From an uncultured cyanobacterium (GTDB lineage: Bacteria > Cyanobacteriota > Cyanobacteriia > PCC-6307 > Cyanobiaceae): a stretch of 56,382 nucleotides of DNA. Numbering within the stretch: position 1 is the first letter of the stretch; each line of letters opens with the position of its first letter. Positions 1-56,382 of this stretch are shown here, one piece after another. The stretch lies in the NCBI GenBank assembly GCA_903856805.1, contig CAIOCZ010000123.1:1-56382 (forward strand), in the 5' to 3' direction. The position numbers and the translations under genes are program-made. Below the pieces are notes generated by a model. It worked only from the letters and a program-made list of their open reading frames with translations. It had not been told where the DNA came from and did no database searches.

Positions 1-72
1 CATGAATCTTGCGGAGGACCTCCCAAAGTTTAAGTAATCTTGTCAATGGTTGATATAGCATTCTCCTTCTCT

Positions 73-95
73 GCCGCCTCTTTGGCGGCTTCTTC
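73..95 (+). terminator. Intrinsic terminator-like hairpin at window edge
   Basis: A perfect 6-bp stem, GCCGCC at 73-78 with GGCGGC at 84-89, closes a TCTTT loop and is followed by a pyrimidine-rich tail TTCTTC. It could end a + strand gene lying left of the window. The tail is not a clean T run, so it is a weak call. Confidence 0.4.
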
Positions 96-218
96 ATGTC
101 TACAAAACCTCTGCGATTTGCTGATTATTCGAGGTGCCCTTTAGAGAGATTCTGGATTCGTTGTGCCATTCTAATTTAATGTATGCCGATAAAGCGCTCT
201 GTGGTCAGCTTTTATAAA

Positions 219-764
219 TTAACCCACGATCAACTGTGGCATGTCGCGGACTTCGCGGAGCTCCTGATACAGGAGGAGGTGATCCCGGCAGGCATCGAGT
301 AGGTTGTCAAGCTGAGGGAGGCAGCCATTGACACGTAAAATATGCATGTCAAGAAGGCTAATTCGCTGGGGCTCTGCGGTTATTTCGTGTCCTGACTCAA
401 TAAGATTGAGAACGGCTCGATCAAGACTTAGTCGCAGCATGAAAGAGCTGTCTAGCCAATCAAGAGAGCGACGGTTGTAAATGAGTCGGTAAGACTCAAG
501 TTCATTTTGATCAAAGGATAGGTGCTGAACAATGACATCAGTTTGATTGGGAGGAGATACATAGCTTGCCCCCCAGCGACAGGGTTTGACATTTGCATGG
601 GCAACGCAAGCAATGATGATTGGTAGGTTGCTGGGATGCGGAAGGCGATAAAAGCGATGGCGATGACCAACTCGTAATTTCCGCACTGTAAATCGGTTCA
701 ATTGCAAGCCAGTTGAGTCTGAGTTCGATTCTTCCTTCACGGTTCGACTGAATGACCTTCCCAT
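219..764 (-). CDS. Hypothetical protein, 181 codons
   Basis: I do not recognise a family. The ATG at 764 sits directly downstream of an in-frame TAG on the minus strand, so the start is fixed unless translation begins further inside. The product is basic at the N-terminus (KLRVGHRHRFYRLPH, about residues 29-43), then mixed, with a Leu-rich acidic C-terminal third that looks helical. There is no signal peptide or membrane segment. Local GC is clearly lower than in the rest of the window, as in the neighbouring RTX-like gene, so the two may belong to the same accessory segment. No good Shine-Dalgarno precedes the ATG. Amino-acid usage looks coding, but I cannot exclude a chance ORF. Confidence 0.4.
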   Translation of the reverse strand: MGRSFSRTVKEESNSDSTGLQLNRFTVRKLRVGHRHRFYRLPHPSNLPIIIACVAHANVKPCRWGASYVSPPNQTDVIVQHLSFDQNELESYRLIYNRRSLDWLDSSFMLRLSLDRAVLNLIESGHEITAEPQRISLLDMHILRVNGCLPQLDNLLDACRDHLLLYQELREVRDMPQLIVG

Positions 765-867
765 CGGCTAGGGTAGTCGAAAATGAATTCGGACGCCGAC
801 GATCGACGAGGCAATCAGCAGGTTTACGGATGAGCTGACCCTTCGCAAGGATGGTCGAAGGGTCAGC

Positions 868-3366
868 TTGGAAGGCGTCCTTACGGGAGGGGCGTTGGGC
901 CTTGTCTTGCTCTACCTCGTTAAAGAAACTGGTGCTGCCTTGGCAAGGCCTGTTGCTAACGGACCCGTTCAGCTGGACGATCCAGTTGCCTTTGGTCCAT
1001 TTCGTTCGAGTAATGGCAAAATTAATGTTCAACCGGTTCAGGGAATCACCCTCGATTCAATGTCAGGCCGTCAGGCCAATGATGGCGGGGGGGATGGATA
1101 TACCAGTAAAGATCTTCATGGACGTGGAGGTGCTTTACCCGGGCCTCAACTGTCCACTGTTAAGCCTCTCATAGCTAACGAATCAAGCTCAAGTCCTGGC
1201 TCCGAATTCACTGTTCTCCCTAGTTCTGTCAGCCCCATCCCTTTTAGTCAAGGGGGGGGAGGTGTTGCTAGTGGGGGAGAACCCCTGCCTGTACCCCCTT
1301 CTCCCACGCCACCTAGTCCATCTCCACCCCTTCCGACGCCAACTCCAAACCCTCCAAATCCCACCCCTACTCCCCCTTCAACCGATCCGCTTCCACAACT
1401 TGTGTTGGTTGTTGTGCGGAGTTCTCCTTCTGCTGGATCTAGATCTGTTTTTGGCAATTCCCATACCAATAATGCCACCAATCAGTACTCCATTCAGGAT
1501 TCTTCTGTTACATTTTTGAGCGACGCTCCGAAGGCTTTGCAGTGGACGAGCGAACGGGAAACTCCAAGTATGTCAAGCTCAATGTTCAACGATGCAACCC
1601 TTTCACTGATCGCAGAGCATGTGAATATGCTGCGCAGTAGTCTCACCCTCGGAGACGGTTCAGATCTTTTGTTGTTCAGCGCCAGGGATCTACTCCCTCT
1701 AGGTCTTCTTAGTGCAGGGCTGACGGAGGCGGATGTGCGTTCCCGAACCACCACCTTTGATTCCAGCCAGCTAAACACAGGAAAGGGTGATGAACTAGTC
1801 GCCATAGAAGCTGTGACAAACCTTAAATTTACCGGACTTGGTGATAGTACTTCGGCAAAGCTGACTTTTGATTTGCTTGCCCAAGGACTGAAGGATAGCT
1901 TTGTTAATCTTGGTCCAGGTATTAATACTTTAACAATCAACACCGGTTTCTACCGTGGTACTTCCTCGGGTGTTTCCCTTGATTCGGGTCTGAATTTTCA
2001 ATTCGACAACGCACCTGTGATCACGAACCTGAACAATAATTGGTCGTTCAACTTGAATGCAAGAGCCGTTGGAGTGGACAATAGTCAAATATTATTTGGG
2101 GATGATAATGACGACCTTACGATTTTTACAAGAATTGACGACAATTTAGCTCAGGCTTTGGGGGGGCGTCTGTTGGATCCAAATACAACTATAAATCTAG
2201 AACGAATCGGGTTGGTCCATTCAAATGTTCAACTTGGAGGAGGAGATGACCGGTTGCGGATTAACGGCATGGTTATTGATTCCATGATTGACCTGGGTGA
2301 AGGAAACAATAGTCTTTTTCTGGAGCAGCCGGTTGACGGAGCAAGTGAAATTAGGATGGGCGGAGGTGCCAACACAATCGTATTTAACCGTATCCTCGGC
2401 GGAATCGTACATGGCGGAGCTGGCGATGACACCTTTAAATTGGAGCAGGTAAGCACTGCCGGCGAATTAATTGGTGGCGGTGGAAATGATTCTTTAGAGA
2501 GTGGTAAATCATTTGACGCCAGTCGTGATCTCTTGCATATTACGGCCAAGAATCAGGGATTTCTTAATGGTCTTCGCTTTGAAGAGATTCCAAACGTTGA
2601 TTTGGGGGGTAATGACGATCTTGTATTTCTTGATTTTAATTCTAGTCTCACGGGGCAGCTCCTCGGTGGTTCTGGGTTGGATCGACTGAGCTTCCGTTCC
2701 TGGAGCGATCCTGTTTCGGTGGATTTGGATCGCGGTCAAGCTACTGGACTTTATGGTGGACTTGCAGGTGGATTTAACAGCATTGAAGCTGCGAGTGGTG
2801 GAACCAATAGTGATGTCTTGAGCGCATCCGGTCAATTCAGTGCCATTGACGGTGGTGACGGTGATGACCTGTTGCTGGTGCGTTGGACGCCCTGGCTTGC
2901 CTCCGATACTCGTGGGTTACAGGTGAACGGAGGCAGTGGGAATGACTTGATTGTAATGAGTTTATTGGATGCATCTCAGCCTGAAAGTTGGGATAAAGCA
3001 TTCGGATTGCCTGATTTATTGGACGTTGATTTAACGTCTGCTCTTGGTAGTGGAGACACCTTGGGTTGGCTCTTGAATCCTCAGGAAGGGGTTCTGAGGT
3101 TGCATCCATCGGGTCTTGATGGATTAGGAGATCTGCGCCAGCTTCCTATTGCCCCCCTTGAGCAACTACTCTTGGGTATGGACTCAAGTATGCAGCAACT
3201 TGCTGTCAATACACAACCTCTCGTTGATGGCACTGGTCCCGCTGAATTGGTTTTGCTAGGAGACCATGGTTCAAGGGGTCACCAAGTCATCGCTATGTTG
3301 CCAAACGCGGCACTTGGTGTGTTCAATCCAACGTTGACCCCTTCAATCAATGTCCCAGGACTTTGA
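868..3366 (+). CDS. RTX-like repeat protein, probably secreted
   Basis: Large protein (832 codons from the TTG used here) of unknown precise role. Residues about 130-180 form a Pro-rich, low-complexity linker. From about residue 455 onward there are scattered degenerate calcium-binding nonapeptides of the GGxGxDxhx type: LGGGDDRLRI, HGGAGDDTFKL, IGGGGNDSLES, DGGDGDDLLLV, NGGSGNDLIVM. These are typical of RTX proteins that fold on Ca2+ outside the cell after type I secretion. No Sec signal is seen; a short hydrophobic stretch lies near residues 8-18. The frame is open further upstream to 787, and an ATG at 783 lies one base out of frame, so the true N-terminus is uncertain. No ABC exporter or membrane-fusion gene is adjacent. 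Base composition is AT-richer than the genes from 4.1 kb onward. Confidence 0.75.
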   Translation: MEGVLTGGALGLVLLYLVKETGAALARPVANGPVQLDDPVAFGPFRSSNGKINVQPVQGITLDSMSGRQANDGGGDGYTSKDLHGRGGALPGPQLSTVKPLIANESSSSPGSEFTVLPSSVSPIPFSQGGGGVASGGEPLPVPPSPTPPSPSPPLPTPTPNPPNPTPTPPSTDPLPQLVLVVVRSSPSAGSRSVFGNSHTNNATNQYSIQDSSVTFLSDAPKALQWTSERETPSMSSSMFNDATLSLIAEHVNMLRSSLTLGDGSDLLLFSARDLLPLGLLSAGLTEADVRSRTTTFDSSQLNTGKGDELVAIEAVTNLKFTGLGDSTSAKLTFDLLAQGLKDSFVNLGPGINTLTINTGFYRGTSSGVSLDSGLNFQFDNAPVITNLNNNWSFNLNARAVGVDNSQILFGDDNDDLTIFTRIDDNLAQALGGRLLDPNTTINLERIGLVHSNVQLGGGDDRLRINGMVIDSMIDLGEGNNSLFLEQPVDGASEIRMGGGANTIVFNRILGGIVHGGAGDDTFKLEQVSTAGELIGGGGNDSLESGKSFDASRDLLHITAKNQGFLNGLRFEEIPNVDLGGNDDLVFLDFNSSLTGQLLGGSGLDRLSFRSWSDPVSVDLDRGQATGLYGGLAGGFNSIEAASGGTNSDVLSASGQFSAIDGGDGDDLLLVRWTPWLASDTRGLQVNGGSGNDLIVMSLLDASQPESWDKAFGLPDLLDVDLTSALGSGDTLGWLLNPQEGVLRLHPSGLDGLGDLRQLPIAPLEQLLLGMDSSMQQLAVNTQPLVDGTGPAELVLLGDHGSRGHQVIAMLPNAALGVFNPTLTPSINVPGL

Positions 3367-4141
3367 AGCATTGATCTTATTGCTTTTGTCATCTTATTTT
3401 TCTGTTGCGGCTTGACTGGTAGCGCTTTGGTATGTCTGCTTCTTCGTGGGAGCTGCTGTGGCAGGTGCTCTAAGGTTGAGCCGAATGTGTTTCGCCAGCA
3501 GTTTTATGTGATTTCATATCAGTGGTAGTTCTCTTCCATTTGGATCTTCCGTCTGGATTTTAAGCCGCTATTTGATTCGGGATGATTAGTGTTTTCGCCA
3601 AAGACGCTTCTCAATTGATTGATCTAGTTTGATTGTTTCGGGCTTGAAAAGCCCTGGCCCCAATTGCCGGTGTTGGGGTTGGCCCGGTTTGCGCTCTGCG
3701 TTTCCTTCCCACCAGAGCTGAAATGAGCTCAGTCTTGGATGGCAAATCCATCTGGCGATCGGCTCGCCGTTCTCGGTAGCCAATAATTCCTTAGACCACA
3801 TCAAGTTTCGCGAGCAAACCCACGATCGTTGCCGACCAAGTCGTTTCTGGTCCTGTGGCACTCAACCTCGCACTCACAAACAACCGTGACCGGTTGCTCA
3901 ATCTGCAGCTCATGGGCAGGTTCCCAGGGTGCCTGATGGATGTTGCCGTGGTCGAGCCGAGGCAACCCACGTTTTATCCCGATTCGGTTGTCACACCAAT
4001 CGCTTCGGTTCGCCGAACCTCGGTGGTGAGGGCCGAATCGATTGGGTCGGCTGCTACGACCATGGCAACGCCAGCGTCCCACCACAGTGATCTCACCGGG
4101 GGCGAACGACGACCCCGCCACGCACACGCGCCATCCTCACC
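3367..4141. other. 775-base stretch without a confident gene
   Basis: No ORF here has convincing family character. A GTG-started minus-strand ORF at 3586-3861 (91 codons, Trp- and Arg-rich) is the best candidate but lacks recognisable motifs. Two adjacent hairpins are present: GGGCT/AGCCC at 3640-3654 and CCCCAA/TTGGGG at 3658-3678. Neither has a T run, so they are not standard terminators. The promoter of hspA probably lies in the last 100 bases. Composition shifts from the lower-GC left end to the high GC of the rest of the window across this gap. Confidence 0.5.
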
Positions 4142-4558
4142 ATGTTGACCCTTCGTACATCGTCTCCCTTTGAACTGTTCGATCGGATCGAACAGCAACT
4201 CAGCCAGCAACTTCATACCGCCGAGCGGGTTCCCGCCGCCGAGGTGCATGAAACCGCCGAGGCCTACGAGGTGGTGCTGGAACTGCCAGGCGTGGATAAG
4301 GACGCCATTGAGGTGAAGGCCACCGACCGCGGCTTGACGATCAATGCCGAGCGCCGCAGCCCCCGCGACGGCGACGTCCAGCCCGCCACGGGTCCGCTGC
4401 TGAGCGAGTTTCGCTACGGCACCTGGAGCCGCAGCTTCCGTTTCCCCCAACCAATCGAGCGCGAGCAGCTGGAGGCTCGCTACCAGGGTGGTTTGCTGAC
4501 TGTCGCGGTCCCCAAGGCCCATCGGGTCAGCAGTGTCACGGTGAAGGTGGAGGGCTGA
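4142..4558 (+). CDS. hspA: Small heat shock protein, Hsp20/alpha-crystallin family
   Basis: ATP-independent holdase chaperone that binds unfolding proteins; in cyanobacteria HspA also protects thylakoid membranes and phycobilisomes under heat. The 138-aa product has a short variable N-arm (LFDRIEQQLSQQL) and an alpha-crystallin domain over about residues 33-125. Visible landmarks are YEVVLELPGVDKDAIEV, a beta-strand run ending RSFRFPQPI and the GLLTVAVPKA motif that closes the domain. The C-terminal tail is short (VTVKVEG). The start ATG at 4142 gives the expected length. A strong intrinsic terminator follows, so it is probably monocistronic. Its last 23 bases overlap the 3' end of the convergent thermonuclease gene. 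Confidence 0.93.
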   Translation: MLTLRTSSPFELFDRIEQQLSQQLHTAERVPAAEVHETAEAYEVVLELPGVDKDAIEVKATDRGLTINAERRSPRDGDVQPATGPLLSEFRYGTWSRSFRFPQPIEREQLEARYQGGLLTVAVPKAHRVSSVTVKVEG

Positions 4559-5189
4559 GGTCGGACTCCTTCACGGTTGAGAACAGTCGGTCATGGGAAG
4601 TTCTGGCCCCCGGCTTCGGTCGGGGGCTTTTGTTGTGTTCTGAAGCGTTGCCGTCGGGGCTTACGGCCATCCTGCGGCTCTGGCGGAAGTCCCAGGGTCG
4701 GGTGATCCCCCCCGGCCATTGCCACACCCCATAGCGATGGCGGCTGGCCCGGTATTCGGCCTCCAGATACTCCTTGGCCTCACACCCCCGCAGGTAGCGG
4801 CGGTAGGCGAAGGCCTGGCCGTCCTCCACCATCACCAGGTTGATGTTGATGTCACTGATCACCTCCGCCACGGTGCGGCCGTAGCGGTCGGTGGTGTGGG
4901 GGAGAACGGTGACCTCCCGGCCCGGTTTCAGTCGGGTTTGGAGGTAGGTGCGGGCCATCCCGCCCCAGGGGGTCTGGGCGATTTCGGGGGCGTCGATGCA
5001 GGCCAGTCGGAGGGTGAGGAGCTGGCCTTCCCGGCGGACGCGCAGGGTGTCGCCATCCCCGACCGTGAGCACCGTGGCGCGGAATTCCCCTGCCCCTGGC
5101 GCGCCTAAGGCTTGCGGCGCCCCGGCGAGAGCGTGGCCCGCGCCGAACGCCAGGGCCACCAGGAGCAGGGGGGGGAGGGTTCGGGGCAT
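4536..5189 (-). CDS. Exported thermonuclease (staphylococcal nuclease-like)
   Basis: Ca2+-dependent phosphodiesterase of the SNase/TNase family, expected outside the cytoplasmic membrane. From the ATG at 5189 the product is 217 aa and starts with a signal peptide (MPRTLPPLLLVALAF, cleavage probably after ALA). The nuclease domain follows with VGDGDTLRV (metal-binding Asp), LRLACIDAPE (first catalytic Arg and the Glu) and DRYGRTVAEV (second catalytic Arg). An in-frame ATG at 5243 would add 18 residues ahead of the signal sequence and is less likely. The C-terminal 40 or so residues are low in complexity, read through the hspA terminator stem and overlap the end of hspA, so the tail may be an ORF extension without function. 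It is divergent from the GST gene. Confidence 0.85.
   Translation of the reverse strand: MPRTLPPLLLVALAFGAGHALAGAPQALGAPGAGEFRATVLTVGDGDTLRVRREGQLLTLRLACIDAPEIAQTPWGGMARTYLQTRLKPGREVTVLPHTTDRYGRTVAEVISDININLVMVEDGQAFAYRRYLRGCEAKEYLEAEYRASRHRYGVWQWPGGITRPWDFRQSRRMAVSPDGNASEHNKSPRPKPGARTSHDRLFSTVKESDLSPPPSP
4606..4632 (+). terminator. Intrinsic terminator of hspA
   Basis: Perfect 7-bp stem GCCCCCG (4606-4612) / CGGGGGC (4621-4627) with an 8-base loop containing TTCG, followed by TTTTGTTGT. It lies inside the 3' coding part of the convergent thermonuclease ORF. Confidence 0.9.
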
Positions 5190-5302
5190 GGGGATCCCCC
5201 AGGACAGCCAGACCACCAGCCTGGCAGTGACGGTCTTGGCCACACTGAATGGTCACACTGACTGGCCACAATGGTCAGGTTGCTCCCCACGGGATCGTCG
5301 TC

Positions 5303-5929
5303 ATGACCCTCACTCTTTATGGCGCCGCCCGCAGTCGGGCCTCCATGGTGCGCTGGTATCTGGAGGAGAAGGCCATCCCCTATGTCCTGGTGGAGCTCGA
5401 CCTCCAGGCCGGCGAGCAGCGCCAGGCTTCGTTCACGGCGATCAATCCCTTCGGTAAGGTGCCAGCCCTGGTGGATGACAGCTGCACGGGTCCCGACGGC
5501 ACAGCCCTCAAGCTGTTTGAAAGTGGCGCGATTCTGTTCCACCTGGCCGAGCGCTATGGCGAGGAATTCCTCCCCACGGGCCCCGGTGCCGCCGAGGGCG
5601 CCCATGTCAGGCGTTCCCTCACGGCCCAGTGGCTCCTGTTCGCCAATGCCAGCCTCGGGCCCGCGATGGTGATGCTTGACAAGCGCCCCGAGGACCTGGC
5701 GCACCAGCTGGCCAGCCTCGACGGCTGCCTGGCGGCGGCTCCCCATCTGCTGGCGGGCCTCTGGGGGGATCCTGGTTGGGGTGCGGCCGATTGCGTGGTG
5801 CAGGCTTACCTGGCCTACCTCCCCCTGTTTTGCCCCCAACAGGACCTCAGCCCCTTCCCGGCGGTTCAATCCGCCATCGCCGCCACCCAGGCCCGTCCCG
5901 CCTATCGCAAGGCGATCGGCCTCGCCTGA
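5303..5929 (+). CDS. Glutathione S-transferase family protein
   Basis: Soluble transferase that would conjugate glutathione to electrophiles or reduce peroxides. The N-terminal thioredoxin-like domain shows LYGAARSRASMVRWYLEE, with Ser in the usual catalytic area, then INPFGKVPALVDD with the cis-Pro of the glutathione site and LFESGAILFHLAERY (Glu-Ser pair binding the gamma-Glu). The C-terminal half is helical. I used the ATG at 5303, which begins at the canonical MTLTLYG; the frame is open to 5249 but the extra residues have no family counterpart. Length (208 aa) is normal for GSTs. Substrate cannot be told from sequence. Confidence 0.88.
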   Translation: MTLTLYGAARSRASMVRWYLEEKAIPYVLVELDLQAGEQRQASFTAINPFGKVPALVDDSCTGPDGTALKLFESGAILFHLAERYGEEFLPTGPGAAEGAHVRRSLTAQWLLFANASLGPAMVMLDKRPEDLAHQLASLDGCLAAAPHLLAGLWGDPGWGAADCVVQAYLAYLPLFCPQQDLSPFPAVQSAIAATQARPAYRKAIGLA

Positions 5930-6000
5930 GGGCCGCCGAGCCCCGGGCCAGGGGCGTGGTTGTCTGAGCCCCTTGACGCAGGGCCCTTAAAGCGACGAAT

Positions 6001-7719
6001 GTGCAGCAATTGGCTGCTGGCCGCCGGGGCCATTGCTTCTTGGACCGCCGTAGCCGTACCTCCAAGGCCCCCATCCAGGAGCCGACCCGCTCGCCGGTCC
6101 TTCCCCGCGAGGCCCCTTCCCAGGACACCGCTGCCTCGCCCCCGTTGACCAGCAGGACGTTCCTAGGACGCCTGAGGACCCGTGGCCTGAAGGATCCTGT
6201 CCAACCGAGGCGGCGCAGGCTTCGCCCCTTGGGTCTGCCCAAACGCTGGCTCGTGGTGGTGGTGCCGGTGGCCGTGGTGGTGGGTTTGGTGGCGATCGCT
6301 CCCCCCCTCCCCGAGCCCCAGTCCGCCCGCCGCGCCCTGATCCCCAGCAACGGACCCTTTCAATACCAGTCGGACGCTCAAGTTTTCAGCCTTGATTTCG
6401 ATCCCCGTCAGGTGGCCTTCGACCTCTATGAAGGTTGGGATCGGGAGCAGGAGGCCTATGCCGATCAGTCGGCCCTGGCCTTCATCTCCGGCCCGATGTA
6501 TGAACGCCATGGCGCCGAGGGCTCTGCCGAGCAGACCGTGCCCCTGGGGGATCTGAAGCTGGGCGATCGCCTCTGGCGCGGCCTGAACCGCACCGCCGCC
6601 CGCCAGCGTGCGTTTCTGGGGATTCGCCATAACGGCCAGGTGGATTTTGGCTATGGCGAGCTCACTCCCGAGCGCGTCGACCGCTACGACACCTTCATCG
6701 GTGGATTGCATAGCGTTTACAACGACCTCGAGGAACCGCCAGACACCTATAAGGGCGCTTACAGCATCAGCATGGGTCAGCAGATCCGTTACTACCTGCC
6801 CCGGATTCGGGTGGTCTATGGCCTCCGTTCCGACGGTCGCTTGGAGGTGCTGATGAGCCGCGATGGCCTCACCCTGGAGCAGACCCGGGCCCTAGCGCGG
6901 GAGCGGGGCCTGAAGGCCGCCTACCTGCCGGATCACGCGTCCAAGAGTCGCTTCATCATTCCGGGGGTGAAGGGATTCAGCCAGGAAGACGCCAATTGGA
7001 TCAGTGGTGGTGCCACCAGCTTCGTCCATGTGCCTTACATGCTGAGGTTGCGCCAGCGGGACTTCCCGCTGCAAGGCTCCCTGCTGGCCAGTCTCACGCC
7101 GCGGCTCGGCGATCGGCCCTGTGGATCCCCGCTGCAGTGTGGCCACAGCCTGGGAAGCCAGCTGCTCGATCGCACCCTGGCGGGTTTCAACCGGCTGATG
7201 GAGCAGGGAGTGGAGCCCCTGGCCCGGTTGTTGTGGGCTCCGCGGTTCCCCAAGCCCGCCAACCGCCCCCACCAATCGGCGCCGTTCCGGGAACCCGTGA
7301 TCACCGCCGATCCCCAACAGGTGCGGGTGCGCCAGGAACGGGATCTGAACCAGCCTGCGGCGGTGGACCATGCCGGACCCGCCGCGCCTGGGCCGCGCGA
7401 GGCCAGTGGATCCGCTCCGGCTCCGTCCGGGGCTGCCCAATCTGGAACCCCGGAGGACGCGGCGCCCAGCACCACTCCACCCGGGGCGGAGCCAGCCGCC
7501 CCCTCTCAGCCTGCAGCGGCCCCGGCAGCGGCTCCGGTCCCGCCCAGCGGCGGAGAACCCCCACGGGAACGGCCTGCGCCGCCGCCGGCCCAGTCGGCGC
7601 CGGCTGCTGCTCCACCGGCCCCGGCACCGGTGCGAGAGAGTGCGCCTGTGGCACCGCCGCCCCCCGTCACGGCCCCACCGCCGGTGGGCGCCCCGCCGCC
7701 GCTGCCCGCGCTTCCCTGA
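6001..7719 (+). CDS. Membrane-anchored protein with Pro/Ala-rich tail, cyanobacterial hypothetical
   Basis: Unrecognised function. GTG start; 572 codons. A basic N-terminal region (RRRRLRPLGLPKRW) precedes a single membrane segment of Val/Ala residues at about 84-101, giving a type II topology with the bulk outside the cytoplasmic membrane. Residues about 105-410 are a folded domain with conserved-looking blocks such as FDLYEGWDREQEAYA, FISGPMYERHG, RAFLGIRHNGQ and FIIPGVKGFSQ. The pattern recalls phosphodiester-glycosidase (NAGPA/DUF2233-like) proteins, but I see no decisive motif. Residues about 440-572 are almost entirely Pro, Ala, Gly and Ser, like a cell-wall-spanning linker. Upstream in-frame residues are Arg-rich and of uncertain reality, so the start could lie later. 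Confidence 0.65.
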   Translation: MQQLAAGRRGHCFLDRRSRTSKAPIQEPTRSPVLPREAPSQDTAASPPLTSRTFLGRLRTRGLKDPVQPRRRRLRPLGLPKRWLVVVVPVAVVVGLVAIAPPLPEPQSARRALIPSNGPFQYQSDAQVFSLDFDPRQVAFDLYEGWDREQEAYADQSALAFISGPMYERHGAEGSAEQTVPLGDLKLGDRLWRGLNRTAARQRAFLGIRHNGQVDFGYGELTPERVDRYDTFIGGLHSVYNDLEEPPDTYKGAYSISMGQQIRYYLPRIRVVYGLRSDGRLEVLMSRDGLTLEQTRALARERGLKAAYLPDHASKSRFIIPGVKGFSQEDANWISGGATSFVHVPYMLRLRQRDFPLQGSLLASLTPRLGDRPCGSPLQCGHSLGSQLLDRTLAGFNRLMEQGVEPLARLLWAPRFPKPANRPHQSAPFREPVITADPQQVRVRQERDLNQPAAVDHAGPAAPGPREASGSAPAPSGAAQSGTPEDAAPSTTPPGAEPAAPSQPAAAPAAAPVPPSGGEPPRERPAPPPAQSAPAAAPPAPAPVRESAPVAPPPPVTAPPPVGAPPPLPALP

Positions 7720-7734
7720 GCCGCCGTTGGCAGG

Positions 7735-8202
7735 TCAGCCTGCGGCGGCCAGGGCCCGGACCACGTCGCCACGGGTGAGGACCCCCACAGGCTTTCCGTC
7801 GGCCTGGAGGACGAACAGCCGTTGGGTGCTGCGGGCATGCAGCAAACGGGCGGCGTCCCTCAGGCTCGCCCCTGCTTCGATCGTGTGGGGATGGGGTCGC
7901 ATCACATCGGCCACGCTGTACCCCAGCACCTGATGCACCTGTTTGTCCCAGCCCAGGGGATTGCGCAGGTAGATCACGGCATCGAGCACCATCACATAGG
8001 GCCCCGCATCGAAGCCGCTCTCCCGCACCATCAGATCCTGTTCACTTAGTTCCCCCACCAGCTCCCCGGCCTCGCCCAGCACCGCCAGGCCACTGATGTG
8101 GTGATCGCTCATCAGCTGGACAGCGTCCTGGAGCGGGCTCTCCCGGCGCACGCTCAGCAGCGGGCTGGTCATCAGCTCAGCAACGGGGCGTTCGACAACC
8201 AT
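7735..8202 (-). CDS. Tandem CBS-domain protein
   Basis: 155 aa made of two CBS motifs and little else: the first at about 8-60 (VAELMTSPLLSVRRESPLQDA then HISGLAVLG and ELVGELSEQDL) and the second at about 95-152 (VADVMRPHPHTIEAGASL, RLFVLQADGKPVGVLTRGDVV). Such stand-alone pairs bind adenine nucleotides and modulate partner proteins by energy state; in plants the CBSX relatives act on thioredoxins. The insert between the motifs (YVMVLDAVIYLRNPLGWD) is typical of the cyanobacterial and plastid subgroup. The gene is followed upstream on the same strand by the MFS gene with a gap of about 42 bases, so they may be cotranscribed. Confidence 0.87.
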   Translation of the reverse strand: MVVERPVAELMTSPLLSVRRESPLQDAVQLMSDHHISGLAVLGEAGELVGELSEQDLMVRESGFDAGPYVMVLDAVIYLRNPLGWDKQVHQVLGYSVADVMRPHPHTIEAGASLRDAARLLHARSTQRLFVLQADGKPVGVLTRGDVVRALAAAG

Positions 8203-8244
8203 GGCCTCTCCTCAATCGGCCCATTCTGCTGGTGCGCCGCCCCC

Positions 8245-9522
8245 TCAACCGCTGCTGTGACGGTTCACGGCGGGCACGATCATCAGCCCGCAGAGCACCA
8301 TTCCCGCGGCGACCAGAAAGGCCATGGCGAAAGAAGGGCCGCTCGCCAGCATCAGCAGGCGTTGGGGCCAATCCAGCAGGGGGCCGGAGAGCAGTAGTCC
8401 GAAGCTGCGGCTCAGGACCAACACCGCGCCCCAGCCGCCCGCCTGTTCACCGAGATAGACGGTGGTACAACGGCGGCCGATCTGCTCGGCGATCCAGGCC
8501 TGGATCAGCCCCGTCATCACCCCCAGGCTCATCACCTCCAGGGTCAGGGGCGGCAGGACCAGGGGCGTTCCCACGCCCCCCCAGGCCAGCAGGCCATAGC
8601 CGATCGCCGTCCCCACCAGTCCCAGCCGGGGAAGCGTCAGGCCCCGTCGGCTCAGCAACAGTCCGAGGATGGTGCCCACCGCCCAGCTGCCGCCGAGGCT
8701 GGTGGTGGCAGCCAGGCTCCAGCCCAGCCGTTCCGTGGCGTAGGGCTCCAGCAACACTTCTTGGACGAATAGGGCCGCGTAACTCACCACCATGAACCGC
8801 AGCAGTGGCGGGTCCGGTTGGGGCGAGGAGGTTGGCTGCGCAGCTCCAGCCTGCGCGCTGGCGGAAGACAGGGGCTCCCGCTCGGGCACGGCCTGGCTCC
8901 ACAGCACCGCCGGGATCGTGAGGCTGCCCCAGACGCACCACAGCCCCAGCATCCGGGCGGCAAGGGGCCAGGCGCTCCAGCGGCTCAGCAACAGACTGCT
9001 GCCCAGGGCCACCACCATGGCCGCGATGCAGTTGGCCATGAACAATTCTCTGATCGCCCGTCCCCGATCCGATGGGGGGGAAATTTCCAGCAATCGGGCC
9101 CCCAGCATCGTTTGCACTAATTGATTGCCGCTGCCCAACAGCCCCACCAGGGCCGCTTCCAGGGCCACCGCCAGGACCTTGCCGAGCGGATCCAACTCCG
9201 GCCAGGCCTGACCGAGGGTCAGCAGTCCAAGCAGCGGCAGGGGCAGCACCGTCCAGACCACCAGCAGCCCCAAGCGCAGATAGCCCCGCCGCCGCCCCCC
9301 CCAGAAGCGGTGCCGGTCGCTGAGGCGACCCATCCGCGGTCGCAGCACCGCCGTCAGGGAATGGAGGGCCACCAGGCCCGCCACCAGGGTGGCCGGCAGG
9401 TGGAGCTGGGCAATCCCGATCTGGGTGAATGGGCCCGCCAGGAGCCCGGACGACACGGCCGCGCTCAGGCAGGTGACCAGCAGGCGACGCCGTTCCCCCA
9501 TGGCTGAGGCCAGGCTGGACAC
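8245..9522 (-). CDS. MFS transporter, PucC/BCD (bacteriochlorophyll delivery) family
   Basis: 425 aa integral membrane protein with about 12 hydrophobic segments, consistent with the major facilitator fold. The combination LRPRMGRLSDRHRFWGGRRRGYLRLGL after the third helix and SDRGRAIRELFMANCIAAM in the middle resembles the PucC/LhaA branch, implicated in delivering chlorophyll or assembling pigment complexes rather than solute uptake. A cytoplasmic loop of low complexity (SSASAQAGAAQPTSSPQPD) separates the halves. The ATG at 9522 is 17 bases from the divergent phosphatidyltransferase start, so the two promoters overlap. Chlorophyll biosynthesis (acsF) occurs elsewhere in the window. Substrate is inferred from family only. 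Confidence 0.8.
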   Translation of the reverse strand: MSSLASAMGERRRLLVTCLSAAVSSGLLAGPFTQIGIAQLHLPATLVAGLVALHSLTAVLRPRMGRLSDRHRFWGGRRRGYLRLGLLVVWTVLPLPLLGLLTLGQAWPELDPLGKVLAVALEAALVGLLGSGNQLVQTMLGARLLEISPPSDRGRAIRELFMANCIAAMVVALGSSLLLSRWSAWPLAARMLGLWCVWGSLTIPAVLWSQAVPEREPLSSASAQAGAAQPTSSPQPDPPLLRFMVVSYAALFVQEVLLEPYATERLGWSLAATTSLGGSWAVGTILGLLLSRRGLTLPRLGLVGTAIGYGLLAWGGVGTPLVLPPLTLEVMSLGVMTGLIQAWIAEQIGRRCTTVYLGEQAGGWGAVLVLSRSFGLLLSGPLLDWPQRLLMLASGPSFAMAFLVAAGMVLCGLMIVPAVNRHSSG

Positions 9523-9539
9523 AGGGAAGGGAGCGGCTG

Positions 9540-10082
9540 ATGGAGAGAATGGTCCCTGATGCGGCGGAGTGCCACCTGCGACAACTCGCTGATGCGCTCA
9601 CCTTGGCCCGGGCACTTCTGGGCCTCCCTCTCCTGCTCGCTCTGGGGGCAGAGCAGCAGCCCCTGGCCTGGGGGCTGCTGCTCCTCGGTGGGCTCACGGA
9701 TGCGGCGGATGGCTGGTTGGCGCGGCGGGCAGGCGGGGGCTCGGTGTGGGGGGCGCGCCTGGATCCGCTCACCGACAAGATCCTGATCAGTGCCCCCCTG
9801 CTCTGGCTTGCCAGCGCAGGTCGCTTGCCGCTCTGGGCGGTGTGGCTGCTGCTGGCCCGTGAACTGCTGATTTCCGGCTGGCGATCGGGCCAGGGCAGTG
9901 GCGGGCCCGCCTCGGCCACGGGCAAGGCCAAGACGGTGTTGCAGTTCCTGGCCCTGCTGCTCTTGCTCTGGCCCGAGGGCTGGCCTTGGGTGGCGTTGCT
10001 GCGGCCCCTGGGTTGGTGGCTGTTCTGGCCTTCGCTGGCTTTGGCGCTCACCTCGGCCCTGGGCTACCTGCGGCGGCCCTGA
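9540..10082 (+). CDS. pgsA: CDP-alcohol phosphatidyltransferase (PgsA-like)
   Basis: Membrane enzyme transferring a phosphatidyl group from CDP-diacylglycerol to an alcohol, most likely glycerol-3-phosphate for phosphatidylglycerol, the essential phospholipid of thylakoids. The family signature D-x2-DG-x2-AR-x8-G-x3-D-x3-D is complete: D and DG in TDAADGWLARR, G in VWGARL, then DPLTD. Five or six hydrophobic segments follow. At 180 aa it matches bacterial PgsA size. The start ATG at 9540 yields a short hydrophilic N-terminus before the first membrane helix. The stop at 10082 abuts the stop of the convergent epimerase gene. Substrate specificity is inferred. Confidence 0.85.
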   Translation: MERMVPDAAECHLRQLADALTLARALLGLPLLLALGAEQQPLAWGLLLLGGLTDAADGWLARRAGGGSVWGARLDPLTDKILISAPLLWLASAGRLPLWAVWLLLARELLISGWRSGQGSGGPASATGKAKTVLQFLALLLLLWPEGWPWVALLRPLGWWLFWPSLALALTSALGYLRRP

Positions 10083-11000
10083 TCAGCCCAGCAGGGCCGC
10101 ATCGCCGCTGAAGTCCGGAGTGCTCGGTTCCCGTTGGGCGTAGTCGTTGTGGTAGCTGTCCGCCAGGCTGGCCTCCAGATCAAAGCTGGGGCTCCAGGCC
10201 AGTTCCCGCTGCACCCGCTGGATGTCGGTGAGGAAATGGGCCAGGCGCAGCGGGAAGGCCTTGCGTGCCTTCTTGTCCAGGCCGGCCGGATCGAAGCTGC
10301 GGATCTCCACCTGTTCTGGCGAGCGGCCACAGGCCCGGGCCGCCGCCGCCACCAGACCCCGGAAGGTCACCCCTTTGGCGCCGGAGCAGTTGTAGATGCG
10401 ATTCGCCGAGGCCTCCACGGCCAGGCAGCGGGCCATGGCGCTGGCCAGGTCATGGACATGACCCAATTGGGTGATGGTGCTGCCGTCACCGGGCAGGGGT
10501 ACCGGCTGGCCGTGCAGGATTCGATCGAAGAACCAGCTCTCCACCGGGTTGTAATTGCCGGCGCCAATGATGTAGGTGGGCCGGAAGCTGGTGAAGGGGA
10601 TGCCCTGGCGGCGCAGCCAGGTTTCGGTCTCGGCCTTGCCGGCATGGCGGCTGGCGGGGTCCGTCGGGGCCTCCTCATCCAGGGGCCAGAGCTCACTGTC
10701 GGCGTAGACCCCGGCCGAACTCACATAAACGAATCGGTGCGCGGGGGCTCCGGTGCGCTCCACCACCGCCTGGCTTTCGGCCTGGGTGCGCCCGGAACTG
10801 TCGATGATCACGTCGAAGCGGCGGCCCTGCAGCACGGCCAGATCGTCGGGATTGCTGCGGTCGCCGGCCAGATGCTCCACCCCTTCCGGCAGGGTCTGAC
10901 GGCCCCGGGTGAACAGGCACAGCTCATGGCCTGCGGCCTGAAGCAGGCTTACCAGCGGCTTGCCCACGAAGCGGGTGCCGCCCATCATCAGGATCTTCAT
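10083..11000 (-). CDS. NAD-dependent epimerase/dehydratase, CSP41-like
   Basis: 305 aa atypical short-chain dehydrogenase. The nucleotide-binding motif is MMGGTRFVGKPLVSLL near the N-terminus, and the active-site region shows YVSSAGVYA and RPTYIIGAGNYNP. The overall pattern matches the cyanobacterial ancestors of the plastid chloroplast stem-loop-binding proteins (CSP41), which bind and stabilise RNA and associate with ribosomes and RNA polymerase. It could alternatively be a nucleotide-sugar epimerase. The usual catalytic YxxxK is not evident at the expected place; the stretch DPASRHAGKAETETW occupies it, as in CSP41 proteins. It starts at ATG 11000 and ends against the phosphatidyltransferase stop. 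Confidence 0.85.
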   Translation of the reverse strand: MKILMMGGTRFVGKPLVSLLQAAGHELCLFTRGRQTLPEGVEHLAGDRSNPDDLAVLQGRRFDVIIDSSGRTQAESQAVVERTGAPAHRFVYVSSAGVYADSELWPLDEEAPTDPASRHAGKAETETWLRRQGIPFTSFRPTYIIGAGNYNPVESWFFDRILHGQPVPLPGDGSTITQLGHVHDLASAMARCLAVEASANRIYNCSGAKGVTFRGLVAAAARACGRSPEQVEIRSFDPAGLDKKARKAFPLRLAHFLTDIQRVQRELAWSPSFDLEASLADSYHNDYAQREPSTPDFSGDAALLG

Positions 11001-11053
11001 CGCCCAATCGCGCCGATCGGGCGCTATTCAAGCGGCCGATCGCCCCCTGTGCT

Positions 11054-11773
11054 TCACCCAGGCCCTGAGCTGGCCGAGCAGGGCAGGGGAGATCCGAGCT
11101 GTTCAAAGGGCAGGGCAGGGATCTCCAGCAGCGGAGCCCCCTGGGGCAGTTCGGCGGGCAGGCCGGGATCGGGGGCAGCGGGGCCGTAGGTGCTGCCGTT
11201 GAAGTGCTGTTGAACCAATCCGCCGCTGACGCCGTCATGGACTCCGGGCATCAGCAGGTCCAGCCAGCCGTGGTGGCGCTGGTTGCCGAGCCGCAGCGGC
11301 GACTGAAACAGTCCGTTTTCGGCCACGGGCTCCAGGCCCGTGGCGGTGCCACGGAAAATCATCAGGGTGCAGCCATCAGCGCCGCAGGCGTAGGAACCCA
11401 CCACCGCGACCAACAGTTCGGGGGTGCCATCGCCATTCAGGTCGGCCTGGTGGTGGAGATAGCGCATGGGCCCCACCTCCGAACAGGGGGGGCGGTGCTG
11501 TTGGGAGCGGGCCTGTTCCCACTCGGTGCCGTTGGGATTGGCCGGCTGGGGAGCAGCGGCTGGAAAGGGACCGGCGAACAGCCGTTGCCTGAGCGCCGCC
11601 TCCAGCCTGGGGTCACCCCCATTGCCACCCGCAGGCAGGGGGGGCAGGGGTTGCAGCGGCAAGGCCGGGCCCACGTCCGGAGGCGGAGGCGGCGCGGTGG
11701 GCAGCGCCGCCTGGGCCTGGGCCGGAAGGGGGCCAGGGCTCAGCAGCCCCGTGAGCAGGGCCAGACACCACAA
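11054..11773 (-). CDS. Exported hypothetical protein with FG-GAP-like motif
   Basis: Unknown function. The TTG at 11773 is the only standard start in the open frame, but the codons upstream (SPFLLILLRRL) continue a hydrophobic run. The true signal peptide may therefore begin at a rarer start. A cleavage-like PAQAQA follows, then a Pro-rich linker. The mature part has DLNGDGTPELLVAVVG, which looks like a Ca2+-binding FG-GAP/EF-hand-like loop, and paired Cys (SYACGADGCTL). It is likely periplasmic or anchored in the outer envelope. The next gene upstream on the same strand is another exported protein. Confidence 0.65.
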   Translation of the reverse strand: MWCLALLTGLLSPGPLPAQAQAALPTAPPPPPDVGPALPLQPLPPLPAGGNGGDPRLEAALRQRLFAGPFPAAAPQPANPNGTEWEQARSQQHRPPCSEVGPMRYLHHQADLNGDGTPELLVAVVGSYACGADGCTLMIFRGTATGLEPVAENGLFQSPLRLGNQRHHGWLDLLMPGVHDGVSGGLVQQHFNGSTYGPAAPDPGLPAELPQGAPLLEIPALPFEQLGSPLPCSASSGPG

Positions 11774-11848
11774 GCGGCGCAGCAGGATCAGCAGAAAGGG
11801 CGAACGCAGCGCAGTGCGGGCGGTCTGGGGTCAGGCTAGGGGCTCCGG

Positions 11849-12301
11849 TCAGCGGACCTCGGGGATTCGCCCCCGGTTGGCCAGCATCAGTTCGCCGAAG
11901 CGACTGGCCGCCTGGCCGAGCAGCCGTTGCAGTCCCGCCGGGTCGGTGGGGAGGGGTTCCAGCAGACTTAGGGTGGCCGCGGGCAGCAGGGCCCTCCCAT
12001 CCCCCAGCCTTGGACAGAGGCCCAGGGTGATCGCCACCATCCCCTTCTTGGGGTAGGCGTCGAGCATCAGCCAGGTGGTCCAGCGGCTCTCGGGGAACTG
12101 GCGCTCGTAGGTGCGGGGCAGGCTGCGACTGAAGATCCGCTGCAACTCCACGGCGCTGAGGTTGGTGTTGTTCTGCCGGAATTGCAGATCGAAGGCCTGG
12201 GAGGGCGAGGCCACCGTCCCGAGGGCCAGGCTTAACGCCAGTGGCCACAGCCTTGAGGAACGTCGCTCGGGCAAGGGGATCGGCGGGCGGGAGGATGGCA
12301 C
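11849..12301 (-). CDS. Exported hypothetical protein
   Basis: Unknown cyanobacterial protein of about 150 aa. The frame is open back to 12466, but that extension would run through the start of hisA on the other strand. I chose the GTG at 12301, which leaves a basic n-region (PLPERRSSRLW), a hydrophobic core (PLALSLALGTVA) and a cleavage site after SQA. The mature part contains QNNTNLSAVELQRIFSRSLPRTYERQFPESRW and later GRALLPAATLSLLEPLP. No enzyme motif is visible. It is divergent from hisA with about 21 bases between starts, so both promoters overlap. Confidence 0.65.
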   Translation of the reverse strand: MPSSRPPIPLPERRSSRLWPLALSLALGTVASPSQAFDLQFRQNNTNLSAVELQRIFSRSLPRTYERQFPESRWTTWLMLDAYPKKGMVAITLGLCPRLGDGRALLPAATLSLLEPLPTDPAGLQRLLGQAASRFGELMLANRGRIPEVR

Positions 12302-12322
12302 CGGCCGATTCTCGCCCGTTCC

Positions 12323-13084
12323 ATGCAGATCATCCCCGCCATCGATCTTCTTGATGGGCAGTGCGTTCGGCTTCACCAGGGCGACTACGACCAGGTCACC
12401 CGTTTCAGCGACGACCCGGTGGCCCAGGCCCTGGCTTGGCAACACCAGGGGGCCGAACGGTTGCATCTGGTGGATCTCGATGGCGCCCGCACCGGTGAAC
12501 CGGTGAATGATCGGGTGGTGCGGGCGATCACCTCAGCCCTGGCCATCCCGGTTCAGTTAGGGGGTGGGGTGCGCAGCGTGGATCGGGCGGAGGCCCTGCT
12601 GGCCTATGGCCTGGATCGGGTGATCCTTGGCACCGTGGCCCTCGAACAGCCGGACCTGGTGCGGCAGCTGGCCACCCGCCACCCGGGACGGATCGTGGTC
12701 GGCATTGATGCCCGCGATGGTCTGGTGGCCACCCGGGGTTGGCTGGAAAGCAGTGCGGTGGCGGCCACCAGCCTGGCGGCCAGTTTTGAAGGCAGTGGGG
12801 TGGCGGCCCTGATCACCACGGACATCGCCACCGATGGCACCCTGGCGGGCCCCAACCTGGGCTTTCTGCGAGCGATGGCCCAAGCCAGTTCGATCCCGGT
12901 GATCGCCTCCGGCGGCGTGGGAGACCTCGCCGATCTGTTGAGTCTGCTCAGCTTGGCGCCCCTGGGGGTGGAGGGGGTGATCGTGGGTCGCGCCCTCTAC
13001 GACGGTCGGGTGGACCTGGCGGAGGCCCTCCAGGCGATTGGCCCCCGTCGACTTCAGGATCCGGGCCCCCTGCCCTTCGCCTGA
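12323..13084 (+). CDS. hisA: Phosphoribosylformimino-AICAR phosphate isomerase (HisA)
   Basis: Catalyses the Amadori rearrangement of ProFAR to PRFAR in histidine synthesis, in the cytoplasm. 253 aa (beta/alpha)8 barrel with the usual half-barrel duplication. The first catalytic Asp lies in IIPAIDLLDG, the second in VGIDARDG. The phosphate-binding loops are visible as QLGGGVRS and IASGGVG, and TDIATDGTLAGPN matches the family. Length and start (ATG 12323) are standard. It is isolated from other his genes, as is usual in cyanobacteria. Confidence 0.96.
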   Translation: MQIIPAIDLLDGQCVRLHQGDYDQVTRFSDDPVAQALAWQHQGAERLHLVDLDGARTGEPVNDRVVRAITSALAIPVQLGGGVRSVDRAEALLAYGLDRVILGTVALEQPDLVRQLATRHPGRIVVGIDARDGLVATRGWLESSAVAATSLAASFEGSGVAALITTDIATDGTLAGPNLGFLRAMAQASSIPVIASGGVGDLADLLSLLSLAPLGVEGVIVGRALYDGRVDLAEALQAIGPRRLQDPGPLPFA

Positions 13085-13127
13085 GCGGCCAGCCCCAGGA
13101 CGGCAGGGCTTGGGGCGTCTGGCGGAT

Positions 13128-13145
13128 GGGCAATTGCCCTATAAC
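13128..13145 (+). promoter_or_regulatory. Palindromic operator and -10 element upstream of the Fur-family gene
   Basis: A perfect 12-bp palindrome GGGCAATTGCCC (13128-13139) directly abuts a good -10 hexamer TATAAC (13140-13145), about 15 bases before the earliest likely start of the Fur-family gene. I see no strong -35 at 17 bp. Position and symmetry suggest an operator, perhaps for autoregulation; this is inference. Confidence 0.5.
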
Positions 13146-13160
13146 AGTTCAAAGTTAACC

Positions 13161-13682
13161 TTGTTGTCCGTGGCGCCTGCCACTCGCCCCAGCCTGGCTT
13201 CGGCCCAAGACGCGCCGGACGCCAACGCTGCGGCCGGAGGGCTGGGCAGCGTCATTCAGGCGGGGAAGTTGCCTGATTGTGTGGAAGATGTCTATCGCCG
13301 CTGCCGCGATCTGGGCATGCGCCTCAGCCGCCAGCGGCGCATGGTGCTGGATCTGCTCTGGGCGGAGCGTGCCCATCTGAGTGCCCGCGACATCTTCGAA
13401 AAGCTGAATGACCTCGGCCGCAACATTGGGCACACCTCGGTTTATCAGAATCTGGAGGCGTTGCAGTCCGCCGGCGTCATCGAGTGCCTGGATCGGGCCA
13501 GTGGTCGGCTCTATGGCTATCGCTCCGATCCCCATAGCCATCTGACCTGCCTGGACACCGGCTCGATCGAGGATCTGGATGTGAAACTGCCCGCCGATCT
13601 GCTGCGCCAGATCGAGGACCACACCGGCTTTGCCATTGAGTCCTACACCCTCCATCTGGCCGGGCGGCGACAGGCCCGGTAG
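13161..13682 (+). CDS. Fur-family metalloregulator lacking the structural zinc CxxC pair
   Basis: Winged-helix repressor of the Fur/PerR/Zur superfamily. With the TTG at 13161 the protein has 173 aa; GTG at 13170 is an alternative, and both follow the TATAAC element. The DNA-binding domain shows GMRLSRQRRMVLDLLW and GHTSVYQNLEALQSAGVIE. The dimerisation and sensor part has SDPHSHLTCLDTGSIEDLDV, keeping the His-x-His and acidic ligands. The usual CxxC is CLDT with only one Cys, and the C-terminal CxxC is absent. Which metal or peroxide it senses is therefore unclear. An N-terminal extension rich in Ala and Pro precedes the fold. Confidence 0.85.
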   Translation: MLSVAPATRPSLASAQDAPDANAAAGGLGSVIQAGKLPDCVEDVYRRCRDLGMRLSRQRRMVLDLLWAERAHLSARDIFEKLNDLGRNIGHTSVYQNLEALQSAGVIECLDRASGRLYGYRSDPHSHLTCLDTGSIEDLDVKLPADLLRQIEDHTGFAIESYTLHLAGRRQAR

Positions 13683-13707
13683 CGTTGGTCTCCTCTGGCC
13701 TGCCGCC

Positions 13708-15363
13708 GTGCCCCGCCGCGCGGATCTCCCCCGTCCCCAGCTGTTGCTGTTGGCCGAACCGCTCGAACGGGAGGGGCTAACGCGCTGGTTGGAGGCTGAC
13801 CCTGCCGGGTATCGGGTGGTGGCGGATGCGGCGGCCCTGGAGGGGGGGGCCACCTTGGTGCTCTGGTGCCCGGGGGAGGCGCCACCGCTGGCCCGCCTGC
13901 GGGACGAGGTGCTCCTGTTGCAGGACCGTTGGCAGCCTGCTCCACTCTTGCTGCTCCTGCGCCGCGGCCATGGCTATGGGCGTGGCCAACTGCTGACCTT
14001 GCCCGCGCAGGGGCTGCTTGATCAGGCGGAACCCCGCGCCCTCTGCCAGGCCGTGGCGACGCTCCTGGCCGGGGGGCGGGAGGTGGCCCTCACGATGGAC
14101 GACCCGGTCGCCGTGGCGGGCGATGGGCCGGCCGGGGAGTTGGTCGCACCGGCGGGGGTCTCCCAGTCCCTGCTGAGGTCTGGCCTGGCCCAGATCGACG
14201 CCGAACTGGTGGCCGCCGACCGCCGGCTCCATTCCTCCGCGTCATCCCTGGCCTTGTTGCTGGAGCAGGGGCGCCAGCGGGAGTTGCGGATGGCCCGCAC
14301 CCTGCTGCTCTGGCTGTGGGGACCCCTCAGTCCTCTCCCGGCCCCCGTCCTGGGGCCGGCTCCGAGGGTCGGTGGGGGGCGTCCACTCGCCCGGCCCATG
14401 CAGCTCAGCCTGCGCCAGCGCAATGCCGAGGGCATCTGGGAGGCCTTGCATGGGCGCCTACGGGTGGCGGTCTCCCCAGGCCCCACCAACCACACCGGCC
14501 AACTGCTGGCCCTGGATGGACTCCATCCCGAGCGCCGCAGGGATCTGTTTCAGGCGCTGCTTGAGCAGTTCGCCGAACTGCGGGGCCGTTTTCAGGGCGA
14601 CGACCTGCCGATGGACGAAATTCTTCGTCGTTGGCGGGAGCTACAGCCCCAGCTTCGCCAGCAGGCCCTCCGTCAAATGGCGGGGGCCTACGTGCAGTTG
14701 CCCTGGGAGGGGGGCCTCCGGCCGGTGGTGCCCACCCTGCTGCAGCAGAGCGATCTGGCCGTGGAGGATCCCGAATTGCCCGATCCGATGGCGATGTTGG
14801 CGCCCCTGGTGCTGGCTCGGCCGCTGCTGGTGGAGGGCCGGCTGCTGGCACCGGACGAGCCCGAGGCGGTGCTGCACCTGGAGTTGCTCCTGTCGAATTG
14901 GCTGGTGCGCAGCGCTGAACGGATCAGCGCCGAGGTGCTGGCCGCCGGTGCGGCCTGGCCTGAGTTGCGGCGCTATCTGTTGAGCCCGGAGCTGTTGGCC
15001 ACCCGCAATTTGGAGCGGTTACGCAACCAGCTCAATGCCCAGCAGCGCTGGAGCAGCTGGGTGGAGCGGCCGCGGTGGCTTTACGAAAGCCGCCGCCCCC
15101 TCTTCCGGCTGGAGGGGGGACGGATTGATTCCATTGATCTGACTGAGCCCCGGGATGCGGAACTGCGGCAGTTGGGGTGGCCCCAGCAGCTGGTCACCCT
15201 GATGCTGGAAACCCGTGATGCACTGGCACCCCAACTGCAGGCGCTGCTGAAGGCACTGGGGGATCTGTTTGTGGTGGTGCTCACCCGGGTGCTGGGGCGG
15301 GCGATCGGCTTGGTCGGACGGGGCATCGCCCAGGGGATGGGCCGCAGCCTCGGTCGCGGCTGA
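13708..15363 (+). CDS. DUF3685 family protein (Ycf55-like)
   Basis: Cyanobacteria- and plastid-restricted family of unknown function. I used the GTG at 13708, 25 bases after the Fur-gene stop; the frame is open to 13630 within the fur gene. The 551-aa product has an N-terminal region that could be a degenerate receiver-like fold (LLLLAEPLEREGLTRWLEA) and a long helical middle. It ends in a hydrophobic and basic C-terminus (LGDLFVVVLTRVLGRAIGLVG) that may bind membrane. No catalytic motif is visible. Close spacing suggests transcription with the Fur-family gene. Confidence 0.75.
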   Translation: MPRRADLPRPQLLLLAEPLEREGLTRWLEADPAGYRVVADAAALEGGATLVLWCPGEAPPLARLRDEVLLLQDRWQPAPLLLLLRRGHGYGRGQLLTLPAQGLLDQAEPRALCQAVATLLAGGREVALTMDDPVAVAGDGPAGELVAPAGVSQSLLRSGLAQIDAELVAADRRLHSSASSLALLLEQGRQRELRMARTLLLWLWGPLSPLPAPVLGPAPRVGGGRPLARPMQLSLRQRNAEGIWEALHGRLRVAVSPGPTNHTGQLLALDGLHPERRRDLFQALLEQFAELRGRFQGDDLPMDEILRRWRELQPQLRQQALRQMAGAYVQLPWEGGLRPVVPTLLQQSDLAVEDPELPDPMAMLAPLVLARPLLVEGRLLAPDEPEAVLHLELLLSNWLVRSAERISAEVLAAGAAWPELRRYLLSPELLATRNLERLRNQLNAQQRWSSWVERPRWLYESRRPLFRLEGGRIDSIDLTEPRDAELRQLGWPQQLVTLMLETRDALAPQLQALLKALGDLFVVVLTRVLGRAIGLVGRGIAQGMGRSLGRG

Positions 15364-15368
15364 GAGTT

Positions 15369-15400
15369 TTGGTCGTGCCGGCACTTGGTCGTGCCGGCAC
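15369..15400. repeat. Tandem 16-bp repeat carrying a 10-bp palindrome
   Basis: TTGGTCGTGCCGGCAC occurs twice head to tail (15369-15384 and 15385-15400) without a mismatch. Each copy contains the perfect palindrome GTGCCGGCAC. The pair lies in the 61-base gap between the DUF3685 stop and the start of the PSI-accumulation-factor-like gene, where a regulator could bind two dimers 16 bp apart. Confidence 0.85.
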
Positions 15401-15424
15401 AATGACCCGAGCTGCCCTCCTGCT

Positions 15425-15975
15425 TTGCCGCGTCTGATCGCCTGGTTGCTTGCCTCTCTGCTGATCTTCTGCGGGGGCTGGGGGGCGGCGCCAGCCCTGG
15501 CCAGCCTCAGCGACGATCGTTACGACGGCAATATTTATTCTCTCTATGCCGGCAACGGTTCCCTGGTGCCGCCCCGCACCACCTTGGCCGAGGCCCGGGA
15601 AGCCGGCCGGGTGGTGGTGTTGGTGTACTACCTCGACGACAGCGCGGTCAGCAAGCAATTTGCCCCCGTGGTGTCCGAACTGCAACGGCTATGGGGCAAG
15701 GCGGTGGAGCTGTTGCCCCTGGTGACCGATCCCCTCCAGAACCGCAACGATCAAGGGCCCAGCGATCCTGCCCATTACTGGAACGGCACCATTCCCCAGG
15801 TGGTGGTGCTCGATGCTTCCGGCACGGTCCGTTTCGATGCCAGTGGTGCGGTGGATGTGGATGCGATCAACGCGGCGTTGAGTGCCGTCACCGGCATTCC
15901 CCTGCCGGAGGGCGGCAGCCTTAGTTCCACGGTCAGTTTCAACGAGCTCAACAGCGAAGTCGTCTCCCGTTCCCA

Positions 15976-15979
<4 letters not shown>
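15425..15979 (+). CDS. Thioredoxin-fold protein like thylakoid PSI accumulation factor
   Basis: 184 aa from TTG 15425, which puts a clean signal peptide at the front (PRLIAWLLASLLIFC, cleavage after PALA). The mature start SLSDDRYDGNIYSLYAGNGS and the later HYWNGTIPQVVVLDASG, with a cis-Pro, match a cyanobacterial family annotated as thylakoid membrane photosystem I accumulation factor. The fold is thioredoxin-like, but the active-site region reads YYLDDSAVSKQFAP without any Cys, so redox chemistry is not expected. The likely location is the thylakoid lumen or membrane. Its last four bases overlap the start of fumC (ATGA), implying translational coupling. The function assignment is from memory of the family. 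Confidence 0.75.
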
Positions 15980-17370
<1,391 letters not shown>

Positions 17371-17376
17371 GATGGC

Positions 17377-18744
17377 TTAGAGCAGATTGGCGGCCAGTTC
17401 CGCCAGTTCGGATCGTTCGCCTCGGGTCAGGGTCATGTGGCCGGCGAGGGGCTGACCCTTAAAGCGTTCCACCACCCAGGTGAGGCCATTGCTTTCCGTG
17501 TCCACATAGGGGTTGTCTATCTGATAAGGATCGCCCGTGAGCACAATTTTCGTTCCTTGTCCCACCCTGGTCACGATGGTCTTGACCTCATGGGGTGTGA
17601 GGTTTTGGGCCTCATCCACCACCATGAACTGGCGTGGAATGGAGCGACCCCGGATGTAGCTGATCGCCTCCACTTCCAGCAGGCCCATTCCCTTGAGATC
17701 GGCCCAGCTGTTGCGCGCTTGCCGTTGGCTGGTGCGGTGGGCTGGACTCTCCTCGCCCCCCCCAAGCAGAAACTCCAGGTTGTCGATGATCGGTTGCATC
17801 CAGGGGCCCATCTTCTCCTCGAGATCCCCGGGAAGAAAGCCGATGTCCTTTCCCAGGGGAATCACCGGCCGGGTGACCAGCAGCCGGTCGTAAAGCCGCT
17901 CGTCGGCCACCTGATGGAGGCCGGCCGCAAGAGCCAGGAGCGTTTTGCCGGTCCCGGCCTTGCCGATCAGCGTCACCAGCGGGACGGCTGGATCCAGCAG
18001 CAGATCGAGGGCGAAGGTCTGCTCACGGTTGCGGGGCTGGATGCGCCCGAGCCGCACCCGCGGGGCCCGTTGCAGGGGATGCAGGGTGCCGCTGCGGCCG
18101 TCGTAGCGGGCCAGCAGGGTGTGGTTGGGTTGGGCCTGGTTCACCAGGGTCACCCCCTCGTTGGCCAGGAGGGGTCGGGGGCTGATGGCGTCTGACCTGA
18201 GGCCGCCGCTCTCCTTGACCCGATCCATCTGCTCCGCCTCGGTCCATAGCTCGCAGAGCCCGGGATAGAGGTCGGCGATGTCCACCTTGTCGGTGGTGTA
18301 GTCCTGGGCGATCAGCCCCACCGCATCGGCCTTGATCCGGAGGTTGGTGTCCTTGGTTACCAGAATCACCGGGCTTTGACTGCCGATCACCTCCTGGAGA
18401 CGTTGCTGCAGGGCCACGGCCAGGATGTGGTGATCGCCCTGGTCGCTGCGCAGCTCCGGCGGCAGCTGCTCCAGGGTCTCTTGGCGACAGAACGCCACGG
18501 TGAGCCGCCCGCCCGTGGCCGCGTCGATCACCACCCCGTCGGCCAGATTGCCGCGTTCGCGCAGTTCGTCCAATAGCCGCGACACCTGGCGGGCATTCCG
18601 CCCCTTTTCCGAAGGATCCCGTTTGAAGCGGTCGATCTCCTCCACCACCTCGATCGGCACCACCACGTCGTTGTCCTGAAACCTGGTCAGGGCTAGGGGG
18701 TCGTGGAGCAGGACGTTGGTATCGAGAACAAAGGTCTTGCGCAT
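17377..18744 (-). CDS. PIN-PhoH fusion ATPase
   Basis: 455 aa protein with two domains. Residues 1-150 are a PIN nuclease (FVLDTNVLLHDP with the first metal Asp, EEIDRFKRD, then DHHILAVA and VTKDTNLRIKADA supplying further acids). Residues about 240-455 are a PhoH-type RecA-like ATPase with Walker [14 protein letters not shown], the TRPVIPLGKDIGFLPG motif and Walker B FMVVDEAQNLTPHE. Family members (YlaK-like/PhoH2) are considered ATP-driven RNA helicase-ribonucleases, in some bacteria paired with an antitoxin. No small antitoxin gene is adjacent here. Start ATG 18744; no operon partner. Confidence 0.92.
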   Translation of the reverse strand: MRKTFVLDTNVLLHDPLALTRFQDNDVVVPIEVVEEIDRFKRDPSEKGRNARQVSRLLDELRERGNLADGVVIDAATGGRLTVAFCRQETLEQLPPELRSDQGDHHILAVALQQRLQEVIGSQSPVILVTKDTNLRIKADAVGLIAQDYTTDKVDIADLYPGLCELWTEAEQMDRVKESGGLRSDAISPRPLLANEGVTLVNQAQPNHTLLARYDGRSGTLHPLQRAPRVRLGRIQPRNREQTFALDLLLDPAVPLVTLIGKAGTGKTLLALAAGLHQVADERLYDRLLVTRPVIPLGKDIGFLPGDLEEKMGPWMQPIIDNLEFLLGGGEESPAHRTSQRQARNSWADLKGMGLLEVEAISYIRGRSIPRQFMVVDEAQNLTPHEVKTIVTRVGQGTKIVLTGDPYQIDNPYVDTESNGLTWVVERFKGQPLAGHMTLTRGERSELAELAANLL

Positions 18745-18833
18745 GCCAGTCGGCTCGCCGGTGCCATGGGGCCGAAGTTAGGGCCATCTCGGCATCTACG
18801 CTCCGCCTCATCGTTATCGCCCGGATTTCAGGT

Positions 18834-20009
18834 TTGGCCTTGCTATCCCTACTGCTGATCGTCCTGCTCCTGCTTGGCCTGGTCCTGCTCTGGCTGGAGC
18901 TGCGCCACCGACTGCGGCCTGCCTCGCCGCTCCGGCTGAGTCCCGGGCCCTTCCAGGTGGAGCGCCAGGGGGACGGACTGCTGGTGAGCGGAGAGATCAC
19001 GATCCACAATCCCCATCCGCGGATGGAGGTGATGGTTCCTGAAATTCGCCTGGCTCCGGTCACCCTCGGTCGTCTGGATCAGGCCGACGTGCGGATCGAT
19101 TGCCGCATCACGCCCTTGCATCCCGATGAGGAAGCCCGCTCGGACGGCTACTGGGCTGCCTACATCGTGAAGGGCCTCAAACGCACGAATGCCCGCCTCC
19201 AGATCCGGCTGCAGGGTCCGGTTGGCGTCGATCTCGGTTCCCTGGTGGACACCCTCTGGCTGGAGGTGCACTGGGTGAACTATGGCCCGTTCGGTCGCCT
19301 GCAGCGCCGCGATGGAATTTTGGTGCCCTTGCAGAAGCCCGAACCGCTTCAGCCCTCGGAGGCCCCCTGGCGTGATGGCGAACGCTGTCGCGTTTTGCCC
19401 GTGCGCACCCACCTGCTGGGGGTTCTGGACGATGCCGGCGCCGTGCTGGAGCGCTATGCCGGCCACCTGATCCAGCCGGGGGATGTGCTCACCATCGGTG
19501 AAACCCCTTTGGCGGTGATGCAGGGGCGCTACCACCACCCGGCCACGGTGGAGCCGTCGATGTTGGCCCGGCTCCTGTGTCGGGTGTTTCACCCCACCAG
19601 CAGCCTGGCGACGGCCTGCGGGCTGCAGAGCCTGATTGACATCGTTGGTCCGGCCCGGGTGCTGGGGGCCTGGCTGATCGGGACTGCCCTCAAGCTCGTG
19701 GGGGCTAAGGGATGGTTCTACCGGTTGGCCGGAGATCAGGCTCGGCTGATTGATGACATCACCGGCACCACCCCCCCCTACGACCAGACCCTCGTGCTGG
19801 GGCCCGATCAGCCTGAGCAGTTCTGCAATCGCATGGCCGCCGCCCTCGGGGTGGCCGTGGCCGTGGTGGATGTCAACGATCTCGGCCGGGTCAAGGTGCT
19901 GGCGGCCAGCCAAGGCTGCGATGAGGCCTTGCTCCAGCGGGCCCTGCGTCCCAATCCTGCCGGGAATGCCAACGAGCGCACCCCCCTCGTCCTGGTGCGA
20001 CCGTCCTGA
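18834..20009 (+). CDS. CofE-like (F420-0:gamma-glutamyl ligase-related) membrane-anchored protein
   Basis: 391 codons from TTG 18834, which begins a hydrophobic anchor (LLSLLLIVLLLLGLVLLWLEL). The C-terminal two thirds resemble F420-0:gamma-glutamyl ligase: RVLPVRTHLLG, HLIQPGDVLTIGETPLAVMQGR and later VAVAVVDVNDLGRVKVLA. Cyanobacteria carry this family although most are not known to need polyglutamylated F420. The role may be another amide-bond ligation or folate-like modification. A region between the anchor and the ligase-like part (about 40-180) looks beta-rich. The start is uncertain because no better codon precedes it; a GTG or ATG in the coding part would cut the anchor. Confidence 0.75.
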   Translation: MALLSLLLIVLLLLGLVLLWLELRHRLRPASPLRLSPGPFQVERQGDGLLVSGEITIHNPHPRMEVMVPEIRLAPVTLGRLDQADVRIDCRITPLHPDEEARSDGYWAAYIVKGLKRTNARLQIRLQGPVGVDLGSLVDTLWLEVHWVNYGPFGRLQRRDGILVPLQKPEPLQPSEAPWRDGERCRVLPVRTHLLGVLDDAGAVLERYAGHLIQPGDVLTIGETPLAVMQGRYHHPATVEPSMLARLLCRVFHPTSSLATACGLQSLIDIVGPARVLGAWLIGTALKLVGAKGWFYRLAGDQARLIDDITGTTPPYDQTLVLGPDQPEQFCNRMAAALGVAVAVVDVNDLGRVKVLAASQGCDEALLQRALRPNPAGNANERTPLVLVRPS

Positions 20010-20264
20010 GGCTGCGCCAGCGGTGCGTTGCGGCCACTTAAGATTTGAACAACGACATTATTTTCGCAGTTTCGGCATCGCCTCGCTGCTGCCCGGGACC
20101 CGTTCCATCAGCCCTCCCTCGCTGTGATCGCCGTGCCCCTTGCTGCCGAACCGCTGTCCGCTCCCCCGGTGCCTGAGGGATCGTTCCTCTGCCCGGCGAT
20201 GGGTTCTGTGCTGCGTGCCCAAGCCGTTGCGAACGGCCCAAGCGCGGCCCAAGAGGGGGGGCTG

Positions 20265-21404
20265 ATGATTGTGGTTTCCAGTCCTGGAATTTCGGGGCGG
20301 CCCGACCTCTCCAGCCAGCCGGACCTCAGCCCGGGTGAGGGGCCGCTCTCCCCCGCACCGGCTCCGCTGCCCTGGAGCGTCGACCCCCTGCAGGGTTGGC
20401 ATCTGCCGTTACTGGATGACGCGGCAGTTCTGCCCTTGCAGCCGCTGGTGCAGCGCGCCGTCTTGCTGGAGTGGCCGGAGCGCTTGCTGGCAGCCCTGGT
20501 CCGGCGTCCACCGCTGGCGGCCCAGGTGCTCGTGGCCCTGCAACGGGAAAGTCGCAGCCGCCAGCGCGCCCTCGGTCTGATCGCCAGCCGCCGCATCAAT
20601 CGCAGTGGCAGCTGCTGGCAGCTGGTCCACCTCACCGCCACGGCCCTGGCCTCAACGGTCCGGGCCCCCGGCCGGGCGGCCGTCACCACGGCCCTGCTGC
20701 GGGCGGCCCTGGAGCGCGGAAGGGAGGCCACCAGCTGGATTGCCTTCGCCAATCCCTGCGACCGAGATCTCCTGGCCTGCCTGCGCGAGCAGGGGTTTCA
20801 ACCCCAGCGCACCGAGCGACTCTGGCGCTGGCCCGTCCCCTCCTCCGTGGGTGCCGCTGGCCCGGCGCTGCCTCCTGCCTACGAGCTGCGCGCCCTGAAT
20901 CGTCGTACCGCCCCCCTGCTCTGGCACCTGGAGCAGGCCGCCTGCCCGGCCCCCCTGCGCCAGTTGCTGGATCGCCGTCCTGAGGATCTGCTGGATCAGA
21001 GCCAGGGTCGGGGCTGGATGTTGGTGGATCCAACGCGCAACCAGGCCGTGGTGGCCGTGCGTTGGCTGGCGGATCATTCGGAGGGGGGCGCAGAAGTGGA
21101 ACTCACCCTCCATCCCGGTTGGTCCCATCTGCTGGGGCCGGCCACCGAGCTCTTGCTGAGGCGCCTGGCCTCGTCGGTTGGGGGGCCCCTTTGGCTCCAT
21201 TGCCAGCAGGAGGATCAGGCTCGCCAAACCTGGCTGCATTCCCAGGGGGCGGAAGACCGGGAGGAACGGGTGCTGATGGCTCGCAGCATCTGGCGCCGTC
21301 AAACCTGGCGGCCCAGCCAGCGGGCCGGCCGTCGGCTCGATGCGGTGCTCGAACAGTTTCAGCCCCGTCGCCGCCCCCTTCCCTCGCCGCTGGCGCGTGG
21401 CTGA
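20265..21404 (+). CDS. GNAT-like cyanobacterial hypothetical protein
   Basis: Unknown function; 379 aa from ATG 20265, chosen because AGAGGGGGG lies 5-10 bases upstream as a Shine-Dalgarno. The frame is open back to a GTG at 20124, so a longer form is possible. The segment around residues 90-180 (LVHLTATALASTVRAPGRAA, ALLRAALERGREATSWIAFANP and CLREQGFQPQR) looks like an acetyltransferase fold. A second, degenerate repeat of the same layout follows (VAVRWLADHSEGGAEVELTLHP). No canonical acetyl-CoA loop is obvious. It ends 8 bases inside ruvX, suggesting coupling. Confidence 0.6.
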   Translation: MIVVSSPGISGRPDLSSQPDLSPGEGPLSPAPAPLPWSVDPLQGWHLPLLDDAAVLPLQPLVQRAVLLEWPERLLAALVRRPPLAAQVLVALQRESRSRQRALGLIASRRINRSGSCWQLVHLTATALASTVRAPGRAAVTTALLRAALERGREATSWIAFANPCDRDLLACLREQGFQPQRTERLWRWPVPSSVGAAGPALPPAYELRALNRRTAPLLWHLEQAACPAPLRQLLDRRPEDLLDQSQGRGWMLVDPTRNQAVVAVRWLADHSEGGAEVELTLHPGWSHLLGPATELLLRRLASSVGGPLWLHCQQEDQARQTWLHSQGAEDREERVLMARSIWRRQTWRPSQRAGRRLDAVLEQFQPRRRPLPSPLARG

Positions 21405-21885
21405 GCGCCGCCCCCCATGCCCCCGTTCTGCTCTGGCCCTTGATGTGGGCCGCCGCCGTATCGGCCTGGCGGGATGTGACCCCCTTGGACTGACGGTCTC
21501 GCCCCTGCCCTGCCTTCACCGCGGCCCCTTTCACCAGGATCTGGAGTTCTTACAGCGATTGGTTGGCCTGCGGGCGGTGCAGGCCCTCGTGGTGGGGTTG
21601 CCCCTGGATGCCCAGCAACGCCCCACTCCCCAGGCCGAGCACTGTCGCCGCTATGGCCTCCGCCTCGCCCAGGCCTTGGGGTTGCCCTTGGCCTGGGTCA
21701 ATGAACACAGCAGCAGCTGGGCCGCCTCCGAACAGTTCGGCCTGCGGGGGGACCGCACCGGCCGACTGGACAGTGCGGCCGCCGCCCTCTTGCTGGAACA
21801 ATGGCTTCAGGATGGTCCCGAAGCCGTTCCGCTTCCTGGGGCGCCACCCCCGCCAGGGCCTTCACCCTGCCATACGCCATGCTGA
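21397..21885 (+). CDS. ruvX: Putative Holliday junction resolvase RuvX/YqgF
   Basis: RNase H-fold nuclease implicated in Holliday junction resolution and in 16S rRNA pre-processing. The GTG at 21397 gives 162 aa. The acidic active site is visible: Asp in LALDVGRRRIGLAG, Glu in WVNEHSSSWAA, Asp in DSAAAALLLEQWL, with VVGLPLD between. The loop normally reading DERxxT is here NEHSSSW, slightly divergent. Overlaps the preceding gene by 8 bases and is followed closely by DUF3727, an order seen in related cyanobacteria. Confidence 0.88.
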   Translation: MAERRPPCPRSALALDVGRRRIGLAGCDPLGLTVSPLPCLHRGPFHQDLEFLQRLVGLRAVQALVVGLPLDAQQRPTPQAEHCRRYGLRLAQALGLPLAWVNEHSSSWAASEQFGLRGDRTGRLDSAAAALLLEQWLQDGPEAVPLPGAPPPPGPSPCHTPC

Positions 21886-21904
21886 GATCCCCCGCCCCCC
21901 TGTC

Positions 21905-22456
21905 ATGACTGCCGAAAACCAGTCCCTTTCGGCCTCAGGAGAGGTGCCCACAGTGATTGTTCGAGATAGCACGGGCCGCCAGTTGCTCTGCTTTCTCGAA
22001 CAGCTCATTCCTCTGGATGGTCAGGATTACGCCCTGCTCACTCCCGTGGATACCCCGGTCTGCCTGTTTCGCCTCAGCGATGACGACGAGCCCGAATTGA
22101 TTGAGACCCTGGAGGCCACCGAACCGGTCCTGTCGGTGGCCGATGTGGTTCTCCAGGAGCATGACCTCACGTTGGTCCGTTCCGCGGTCTCGCTCACGGT
22201 GAGCGGTGAATTGGATGAGCCCGATCCGGAGGCCCTCGACGACGACGAGGATGCCGACGACGACAGTGAAACCTATGAGTTGTTGGTGAGCTTCATGGCC
22301 GACGACCAGGAGTACGGCCTCTACATCCCCCTCGATCCATTTTTTGTGGTCGCCCGCATCCAGGGGGACAACGCGGTGGTGGTGGAGGGCGAGGAGTTTG
22401 ATCGGGTCCAACCGCGCATTGAGGCGGAACTCGATGAACGGGAGAGCGATTCTTGA
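21905..22456 (+). CDS. DUF3727 (DUF1292-related) cyanobacterial protein
   Basis: 183 aa acidic cytoplasmic protein from ATG 21905; an upstream open frame belongs to ruvX in another register. The sequence is two similar halves: VIVRDSTGRQLLCFLEQLI with YALLTPVDTPVCLFRL, then YELLVSFMADDQEYGLYIPLDP. They are joined by an Asp/Glu-rich stretch (PEALDDDEDADDDSE). Homologues sit next to ruvX and the YqeG phosphatase across cyanobacteria, but no function is known to me. Its stop overlaps the TTG start of the next gene by 4 bases. Confidence 0.85.
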   Translation: MTAENQSLSASGEVPTVIVRDSTGRQLLCFLEQLIPLDGQDYALLTPVDTPVCLFRLSDDDEPELIETLEATEPVLSVADVVLQEHDLTLVRSAVSLTVSGELDEPDPEALDDDEDADDDSETYELLVSFMADDQEYGLYIPLDPFFVVARIQGDNAVVVEGEEFDRVQPRIEAELDERESDS

Positions 22457-22965
22457 GGGTCCGCGCCCTGCTCACTCCCGATTGGCAGCCCAGTTCAACC
22501 CTGGCCCAGCTGCCCCTCGACCAGTTTGAGGCCCAGGGCATCAAGGCTCTGGTGTTGGATGTCGATCGCACCCTGCTGCCCCGTCGCCAGGCCACCCCGC
22601 CGGCGGCGATGGTGGCCTGGCTGCGCAACGCCGCCGAACGGATGCCGATCCATCTGCTCAGCAACAATCCCTCCCGTCGCAGGATTGGGACGGTGGCGGA
22701 CCAGCTCGCGGTTCCTTACACCACGTCGGCAGCCAAACCGCGGCGGGCGGCCCTGCGGCGGGTCTTGGCCGAGCTGGGCATGCCCGCCTATCAGGTGGCC
22801 CTCGTGGGGGATCGGGTCTTCACCGATGTCCTGGCCGGCAATCGCCTTGGCCTGTTCACGGTGCTGGTCAAACCGATCGATCCCCAGGGCGAACCCTGTC
22901 GCCATGATCATCTTCAAAGCCTGGAGCTTCGTATGGCCCGTTGGGTGGGCACGGCGCTCGGCTGA
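22453..22965 (+). CDS. YqeG-family HAD phosphatase
   Basis: 170 aa phosphatase of the HAD IIIA type. Motif I is LVLDVDRTLLP (nucleophile and acid/base Asp), motif II HLLSNNPS, motif III K in SAAKPRR, and motif IV VALVGDRVFTDVLAGNRLG. In eukaryotes the related PTPMT1-independent PGP phosphatase Gep4 makes phosphatidylglycerol from PGP, and plant and cyanobacterial homologues do likewise. It may therefore work with the CDP-alcohol phosphatidyltransferase at 9.5 kb. TTG start at 22453 overlaps the DUF3727 stop; the stop shares one base with the proB start. Confidence 0.88.
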   Translation: MRVRALLTPDWQPSSTLAQLPLDQFEAQGIKALVLDVDRTLLPRRQATPPAAMVAWLRNAAERMPIHLLSNNPSRRRIGTVADQLAVPYTTSAAKPRRAALRRVLAELGMPAYQVALVGDRVFTDVLAGNRLGLFTVLVKPIDPQGEPCRHDHLQSLELRMARWVGTALG

Positions 22966-24113
22966 TGGCCAGCGCCGTTGCCCACCGCCGGGTGATCAAG
23001 GTGGGAACCAGCCTGTTGCGGGGCAGCCAGGGCCGTTCCACGGCCACGGTGATCGCCGACTTGGCCGCCAGCCTCAGTCGCCAGCAGCGGCGGGGCGATG
23101 CCATTGCCCTGGTGACCAGCGGTGCGGTGGGGCTGGGCTCCGAACACCTGGGCCTCTCCCGGCGACCCACGGAGCTGGTGGCGCTGCAAGCCGCCGCCGC
23201 CGTGGGTCAGGGTCGGTTGATGGCCCTCTACCAGGAGGCCTTCGGCGTCCATGGACTCGCCGTGGCCCAGGTGCTGCTCACACGGGGTGATCTGGCCTCG
23301 CGCCGGCGCTATCGCAACGCCTCCCGCACCGTCGAGCAGCTGCTCAGCTGGGGTGTGGTGCCGATCATCAACGAAAACGACACCCTGGCCACCGATGAAC
23401 TGCGCTTCGGGGATAACGACACCCTGTCCGCCTTGGTGGCGGTGGCGATCGGGGCCCACGAGCTGATCCTGCTCACCGACGTGGACAGCCTGTATTCCGG
23501 GGATCCCCGCAGCGATGCCGAGGCGCAGCCCATTGCCGAGGTCCGTGATCTGGTTGAACTTGAGCGGCTGAGCGGCGTGGCCAGCGGTGGTGGTCAATGG
23601 GGCACCGGCGGGATGACCACCAAGCTGGCAGCGGCGCGGATCGCCACCTCCAGCGGCATCCCCGTGCGCTTGGCCGATGGCCGGGATCCGGCCGTCCTGG
23701 AGGCCCTGCTGGCCGGTGCGGCCCTGGGCACCGTGTTCCACCCCAGCCCCAGTCCCTTGCCCGATCGCAAGGGCTGGCTCGCCCACGCCCTGTTGCCCAA
23801 GGGAACGCTGCACATCGATGCCGGGGCCGAGCACGCCCTGTTGAATCAGGGAGCCTCGCTGCTGGCGGTGGGGATCCAAACCATGGAGGGCCGTTTTGGT
23901 CGCCGCGAACCGGTGCGTGTGCTGGCCAGCGATGGTCGGGAACTGGGCCGCGGGCTCTGCACGTTCAGCAGCGACGAGCTGGAGCGGATCATCGGGCTCA
24001 GTAGCCAGGCGGTGCGTGAACGGCTCGGGGTCGCGGCGGAGGCGGTGATTCATCGCGATGTCCTGGTGCTCACCGCCCCTGCGGTCGAGCTGCCGAACCG
24101 TCCTTCGTCCTGA
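22965..24113 (+). CDS. proB: Glutamate 5-kinase
   Basis: First step of proline synthesis, phosphorylating glutamate at the gamma carboxyl; feedback-inhibited by proline. 382 aa from ATG 22965, which overlaps the previous stop as TGATG. Amino-acid kinase domain: [31 protein letters not shown] and [15 protein letters not shown]. The C-terminal PUA domain starts near residue 285 ([25 protein letters not shown], then [20 protein letters not shown]). An in-frame ATG at 22941 is inside the phosphatase gene and less likely. Confidence 0.95.
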
Positions 24114-24147
24114 ACTCCTACGATCCGGCCGCCGGCGTCTTGGATTC

Positions 24148-25185
24148 ATGCGGTTCAGCGACCTGCTCTCCCAGCTCAGCGAGGTGACCGAGAGCACCCC
24201 AAGGGAGGTGGGGGGGGATCCGGAGCTCCTGGGGGCTGAATCCCTGGAACGGGCTGGCGCCAGCCAGCTCAGTTTTCTGGAAGCGGGCCATGCCCTCAGT
24301 CTGGCCCTTACCGCCAGCGCGGCAGCTGCGGTGTTGCTTCCCCTCGATCCAGAGCTCCAGGAGGTGGCCCAAGCCCGTGGCCTGGCCTGGGTGGCCCTGA
24401 AGGATCCGCGGCTGGCCTTCGCCGAAGCCTTAGAGGCGCTCTATCCCCGCACCCTGCCACCAGCGGGGATCCATGCCAGTGCGGTGGTGGATCCCTCGGC
24501 CCGGATCGGGGAGGGGGTTCACTTGGCCGCCCGGGTGGTGGTGGGGGCGGACTGCGTGCTGGGAGCTGGTTGTGTCCTCCATCCGGGGGTGGTTCTTTAC
24601 GAGGATGTACAGCTAGGGGAGGGGTGTGAGCTGCATGCCAATGCCGTGCTCCATCCCGGCAGTCGCCTGGGTCGGCACTGTGTGGTTCATTCCGGCGCGG
24701 TGATCGGATCGGAGGGCTTCGGCTTTGTGCCCTCCGCCCAGGGCTGGCGCAAGATGCCCCAGACCGGCCAGGTGGTGCTGGAGGAGGGCGTGGAGGTGGG
24801 GTGCGGCAGCACCGTGGACCGACCCTCGGTCGGAGAAACCCGCCTCGGTGCGGGCACCAAGATCGACAACCTGGTCCACATTGGCCACGGGGTGGTCACG
24901 GGCCGGGGCTGCGCCCTGGCGGCCCAGGTGGGGATCGCCGGTGGGGCGCGCTTGGGGAATGGGGTGATCCTGGCGGGCCAGGTGGGCGTGGCCAACAAGG
25001 CGGTGATCGGGGATCGGGCTATCGCCTCCTCCAAGTCCGGCATCCATGGGGAGGTGGGCGCCGGGGAGGTCGTCAGTGGCTATCCGGCCATTCCCAATCG
25101 CCTGTGGCTGCGCTGCTCAGCGGCCTTCAGTCGCCTGCCGGAGATGGCGAAGACCCTCCGTCAGCTCAAGGCGGGCTCCCCCTGA
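24148..25185 (+). CDS. lpxD: UDP-3-O-(3-hydroxyacyl)glucosamine N-acyltransferase
   Basis: Third step of lipid A synthesis, adding the second hydroxyacyl chain from acyl-ACP; cytoplasmic trimer. 345 aa from ATG 24148. The N-terminal uridine-binding domain (about 1-100) ends before a left-handed beta-helix of hexapeptide repeats ([21 protein letters not shown] onward). The catalytic His is in [10 protein letters not shown]. The tail [22 protein letters not shown] forms the C-terminal helix. Its presence indicates a lipid A-containing outer membrane. Lies 34 bases after proB on the same strand. Confidence 0.94.
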
Positions 25186-25253
25186 GGGTCCACCGCCTCC
25201 CCTTGCCCCCTGCGGCTTAACCTCGCGGGCTGCCCGTTTTAGGCCTGCCCGCC

Positions 25254-26348
<1,095 letters not shown>

Positions 26349-26415
26349 ACGGCCACGGGGCGTTGGTGGGGGGCGACGATCTGCGAAACTCTCCCAGTCT
26401 TCCCTCCCTGCGTCG

Positions 26416-27318
26416 ATGTCGAAGCGTCACCCGGTCGTGGCAGTCACCGGTTCCTCCGGCGCCGGAACCAGCACCGTCAAGCGCGCCTTCGAGCACATTT
26501 TTGCCCGGGAGGGCATTACTCCCGCCGTGGTGGAGGGGGACAGCTACCACCGCTACGAGCGTGGCCCGATGAAGGAAGCCATGGCGGCGGCGCTGGCCAA
26601 GGGCGAGAACTTTTCCCACTTCGGCCCCGAGGCCAACCTGTTCGACAAGCTCGAGGAGCTGTTTCGCAGCTATGCGGACCAAGGTGCTGGCCAGAAGCGG
26701 TACTACCTGCACTCCCTTGAGGAGGCCGCCGAGCACAACCAACGGCTTGGCACCAACCTGGAGCCCGGCCAGTTCACTCCTTGGGAGCCGATCCCAGCAG
26801 CGACGGATCTGCTGTTCTACGAGGGCCTCCATGGCGGCGTGAAGGGGGAGGGCTATGACGTGGCCGCCCTGGCAGACCTGTTGGTGGGCGTTGTGCCGAT
26901 CACCAACCTGGAGTGGATTCAGAAGATTTCCCGGGACAACGCCGAGCGCGGCTATTCGGCCGAGGCGATTGTGGACACGATCCTGCGGCGGATGCCCGAT
27001 TACATCAATCACATCTGCCCCCAGTTCAGCCGCACCGACATCAACTTCCAGCGGGTGCCCACCGTGGACACCTCCAATCCCTTCATCTGTCGCAACATCC
27101 CCACCCCGGATGAAAGCTTCGTGATCATCCACTTCCGCAAAGGGGCCCGTGAGAAATGGGGGATCGACTTTCCCTATCTCCTGGACATGATCAACGATTC
27201 CTTCATGTCCAGCCCCACCAGCATCGTGGTCAACGGCGGCAAGATGGGCTTTGCCATGGAACTGATCCTCACCCCCGTGATCCATCGCATGATCGAGGAC
27301 AAGAAAACCTTGGCTTGA
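26416..27318 (+). CDS. prk: Phosphoribulokinase, short form without regulatory cysteines
   Basis: Makes ribulose-1,5-bisphosphate from ribulose-5-phosphate and ATP in the Calvin cycle. 300 aa, close to the length of proteobacterial class I enzymes and shorter than the roughly 330 aa class II enzyme of plants and beta-cyanobacteria. P-loop: AVTGSSGAGTSTVKRAFE, lacking the Cys that thioredoxin oxidises in class II PRK. Other landmarks are VEGDSYHRYER, LFYEGLHGG and a PITNLEWIQKISRD stretch. The short form fits alpha-cyanobacteria with form IA Rubisco. Whether a second PRK exists elsewhere cannot be seen. Confidence 0.93.
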   Translation: MSKRHPVVAVTGSSGAGTSTVKRAFEHIFAREGITPAVVEGDSYHRYERGPMKEAMAAALAKGENFSHFGPEANLFDKLEELFRSYADQGAGQKRYYLHSLEEAAEHNQRLGTNLEPGQFTPWEPIPAATDLLFYEGLHGGVKGEGYDVAALADLLVGVVPITNLEWIQKISRDNAERGYSAEAIVDTILRRMPDYINHICPQFSRTDINFQRVPTVDTSNPFICRNIPTPDESFVIIHFRKGAREKWGIDFPYLLDMINDSFMSSPTSIVVNGGKMGFAMELILTPVIHRMIEDKKTLA

Positions 27319-27403
27319 AGATCAAGGCCTGATTGAACTTCACGGCTTTAGGATCCCCGCAGGAGATTCGCTTAACGCCATCACCGCTTCTTCGGCCCAT
27401 CCC

Positions 27404-27790
27404 ATGCCCGCCCCAGGCGGCCTGGCCTCCGGTAGTGGTGATGGCGGGAAATCTCTGCGACCAAGTCCTTCCTTTCTGATCGGCCCCGCCAACGCCCCCC
27501 CAGAGCCAAGTGCGCCGTGGCCGGGTTCGGGACTGAGGCTGGATCGGATCAATAGCCGTCAGTTATTGCAGGCGGCGCGCCAGATTTACTTCCGCTACCT
27601 TGCCGGCAGCGGGGGCCGAGAGCCGTTGGGGGTCGTGATGGTGGGCGAAACCGACCAGGGCCGAGTTGTCTTTGCGGTCCCCGTTCTCCTCCCCGAAGAG
27701 CAGTTCGTGCCGATGGAACTGATGCGCAATCGTGGTCTGGGCCGCCCCTCCCGGGCCAGCCGCCTGCAGGTCCCCCGCCCGAGTCGATGA
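27404..27790 (+). CDS. Small hypothetical protein upstream of prepilin peptidase
   Basis: 128 aa from ATG 27404, with no family I can name. The first 45 residues are Pro/Gly-rich and probably disordered. The remainder (RINSRQLLQAARQIYFRYL, then LGVVMVGETDQGRVVFAVPVLLPEEQFVPMELMR) looks like a compact alpha/beta unit. The stop overlaps the start of the prepilin peptidase gene by 4 bases, so the two are translationally coupled. The start could be later, just before the folded part. Confidence 0.65.
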   Translation: MPAPGGLASGSGDGGKSLRPSPSFLIGPANAPPEPSAPWPGSGLRLDRINSRQLLQAARQIYFRYLAGSGGREPLGVVMVGETDQGRVVFAVPVLLPEEQFVPMELMRNRGLGRPSRASRLQVPRPSR

Positions 27791-28632
27791 CAGCCCCGGC
27801 GCTTCCATGGCCGGGCTCTTGGGTGTTGCCGGTGGTCGTGCTCCTGTTAGGGGCCTCTGTCGGCAGTTTCGTCAATGTGGTGGCCTGGCGCCTTCCCCGG
27901 GAGGACTCGCTGCTCTGGCCCGGGAGCCATTGCCCTCGGTGCGGGACGTCCCTGGCCTGGTTTGAGAACCTGCCGCTGCTGGGCTGGTTGGTGTTGCGGG
28001 GGCGCTGCCGCCATTGCCACCAGCCCATTGCCCTGCGCTACCCACTGGTGGAGTTCCTTTGCGCCGGTTTATGGGTGGCGATGCTGGCCGCCACCCCCGG
28101 TGGCTTTGGCGCCAGCCCCGATCCGCTGGGGCTGGTCCTCTCCGGCTGGCTCTTGGTCAGTTGGCTGTTCCCCTTGGTGTTGATCGATCTCGACCTGCTC
28201 TGGCTGCCGGAGCCGCTTTGTCGCTGGGGATTGCTTCTGGGTTTGGTCGTGACCGGCCTGCTCGGCTTTGCCCAGGGGGTCAGTGAGGGCCGGGCCTTGC
28301 TTTTGGCCCATCTCATCGCCGCTGCCCTTGGTCTGCTGGGTTGCGAGGCGGTGAGTGCCCTTGGCCAACGCTGTCTGGGTCGTCCGGCCCTCGGTTTGGG
28401 CGACGCCAAGCTGGCGGCGCTGATGGGGGCCTGGCTGGGGCCGCTGAGTCTGGGGCTGGCCCTGCTGGTGGCGGTGGTCAGCGGGGCTGTGGTGGGTAGC
28501 CTGGGCCGGCTCACGGGTCGACTCGGGCCCCAACAGCCCTTTCCTTTCGGCCCCTTTCTGGCCTTTGGCACCGTGGCGTTGTGGTGGAGCGGTCCGGGGC
28601 CGTGGCTGGCCCTGCTCGTGCCAGGACCTTAA
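27787..28632 (+). CDS. pilD: Type IV prepilin peptidase/methylase
   Basis: Integral membrane aspartyl protease that removes the leader of type IV pilins and N-methylates them. 281 aa with about 8 hydrophobic segments. The N-terminal cytoplasmic loop carries the four-Cys zinc site of bifunctional enzymes (CPRCGTS and CRHCHQP). The catalytic Asp pair is in [13 protein letters not shown] and [10 protein letters not shown]. The conserved [12 protein letters not shown] precedes the methylase region. It implies type IV pili, used for motility or DNA uptake, although no pilin gene is in the window. Confidence 0.94.
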
Positions 28633-28723
28633 ATGGGGCGAGCCAATCGGCCCAGCTTGTTCGCTCCCCGCCAGTCCGCGCCCCACCTCTCCCGGCCCCA
28701 CCGAGGCCGTTTCCCTGACCCGC

Positions 28724-29614
28724 ATGTCCCTGTTCGACTGGTTCGCCGATCGTCGTAAAAACGCCCCCGCGGTCCGTCCCACTCAGGGGCCCGATCCTGA
28801 CGATGGGGACGGCCTGTGGAGCAAGTGTCCCGAGTGCTCCCTGGTGGTTTATCGCAAGGACCTGTTGGCGAATGCCAGCGTTTGTAAAGGCTGCGGCTAT
28901 CACAACCGCATTGACAGTGAGGAACGGCTACGGCTGCTCGCTGATGAGGGCAGTTTTGAATCCCTGGATGCCGATCTTGCGCCCACCGATCCCCTGGCCT
29001 TCAAGGATCGGCGCAGCTATGCCGATCGCCTCCGCGAGACCCAGCAGGCCACCGGATTGCGCGATGCAGTGATCACGGGGGTGTGTCGGCTGGAGGGGTT
29101 GCCCATGGCCCTCGGGATCATGGATTTCCGCTTCATGGGGGGCTCGATGGGGTCGGTGGTGGGTGAAAAACTCACCCGGCTGATCGAGGAGGCCACCGCG
29201 CGCCGCTTGCCCTTGCTGATCGTGTGTGCCTCCGGCGGGGCCCGGATGCAGGAGGGGATGCTGAGCCTGATGCAGATGGCCAAGATCTCCGGAGCCCTGG
29301 AGCGCCATCGTCGGGCTGAGCTTCTCTACCTCCCCCTGCTCACCCACCCCACGACCGGAGGGGTGACCGCCAGTTTCGCCATGCTGGGGGACCTCATCCT
29401 GGCCGAACCCAAGGCCCTGATCGGCTTTGCTGGTCGCCGGGTGATTGAACAGACCCTCCGGGAGAAGCTGCCCGAGGGATTCCAGACGGCGGAATACCTT
29501 CTTGATCACGGCTTCGTGGATACGATCGTTCCGCGCACGGCTCAGCGCAGCACCCTCCTCGCCCTGCTCCAACTGCATGGCACGGCCCGCCGCAGTGCGG
29601 TGGTGGCCGGATGA
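28724..29614 (+). CDS. accD: Acetyl-CoA carboxylase carboxyltransferase subunit beta
   Basis: Carries with AccA the transcarboxylation that makes malonyl-CoA for fatty-acid synthesis. 296 aa from ATG 28724. N-terminal zinc ribbon CPECSLVV and CKGCGYH (four Cys), then the crotonase-like fold with [29 protein letters not shown] and [19 protein letters not shown]. The C-terminal [18 protein letters not shown] is canonical. The gene is separated by 91 bases from pilD and overlaps the next gene by 4 bases. Confidence 0.96.
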
Positions 29615-30078
29615 GCAGCCGCTGGTGGTTCCCTCGGTGGCGCTGGGGGTTGGGGCTGAGGGCCTGGGCCGGAGTGCTGGCGGCGGTCTTGGTCCTCGTG
29701 GTCTTCATGGTGCCCATGGCCGTCCCCGTGGCCCAGGCTGGCCCAGTCAGCTGGCAGGAGTTGCCTCCCGCCGCCGAGGGGCGTCAGTGGTGGGATCGTG
29801 GCAGCTTGCGCCTTGACCGCCAGGGCCACCTTTCGGTGCTCAGCCGCTATCAACCCGCCGCTGAGGCTGGGGCCGACCGGCCGCCTCCGGGTCGTTTGTA
29901 TGTGATGGAACTGGACTGCGATCAGCAGCTCTACCGGGACGTGGCGATCAATGGGTTGCCCCAGTTCGGTGCCAACTGGCAGGTCAGTGGCGCCGATGCC
30001 CTCACCAGTGCCGTGGTGAAGGCGGCCTGCGCCGCTGGAGCCGATCTGTTGTCCGCCGCTTCCCTGTCCCATGGCTGA
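29611..30078 (+). CDS. Exported hypothetical protein, cyanobacterial
   Basis: 155 aa; a long N-terminal hydrophobic run ([20 protein letters not shown]) ending in AQAG looks like a signal peptide. The mature domain has [33 protein letters not shown] and a single further Cys (VKAACAAG), which could form one disulfide. Similar small lumen or periplasm proteins with this surface-Cys pattern are common in picocyanobacteria, with unknown role. It overlaps accD by 4 bases and the oxidoreductase by 8, so it is within an operon. Confidence 0.65.
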
Positions 30079-31144
30079 TACACCCTTGCGGGTGGCGATC
30101 GCTGGCCTCGGCTTTGGCGAGAAGGTCCATCTGCCGGCCCTGCGGGACTGTCCGTCCACGGAACCGGTGGCCCTGTGGCATCCCCGAGCGGAACGGCTTG
30201 AGGCCGCGACCCAGGCGACCGGCTTGCCTGGACACACCAGTTTTGAGCGCCTGCTGGCCGACCCCACCATTGACGCGATCGTGATTGCGACGCCTCCGGA
30301 ACCGCGGTTTGCCCTGGCCCAGGCGGCCTTAGCGGCGGGCAAGCACCTGCTGCTGGAAAAGCCGGTGGCCCTGAACGCCGACCAGGTGGAGAGCCTGCAG
30401 CGGCAGGCCATGGCCCGGAATCTGACGGTGGCGGTGGACTTTGAATACCGGGCGGTCCCCCTGTTTCAGCAGCTGGCTGCCCTGCTGCAGCAGGGAGTGC
30501 TGGGGGATCCCTGGCTGGTGAAGCTGGACTGGCTGATGAGCAGCCGCGCCGATGCCACCCGTCCCTGGAGCTGGTATTCCCAGGCTGAGGCTGGTGGCGG
30601 GGTGCTGGGCGCGCTCGGGACCCATGCTTTCGACATCCTCCATTGGCTGATAGGACCAACGCGCCACCTGCGGGCTTGCCTGAGTACGGCCATCCCGGCC
30701 CGTCCGCTGCCGGATGGTCGTGGGGCGCTGGGGACGGTGGATGCGGAGGACATCGCCCTGATCCAGCTGGATCTGGCGGATGGCCATGGTCGCCGGGTGC
30801 CGGCCCAGCTCAACCTGGCCTCGGTGACCCGTGCTGGCCGGGGCTTTTGGCTGGAGCTCTACGGCAGTCAGGCCACCCTGGTGCTCGGCTCCAGCAATCA
30901 GGCCGACTATGTCCACGGGTTTCAGCTGTGGATGGCGGCACCTGGTGAGCCGCTGCGCCCCTTGCCCCTGGATCCTTCCCTGGCGTTCCCGCGCACCTGG
31001 GAGGACGGTCGGATCGCACCCGTGGGACGGGTGATTGGCTGGTGGGCCGAGGCGGTGCGTCACCAGCGGCCCATGGTGCCTGGATTGGGAGAGGCGGTTT
31101 TGAGCCAGCGCTGCTGCGACCAAGCCCGCCAGGACTGGCCCTGA
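30071..31144 (+). CDS. Gfo/Idh/MocA family oxidoreductase
   Basis: NAD(P)-dependent sugar or inositol-type oxidoreductase of unknown substrate. 357 aa. Rossmann motif VAIAGLGFGEKVHLPAL, then ATPPEPRFALAQAALAAGKHLLLEKPVALN, with the conserved EKP at the nicotinamide site. The C-terminal half contains the beta-sheet domain (GGGVLGALGTHAFDILHW with the His-Asp motif). Family neighbours in cyanobacteria include biliverdin reductase-like and dehydrogenases of sugar metabolism; nothing here separates them. Starts at ATG 30071 within the previous gene. Confidence 0.88.
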   Translation: MADTPLRVAIAGLGFGEKVHLPALRDCPSTEPVALWHPRAERLEAATQATGLPGHTSFERLLADPTIDAIVIATPPEPRFALAQAALAAGKHLLLEKPVALNADQVESLQRQAMARNLTVAVDFEYRAVPLFQQLAALLQQGVLGDPWLVKLDWLMSSRADATRPWSWYSQAEAGGGVLGALGTHAFDILHWLIGPTRHLRACLSTAIPARPLPDGRGALGTVDAEDIALIQLDLADGHGRRVPAQLNLASVTRAGRGFWLELYGSQATLVLGSSNQADYVHGFQLWMAAPGEPLRPLPLDPSLAFPRTWEDGRIAPVGRVIGWWAEAVRHQRPMVPGLGEAVLSQRCCDQARQDWP

Positions 31145-31244
31145 AGGGCGGAGATCCGTCCCCCCAGATACGGCTGGCGGTATCACTACTAACCATTTGT
31201 GTTCCGTAGTCGTTGTTACTGTTGAAGGACGTTGGCCGGGCTTC

Positions 31245-31348
31245 GGCGGCGTTCAAGGCGATCCGGTTTCTCCCGGTGCCTTGGCGTCGACGCGGCGTCG
31301 GTGGAAGTAGGGGCAAACCTGCGGGTCCATGCCCTGAAGCAACGCGCC
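31245..31348 (+). ncRNA. Candidate glutamine riboswitch (downstream-peptide/glnA type)
   Basis: I read a three-stem junction. P1 pairs GCGTT (31249-31253) with AACGC (31341-31345), extended by GGC/GCC with a one-base bulge. P2 pairs AAGGC (31255-31259) with GCCTT (31278-31282), with an inner CCGG/CCGG. P3 pairs GGGCA (31311-31315) with TGCCC (31330-31334), with inner ACC/GGT. The segment entering P3 is GGAAGTAGG (31303-31311) and the 3' side of P1 contains GAAGCAACGC. This order (CGTTCA, GGAAGTAGG, GAAG-AACGC) is the known consensus of cyanobacterial glutamine riboswitches; one consensus position differs (GAAGC for GAAGG). The 37-codon gene with its SD at 31383 follows. The expression platform may be translational, since CCT/AGG pairing touches the SD. 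Confidence 0.8.
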
Positions 31349-31394
31349 ATCCACCCTGTGGGCCCCGCCCCAGGTTTCCTTCGGAGGCACGTCC

Positions 31395-31508
31395 ATGTCC
31401 ATCACCACCGCCAAGCAACTGGTTCGTCAGGCTGAGGAGGCGCGTCGCGCTGCCCGGCAACAGGCCTTCAGTGTGCAGTCCCTGCGCAAGCAGTGTCTGA
31501 TCGACTGA
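31395..31508 (+). CDS. 37-aa micropeptide downstream of glutamine riboswitch
   Basis: Short ORF: MSITTAKQLVRQAEEARR at the start, then ARQQAFSVQSLRKQ and CLID at the end. GGAGG at 31383-31387 sits 7 bases ahead of the ATG, one of the best Shine-Dalgarno sites in the window. The gene is bracketed by a candidate glutamine riboswitch and an intrinsic terminator, so it is a stand-alone transcript. The peptide is basic, Ala/Gln/Arg-rich and predicted helical, reminiscent of small cyanobacterial inhibitors of nitrogen enzymes such as glutamine synthetase inactivating factors (IF7/IF17). I see no clear identity with them, so a role in nitrogen control is inferred from context. One Cys near the C-terminus could be redox-active. 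Confidence 0.75.
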   Translation: MSITTAKQLVRQAEEARRAARQQAFSVQSLRKQCLID

Positions 31509-31543
31509 TTGACCCAACCGATTGCGTTGTAGGCACCATTCCG

Positions 31544-31569
31544 GGCCCCGCTTTGGCGGGGCCTTTTTT
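31544..31569 (+). terminator. Intrinsic terminator of the micropeptide transcript
   Basis: Perfect 8-bp stem GGCCCCGC (31544-31551) / GCGGGGCC (31556-31563), 4-base loop TTTG, then six T residues. It closes the riboswitch and micropeptide unit 35 bases after its stop and insulates fbaA. Confidence 0.93.
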
Positions 31570-31706
31570 GTGGCAGGGGTTGCCCCGGTCCGCACGTTTG
31601 ACGTTCCTGGGAGGGCGGAGGGCATCCCCTAGACTCCCGCCCAGACTGAGACGGGTTGTGCCCGTCGGCCGTCGACTCCCCCTATCCCACCCCGCGAGGT
31701 TTACCC

Positions 31707-32780
31707 ATGGCGCTCGTCCCGCTCCGGCTGTTGCTTGATCACGCCGCTGAGAACGGCTATGGCATCCCTGCGTTCAATGTGAACAACCTGGAGCAGGTCC
31801 AGTCGATCATGGAGGCGGCTCAAGAGACCGACAGCCCGGTCATTCTCCAGGCCTCCCGCGGTGCCCGTCAGTATGCCGGCGAGAACTTTCTGCGGCACCT
31901 GATTCTGGCGGCGGTGGAAACCTATCCGGATATCCCGGTGGTCATGCACCAGGACCATGGCAACAGCCCTGCCACCTGCTTCGGTGCGGCCGCCAATGGT
32001 TTCACTTCGGTGATGATGGACGGCTCCCTGATGGACGACGCCAAGACCCCGGCCACCTACGACTACAACGTGGCAGTCACCAAGGAAGTGGTGGACGTGG
32101 CCCATGCCATTGGTGTGAGCGTGGAAGGAGAACTGGGTTGTCTGGGTTCCCTGGAGACCGGCATGGGTGAGGCCGAAGACGGCCATGGTTTTGAGGGCAA
32201 ATTGGATCACAGCCAACTGCTCACCGATCCCGCCGAGGCCGCGGATTTCGTCGCCAAAACCAAGGTCGATGCCCTGGCGATCGCCATCGGCACCAGCCAT
32301 GGTGCCTACAAGTTCACCCGCAAGCCAACCGGTGAAGTGCTGGCCATCAGCCGGATTGCTGAAATCCACAAGGCCATCCCCAACACTCACCTGGTGATGC
32401 ACGGCTCCTCCTCCGTTCCCCAGGAGTGGCTGGACATGATCAACAAGTATGGCGGTGCCATTCCTGAGACCTACGGTGTGCCCGTAGAGGAAATTCAGGA
32501 GGGCATTCGCAACGGCGTTCGCAAGGTGAACATCGACACCGACAATCGCCTGGCCTTCACCGCTGCCGTTCGGGAAGCCGCCGCCAAGGATCCCGCCAAT
32601 TTCGATCCCCGTCACTTCAACAAGCCCGCCCGGGCCTACATGAAGAAGGTGTGCCTGGATCGTTACCAGCAGTTCTGGTGTGCCGGCAATGCCAGCAAGA
32701 TCAAGCAGCGCGACATCAACTTCTATGCCGGTCTGTATGCCAAGGGGCAACTTGATGCCAAGACCGCCGTCGCCGCCTGA
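31707..32780 (+). CDS. fbaA: Class II fructose-1,6-bisphosphate aldolase
   Basis: Zn2+-dependent aldolase of glycolysis and Calvin cycle, also able to make sedoheptulose-1,7-bisphosphate. 357 aa from ATG 31707, with GAGG about 8 bases upstream. Motifs: [26 protein letters not shown] with the zinc His and catalytic Asp, [22 protein letters not shown] (zinc His), VMHGSSSVP (zinc His) and [10 protein letters not shown]. The type is the long cyanobacterial CbbA-like enzyme. It has its own terminator and lies just after the glutamine-responsive unit. Confidence 0.96.
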
Positions 32781-32803
32781 CGCGCTTCATCCTCAGTGAT
32801 TCG

Positions 32804-32828
32804 GGCCCCCTCCATGGGGGCCTTTTTT
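32804..32828 (+). terminator. Intrinsic terminator of fbaA
   Basis: Perfect 7-bp stem GGCCCCC (32804-32810) / GGGGGCC (32816-32822), loop TCCAT, followed by six T residues, 23 bases past the fbaA stop. Confidence 0.93.
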
Positions 32829-32846
32829 GTGCTCCCGTGGATGGGT

Positions 32847-35723
32847 TCAGCGTGGGATGCCACTGGAGGCCGGTGGTGGGGTGGCGGCGGCATTGTCAGT
32901 GTTGCCACTGATCAGCCTGGCCAGGGCATCGTTGAGACTGCGTTCCATCACGAAGCGGCTGCCATCGGTCACCACCACCCGAACCAGGGTTGGCAGGTCA
33001 TTGTTCTTGCTTTGAAGGTAGATCGGCTCCACATAGAGCAGGCCCTTGCCCACGGGCAGCACCAGGAGGTTGCCATGAATCAACCGGGATCCCACCCGAT
33101 TCCAGAGGCCGAATTGATAGCTGATCGCCGGATCCTGTTCGATTAGGGCCGACACCTGCTGGGGCCCCAGTAACAGGCGCTGCTGGGGAAATCGCACCAG
33201 CAGGAGTTTGCCGTAATGGGGGGGGTCGTTTCGGGCCGCAATCCAGCCGACCATGTTGGGCCGCCGCAGGGGCGAGAAGGGCAGCAGCAGGACGAATTCG
33301 GGTTGGGCCTGGCCTGGCAGCTGAACCGTGACGTGGTAGGGACGTACGGGGGTGTTGGTGGAGCCATAGATCTCCAAGGGCACCGACCACACATCGTCCC
33401 CGTTGTAAAAAGTGCGCACGTCCGTGACGTGATAACGCAGTAAACGTTCCGCTTGAATTGCAAATTGGCTCTGGGGCACCTGAATGTGCTTCAACAATTC
33501 CCGCGGCATGGCCGAAAGTGGTTGAAACAACTCAGGAAAGGCTCTCTGCCAGGTCCTTAGGATAGGATCCTCCGGATCGCTAATATACAACCAAACATTG
33601 CCGTTATAGGCGTCTACAACCGCCTTGACCGGATTGCGAAAATAACGAATTCCCGAGGGATTGGCCTCGGCATAGGGATAGCTGTGGCTCACGGTGAAGC
33701 CGTCCAGCATCCAGTATTGATGTTGGTCAGGTTGGAAGCCTTTGTTCGGCCCCAGGCGGGCGGTGACCAGGTAGGGCTGGCTCTCGAAGCGCAGGAACGG
33801 GGCCAGGGCCGTGAGGCGTTCATTCACCTGGCGCCGGATCTGCAACCGGGAGCTGGGGAGCAACGAACCGGTGAACAGCAGGCGGGGTTCGGGCAGGTAG
33901 GCGGCCGCCATCAACCGATCCAGGGGGCCATGGATCGTCAATCCCCCCGTTCCTTCGTAGTGGGAATAGACGTTCAGATCCCCTTCCGGATAGTCGAATT
34001 CGCGTACCTGGGTGGGGGCGATCACATAGGGAGCCTTGGCCGCGCCGAAGTAGAGCCGGGGGCGCCCCACCGGCAGCACCTTTTGTACCGCCGCATCACT
34101 GATGCCCAGCTGGGGAATCCCCTGCACCTTGCCGCTGCGGCCCAGGTCCTTGACGAAGTACAAAGGAAGTCCATCCGCACCGAAGGCGTTCACGGTGGAA
34201 ACGGTGAAGCCGTAGCCGTGGGTGAAGACGAGGTGGCGATTGAGCCAGGTTCGGGAATCCAGGGGCAGCGCGGCGGTGTCGATTTCGCGGGCCGCAATCA
34301 GCACCTGCTGCGAGCCGCTGGCGCTGGAGGGATGGAGCAGGGGGTAGCGGTCCACGGCCGCCGAGGGGAAGCGGTAGTAGAGACGCAATTGCTGCAGCTG
34401 CCGATTGGTGGCCAGCAGTGGCTTGCTGTCCCAGAGGCGAATGTTGGCCAGGGTGCCCTTGGCCGCGGCTAAATCGTTGGTGGTGAGTCTCTGGCGGGGT
34501 TCCAGGGTCACTTCTTTGATGGCCGTGAGGCCGAAGGCCCTGCGGGTGGCTGTGATTGACCGCCGCAGATAGGGGGTTTCCACGGCCAGCTCCCGGGGCT
34601 GCACCCAGAGCCGTTGCACCAGGGGGGCCACGATCCATTCGGCGATGGGCACGGCGCTCACCGTGGTGGCCAGGGGGATCAGGGCCATCCGGCGCAACCA
34701 GCCCCGAGGCAAGGGCACCAGTAGCCCGGCGGAGGTGAGCAGCAGCAGCAGCGACAGCAGCAGCCTCAGGGGTAGCCGCACATGCAGATCCACAAAGCCG
34801 GCGCCGGCGGCGACCCCACTGCCCTGCACCATCAGGTCAAAGGGGGCCAGGGCGTTGCTGAGGGCGGCCATCAGGGTCAGCACCGCCAGCTGGGGCTGCA
34901 AAACCTGTTGTTGCTGCGTGGTCAACCCTGGAAACCGCAGATCCGAAAGGCAGCTGCCTTCGCTGAAGGTGAGCCAAAGGCAGCCGGCCAGACCAACGGC
35001 CGCCTGGGCGAACACCACGCTCACCAGCAGGTGCAACGCGGGCAGTTGCAGCACCGTGAAGCTGAGATCGAAACCGGTGAGGGGATCGGTTTCATCGAAG
35101 GGCACCGCCAGCAGCCCTGGCAGCCAAAGGCTCCAGCCCCTGGCCAGGGCTGTGGCGGAGGCGGCGAGGGCCGCCGCCAGGGTGATGCGCAGGGTGGTGA
35201 ATGGGCGGAGCAGCAGGGGGAGAAGCAGGCCAGTCCCCAGTCCGAGAAAGAGCCAGAGGGGCAGATCGGTCAGGACGGGAATGCCAGTGATGGCCCGACC
35301 GCTGAAGGGATCGGCGATCAGATCCTGGGCCTGCACCAGCAGAAAGGTGAGACCCCCTGCCAGTAACAGCACCAATCCCACCAGGGCCGCCAGCATCGCC
35401 CGTTGGCCCATGGCCAGGATCGGAGCGGCTGGCAGGGAGCTGCGGGCGGCGTTCTGGCGGAGGCGCCAGCAGCGGTTGAGTTGGTGGAGCTGCAGGGGCA
35501 GCCCCAACCCGGTGACCAGGGCAAAGGCGAGTAGCTGCAGCCACCAGCGGCGCAGCACCACAGACTCAGCGCCGAACTGGGCATACCAGCGGCGCTCAAT
35601 GCCCAGACGGGACAACAGCACCAAGAGGCCCAGCAACACAGCAGTGCCAACCAGCAGGCGGAAGGCCAGCAGCAGGCCACTAGGCACGGGTCGCCGCCCG
35701 TGGTGCGGAGGGGAGACAATCAC
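32847..35723 (-). CDS. UPF0182 family large membrane protein
   Basis: 958 aa protein of the UPF0182/COG1615 family, widespread in cyanobacteria and actinobacteria, function unknown. The N-terminal third holds about seven hydrophobic segments (e.g. LLVGTAVLLGLLVLLSRL, LLALVGLVLLLAGGL). The C-terminal two thirds are a large soluble domain outside the membrane with conserved Trp/Tyr-rich blocks such as DGFTVSHSYPYAEANPSGIRYF and YNGNVWLYISDPEDPILRTW. The extracytoplasmic domain suggests an envelope role. Long gene, ATG start at 35723, alone on its strand. Confidence 0.92.
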   Translation of the reverse strand: MIVSPPHHGRRPVPSGLLLAFRLLVGTAVLLGLLVLLSRLGIERRWYAQFGAESVVLRRWWLQLLAFALVTGLGLPLQLHQLNRCWRLRQNAARSSLPAAPILAMGQRAMLAALVGLVLLLAGGLTFLLVQAQDLIADPFSGRAITGIPVLTDLPLWLFLGLGTGLLLPLLLRPFTTLRITLAAALAASATALARGWSLWLPGLLAVPFDETDPLTGFDLSFTVLQLPALHLLVSVVFAQAAVGLAGCLWLTFSEGSCLSDLRFPGLTTQQQQVLQPQLAVLTLMAALSNALAPFDLMVQGSGVAAGAGFVDLHVRLPLRLLLSLLLLLTSAGLLVPLPRGWLRRMALIPLATTVSAVPIAEWIVAPLVQRLWVQPRELAVETPYLRRSITATRRAFGLTAIKEVTLEPRQRLTTNDLAAAKGTLANIRLWDSKPLLATNRQLQQLRLYYRFPSAAVDRYPLLHPSSASGSQQVLIAAREIDTAALPLDSRTWLNRHLVFTHGYGFTVSTVNAFGADGLPLYFVKDLGRSGKVQGIPQLGISDAAVQKVLPVGRPRLYFGAAKAPYVIAPTQVREFDYPEGDLNVYSHYEGTGGLTIHGPLDRLMAAAYLPEPRLLFTGSLLPSSRLQIRRQVNERLTALAPFLRFESQPYLVTARLGPNKGFQPDQHQYWMLDGFTVSHSYPYAEANPSGIRYFRNPVKAVVDAYNGNVWLYISDPEDPILRTWQRAFPELFQPLSAMPRELLKHIQVPQSQFAIQAERLLRYHVTDVRTFYNGDDVWSVPLEIYGSTNTPVRPYHVTVQLPGQAQPEFVLLLPFSPLRRPNMVGWIAARNDPPHYGKLLLVRFPQQRLLLGPQQVSALIEQDPAISYQFGLWNRVGSRLIHGNLLVLPVGKGLLYVEPIYLQSKNNDLPTLVRVVVTDGSRFVMERSLNDALARLISGNTDNAAATPPPASSGIPR

Positions 35724-35857
35724 CAGGGGAGGCTAAGCAGGGGTGGGTCGCGGTCAAGGCGAGCCCGGGGGGTTCGTTTAATCCGACTTTTGGGATCGGG
35801 TTTTGTGCCCCTGGTGGGATGGCCCTGCTAATTTCGCACTACCTTCGGGGTGTGATC

Positions 35858-37141
35858 GTGACGGCCACTATTTCCCGTTCCACTGTCGTGGGCCTGCGGT
35901 GCAAGGAATGCGGTCATCCCTATGAGGCCAGTGCCCGACATGTCTGCGAAGACGTCTGCTTCGGCCCCCTTGAGGTCGTCTACGACTACGAGGCGATCAA
36001 GGCCCGGGTCAGCCGCGCCACCATCGAAGCCGGTCCTGTCTCGATCTGGCGCTATCGCGACTTTCTGCCGATTGAGGGGGATCCGATCGATGTCGGTACC
36101 GGCTTCACGCCCCTGCTCAAGGCCAATCGTTTAGCCCGTCGCCTCGGTCTCAACAACCTCTACATCAAAAACGATGGCGTCAACATGCCGACGCTCTCGT
36201 TCAAGGATCGTGTTGTCTCCGTGGCGCTCACCCGGGCCCGTGAGCTTGGCTTCACCACGGTGAGCTGCGCGTCCACCGGCAACCTCGCCAACTCCACCGC
36301 CGCCATCGCCGCCCATGCCGGCTTGGAGTGCTGTGTGTTCATTCCTAGCGATCTGGAGCTCGGCAAGGTGTTGGGCACCTTGATCTACAACCCCACCCTG
36401 ATGGCGGTGAAGGGCAATTACGATCAGGTAAATCGCCTCTGTTCGGAAGTTGCCAACACGTATGGATGGGGTTTCGTTAACATCAATCTGCGTCCTTACT
36501 ACTCTGAGGGTTCCAAAACCTTGGGCTATGAGGTGATTGAGCAGCTGGGATGGCAGCTTCCCGATCACGTTGTGGCTCCCTTAGCTTCCGGCTCCCTATT
36601 CACCAAGATTCGAAAGGGTTTTGACGAATTCATCAAGGTGGGTTTAGTGGATGAGAAGTCCGTTCGTTTTAGTGGAGCCCAGGCCGAGGGGTGTGCTCCG
36701 ATTGCCCAGGCTTTTGCGGAGGGTCGCGATTTCATCACCCCTGTCAAGCCCAACACCATCGCCAAATCCATTGCCATTGGCAATCCCGCAGACGGGCCCT
36801 ATGCCATTGATATCGCTCGCAGCAGTGGTGGATCGATTGCTGCCGTCAGTGATGCTGAGATTGTGGAGGGCATCAAGTTGTTGGCCGAAACCGAGGGGGT
36901 GTTTACCGAAACCGCCGGTGGTACCACCATCGCCGTTCTCAAGAAGCTGGTTGAGCAGGGGCAAATCGACCCAGGCGAAACCACCGTCGCCTACATCACA
37001 GGCAATGGTCTTAAAACCACAGAGGCGATTGCTACTTCCATCGGCGAGCCCTTCCTGATTGAGGCCCAGCTCGATAGCTTTAACGCGGCCTGGCAGCGGG
37101 CCCAGTCCCTCCATCGCCCCACCTTGGAAACGGTGGGCTGA
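35858..37141 (+). CDS. thrC: Threonine synthase
   Basis: PLP enzyme converting O-phosphohomoserine to threonine. 427 aa from GTG 35858; GTG 35852 or ATG 35819 are possible but leave an unlikely extension. N-terminal zinc-like motif with four Cys (GLRCKECGHPY, HVCEDVCFG), then the PLP Lys in LSFKDRVVS. The SASTGN-type phosphate loop reads SCASTGNLANSTAAI here. YITGNGLKTTEA near the C-terminus is typical. Isozyme choice (plant-type, SAM-activated or not) is not clear from sequence. A ubiquitin-like sulfur carrier gene follows 105 bases later. Confidence 0.93.
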   Translation: MTATISRSTVVGLRCKECGHPYEASARHVCEDVCFGPLEVVYDYEAIKARVSRATIEAGPVSIWRYRDFLPIEGDPIDVGTGFTPLLKANRLARRLGLNNLYIKNDGVNMPTLSFKDRVVSVALTRARELGFTTVSCASTGNLANSTAAIAAHAGLECCVFIPSDLELGKVLGTLIYNPTLMAVKGNYDQVNRLCSEVANTYGWGFVNINLRPYYSEGSKTLGYEVIEQLGWQLPDHVVAPLASGSLFTKIRKGFDEFIKVGLVDEKSVRFSGAQAEGCAPIAQAFAEGRDFITPVKPNTIAKSIAIGNPADGPYAIDIARSSGGSIAAVSDAEIVEGIKLLAETEGVFTETAGGTTIAVLKKLVEQGQIDPGETTVAYITGNGLKTTEAIATSIGEPFLIEAQLDSFNAAWQRAQSLHRPTLETVG

Positions 37142-37246
37142 CCCTGCTGCTGGCTTTAATTCTGGTTGGAGAGTTTTACCAGCCAGGCGACTGATGAGCC
37201 TTAGCTCTGCCATCCTTCATCCTCTTCATCTGACGATCTTCCAGCC

Positions 37247-37522
37247 ATGGCCATTCAGGTATTAATCCCTACCCCCCTGCAGAAATTCACTAATAATCAG
37301 GCCAGTCTTAGCGTGGAAGCTGCCAACGTGGATGAGTTGCTGCAGGCTTTAGAAGCTCATTTCCCAGGAATATTGGATCGTCTTTGCGATGAGAATGGTA
37401 AGCTTCGACGTTTTCTTAACGTTTACGTGAATAGCGAAGATATCCGCTTCCTTGATCACCAAAACACCGCCCTTGTAGCGGGTGATGAGGTGAGCATTGT
37501 TCCAGCCGTGGCGGGGGGCTGA
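37247..37522 (+). CDS. MoaD/ThiS-family ubiquitin-like sulfur carrier
   Basis: 91 aa beta-grasp protein, ATG 37247. It ends in VPAVAGG; the terminal Gly-Gly can be thiocarboxylated or adenylated as in MoaD, ThiS and CysO. The core [49 protein letters not shown] and [13 protein letters not shown] matches this fold. Its position next to thrC, away from moaE and thiazole genes, suggests a cysteine- or threonine-metabolism branch like CysO, which feeds sulfur to a cysteine synthase. This is inference from context. The fold assignment is strong. Confidence 0.9.
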
Positions 37523-37654
37523 ACATTCAAGAACCTGCGTCGCGATCGGTGCAGTTCCGCTCATTCGAGTCATCAGGGATGATGACCTGAGGAGGCCCCC
37601 CAAATCGGCTTCGCCGCCATAAGGTTGACAACCCTAGGCTTCACGCGGCCCCAA

Positions 37655-38716
37655 ATGATGTCTTACAACCCGGTCGACCCAACCTCGTTTGACTCAGGGG
37701 CGACCCAGAACAATTCAAATCCCAGTCCAGGCGATTCTCCCCACCCCTCCCTGGTCTCCCAAGATCTTGATGTCAAGGCGTGGCAAGAACCGGCCCGTTG
37801 GTTTGATTATCGCGAAGCGGCCAATCCGGTGCGCAGGGGGCTGACCGAACCGCTCCGTCTGCACCAGTGGGGCCCTGAGCTCCATGCCACCGGCCCGACG
37901 GCCATCCTGCCCATGGATCTGAGCCAGGAGTTGGGTTGCCCGGGACCTGCCACCAGTCCCGCCCTGGCGGCCCATTTTTTGCGCATCCTCGCGGGCGATG
38001 CTCTTGAGGCCAAAGCCGCCGCCACTAGTTCTTTATATGTTGTGCTGAACGGTCGTGGTCGCTTGGATCGCCCGGGCCGTGGGAACGATCCGGCCCTCAA
38101 CCTCGACTGGAACAGCGGGGATGTGGTTGTGCTTCCGGCCGGGGAGCCGCCCCTGTTGGAGGCCCACGAGGACAGTGTTTTGTACTGGGTCCACGATGGC
38201 CCGCTGCTGCAGTATCTCGGGGTGGAGCCGCAAGTGCCACGATTCCGACCTTGCCACTATCCCGCCGACCAGCTGGAGCGGGAGCTCCAGACGTTGCTAG
38301 CCGATCCGAGCGCCGCAAAGGCCAACCGACTCAGTCTGCTGTTGGGGCACGCCGACCTTCCGGCCAGCCGTACCGTGACCCACACCCTCTGGGCGATGCA
38401 GGGGCTGCTGCCCGCTGGGGCCGTTCAGGCACCCCATCGGCACCAATCGGTGGCCCTGGATCTAATCCTTGATTGCGATCCCGGCTGTTACACCCTGGTA
38501 GGCACCGAGCTCGACAGCCACGGTCAGATCCTACGTCCACATCGTATCGACTGGCAGAGCGGTGGTTCCTTTGTCACTCCGCCGGGCTATTGGCATGCCC
38601 ATGGGAACGAGAGCGGCCGTACGGCAAGGCTGCTGCCGATTCAGGATGCCGGCTTACACACCTACCTTCGCAGCCTGGACATCCGCTTCGCCGGAGGCCT
38701 CGCTGGCCAGGATTGA
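37655..38716 (+). CDS. Bicupin-type protein of unknown substrate
   Basis: 353 aa from ATG 37655; a TTG at 37625 is also in frame. Two cupin-like halves: the first with [17 protein letters not shown] and [21 protein letters not shown], the second with [23 protein letters not shown], a probable metal His pair, and [17 protein letters not shown]. The arrangement is that of gentisate dioxygenase-like or other bicupins, but substrate and metal are undetermined. N-terminal residues before about 45 look disordered. Its last 63 bases overlap the 3' end of the convergent ftsH. Confidence 0.7.
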
Positions 38717-40624
38717 ATCGAGCGGATAGGCCCTGGCCGTCAGCTCTCGGTTCTCCGCTTCCCAGCGTTCAACGGTCTCTCGGAAGCTGTCACCGTTGAT
38801 GGTTTCTTCCGCGATCAGGCGCTCCACCAGGAGGTCCATAAGCTGTCGACGGGGGCCGAGCAGGCTGAGGGCCCGCTCCTGAGCCGTGCTGGCCAAGCTG
38901 CGTACCTGTTGGTCAATGCGCTGGCCGGTTTGGCCGGAATAGTGCGGGTCCGTCCGCATCCAGTCGCGGCCAAGAAAGACTTCGGGCCCATCGCTCTCCA
39001 GGGCCACCGGTCCCAAACTGGAGAAGCCATAACGGGTCACCATCTCCCGGCAAAGGCGGGTGACGGTTTGGAGATCGCCCGCGGCTCCCTGGGTCACCTC
39101 GCTGCGCCCAAATACCACCAATTCGGCGGCCCGTCCCCCCATCGCGACCACGAGGCGGGCGCAAAGGTAGGCCCGACTGATCAGACCGGAATCGAGGATG
39201 TCCTCATCCGGCATCATCCGGGCAAAACCACCGATGCCTCCGGCTCGCGGTAGCAGGGTCACCTTGTCGAGCTGATCGGCGTGGGGAACCAGCGTGGTGA
39301 GCAGGGCGTGCCCCACTTCGTGATAGGCAATCAGCCGCTTCTTGGCACTGTCCTGAAGGGGGGCCGCTGGCAGTCCCATGGTGATCCGTTCCAGGGCATC
39401 CCCAATCGCCTGGTCGTCAATGCTGCTCTGTTCACGACGGGCGGTGAGGATGGCGGCCTCGTTCAACAGGTTGGCCAGGTCGGCTCCGGAAAAGCCTGGG
39501 GTGCGGGAGGCCCAGTCCCGTACCGAGACGGTGTCCGCCAGGGGGCGGCTCCGGGCATGGACCGCCAGGATTTCTTCGCGACCCCGACGGTCGGGGAGGT
39601 CGACGGTGATGCGCCGATCAAAGCGGCCTGGGCGCATGAGGGCTGAATCGAGCACGTCCGGTCGGTTGGTGGCCGCCAACAGAATCACTCCTGAATTGTC
39701 TTCAAATCCATCCATTTCCGTGAGCAGTTGATTGAGGGTTTGTTCCCGCTCATCGTTGCCGCCGCCGATGCCCGCACCCCGTTGGCGTCCCACCGCATCA
39801 ATCTCGTCAATAAAAATGATGCAAGGGGCTTTTGCCTTGGCTTTACGGAATAAATCGCGCACGCGGCTGGCGCCTACCCCAACAAACAATTCGACGAATT
39901 CCGATGCCGCCATCGAGAAAAAAGGCACGCCGGCCTCCCCGGCAATCGCTTTGGCCAGGAGGGTTTTGCCGGTGCCAGGTGGTCCCACCAATAGAACCCC
40001 CTTGGGGATTTTGGCGCCGATGGTGGTGAACCGCTCGGGAGTTTTGAGGAAGGTGACGACTTCCTGAAGTTCTTCTTTGGCTTCGTTGATTCCGGCGACA
40101 TCCTCGAACCGCACCGTCACGCTGCCTTCGGCTTGCAGCCGTGGTTGGCTGCGTCCAAACCCCATCGCCTTGTTGACGTTCTGGGCAGAGCGCCGAACCA
40201 GCAGGGTGAGGCCTAACAGCAGCATCACCACGATCAAGGTGTTGCTCACCAGGCTCGCCATGGCGTCGTCCCGCTGCTCATCGCGGACGGACAGGGGAAC
40301 GTTGGCCTGCTCCGCCGTGCGCAACAGGAGCTGGTTATCGCTGAAAACGGCGACTTCAGCCGTGCGGCCATCGCGAAACTGGACGCTCACCAACCGTTGG
40401 CGAGGTAATAGCTCCAGGCTGTTCACCTTGCCCTGGCCCAGGTCCTGCAGCAACTGGCTGTAGGAGGGCGCATTCGAGCGCCCTCCCTCAATCGAGAACG
40501 ACCGGGAGGGACCGTCGCTGCCCTTCTTCGGAGCTGCTCCCTGCCCATGGGCGGGGGTGGCCTTGTCCCCTGGGGATGCCGGGACCTTCGACGAGGATTC
40601 GGCCGGCGGAAGGCTGTTGCTCAC
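38654..40624 (-). CDS. ftsH: ATP-dependent zinc metalloprotease FtsH
   Basis: Membrane AAA+ protease of about 656 aa. In cyanobacteria FtsH complexes clear damaged D1 in photosystem II repair and control iron regulators. N-terminal membrane anchor in the region [14 protein letters not shown], then AAA: Walker [16 protein letters not shown], Walker [13 protein letters not shown] and the second region of homology [13 protein letters not shown]. The zinc protease signature is [10 protein letters not shown], where Val replaces the commoner Ala of HEAGH. The first 45 residues are low-complexity. Which of the four cyanobacterial paralogues it is cannot be settled. Its 3' end overlaps the bicupin gene. 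Confidence 0.94.
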
Positions 40625-40709
40625 GGGGAACCGACCAGTGGAGAGAGTTTAACGATTTGACGAAAGGTCCATCGACATCGGAAGATCATCGTTTGGCTGA
40701 GAGTGCGGG

Positions 40710-40889
40710 ATGGCTGTTCCCAAGAAGAAAACGTCGAAAGGCAAGCGCAACCAGCGCCATGCCCACTGGAAGGCCAAGGCCGGAGTGGCGGCTCAGAAGG
40801 CCATGTCCCTCGGCAAGTCTGTGCTGAGCGGCCGGGCCCAGGGCTTTGTCTACCCGATCGCCGAGCCTGATGACGACAGCGAAGCCTGA
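40710..40889 (+). CDS. rpmF: 50S ribosomal protein L32
   Basis: 59-aa large-subunit protein. ATG 40710 starts [20 protein letters not shown], which is the classic bL32 beginning. The rest is [20 protein letters not shown] and an extended acidic tail EPDDDSEA seen in cyanobacteria. The usual zinc Cys residues are absent, so this is the Zn-independent form. It is divergent from ftsH with 85 bases between starts. Confidence 0.95.
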
Positions 40890-41231
40890 TCTCCTGGAGC
40901 CACGGCGACCCTCCCAGGGATCGGCAACCTGGGCAGGGTCCACCCCATCGGAGTGGCTGAATGGCTGGTCGCCCTTGAAAGCGTTTCCAGGGCCGGCTAG
41001 AAGCCGGTGCTTGAGGGCGACTGATTCTTGGACGTTTGACAAGCGACGTTTGCAGGGCTCCTGAGGGTTCGGCGCAGAAGGGCTTGGGTTCACGACCCAG
41101 GCCCTTCGACCGTCGTCCGATCGGCCTGACTCTTGGGTCACCGCGTTCAGAGGGATCTCCCCCCACCGGCCCACCCCGCCAGCCCAGATTGCGTCTGGCG
41201 ATGGGCACGGCTGTTCGGCTGTGTTCCTCGA
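40890..41231. other. 342-base structured gap after rpmF
   Basis: No supported ORF. Three strong hairpins stand out. GACCCT-CCCAGG (40907-40918) pairs with CCTGGG-AGGGTC (40928-40940), with one bulged base. GCCGGC (40992-40997) pairs with GCCGGT (41003-41008). Finally GAAGGGCTTGGGT (41077-41089) pairs with ACCCAGGCCCTTC (41095-41107), 13 bp with one wobble. None is followed by a T run, so they are not ordinary terminators. A structured RNA or mRNA 3' element is possible. A tRNA-Ser-like opening near 40950 does not fold. Confidence 0.5.
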
Positions 41232-41579
41232 TCAGCTGCCCAGCTTGAAGGCTTCCACGACCACCGAATAGATCAGGCCCAGCCTGACGTTGTCCACTAG
41301 AAGCCAGGCTAGGGGAGGATCTCCCGTCACCAGCCGGCCCCGCAGTCGAACCACCGCCTCGAGCAGCAACACCACGATCAGCACGGCCAGGGGTCTACCC
41401 CCTGGAACCGCCACCATCAACAGGCTGGAGAGGTTCTGCCCGACGAACCAACCCGCCAACAGGGCCAGCAGTCCCAGGCTGGCGCCGCGCCAGCTGTTGC
41501 GTAGTTGCGCTTTCAGCGCCCTGCCGATCCGCTCCTGGGCCCCTTGGAGTCGGGTGTGCTGCATGGGGAGAGAACTCAT
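41232..41579 (-). CDS. Ycf20-like (DUF565) membrane protein
   Basis: 115 aa small membrane protein from ATG 41579, ahead of the frame's longer open extension. About three hydrophobic segments: SLGLLALLAGWFVGQNLSSLL, PLAVLIVVLLLEAVVRL and WLLVDNVRLGLIYSVVVEAF. The N-terminal RLQGAQERIGRALKAQL and RNSWRGASLG match the DUF565/Ycf20 family, which in plastids affects light dissipation; the cyanobacterial role is unclear. The start overlaps the phosphatase stop by 4 bases (coupled). Confidence 0.8.
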   Translation of the reverse strand: MSSLPMQHTRLQGAQERIGRALKAQLRNSWRGASLGLLALLAGWFVGQNLSSLLMVAVPGGRPLAVLIVVLLLEAVVRLRGRLVTGDPPLAWLLVDNVRLGLIYSVVVEAFKLGS

Positions 41580-42337
41580 GGTTGGGGCAGCAGGCACTGC
41601 AGATAGGAGAGCGTCACCATGCCCTGGGGGCAAGGGGGCCCACGGCGGACCGTGCTGGCGGCCGTGTTTGTTCCCAGGCCATCCACTACGGCTCGGGCGG
41701 CGAAGAAGTGTTCCGGCGGCTCCAGGGCCGACTGGGCGCTGAGGGTGATGAGGCAGGCGAGCCCGGCGGCGCTGGCGGCCGCCAGGCCTTGGGCGGAGTC
41801 CTCCAGCACCAGGAGCCGTTGGGGTGGCAGGCCGAGTCGCTGCACCGCCAACAGATAGCCCTCCGGATCAGGCTTCTTGGTGGACACATCTTCTCCACAG
41901 ATCCAAAAGGCGAAGGCGTTGGCCAGATCCCCGAGGGTGGTGGCCGCCAGGGCCTCCACGGCACTGCGGGAGCTGGTGGTCACGATTCCCTGCCGGAGGC
42001 CGGCCTGGTGGGCTTCCCGGATCAGACGTTCCACGCCGGGCCGCAGGGGCAGCTGGCCTGTGCCAATGAGATCGGCGTAATGCTGTTGTTTGCGGCGCTG
42101 CAGCCGCTGCAGTCGTTCCGGTGCAGGAGGCTGGCCTTCCATGGTGGTGAGATAGGCCGCCATGCGCTCACGGCCGCCACTGATCGCCAACAGCCGCTGG
42201 TAGGTGGGTCCATCCCAGCGCCAGGGCAGACCCTCCTCGGCAAAGGCCTGGTTGAAGGCCCGGCGATGGCCATTGGCCTCGGTTTCAGCCAAGGTGCCAT
42301 CCACATCCCATAGCAGTGCCGCAGGCCCTTCGCCCAT
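41576..42337 (-). CDS. CbbY-like HAD-IA phosphatase
   Basis: 253 aa. Motif I ALLWDVDGTLAETEANGHRRAF (nucleophile Asp), motif II TTSSR, motif III Lys in STKKPDPEGYLLA and motif IV LVLEDSAQGLAAA. The long helical cap (PTYQRLLAISGGRERMAAYL) is the CbbY/CbbZ type, which removes xylulose-1,5-bisphosphate, an inhibitor of Rubisco, in related organisms. That role is likely but not proven here. It precedes and overlaps ycf20 by 4 bases. Confidence 0.85.
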   Translation of the reverse strand: MGEGPAALLWDVDGTLAETEANGHRRAFNQAFAEEGLPWRWDGPTYQRLLAISGGRERMAAYLTTMEGQPPAPERLQRLQRRKQQHYADLIGTGQLPLRPGVERLIREAHQAGLRQGIVTTSSRSAVEALAATTLGDLANAFAFWICGEDVSTKKPDPEGYLLAVQRLGLPPQRLLVLEDSAQGLAAASAAGLACLITLSAQSALEPPEHFFAARAVVDGLGTNTAASTVRRGPPCPQGMVTLSYLQCLLPQP

Positions 42338-42410
42338 GCCGATTCGCCGGCCGCAGTGGCCACGCTAGGGGGGTGCCGCAACGGCGCTCGCCGCGCACAA
42401 TGCGGAGGCG

Positions 42411-44336
42411 TTGCTGTTCTGTTCGTTGCTCTTTGCTCCTGCCGAGCAGCGCTGGTTGTTGCCCCAGCCCCTGGCCTCCGAAGGGGGTGGTCAGGCCAGG
42501 GAGGCCGCCGCGGGGCTCGGCCCTCCGGGGACCCCGGGGTTGCCGGCGGAGCTGGTCGCGGTGCTGTGGCGGCGCGGTCATGGGGATCGGACGGCCCTTC
42601 TCCAGCTCCTCGATCCACCCGCAGCCCCGGATCCCCGCGACCATTTCGCGGATCTGGTTGGGGCGGAATTGCGGCTGGAGCGGGCCTGTGGCAACGGAGA
42701 GGCCATAGCGATCTGCGGGGATTACGACGCTGATGGCATGACCAGCACTGCCCTGCTGGTGGGGGTGTTGGACCGGCTCGGTGCGCGGCCCCATCCGGCG
42801 ATCCCCAGTCGGATGGAGGAGGGCTATGGCCTCAATGTCGCCATGGTGGAGCGGCTGGCGGCGGAGGGAATCCGGCTGCTGATCACCGTGGACAACGGCG
42901 TGGCGGCCCGGGAGGCGCTGGAGCGGGCCGCAGCCCTCGGCCTGGAGGTGATCCTCACCGATCACCACACCTTGCCGGAGCAGTTGCCGCCCCATCTCGC
43001 CCTGCTCCATCCGGCCGTGACCCCCGAAGGCTCCCCCTTCCGTGGCCTGGCGGGGGTTGGATTGGCCCATGTGCTGGCCAGTGGCCTCTGCCGGCGCCTG
43101 GGGCGGAAGGACGGTCTGGCGGTGGCGCTGAATCTGTTTTGTATCGGCACCATTGCTGACATGGCGCCCCTGAATGGAGTGAACCGTCGCTGGCTGATGG
43201 ACGGGCTCCCCCTGCTGGGCCAGACCCGGCTGGCGGGTCTGAAGGCCCTGCGGCAGTTGGCGGGCCTTGAGCCCGGTCCCCTCGATGCGGAAGCGGTGGG
43301 GTTTCAGCTGGCGCCCCGCATCAACGCGGTGGGCCGCTTGGGGGATCCTCTGATGGTGGTGGAGCTGCTCACCACCAACGACGAGGAACGGGCCCTGGAA
43401 TTGGCACGCCGTTGCGATGGCCTGAATCGGCAGCGGCGTGAGCTTTGCCTGGCCATCGAAGCGGAGGCCCTAGCCCTGCTGGAGGCCGACGGTCCCCAGC
43501 GGTCGGCCTTCTTGTTACTGGCCCAGAGCCATTGGCACCATGGTGTGATCGGCATCGTGGCGGCCCGATTGGTCGAGCGTTTCGGTCTGCCGGTGGCCCT
43601 GCTGGCGGGCGAGGGGGACGGGCGATTGCGGGCCTCGGTGCGAGCGCCTCGGGGCTTCGCGGTGGATCGTGCGCTCCAGGACTGTGCCGAGCTCCTGGAG
43701 CGCCATGGGGGCCATCCCGCCGCGGGGGGGTTCACGGTGCGGGCTGAATGCCTCAGTGCGCTGCATGGGCGCCTCAATGGGTTGGCCGAGGCCTGGTTGG
43801 CGGCCGGTGGGGGCGGACGCTTGGTGGAGCCGGAGGCGTTGCTGGCGTTGACGCGTATTGATCGGGACTTCTTTCGCCAGCTCCAGCGGCTTGAGCCCTT
43901 CGGCATCGGCCATCCCGCGCCGGTGTTCTGGAGTCGGAACTGCCGAATCGCAGACCAGAAGCTGTTGCGGGGGGGGCACCTGCAGTTGCAGCTGGAACAG
44001 GATGGGGCGGTGCGGCGGGCGATGGCCTGGCGATGGACCGGCGAGACGCCCCTGCGGGGGCCGGTGGATGTGGCCTATCGCCTACGGCTTGACCGCTGGC
44101 AGGGGCAGGAGCGGCTGCAACTGGAGCTGGTGGGCCTCCGGGCCAGCAGTGGGGGAGAGGTTGTTCTCCAGTGGGGGGACCGTCGTTATTGGTGTCGCCT
44201 CCAGGAGGAGGCCCTCGTGATTCGTAACGCGGCCGGGGACGAGCTGCACAGTGATCGGGAGGAAGCGATGGCGCAGCATCCCTACCTGCAAGCCCTGATA
44301 CGGGAGGCCTCCACCGCCCTAGGGCTGACCCCATGA
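42411..44336 (+). CDS. recJ: Single-stranded-DNA exonuclease RecJ
   Basis: 5'-to-3' ssDNA exonuclease of recombination and mismatch repair. 641 aa; TTG start at 42411. DHH-family motifs are CGDYDADGMTSTALL, LLITVDNGVAA and EVILTDHHTLPEQLP. They are followed by the region LNLFCIGTIADMAPLNG. The DHHA1 half shows SHWHHGVIGIVAARLVERF and RHGGHPAAGGFTV. The OB-like C-terminal part follows. Starts close to the HAD gene on the opposite strand (divergent, 73 bases apart). Confidence 0.93.
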   Translation: MLFCSLLFAPAEQRWLLPQPLASEGGGQAREAAAGLGPPGTPGLPAELVAVLWRRGHGDRTALLQLLDPPAAPDPRDHFADLVGAELRLERACGNGEAIAICGDYDADGMTSTALLVGVLDRLGARPHPAIPSRMEEGYGLNVAMVERLAAEGIRLLITVDNGVAAREALERAAALGLEVILTDHHTLPEQLPPHLALLHPAVTPEGSPFRGLAGVGLAHVLASGLCRRLGRKDGLAVALNLFCIGTIADMAPLNGVNRRWLMDGLPLLGQTRLAGLKALRQLAGLEPGPLDAEAVGFQLAPRINAVGRLGDPLMVVELLTTNDEERALELARRCDGLNRQRRELCLAIEAEALALLEADGPQRSAFLLLAQSHWHHGVIGIVAARLVERFGLPVALLAGEGDGRLRASVRAPRGFAVDRALQDCAELLERHGGHPAAGGFTVRAECLSALHGRLNGLAEAWLAAGGGGRLVEPEALLALTRIDRDFFRQLQRLEPFGIGHPAPVFWSRNCRIADQKLLRGGHLQLQLEQDGAVRRAMAWRWTGETPLRGPVDVAYRLRLDRWQGQERLQLELVGLRASSGGEVVLQWGDRRYWCRLQEEALVIRNAAGDELHSDREEAMAQHPYLQALIREASTALGLTP

Positions 44337-44410
44337 ACGGCCTGGCCGCTCCCTTGGGCTGGACAGCCGCAGGAGCCCACGCTTGAAACGTTCAGGGGCT
44401 GAGCACCATC

Positions 44411-44446
44411 AAAAAGCCGGCCAGAACCAGGGGTCCCGACCGGCTT
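44411..44446 (-). terminator. Intrinsic terminator of psb30 (minus strand)
   Basis: On the minus strand AAGCCGG (44446-44440) pairs with CCGGCTT (44420-44414) around a 19-base loop, and the RNA then ends in a run of U from the A-tract 44411-44415. It lies 36 bases after the psb30 stop, on the boundary with recJ. Confidence 0.75.
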
Positions 44447-44481
44447 GGCATGTGCTGAATTGGCAGTCTGGTTCTGGAGAA

Positions 44482-44589
44482 CTAGAGGGCGCCGCGGCGG
44501 AAAAACAGGATGAACACCACCGCAGGCCCGGCCAAGGTGATGAGGGCCAGGGCTCCGAAGTTGGCGATCAGGTGGAAATCGATACCCAT
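44482..44589 (-). CDS. psb30: Photosystem II protein Psb30 (Ycf12)
   Basis: 35-aa single-helix subunit at the periphery of photosystem II, stabilising the complex. The product begins [20 protein letters not shown] and ends [15 protein letters not shown], the well-conserved Ycf12 sequence. ATG 44589, TAG at 44482-44484. Such tiny genes are often missed by length cut-offs. A minus-strand terminator follows. It is transcribed towards recJ and away from the YkgJ gene. Confidence 0.95.
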
Positions 44590-44737
44590 GGTGAAAGCGG
44601 TCGGAGGACGGCGTTGGCTTCAGACACTACCTGGCTGGATCCAGGGAATTGGCCCAGTTCGGGCTCCCTGTGACGGCTTGTCACAGCCCCGCGGCGGACC
44701 ACCAGGCAGCATGGGGGGATCCGGTGATCACTGCTCC

Positions 44738-45106
44738 ATGACCCCGCGCCGTCCATCCGAGCGCTGGACCTGTATTTCCGGTTGTGGTGCCTGTTGCCGC
44801 CTGGATCCCAGCCTGCGCCCGGAGGCCCTTGATGCCCTCAGTCCTGAGCAGCGTCAGACCTACCTGGCCCTGGTCGGGCCTGACGGGTGGTGCATCCACT
44901 TCGACACGGGCGCCCGGCGCTGCCGCATCTATGCCGACCGTCCGGATTTCTGTCGGGTGAGCAACCTGATGGCCCTGTTTGGGGCTGAAGGCCTGGACGC
45001 CGATGCCCTTGCCATCAGCTGCTGTACCCAGCAGATCCGCAGTGAACTGGGGGGCCGTGGCAGGGTAATGCGGCGCTTTCGTCGGGCCATTCGTCCATCC
45101 TCCTGA
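44738..45106 (+). CDS. YkgJ-family cysteine cluster protein
   Basis: 122 aa, ATG 44738. Cys residues are arranged as CISGCGACCRLD, then GWCIHFDTGARRCRIYADRPDFCRVSNL: the YkgJ/Fli-type cluster that binds zinc or an Fe-S centre. Function unknown. A late CC pair (ISCCTQQ) is also conserved. Starts 15 bases before a run of three genes on the + strand. Confidence 0.88.
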   Translation: MTPRRPSERWTCISGCGACCRLDPSLRPEALDALSPEQRQTYLALVGPDGWCIHFDTGARRCRIYADRPDFCRVSNLMALFGAEGLDADALAISCCTQQIRSELGGRGRVMRRFRRAIRPSS

Positions 45107-45121
45107 GCCGGTTCCCAGCCC

Positions 45122-45499
45122 ATGACCACTCCTTCGCCGGGGTCTCCATCCGACGAGCATCAGGTCCCTAGCCAGGGAGCCTCCACCTGGGGCGCTGTCT
45201 TTGTGAGTACGGCTACCACGGTCTTTCTTGCCGAACTCGGCGACAAAACCCAATTGGCGGCCCTGTTGCTCTCGGCCCAATCGGGACGGCCGCTGGTGGT
45301 GTTCGTTGGAGCCTCGCTGGCCCTGATCAGTTCCAGTCTGGTGGGGGTTTTACTGGGCCGAGGCCTTTCACGACTGATGGAACCCCGTCAGTTGGAGCGG
45401 GCGGCGGGGGTGCTGATGGTGGCGATGGGGCTCTGGCTGGGGCGCCAAGCGATGCTCCAGCTGGCGCCTGATCTGGTGGCGCACCTCGCCAGGGCCTGA
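45122..45499 (+). CDS. GDT1/TMEM165 family transporter, first half
   Basis: 125 aa. Carries the signature AELGDKTQLAALLLS, where the acidic residues bind the cation, plus two or three helices (LVVFVGASLALISSSLVGVLLG, GVLMVAMGLWLGRQAML). It has half the size of the fused GDT1 protein of other bacteria and is followed by a second half-size gene 47 bases on. Together they are expected to form one Mn2+/Ca2+ exchanger like cyanobacterial Mnx, which exports excess Mn2+ to the thylakoid lumen for PSII. N-terminal residues before the helix are disordered. Confidence 0.85.
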   Translation: MTTPSPGSPSDEHQVPSQGASTWGAVFVSTATTVFLAELGDKTQLAALLLSAQSGRPLVVFVGASLALISSSLVGVLLGRGLSRLMEPRQLERAAGVLMVAMGLWLGRQAMLQLAPDLVAHLARA

Positions 45500-45546
45500 T
45501 TGATTCCGGTCCCCGCGGTTCCCCAGCCCATTCCCCATCCTTCCCC

Positions 45547-45861
45547 ATGCCGTTCGCCCTGCTTGCCTCCACCTTCGCCACCGTGTTTCTGGCGGAATTG
45601 GGGGATAAGACCCAGCTGGCGATCGTCAGCATCAGCGGCACCTCCTCCCGCCCGGGCGCCGTCTTTGCCGGGAGTGCCGCTGCCCTTGTGCTGGCGAGCC
45701 TGGTGGGGGCCGCCGCTGGTGGATCCCTGTCCAGCCTGATCCCCACCAATGCCCTGCAACTGGGGGCGGCCTTGGGGTTCCTGATCATTGGCGGCAACTT
45801 GATCAGGCGTTCCCTGGCCTTGGCGGACGAGGCTGAGGATGGGGTGCCGCCCGCTCCTTAA
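45547..45861 (+). CDS. GDT1/TMEM165 family transporter, second half
   Basis: 104 aa. The same signature appears early: FLAELGDKTQLAIVSIS. Two further helices (AVFAGSAAALVLASLVGAAAGG and LGAALGFLIIGGNLI) complete a three-helix half. With the preceding gene it forms a split inverted-repeat transporter. Small C-terminal tail. No terminator is seen after it. Confidence 0.86.
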   Translation: MPFALLASTFATVFLAELGDKTQLAIVSISGTSSRPGAVFAGSAAALVLASLVGAAAGGSLSSLIPTNALQLGAALGFLIIGGNLIRRSLALADEAEDGVPPAP

Positions 45862-46166
45862 ACTCTGAGCGGTCCGTCTTGATCGGTCCGGTCGGAGTCC
45901 CATGTCAGGCTCCAGCTCTAAGGCGTTCCTGAACGCCATGGTTCCTGAACCCCGGAAGGCCCAGGCTGAAGGGATCCTGGAAACCCTTCCCCCGCGCCCC
46001 CTCTACCGTTCCGGCGTTGGGACCGTTCCCTGGCCGCCCCGGTCTTGGCGCCGGCTCCGCCCTTGCCGCAGCCGCGGTTTTCCCGAGCCTGGCCTGCTCA
46101 CTTGACAGAGCCTCCCCTGAGCCTCCGCTCCGCTCCAGTACCCCCTCAGCGCCCCACGCAAGTCCG
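45862..46166. other. 305-base gap before the RNB-family gene
   Basis: No supported gene: a 67-codon + strand ORF at 45902-46105 reads as Pro/Arg-rich with no family character. The RNB-family frame is itself open back to 46017, but that segment is low in conserved content. The rpsR and rpmG genes often found beside cyanobacterial RNB genes are absent here. Confidence 0.5.
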
Positions 46167-48473
46167 ATGAAGTTCACAGTCGCCGACCTGCTCGACCAGC
46201 TCTCCCTCGACACATCCCTGCCCAAGGCCAAGCTGGAAAAGGCGCTGTCCCTCAGTGATGCGGCGGATCTGGAGTCGTTGCAGATTGGACTCGATGCCCT
46301 CGCCCGCCTGGGGGTGCTGCTGGACGATGACGCCGGGGTGCGGCGCCTGGACACCCCCGAGCTGGTGCCGGCCCGGCTGCGGTGTTCCAGCAAAGGTTTT
46401 TGTTTTGCCCTCCGCGATGATGGCGGCGAGGACATCTACATCCGTGATCACCTACTGAACCACGCCTGGAATGGGGATCGGGTGCTGGTCCGTGTGACCC
46501 GTGAAGGGGGCCGACGGCGCTCCCCCGAGGGCGGGGTCCAGTGCATCTTGGCGCGCCAAACGGTGCGGCTCCTGGCCCAGGTCGAACAACAGGACACCAG
46601 GGTGGTGGCCGTACCCCTCGACGATCGGCTGCTCACCAGCGTCGAACTTCCCGCCAGTGATGGGTCCCATCTGGAGCCGGCGGTGGAGTCGGTGGTGGAG
46701 GTTCAGATCGACCGCTTCCCGGTGGGCCAGTTCGCACCGCTGGGCCATGTGGCCCGCAGCCTGCCGGTCCACGGGGGGGAGGCGGCCGATCTGGATTTGC
46801 TGTTGACCAAACATCGCCTGCACGAGCGACCGGCCCCACCACGGGCCACCCTCAAGGCTCCCGTCGCCAAAGGCCGGGAGGACCTCACGGCCCAACCCTG
46901 CTTGCTGCTCGAGGGATGGCAGGGGCTCGATCGGCCCGGCTTGCCCGCCCTTGCCCTGGAGGAGCGGGAGGGGGGCTGGCGCCTGTGGGTGCACAGTCCG
47001 GCGGTGGCGGAACGGATCGGGTTGGGGACCAGCCTGGAGGCCTGGCTGCGGGAGCAGGGGGAGGCCATCTGTCTGGGCCGTAGTTGGCTGCCCTTGCTGC
47101 CTCCAGCCCTTGCTAAGGCTTCGGCTTTTCAACTCGATCGCAGCGAAGCCGCCGTGTCCGTGGCCCTGGAGCTTGATGCTGAGGGCCAATTGGAGCACTT
47201 CCGCTTTTGCCTGAGTCAGATTCGCCCCGTGGCTCGGGTGGATCAAGCGGCCTTGGCGGCGCTTGCGGAGCGCAAGCCCAAGTCGCGCACCCTGCCGGCG
47301 GCCCTCAAGGGACTCAAGGATCAGATCCCCCAGCTGGAGCAGCTGCTCAGCCTCGCCAGTCTGGTGCGCCAGCGACGACTGGCGGCCGGTTCGATTGATT
47401 TAGATCTGCCCATGCCTGCCCTGGAACGCCTGGGCGATCTTCAGGTTCCCCCTCCGGATGTGGCCCACCAAGGTTGGTTGGTGGAATTGCCGGCGACCGA
47501 TCCCATGGGGCTGTTGCGCGAGGCCGTTCTGTTGGCCCATCGGGCCTTGGGCCACCACCTGGCGGCCCTCGCCCTCCCGGCCCTATATGCGGTCAACCCG
47601 TCGGCGGATCCGACCGCCATCAACGAGGTCGCCAAAGCGGCCCTCGCCCTGGAAATCCCCCTGGAACTGAGTGACGAGGGCGATGCCAGTGCCGCCGAAC
47701 TGGCCGCCGCCTTCGCCGCTACCGACCGCGGTCGGGCGTTGCAGCAACAACTGCGCGACAATCTCAAACCTGTTCAATGGAGCGATGCTGCGGGTCCCCT
47801 GGCCTTGGCCGGCGAAGCGGAGGCCTATGCCCCCTGGTGTTGCCCCAGCCTCCATTACGCCGACCTCTGGAATCAGATCCTGCTCGTGACCTTGCTCTGT
47901 GATGGCAAGGATCGTCCCACGGTGCGCCACAAGACCTGCGTTGACCTGGCCAGTGACCAGTGCCATGGAGCCATTGACTGGCCCCTTCTCCCCCCTAGCC
48001 AACTCGCTCCCTTCCAGGAGGGGCTCAGTCGAGGCCTGGCCCAGCGCCTCAATGGTCGTAGCCGCTTCCTCCAGGAGTTTCAAGCTGATGCCCTGGCCAT
48101 GGCGCAGGCGCGGGCGGCCGAACCCCTGGTCGGCCAGACCCTATCCGGTGTGATTAGCGGCGTTCAGAGCTATGGCTTCTTTGTGGAAGTGCCCCCGTCC
48201 CAGGTGGAGGGTCTGGTGCATGTGAGCTCGCTCAAGGACGATTGGTACGAATATCGCTCTCGCCAGAACAGATTGGTGGGCCGTAAATTCCGCCGCTCCT
48301 ACATGGTGGGGGATCGCATTGAGGTGGAGATTCAGAACGTAGATGCCCTGCGCCATCAGATCGATCTGGCCGTACCGGCCATGGATGCCGTTGCCGAGGC
48401 GGAGGGGGGAGCGATCGATGGGATGTCGCCTGACCAGGCCATGGACGGCTTGGAACCTGAAGGGGAGAGCTGA
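46167..48473 (+). CDS. RNase II-family (RNB) protein with degenerate catalytic site
   Basis: 768 aa from ATG 46167. Architecture fits the RNase II/R family: an N-terminal winged-helix and cold-shock-like region (e.g. RLRCSSKGFCFALRDDGGEDIYI), an RNB-like core (about 230-600) and a C-terminal S1 domain (TLSGVISGVQSYGFFVEV to HQIDLAV, about 655-740). The catalytic features are missing. Where active enzymes have the Asp-rich DxxDxDD metal site, residues about 245-275 read LLEGWQGLDRPGLPALALEE. Where they have TSPIRRYADL, residues 554-567 read YAPWCCPSLHYADL, losing both Arg. The protein may bind RNA without degrading it. Family assignment is good, activity doubtful. Confidence 0.82.
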   Translation: MKFTVADLLDQLSLDTSLPKAKLEKALSLSDAADLESLQIGLDALARLGVLLDDDAGVRRLDTPELVPARLRCSSKGFCFALRDDGGEDIYIRDHLLNHAWNGDRVLVRVTREGGRRRSPEGGVQCILARQTVRLLAQVEQQDTRVVAVPLDDRLLTSVELPASDGSHLEPAVESVVEVQIDRFPVGQFAPLGHVARSLPVHGGEAADLDLLLTKHRLHERPAPPRATLKAPVAKGREDLTAQPCLLLEGWQGLDRPGLPALALEEREGGWRLWVHSPAVAERIGLGTSLEAWLREQGEAICLGRSWLPLLPPALAKASAFQLDRSEAAVSVALELDAEGQLEHFRFCLSQIRPVARVDQAALAALAERKPKSRTLPAALKGLKDQIPQLEQLLSLASLVRQRRLAAGSIDLDLPMPALERLGDLQVPPPDVAHQGWLVELPATDPMGLLREAVLLAHRALGHHLAALALPALYAVNPSADPTAINEVAKAALALEIPLELSDEGDASAAELAAAFAATDRGRALQQQLRDNLKPVQWSDAAGPLALAGEAEAYAPWCCPSLHYADLWNQILLVTLLCDGKDRPTVRHKTCVDLASDQCHGAIDWPLLPPSQLAPFQEGLSRGLAQRLNGRSRFLQEFQADALAMAQARAAEPLVGQTLSGVISGVQSYGFFVEVPPSQVEGLVHVSSLKDDWYEYRSRQNRLVGRKFRRSYMVGDRIEVEIQNVDALRHQIDLAVPAMDAVAEAEGGAIDGMSPDQAMDGLEPEGES

Positions 48474-48478
48474 CGGCC

Positions 48479-49138
48479 TTGGGTGCTCCCCTGCCAGGTT
48501 CCCGTTCGTCCCTTCCCGTGGTTCTGGCGGTTTCGGGAGCCTCGGCCCAGCCCTTGGCCGAACGGGCCCTGCAGCTGCTGCTGCAGGCGGGGTTGACCGT
48601 TGAGCTGGTCACAAGTCGCGGCGCCATCGGCGTCTGGCAAGCCGAGCTGGGGATCCAGGTGCCTGGTCAGCCCGAGGCCCAGGAACGCTTTTGGCGGGAA
48701 CGCTGCGGTCCCGGGGGGCAGTTGCGCTGTCACCGCTGGAATGATCAGGCGGCCGCCATCGCCAGTGGCAGTTATCGGACCCACGGCATGGTGATCCTTC
48801 CGGCCAGCATGGGCACCGTGGGACGGATTGCTTCAGGTGTTGCCCTCGATCTGATCGAACGGGCCGCTGATGTCCATCTCAAGGAGGGACGTCCCCTGGT
48901 GATTGCCCCGAGGGAGTTGCCCTGGAATCTGGTTCATCTGCGCAATCTCACGGCCCTGGCGGAAGCGGGTGCCAGGATTGCGCCGCCGGTGCCAGCCTGG
49001 TACCACCGTCCCCAGACCCTGGCGGAGATGGTGGATTTTCTGGTGATTCGGGTGTTGGACAGTCTCGATCTGGATCTGGACCAGGGCACCCTGCGGCGAT
49101 GGCAGGGGCCATGCGGCCCTGCACAGGCTTTGTCCTGA
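48479..49138 (+). CDS. ubiX: Flavin prenyltransferase UbiX
   Basis: 219 codons from TTG 48479. Makes the prenylated FMN used by UbiD decarboxylases. Conserved: VLAVSGASAQPLAERAL at the N-terminus, the IMP-type PASMGTVGRIASGVALDLIERAADV run with the FMN loop, RPLVIAPRELPWNLVHLRNL and RIAPPVPAWYHRPQTLAEMVDF. The lower-case variation GASAQPL replaces the commoner GASGxxYA. Slightly longer than the usual 190-200 aa. The RNB-family gene stops 6 bases upstream. Confidence 0.9.
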   Translation: MGAPLPGSRSSLPVVLAVSGASAQPLAERALQLLLQAGLTVELVTSRGAIGVWQAELGIQVPGQPEAQERFWRERCGPGGQLRCHRWNDQAAAIASGSYRTHGMVILPASMGTVGRIASGVALDLIERAADVHLKEGRPLVIAPRELPWNLVHLRNLTALAEAGARIAPPVPAWYHRPQTLAEMVDFLVIRVLDSLDLDLDQGTLRRWQGPCGPAQALS

Positions 49139-49149
49139 CCCTGTCGGCC

Positions 49150-49701
49150 ATGTCCCGCCTTCCCCGCCTGCTGCTGGTGCCCCTGCTGTCTCCCCTGGCA
49201 GTGGCCATTGTGGTGGGGTCCCTCAACCCTCTTCCACGGGTCAGCCTGCAGCTGCTCACCTGGCGCAGCCCATCGTTACCCCTGGGGGTTTGGATGATCA
49301 CGGCGGCCACTGGCGGGGCGGCCCTGAGCGCCACGGCCACAGCGCTTGCTCTCGGTCAGGCGGCCCAGCTCCGGCGCCGGTCGGCACTGGGGGGATCCTT
49401 CGCCGGGACGCCGTTCCGCGCAGCGTGGCCGGAGGAGGGGGCCACCCGTTCGCGCCAGCGGCCTGGAGCGGGCCGGGAAGCGGCGCCTGCGCCAGCGGAG
49501 GTGGCCTGGAGTCCCGGGCCCAGTCGGGCTCCGGGGGAGCCTGCCCCCACGGTCGAAGTGCCGTTTCGGGTGCTTCGTCGTGGCGGGGCCGAAGCCGAGA
49601 CCCCCCGCGCCGAGGCCCCCCGCGCCGAGGTGCCGCAGCGCCAACCGGTGGCGGTGGCCGCCGATGACGACTGGGCTGTGGATCGGGGCGAGGATTGGTA
49701 G
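49150..49701 (+). CDS. Two-helix membrane protein, hypothetical (LapA/DUF1049-like)
   Basis: 183 aa from ATG 49150. Two hydrophobic segments (LLLVPLLSPLAVAIVVGSL and LGVWMITAATGGAALSATATAL) are separated by a short loop with NPLPRVSLQLLTWRSPSLPLG, the layout of LapA/DUF1049-type proteins. The C-terminal half is disordered and carries a short duplication (PRAEAPRAEVPQ). Function unknown. Follows ubiX by 11 bases. Confidence 0.65.
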   Translation: MSRLPRLLLVPLLSPLAVAIVVGSLNPLPRVSLQLLTWRSPSLPLGVWMITAATGGAALSATATALALGQAAQLRRRSALGGSFAGTPFRAAWPEEGATRSRQRPGAGREAAPAPAEVAWSPGPSRAPGEPAPTVEVPFRVLRRGGAEAETPRAEAPRAEVPQRQPVAVAADDDWAVDRGEDW

Positions 49702-49754
49702 GTGGATGGTTTTGCCTACAGTCCTGGGCAGCACCCCCGACGAGGCCCGCCGCG

Positions 49755-50219
49755 GTGACCGACAGCCCCCAGCCATCCCCTGCCAACCCTGCTCCCCCCA
49801 ACCCTGCCGCCGCCAAGGCTGCGGAGGCGGCCCCTCCAGCCGCCAAGGTCAAGCCACCGGCCCCGGAGGACCGCCCCTTCGCTGAATTTGTGCCCCAGCT
49901 GCTGCTGCCGGCCCTGGCCATGGAGATTCAGTCCTATGGCGGCCCCGACCCCGTCCTGAGCTTCGAGGCCGGCACGATGCCGGTCGCGGGGGTTGACAGC
50001 TGGATCGTCCGCGGCGAGCTCCCCGGTGAACGTCGATTCTGGCTCTGCTTCACGGCTCCAGACATCCAGGCCGCCAAGACGATTGCCCTGGCCGAGGGTC
50101 TTGGAGCGCCGAGCTTGTTGGAGTCCTTTTTGATTGACGAACGGAAAACCACCCTGGCCCTCTTGGTCTCCCGGCTGGTGCAGCGGCTCAATGGCCAGAA
50201 GTGGCTCGGTCCCAATTGA
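49755..50219 (+). CDS. DUF2996 cyanobacterial protein
   Basis: 154 aa from GTG 49755 (VTDSPQPSP); the frame extends upstream to 49695 without a better start. The first 45 residues are Ala/Pro-rich. The domain [41 protein letters not shown] and [16 protein letters not shown] is the DUF2996 family, restricted to cyanobacteria. No function known. The next gene is acsF. Confidence 0.82.
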
Positions 50220-50313
50220 GGGGGCGCCTCCCCAGGGCGTCGTTCCGTCGCTCTGGGGGCCGCCATCGGCCCTTGCCCCTTACGATGCCTGCACGACCCT
50301 GATCCTTTTTGCG

Positions 50314-51423
50314 ATGGTGCCTCCCGCCGCTTCCACCCTTCCGTCCTCCAGCTCCATCGGCGTGGCCGGAGTGGGCACCCAGGAGGCGCCGGCGATCAAG
50401 GATCCAGCCCGCGACACCATCCTCACGCCCCGGTTCTACACCACCGATTTCGACGCCATGGCGGCGATGGATCTGCGGCCGAATGAGGTGGAACTGGAGG
50501 CAATTTGCGAGGAGTTTCGTAAGGATTACAACCGTCACCATTTCGTCCGGAATGAGGAGTTTGATGGGGCGGCTGAGCAGCTGGATCCCGACACCCGCCG
50601 GGTGTTTGTTGAATTTCTTGAGCAGAGCTGCACATCCGAGTTTTCCGGCTTCCTTCTTTATAAGGAGCTCAGCCGCCGCATCAAGGCCAAGAATCCCCTC
50701 CTGGCGGAATGCTTTGCCCACATGGCCCGCGATGAAGCCCGCCATGCAGGTTTTCTCAACAAATCCATGACCGATTTCGGGCTTCAGCTCGATCTTGGCT
50801 TCCTGACTGCAAATAAGGCGTATACAAAATTCAGTCCTGAGCATATCTTTTATGCCACCTACCTTTCCGAGAAGATTGGTTATTGGCGCTACATCGCCAT
50901 CTACCGTCATCTCGAAAAGCATCCCGAAAGCAAAATTTTCCCAATTTTCAACTTCTTTGAGAACTGGTGTCAGGACGAAAATCGCCATGGGGATTTCTTT
51001 GACGCCCTGATGAAGGCCCAGCCCGACACGGTGCGGGGGTGGAAGGCCAAGCTCTGGTGCCGCTTCTTCCTGCTGGCTGTCTTTGCCACCATGTACGTGC
51101 GCGATGTGGCCCGTAAGGAGTTTTACGAGGCCCTCGGCCTTGATGCCCGGACCTACGACCGCTACGTGATCCGCAAGACCAATGAAACCTCTGCCCGGGT
51201 GTTTCCGGTGGTGCTGGATGTGGAGAATCCCACCTTCTGGGATCGGCTGGAGAGCTTGGTGCGCAATAACGCCGCCCTCGCCGAGGCAGATAACGCCCCG
51301 ACTCCGGCTCCGCTCAAGGTGCTGCGCAAGTTGCCCTTCTGGGCCGCCAATGCCATGCAAATGGCCCGCCTGTTCCTGATGGCCCCCATCAGCAGTGACC
51401 AGTTCCAGCCCGCCGTGCGCTGA
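50314..51423 (+). CDS. acsF: Mg-protoporphyrin IX monomethyl ester oxidative cyclase (aerobic)
   Basis: Di-iron oxygenase forming the fifth ring of chlorophyll (AcsF/ChlE/CrdI), needing O2 and a ferredoxin-type donor. 369 aa from ATG 50314. Iron ligands sit in [33 protein letters not shown] and [11 protein letters not shown]; the start [12 protein letters not shown] is also typical. A short ferritin-like four-helix core is followed by the C-terminal hydrophobic segment [17 protein letters not shown]. In cyanobacteria acsF is often duplicated with different oxygen responses; only one copy is in the window. Confidence 0.96.
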
Positions 51424-51428
51424 TTCTT

Positions 51429-52871
51429 TTGACCCTCTCTGCCGTCAACCCAGGCGCCACCATGGCCGCCGATCTGGCTGATCCAGCCTGGCAATCCCGC
51501 CTCGAGCCCCTTCTTGCTGGTGGCACCGCCGCCGGGGCCAACCTGGTGGAGGTGTTTGTCGAGCGCACCGACCACCTCGGTGCCTTGGCCGAACAGGACA
51601 CCATCACCAGCGTGACCCCGGGGTTTGGGGTCGGGGCTGGGATCCGAGTGTTCCTGGACGGCCGCGATGGCTTCGTCTCCACCAATGATCTGTCGGCCGC
51701 GGGGCTGCAGCTGGCCCTGGATCAGGCCCTCGGCATGCTCGGGCTCCGGCGCGGCGACTACGACACCCCCCAGTTTCAGGGCTTACCGGCCCTGCGGGAT
51801 TTCGCGGTGGCCAAGGCCGATTGGCTGTCCCGCTGTCCCGAGTTGGCCGAAGTAGCCAACCGTCTGCTGGAAGGCACCGATCGGCTGCAGCGCCATGGCC
51901 AGCACCTGCAGGCCCGCCGCGCCAATTACGCCCGCGACTGGCAGGACGTTTTGGTGGCGGCCAGCGATGGCACCTTTGCCAGGGATCTTCGACTTCATCA
52001 GTCCCTGGGGATGAGCGTCTTGGCCGCCGACGGCCAACACCGCGCCAGCCTGGGTCGCCGCTACGGCACCTCCGCGCGGCCCGATGATCTGCGGGAGTGG
52101 GACGCAGAGGCTTCCGCCCAGGACATCACGTCCAGCTGCGCCACCATGCTCTACGCCGACTACGTGGAAGCCGGCCAGTATCCGGTGGTGCTGGCCAACC
52201 GGTTCGGTGGTGTCATTTTCCACGAGGCCTGCGGCCACTTGCTGGAAACCACCCAGGTGGAACGCGGCACCACCCCCTTTGCGGACAGCCTCGGTGAACC
52301 CATCGCCCACGCGGCGGTCACCGCCATCGATGAGGGCCTCAGTGACGGCGCTTTCGGTTCTCTTTCCATGGACGATGAGGGGATGGAACCGCAGCGCACC
52401 GTGCTGATTGAGAACGGGGTGTTGCGCCGTTTCCTCAGTGATCGGGCCGGAGAATTGCGCACCGGTCACCCCCGCACGGGCAGCGGTCGGCGCCAGAGCC
52501 ATGCCTTCGCCGCCGCCAGCCGCATGCGCAACACCTTCATCGCTGCCGGTCCGCACCGTCCTGAGCACTTGATTGCTTCCGTGGACACGGGCCTTTATTG
52601 CAAGTCGATGGGCGGTGGCAGCGTGGGCCCCACGGGCCAGTTCAACTTCGCCGTGGAGGAAGGTTTCATGATTGAAAATGGCCAGCTCGGTCGTCCGGTC
52701 AAAGGGGCCACCCTGATTGGGGAAGCGCGGGAGGTGATGCCGCGTATCTCCATGTGTGCCAATGATCTGGAGTTGGCGGCAGGCTTTTGCGGTTCGGTGA
52801 GCGGCAGTATCTACGTCACCGTCGGCCAACCCCATATCAAGGTGGATTCGATCACCGTCGGGGGCCGTTGA
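51429..52871 (+). CDS. tldD: TldD-family metalloprotease
   Basis: 480 codons from TTG 51429; ATG at 51462 is a good alternative start. TldD is the catalytic half of a heterodimeric zinc protease that hydrolyses unfolded or small modified peptides. Its HExxxH motif is visible: VIFHEACGHLLETTQ, with the further ligand region in SVGPTGQFNFAVEEGFMIEN. The partner PmbA gene follows immediately. No bacteriocin or RiPP precursor gene is nearby, so a general role in peptide turnover is likelier than peptide maturation. Confidence 0.92.
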   Translation: MTLSAVNPGATMAADLADPAWQSRLEPLLAGGTAAGANLVEVFVERTDHLGALAEQDTITSVTPGFGVGAGIRVFLDGRDGFVSTNDLSAAGLQLALDQALGMLGLRRGDYDTPQFQGLPALRDFAVAKADWLSRCPELAEVANRLLEGTDRLQRHGQHLQARRANYARDWQDVLVAASDGTFARDLRLHQSLGMSVLAADGQHRASLGRRYGTSARPDDLREWDAEASAQDITSSCATMLYADYVEAGQYPVVLANRFGGVIFHEACGHLLETTQVERGTTPFADSLGEPIAHAAVTAIDEGLSDGAFGSLSMDDEGMEPQRTVLIENGVLRRFLSDRAGELRTGHPRTGSGRRQSHAFAAASRMRNTFIAAGPHRPEHLIASVDTGLYCKSMGGGSVGPTGQFNFAVEEGFMIENGQLGRPVKGATLIGEAREVMPRISMCANDLELAAGFCGSVSGSIYVTVGQPHIKVDSITVGGR

Positions 52872-52873
52872 CC

Positions 52874-54271
52874 ATGGCCTCCTCCGCCAGTCCCGCCCTC
52901 GACCCCGCCAGCCTGCGCGAGCGGCTCGATCACTTAGCCCGCCATGCCGGTCTCCATCAGTGGGACCTGGGGGCAGGGTGTAGCACCGACACCTCCGTTC
53001 AGGTGGATCGGGGCGAGGCCAAACAGATGAAGGGGGCCCAGCGCAGCTCCATCACCGTGCGGGTCTGGAATGGGGCCGGTCTGGTGGGGATTACCAGCAC
53101 TAGTGATCTGAGCGATGCCGGCCTTGAACGGGCCCTGGCCGGTGCCCACGCCGCCAGCGCCTTCGGCAACGCCGACGACACCCCGGCCTTCTCCAGCCTG
53201 GCCACCGCCCCCCTGCAACCGCTGGATCAGCCCCTCCATCCTCCCCAGCACATCCTGGATTTGCTCGGCACCCTCAAGGAGGCGGAACGGGATCTGCTCA
53301 GTCGGCATGCCGCCATCGGCACCGTTCCTTACAACGGCCTGGCCCAGCGGAGCAGCGAGCGTATTTACCTCAACAGTGAGGGGGCCTGTCGCCATCAACA
53401 GCTCACCACCGCCAGCCTCTATCTCTATGCCCGGGCAGAGGAAACGGGCCGCAAGCCCCGCAGTGGTGGTGCCGTGCGCTTGGCCTATGGGGTTGATGCC
53501 CTCGACATCGCCGGTTGTATCGATGAGGCGGCGAATCGCACCATTGCCCATCTCGACTATGCCCCCATCACCACCGGTCGCTACACCTGCGTGTTCACGC
53601 CGGAGGCCTTTCTCGATCTGATCGGGGCCTTCAGCGGCATGTTCAATGCCCGTGCCGTGCTCGATGGGGTCAGCCTTTCCTCCCGCGAGTCCCTGGGGGA
53701 GTCCCTGGCGGTGCCGTTTCTGTCAATCCATGACAACGGCCTCCATCCCGCCAACATCGGTGCTTCCAGCTTCGATGGCGAGGGCACGCCCACCCAACGC
53801 CTCACCCTGCTGGAGGGAGGGGTTCTTCGCCATTTCCTCCATTCCGAGGCCACGGCCCGCCGCTTCGGGGTAGACCCCACTGGCCATGCGGGCCTCGGGG
53901 CCAAGGTGGCGGTGGGACCCCACTGGTTCGAGATCGGTCCGCCCCCGGGGGGGGCCAGCGGCGCCTCCGGGCTCGACCATCGCACCGGTGTCGGTGGCGG
54001 CACGGATGGGGCCCAAGGGCTGGTGGTGATTGATTCGCTTTCTGCCCTCCATGCCGGTGTGAAGTCGAGTCAGGGATCCTTTTCCCTGCCGTTCGATGGC
54101 TGGTGGATCCGAGGGGGTGAGCGCCGCTCCATCGAAGCGGCCACCGTGGCGGGCGATATCCGTGACGTGTTGCGCAGCCTGATCGGCTTTGAAGGGGAGG
54201 CCAAGGTCACCCCCGATGGGCTCTGCCCCCTGGTGTGGGTGGACGGCCTGTCGATCACGGGCGAGGCCTGA
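52874..54271 (+). CDS. pmbA: PmbA/TldE-family protein, partner of TldD
   Basis: 465 aa from ATG 52874, 3 bases after the tldD stop. Same fold as TldD but without its zinc HExxxH, as expected for the non-catalytic TldE subunit. Landmarks are SVQVDRGEAKQMKGAQ, ERIYLNSEGACRH and the C-terminal FSLPFDGWWIRGGERRSIEA and IGFEGEAKVTPDGLCPLVWV. Residues about 340-400 contain a Gly-rich loop (GPPPGGASGASGLDHRTG). Together the two genes form an operon. Confidence 0.92.
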   Translation: MASSASPALDPASLRERLDHLARHAGLHQWDLGAGCSTDTSVQVDRGEAKQMKGAQRSSITVRVWNGAGLVGITSTSDLSDAGLERALAGAHAASAFGNADDTPAFSSLATAPLQPLDQPLHPPQHILDLLGTLKEAERDLLSRHAAIGTVPYNGLAQRSSERIYLNSEGACRHQQLTTASLYLYARAEETGRKPRSGGAVRLAYGVDALDIAGCIDEAANRTIAHLDYAPITTGRYTCVFTPEAFLDLIGAFSGMFNARAVLDGVSLSSRESLGESLAVPFLSIHDNGLHPANIGASSFDGEGTPTQRLTLLEGGVLRHFLHSEATARRFGVDPTGHAGLGAKVAVGPHWFEIGPPPGGASGASGLDHRTGVGGGTDGAQGLVVIDSLSALHAGVKSSQGSFSLPFDGWWIRGGERRSIEAATVAGDIRDVLRSLIGFEGEAKVTPDGLCPLVWVDGLSITGEA

Positions 54272-54281
54272 TCAGGAGCAG

Positions 54282-55316
54282 ATGCGGATCCTGTTCTGGG
54301 GCACCCCCTCCTATGCCCTGGCCAGCCTTGAGGCGCTCCACGCGGCCGGTCATCAGTTGGTGGGGGTGGTCAGCCAGCCCGATCGGCGTCGTGGCCGGGG
54401 CAAGGAGCTGGTGCCGTCACCGGTGAAGGCCCGGGCCCTCGACTGGGGGGTGCCGGTGTTCACTCCCGAGCGGATCCGCCGCGATCCGCCGATGCAGGAG
54501 ACCTTGGCGGCGTTGGGGGCCGACCTCTCGGTGGTGGTGGCCTTCGGCCAGATCCTGCCGCCGGAGGTGCTGATCCAGCCCCCCCTCGGCTGTTGGAACG
54601 GCCATGGTTCCCTGCTGCCCCGTTGGCGTGGCGCGGCCCCGATCCAGTGGGCCCTGCTGGAGGGCGACGCCGACACCGGGGTGGGGATCATGGCGATGGA
54701 GGCCGGGCTGGACACCGGTTCAGTGCTGCTGGAGCGGCGCCTCAGGATCGGCCTGCTGGAGAACGCCTCTGAGCTGGGGGGCCGCCTGGCCCAGTTGACC
54801 GGCGAGTTGCTGGTGGAGGCCCTTCCCCGGATTGAGGCCGCTGGGCCCGGGGATGGGGCCGAGCGGTGGCAGCGGCTGGGCCTTGTGCCCCAGCCGGAGG
54901 TGGGTCTCACCTATGCCCGCCTGCTCACCAAGGAGGATCGCCAGCTGGTCTGGAGTGGCTCCGCCTTGGCCCTCCATCGGCGGGTGATGGCCCTCCACCC
55001 TGGTGCCACCTGCCGCTGGGGCGAACGGGGTTTGAAGGTGGTGGCCACCGAACCCTTGGTGGCTCGGCTGGCGGATCAGCTCAGCCCCGAGGCCGCTGCC
55101 CTGGTGGGACGCTGGGGCCAGGCTCCCGATGACGGCCCCCCGCTCTCCTCAAGTCCGGGCGAGGTGCTGGCCGTGGTGGAGGGGCTGGGGCTGGTGGTGG
55201 CCACCGGTGGGTGTCCCCTGCTGATTCGCGCGGCCCAACTGGAGGGTAAGGCGGTCAGCAGGGGCACCAGCTTGGTGCAACAGCTGGGGGCCCGGGTTGG
55301 GGATCGGCTTGGCTGA
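54282..55316 (+). CDS. fmt: Methionyl-tRNA formyltransferase
   Basis: Adds the formyl group to initiator Met-tRNA using 10-formyl-THF. 344 aa from ATG 54282, with AGGAG 6-10 bases ahead. Substrate-binding VVSQPDRRRGRGKELVPSPV and the catalytic triad Asn-His-Asp: CWNGHGSLLPRWRGAAPIQ carries Asn and His, and GDADTGVGIM the Asp. The C-terminal OB-fold is present (VEGLGLVVATGGCPLLIRAAQLEGK). Start spacing of 10 bases to pmbA suggests cotranscription. Confidence 0.95.
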   Translation: MRILFWGTPSYALASLEALHAAGHQLVGVVSQPDRRRGRGKELVPSPVKARALDWGVPVFTPERIRRDPPMQETLAALGADLSVVVAFGQILPPEVLIQPPLGCWNGHGSLLPRWRGAAPIQWALLEGDADTGVGIMAMEAGLDTGSVLLERRLRIGLLENASELGGRLAQLTGELLVEALPRIEAAGPGDGAERWQRLGLVPQPEVGLTYARLLTKEDRQLVWSGSALALHRRVMALHPGATCRWGERGLKVVATEPLVARLADQLSPEAAALVGRWGQAPDDGPPLSSSPGEVLAVVEGLGLVVATGGCPLLIRAAQLEGKAVSRGTSLVQQLGARVGDRLG

Positions 55317-55726
55317 GGGATCGGCTCGGCTGAGCCGGGGCCACCCTGATAGTGCCCAAGGCCAACGGCAGGAGGAAGCGCAAGTCGGGGGTGGCGGCGA
55401 TTCAACGCACGATGCAGCCGAGCCGCCTTCCCTTGCTTGCGTTGAAGGGAGTTCGCGGCTTGGTTCGAACCTCAGGAGCGGTTTTTACCCCTGCGACGCC
55501 TGACACTGGCGAAGCGATGGCTTGGCCGCTCTGGAGCCAGGCCGCAAGGTCTGGCTGGCCGCCAACGTTGCCTGGCATTGCCGGGGGCCATCGCCCCAGA
55601 CAGTCGTCTTCCGACGAAGGTTCTGTCAGCGCCGTTCACTTTGGCGCCGCCAGTTGCCCATGGGTCCTGCCCAGAGCGTCAGCCTGGTGAAGCCATGGGC
55701 CACGCCCGTCCGATCCCCCTCCTCCC
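55317..55726. other. 410-base hairpin-rich gap
   Basis: A GTG-started ORF at 55352-55690 has basic composition but no family features and I do not support it. Notable RNA-like structures are AGCCAGGCC/GGTCTGGCT around a GCAA tetraloop (55535-55556) and GACAG-TCGTC-TTCC-GACGA with closing CTGTC (55599-55627). A structured RNA is possible. No tRNA folds here. Confidence 0.5.
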
Positions 55727-56131
55727 ATGCCAGAGCTGCTGACGCCGTTGTTCCAACTGTCCACCACCAAGGGTTTTGCCCTGGCCTGTTCGGCCCTGGA
55801 GCTGGCGGTGGCCGAGCATGAGTTCGGCATCCTGGCGGTGCACGACCTTGGCCAGACCCTCCGCAGCAAGGGAATTGACTTCGAGGAGCAATGCCGGGTG
55901 TTTGAGGTGTGCCATCCGGAGCAGGCAGCTCGGGTGCTGAAGGCCAACATGGCTCTCGCCATGGCCCTGCCCTGCCGCATCTCCGTGTTTACCGATGCCG
56001 GTTGCACCTGGATCGGCATGATCCGGCCTGAGGTCATGCTCCGGAGCCTCTCCGGGGATCCGGAGCTGGCGGTCGTCGCACGGGACGTGGAAGTGAGCCT
56101 CGTTGAGATCATTGAGGCCGCCGTCGCCTGA
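55727..56131 (+). CDS. DUF302 domain protein
   Basis: 134 aa from ATG 55727. The DUF302 pattern is clear: GFALACSALELAVAEHEFGILAVHDLGQTLRSKG, then VFEVCHPEQAARVLKANMALAMALPCRISVF. The domain is found across bacteria and archaea and may bind metals or ligands; the Cys/His (VCHPE) and PCRI are conserved. Function otherwise unknown. Confidence 0.88.
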   Translation: MPELLTPLFQLSTTKGFALACSALELAVAEHEFGILAVHDLGQTLRSKGIDFEEQCRVFEVCHPEQAARVLKANMALAMALPCRISVFTDAGCTWIGMIRPEVMLRSLSGDPELAVVARDVEVSLVEIIEAAVA

Positions 56132-56161
56132 ACGGGCGGGCGGCCTCTGGTGATCCCCTGC

Positions 56162-56359
56162 TCAGCTCATGGGGGTGGCGTTCTGGGGCTGTCGCCGGTA
56201 GAGCTCGTGCAGGCCCTCCAGTTGGTTATGCACCGCCACGAGTTGGTCGCGGATGTGGCGGCTGTTGTCGATTTTTTCCAACGTCAGCAGCATCGTTTCG
56301 ATCTGGGCTTTGCAGTTAATCAACACACGGCACTGGGTGGAACCGGGTTCGTAGGGCAT
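56162..56359 (-). CDS. Hypothetical ORF at window edge, possibly partial
   Basis: 65 codons from ATG 56359. The frame stays open to the window edge and the extra codons read GLVDLPP before the ATG, so the real start may lie outside. Content (QIETMLLTLEKIDNSRHIRDQLVAVHNQLEGLHELYRRQ) is helical, with two Cys near the N-terminus. It recalls small metal-sensing repressors but I cannot assign it. Confidence 0.45.
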   Translation of the reverse strand: MPYEPGSTQCRVLINCKAQIETMLLTLEKIDNSRHIRDQLVAVHNQLEGLHELYRRQPQNATPMS

Positions 56360-56382
56360 GGGGGGGAGGTCGACCAGGCCAA

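Follow-up and report, generated by a model that had tools for sequence, protein, structure and literature searches.

Comparative evidence for a glutamine-I riboswitch and an NtcA-type box ahead of a short conserved peptide gene in a picocyanobacterial genome

Comparison with related leaders identifies an element in the window (the whole 56,382-nucleotide stretch of cyanobacterial DNA analysed here, from a genome of ~3.0 Mb) as a glutamine-I (glnA) riboswitch of the RF01739 class. The best overall explanation of the locus, and in our view a very probable one, is that this riboswitch opens the mRNA of a short peptide whose production would be repressed by NtcA and switched on by glutamine. The features of the locus are collected in Table 1.

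Table 1. Features of the switch and peptide locus, in coordinates of the window
Feature	Position	Strand	Remarks
NtcA-type box GTA-N8-TAC, GTAGTCGTTGTTAC	31206-31219	+	exact pattern in 31/31 switch-plus-peptide leaders
-10-like hexamer TACTGT	31217-31222	+	overlaps the NtcA-type box; TACNNT in 31/31 leaders
Glutamine-I (glnA) riboswitch aptamer	31228-31348	+	by model R2; relatives pass RF01739
P1 5' strand CGTTG	31230-31234	+	pairs with 31340-31344, 5/5 pairs
P2 arm, expanded, ~66 nt	31236-31301	+	inner pairs CCG 31236-31238 with CGG 31299-31301
Core GGAAGTAGG	31303-31311	+	G31303 and G31304 probably correspond to glutamine-I positions 22 and 23
P3 hairpin	31310-31335	+	31310-31315 with 31330-31335; first pair G-U
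P1 3' strand CAACG	31340-31344	+	pairs with 31230-31234
Anti-Shine-Dalgarno GCC(A)TCC	31346-31352	+	directly 3' of P1; can pair with GGAGGC 31383-31388
Shine-Dalgarno GGAGGC	31383-31388	+	precedes the peptide ORF
Peptide ORF, 37 codons/37 aa, MSITTAKQLVRQAEEARRAARQQAFSVQSLRKQCLID	31395-31508	+	found in related genomes
Terminator-like hairpin, then T-run	31543-31564	+	behind the peptide ORF
Class II fructose-bisphosphate aldolase	31707-32780	+	PF01116, E 2.1e-92; conserved neighbour

Rfam, run at its own cut-offs, has no match anywhere in the 56-kb window. On a permissive scan the window copy scores 14.1 bits against RF01739 (E 4.3, span 31283-31348; gathering cut-off 35 bits) and ranks below several chance-looking sRNA matches; the RF01739 runner-up in the same genome, L002, is weak, at 13.1 bits. 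A covariance model, R2, was built from 30 related leaders with the window excluded and the structure set by hand; it was preceded by an automatic model, R1, whose P3 placement disagreed with the Rfam structure. R2 matches the window with 47.1 bits (E 2.4e-10; the next window match has E 0.57), and on the whole genome of origin it reports a shorter span, 31272-31348, with 40.1 bits. The RF01739 cut-off is passed by 9 of 14 related cyanobacterial loci (L005, L007, L010, L011, L012, L014, L017, L065 and L069) and failed by five (L004, L016, L019, L050 and L083). Because the model that left the window out finds the copy and these nine relatives pass RF01739, we assign the element to the glutamine-I class. 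The weak Rfam score of the window copy is probably due to the expansion of its P2 arm, and the case shows that a glutamine riboswitch, such as this one with its enlarged P2, can escape stock Rfam. Across the genus, 14 of 42 genomes have an RF01739 match over the cut-off; G007 and G016, though peptide-bearing, have no RF01739 match among those listed. One RF01739 match, L201 (24.9 bits), was dropped since by eye it resembles coding sequence.

A first-pass annotation of this DNA had proposed a glutamine riboswitch of the glnA or Downstream-peptide kind, beginning at 31245. Its glnA call holds, on the strength of R2 and the relatives, but the Downstream-peptide (glutamine-II) identity is rejected: RF01704 has no match in the genome, a silence that is weak alone because 14 control genomes are likewise silent, and a three-way junction is the wrong architecture for it. 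The 5' boundary moves to 31228 under R2. The covariance-model support that the annotation had anticipated comes from the relatives, through RF01739, and from the leave-window-out R2, the stock Rfam scan having failed on the window copy.

According to a passage of a paper on the glutamine-II structure (PMC6698751), the ligand of glutamine-I is contacted in its crystal structure by the C1:G59 pair, plus G22 and C58 in the triple above it. When this numbering is transferred onto the window, the presumed equivalents of the pocket are retained (C31230:G31344, G31231:C31343 and G31303), as is the long-range pair G31304:C31345, and glutamine would be the ligand of the window aptamer. The core pattern running from GGAAGTAGG to GAAGCAACGC (31303-31345) occurs once in the 56 kb and in none of 100 dinucleotide shuffles. 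The fold alone is unremarkable (z -1.34, with folds at least as stable in 19 of 200 shuffles); support for the aptamer is comparative. The strings quoted in the first-pass annotation are all present in the window and its P3 is the one in Table 1; its P2, a hairpin of AAGGC/GCCTT and CCGG/CCGG, exists but forms the outer part of the expanded P2 arm, away from the core. A competing P1 strand is possible (GGC-GCGTT, 31246-31254 with 31341-31348) and is absent from the 30 aligned relatives.

The alignment of relatives (A1) consists of 30 leaders picked either by the peptide or by the core pattern together with the box, its named-genome members coming from among the matches listed. The window was left out deliberately, and so were L004 (core GGAATTAGG), the DUF4278-linked L196 and L200, repeat entries of a contig under another name, and pattern matches that lack a box. 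All 18 leaders picked by the peptide have the same order of parts, namely GTA-N8-TAC, CGTTG, a variable hairpin, GGAAGTAGG, a second variable hairpin and GAAGCAACG; the core is exact in 16 of them, L004 and L016 deviating at the fifth base. The compensatory changes that the annotation had looked to in P1-P3 are found in P2, where four of six pairs change on both sides among the 30 relatives, but not elsewhere: P1 is invariant, and P3 has one G-U, some unpaired cells and no both-side changes. Over the whole structure 26 cells have both-side changes, against a shuffled mean of 13.0, and none of 500 shuffles reaches 26. Of five measures, three (cells paired, cells with both-side changes and covariation score) are higher for the real structure than in any of the 500 shuffles, and two are no better than in shuffles (pairs with both-side changes, 410/500; further pair types, 211/500). 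When the structure is slid by one column, the covariation score is 0.138 against 0.143 for the true register, while the cells paired fall from 89.3 to 51.6%.

The NtcA-type box sits 10-12 nt before P1 in all 31 leaders that have both switch and peptide, with a variable N8. Box counts for leaders picked by pattern depend on that selection, whereas the count for leaders picked through the peptide alone, 18 of 18, is independent of it. Consistent with a symmetric site, the commonest form read on the opposite strand gives exactly the L019 box and nearly the window box. Among control RF01739 leaders, GTA-N8-TAC occurs within 200 nt upstream in 15 of the 25 parsed (30 loci given). A full sigma-70 consensus was looked for upstream of the switch and none was found. 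Since the TAC of the box begins a TACNNT hexamer 10-12 nt before P1, the 5' end of the RNA probably falls at P1 or close to it, around 31229. In NtcA-activated promoters the box lies much further upstream; its overlap with the -10 region here suggests repression, and we infer that NtcA would bind at 31206-31219 and repress rather than activate. The gifA and gifB genes are repressed by NtcA, as stated in parts of two reviews (PMC7760959, PMC6316151).

Under nitrogen limitation, NtcA would occupy the box over the -10 region and block transcription; with nitrogen in excess it would leave the box and the leader RNA would be made. High glutamine would bind the three-way junction and stabilise P1, and the stabilised P1 would alter the pairing of the anti-Shine-Dalgarno (anti-SD) with the Shine-Dalgarno (SD) sequence, turning peptide translation on as reported for gifB. 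The link to nitrogen status that the first-pass annotation drew for the peptide is plausible.

An anti-SD:SD helix of 6 bp, or one pair longer, can form in 22 of the 31 leaders, the other nine having weaker or different ones: three precede the 39-aa form of the peptide and set CACC against GGTG, in four GAGG has 4-bp partners only, and L005 and L006 reach only 4 pairs. The control set comprised 15 of the parsed RF01739 leaders, all from families other than that of the window; in five of them the ORF behind the switch carries an IF module. The same layout recurs in 14 of the 15, where CGCCTC directly follows P1 and GAGGCG lies ahead of the start codon. Sections of two reviews (PMC6316151, PMC7760959) state that the gifB switch raises IF17 synthesis with glutamine, and one of them (PMC6316151) that glutamine activates the type 1 and type 2 switches studied; part of another paper (PMC6698751) describes glutamine-II as an ON switch. 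The window switch would, by analogy, work in the ON direction.

The alternative that survives best is the opposite direction, in which glutamine-bound aptamer leaves the anti-SD free to capture the SD and shuts the peptide off. Folding the 31 leaders with P1 forced lifts the mean anti-SD:SD pairing from 0.37 to 0.63, as an OFF switch would have it, with SD accessibility up in 5 leaders and down in 14. The same calculation raises accessibility in none of the 15 controls and lowers it in 2; as these leaders of the same layout, gifB-like ones included, also fail to expose the SD, the calculation is not discriminating: it cannot decide the direction and gives the ON reading no support. The Synechocystis gifB switch is reported as ON in the literature, and a glutamine OFF switch would work against NtcA repression, with which ON control would be coherent. 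We regard an OFF switch as unlikely.

Somewhat less probable still, and doubtful in our judgement, is that the window aptamer is decaying, its expanded P2 and G-U first P3 pair having spoiled binding and left a passive leader before a peptide controlled by NtcA. The Rfam scores are in keeping with this (14.1 bits in the window against at least 34.2 bits for 16 peptide-adjacent copies in the genus, among the matches listed), as is the spacing from CGTTG to the GGAAG of the core, which is 73 nt in the window and 20-49 nt in 30 relatives. In addition, four relatives without an aptamer (G165, G191, G239 and G275, in two genera) retain the box and the peptide, and the switch is therefore dispensable in some lineages; the riboswitch has apparently been lost in these two genera, with peptide and box as the constant part. 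Three of the four loci, L304 (G191), L306 (G239) and L307 (G275), still carry a stretch left over from the P1 5' strand, such as CGTTGA or CATTGACC. The leader of the fourth, L305 (G165), contains a long C-run. Against decay, the pocket-equivalent bases, P1, P3 and the anti-SD/SD pair of the window copy are all intact, L016 has the same G-U as its first P3 pair, and P2 length varies widely among the relatives.

The P1 register of the first-pass annotation, GCGTT 31249-31253 with AACGC 31341-31345 in a four-way arrangement, has very little left in its favour. CGTTC at 31250 would likewise give both pocket pairs, with G31344 and C31343, and the flanking GGC/GCC could lengthen the stem. However, CGTTC (31250-31254) lies inside the P2 arm and makes only 4 of 5 pairs, the inner one being a C-C mismatch, and the stem consumes C31345, which is required for the long-range pair. 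With the core imposed, the ViennaRNA energy is -46.7 kcal/mol in this register and -56.1 kcal/mol, or 9.4 kcal/mol better, in the homologous one (-60.2 kcal/mol unconstrained). The earlier register is also off the conserved distance from the box and is not the alignment chosen by R2, which was built with the window excluded and, together with the nearly fixed spacing from the NtcA-type box, puts the P1 5' strand at 31230-31234.

The very short ORF that the annotation had seen behind the switch is borne out by its distribution. An initial search found the peptide in 18 of 37 genus genomes, the genome of origin included, and in model searches the peptide-bearing genomes of the genus numbered 19 of 42, the very 19 that carry the switch. 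In the family the peptide is present in 47 of 400 genomes (7 of 59 genera) and the switch model matches in 50 of 400; the two occur together in 43 of the 47 peptide-bearing genomes, side by side by their listed coordinates. Seven family genomes have the switch without the peptide: in five (G108, G116, G122, G144 and G148) it precedes DUF4278-like ORFs, in G136 it is cut by a contig end, and in G248 the peptide starts at a contig end. One locus of the 39-aa form is titled Candidatus Synechococcus spongiarum SH4. The peptide is Arg-rich and conserved, and its amino-acid sequence is constrained: the median dN/dS among 27 sequences is 0.29 (351 pairs, not independent of one another), and dN is below dS for the window peptide against all 26 others. 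It is predicted to form a lone helix (residues 3-32; pTM 0.39). Two copies scanned against Pfam and NCBIfam had no family match, and a PDB search with the peptide was uninformative, returning mainly designed repeat or coiled-coil proteins and a few weak matches of the Rop-like and vinculin kinds.

The peptide gene is probably monocistronic. A single terminator-like hairpin is found in 651 nt (shuffle mean 0.5), a count that alone is not significant. A GFO/IDH/MocA oxidoreductase gene flanks the locus upstream, and the aldolase gene lies outside the switch-peptide unit. That the short ORF merely serves, through its translation as a leader peptide, to regulate the aldolase gene is scarcely credible, even though 26 of 31 loci have an aldolase motif behind it, given the terminator-like hairpin between the two genes, the constraint on the amino-acid sequence and three loci of the 39-aa form that, among the matches listed, have no aldolase motif in the 1.6-7.7 kb available. 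A large UPF0182 protein gene (32847-35723, - strand) adjoins the aldolase gene.

The role of the peptide may lie in nitrogen assimilation. The family seems to be without IF7/IF17: the cut-off of NF052599 (IF module) is reached in none of the 42 genus genomes and none of the 5 family genomes of a class sample, of which 37 of 59 reach it. That cut-off is strict, Synechococcus elongatus scoring below it, but at E 0.01 the counts are 44 of 59 for the class sample and still 0 of 5 for the family; the genus gives weak matches only, in 8 of 42 genomes, the best (E 0.0104) inside a 416-codon frame. Glutamine-synthetase-like genes that could be regulated are present in the genome of origin, where PF00120 matches four times. 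The peptide was considered as an IF7/IF17 homologue and rejected, there being no NCBIfam match, an hhalign probability of 0.24% and HMM scores within those of shuffles. Each of 24 peptides scored with the IF-module HMM falls within its own shuffles, the best being equalled by 49 of its 300; in the reverse search, which covered 37 sequences, no score exceeds 4.3 bits (E 0.0022, taking the search space as one).

In its control, the locus quite likely works like the gif system. What the peptide does is more speculative; our most likely guess, a tentative one, is that it damps ammonium assimilation, perhaps via glutamine synthetase (GS). It is conceivable, if on balance doubtful, that the 37-39-aa peptide represents an unrecognised class of GS inhibitor, or a brake on nitrogen assimilation, that replaces IF7/IF17 in picocyanobacteria under an ancestral gif-type module of NtcA box and glutamine-I switch. 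One review carries the heading 'The Regulation of GS in Marine Picocyanobacteria is Unclear' and, in the part concerned, describes full-length IF7/IF17 homologues as apparently missing in these organisms (PMC6316151). Cyanobium-type picocyanobacteria and the sponge-symbiont Synechococcus would gain from this locus a specific candidate for GS regulation, a tiny peptide behind an apparent gif-type module. Among the matches listed, titles since 2018 on the glutamine riboswitch include none on the peptide, and in the literature searched Cyanobium is mentioned alongside the glutamine riboswitch a single time, in a reference list; the primary papers of 2011 and 2018 lie outside this coverage and may have listed Cyanobium-type loci earlier. 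In a separate locus, L264 (G078:C58), a glutamine-I switch precedes a 49-aa ORF with an N-terminal IF7-like module only, a candidate for a natural minimal inactivating factor; very short products behind this switch are therefore not unprecedented.

Among known systems, glutamine-II (RF01704) shares with the window element a short ORF downstream, its occurrence in picocyanobacteria and glutamine as the ligand, reported in the literature for the one and presumed for the other, but it folds as a pseudoknot, as described in part of PMC6698751, whereas the window element is a three-way junction. A glutamine-II-looking leader, CGTTCACC to GGAACGGGGA with a GTAGCAACCGCTAC box, stands before a 58-aa DUF4278-like ORF at L301 (G096:C1:1400514-1400567). 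The DUF4278-linked switches of the family belong to the same class as the window element by R2 and RF01739 scores, and G020 has both kinds; they differ in their core, GGAAGTAGCC, and in their target, which in the G020 copy matches PF14105. In L294-L299, which have this core, a GTTC-N5-GAAC palindrome lies in the 60 nt upstream, which suggests a different transcription factor, and five of the six precede DUF4278-like ORFs. Viral contigs (L143, L145, L147, L166, L170 and similar) also carry the switch, with RF01739 over its cut-off in the five given; three of these five have tRNA genes, and some have an ATAAATA-like stretch upstream. Phage glutamine riboswitches are already in print, as parts of two papers show (PMC9004378, PMC9964418).

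With glutamine-I (RF01739) itself the window element shares the three-way junction, the P1 of CGTT./.AACG, the core GGAAGUAGG to GAAG, the pocket bases and an anti-SD directly 3' of P1. It differs in its expanded P2 arm, in a target ORF that is neither IF17 nor DUF4278, and in the inner P1 pair, which is G-C in the window and C-G in the Rfam consensus. This swapped pair is the glutamine-I counterpart of the position-5 pair of glutamine-II, which a passage of PMC6698751 places outside the highly conserved set, and G-C is found here also in the phage copies and in the DUF4278-linked L196 and L200. The gifB/IF17 leader precedes the gene of a protein to which the window peptide is not detectably related, but it resembles the window leader in its NtcA-type box, in an aptamer near the RNA start, in the anti-SD/SD layout and in having a small protein as its target.
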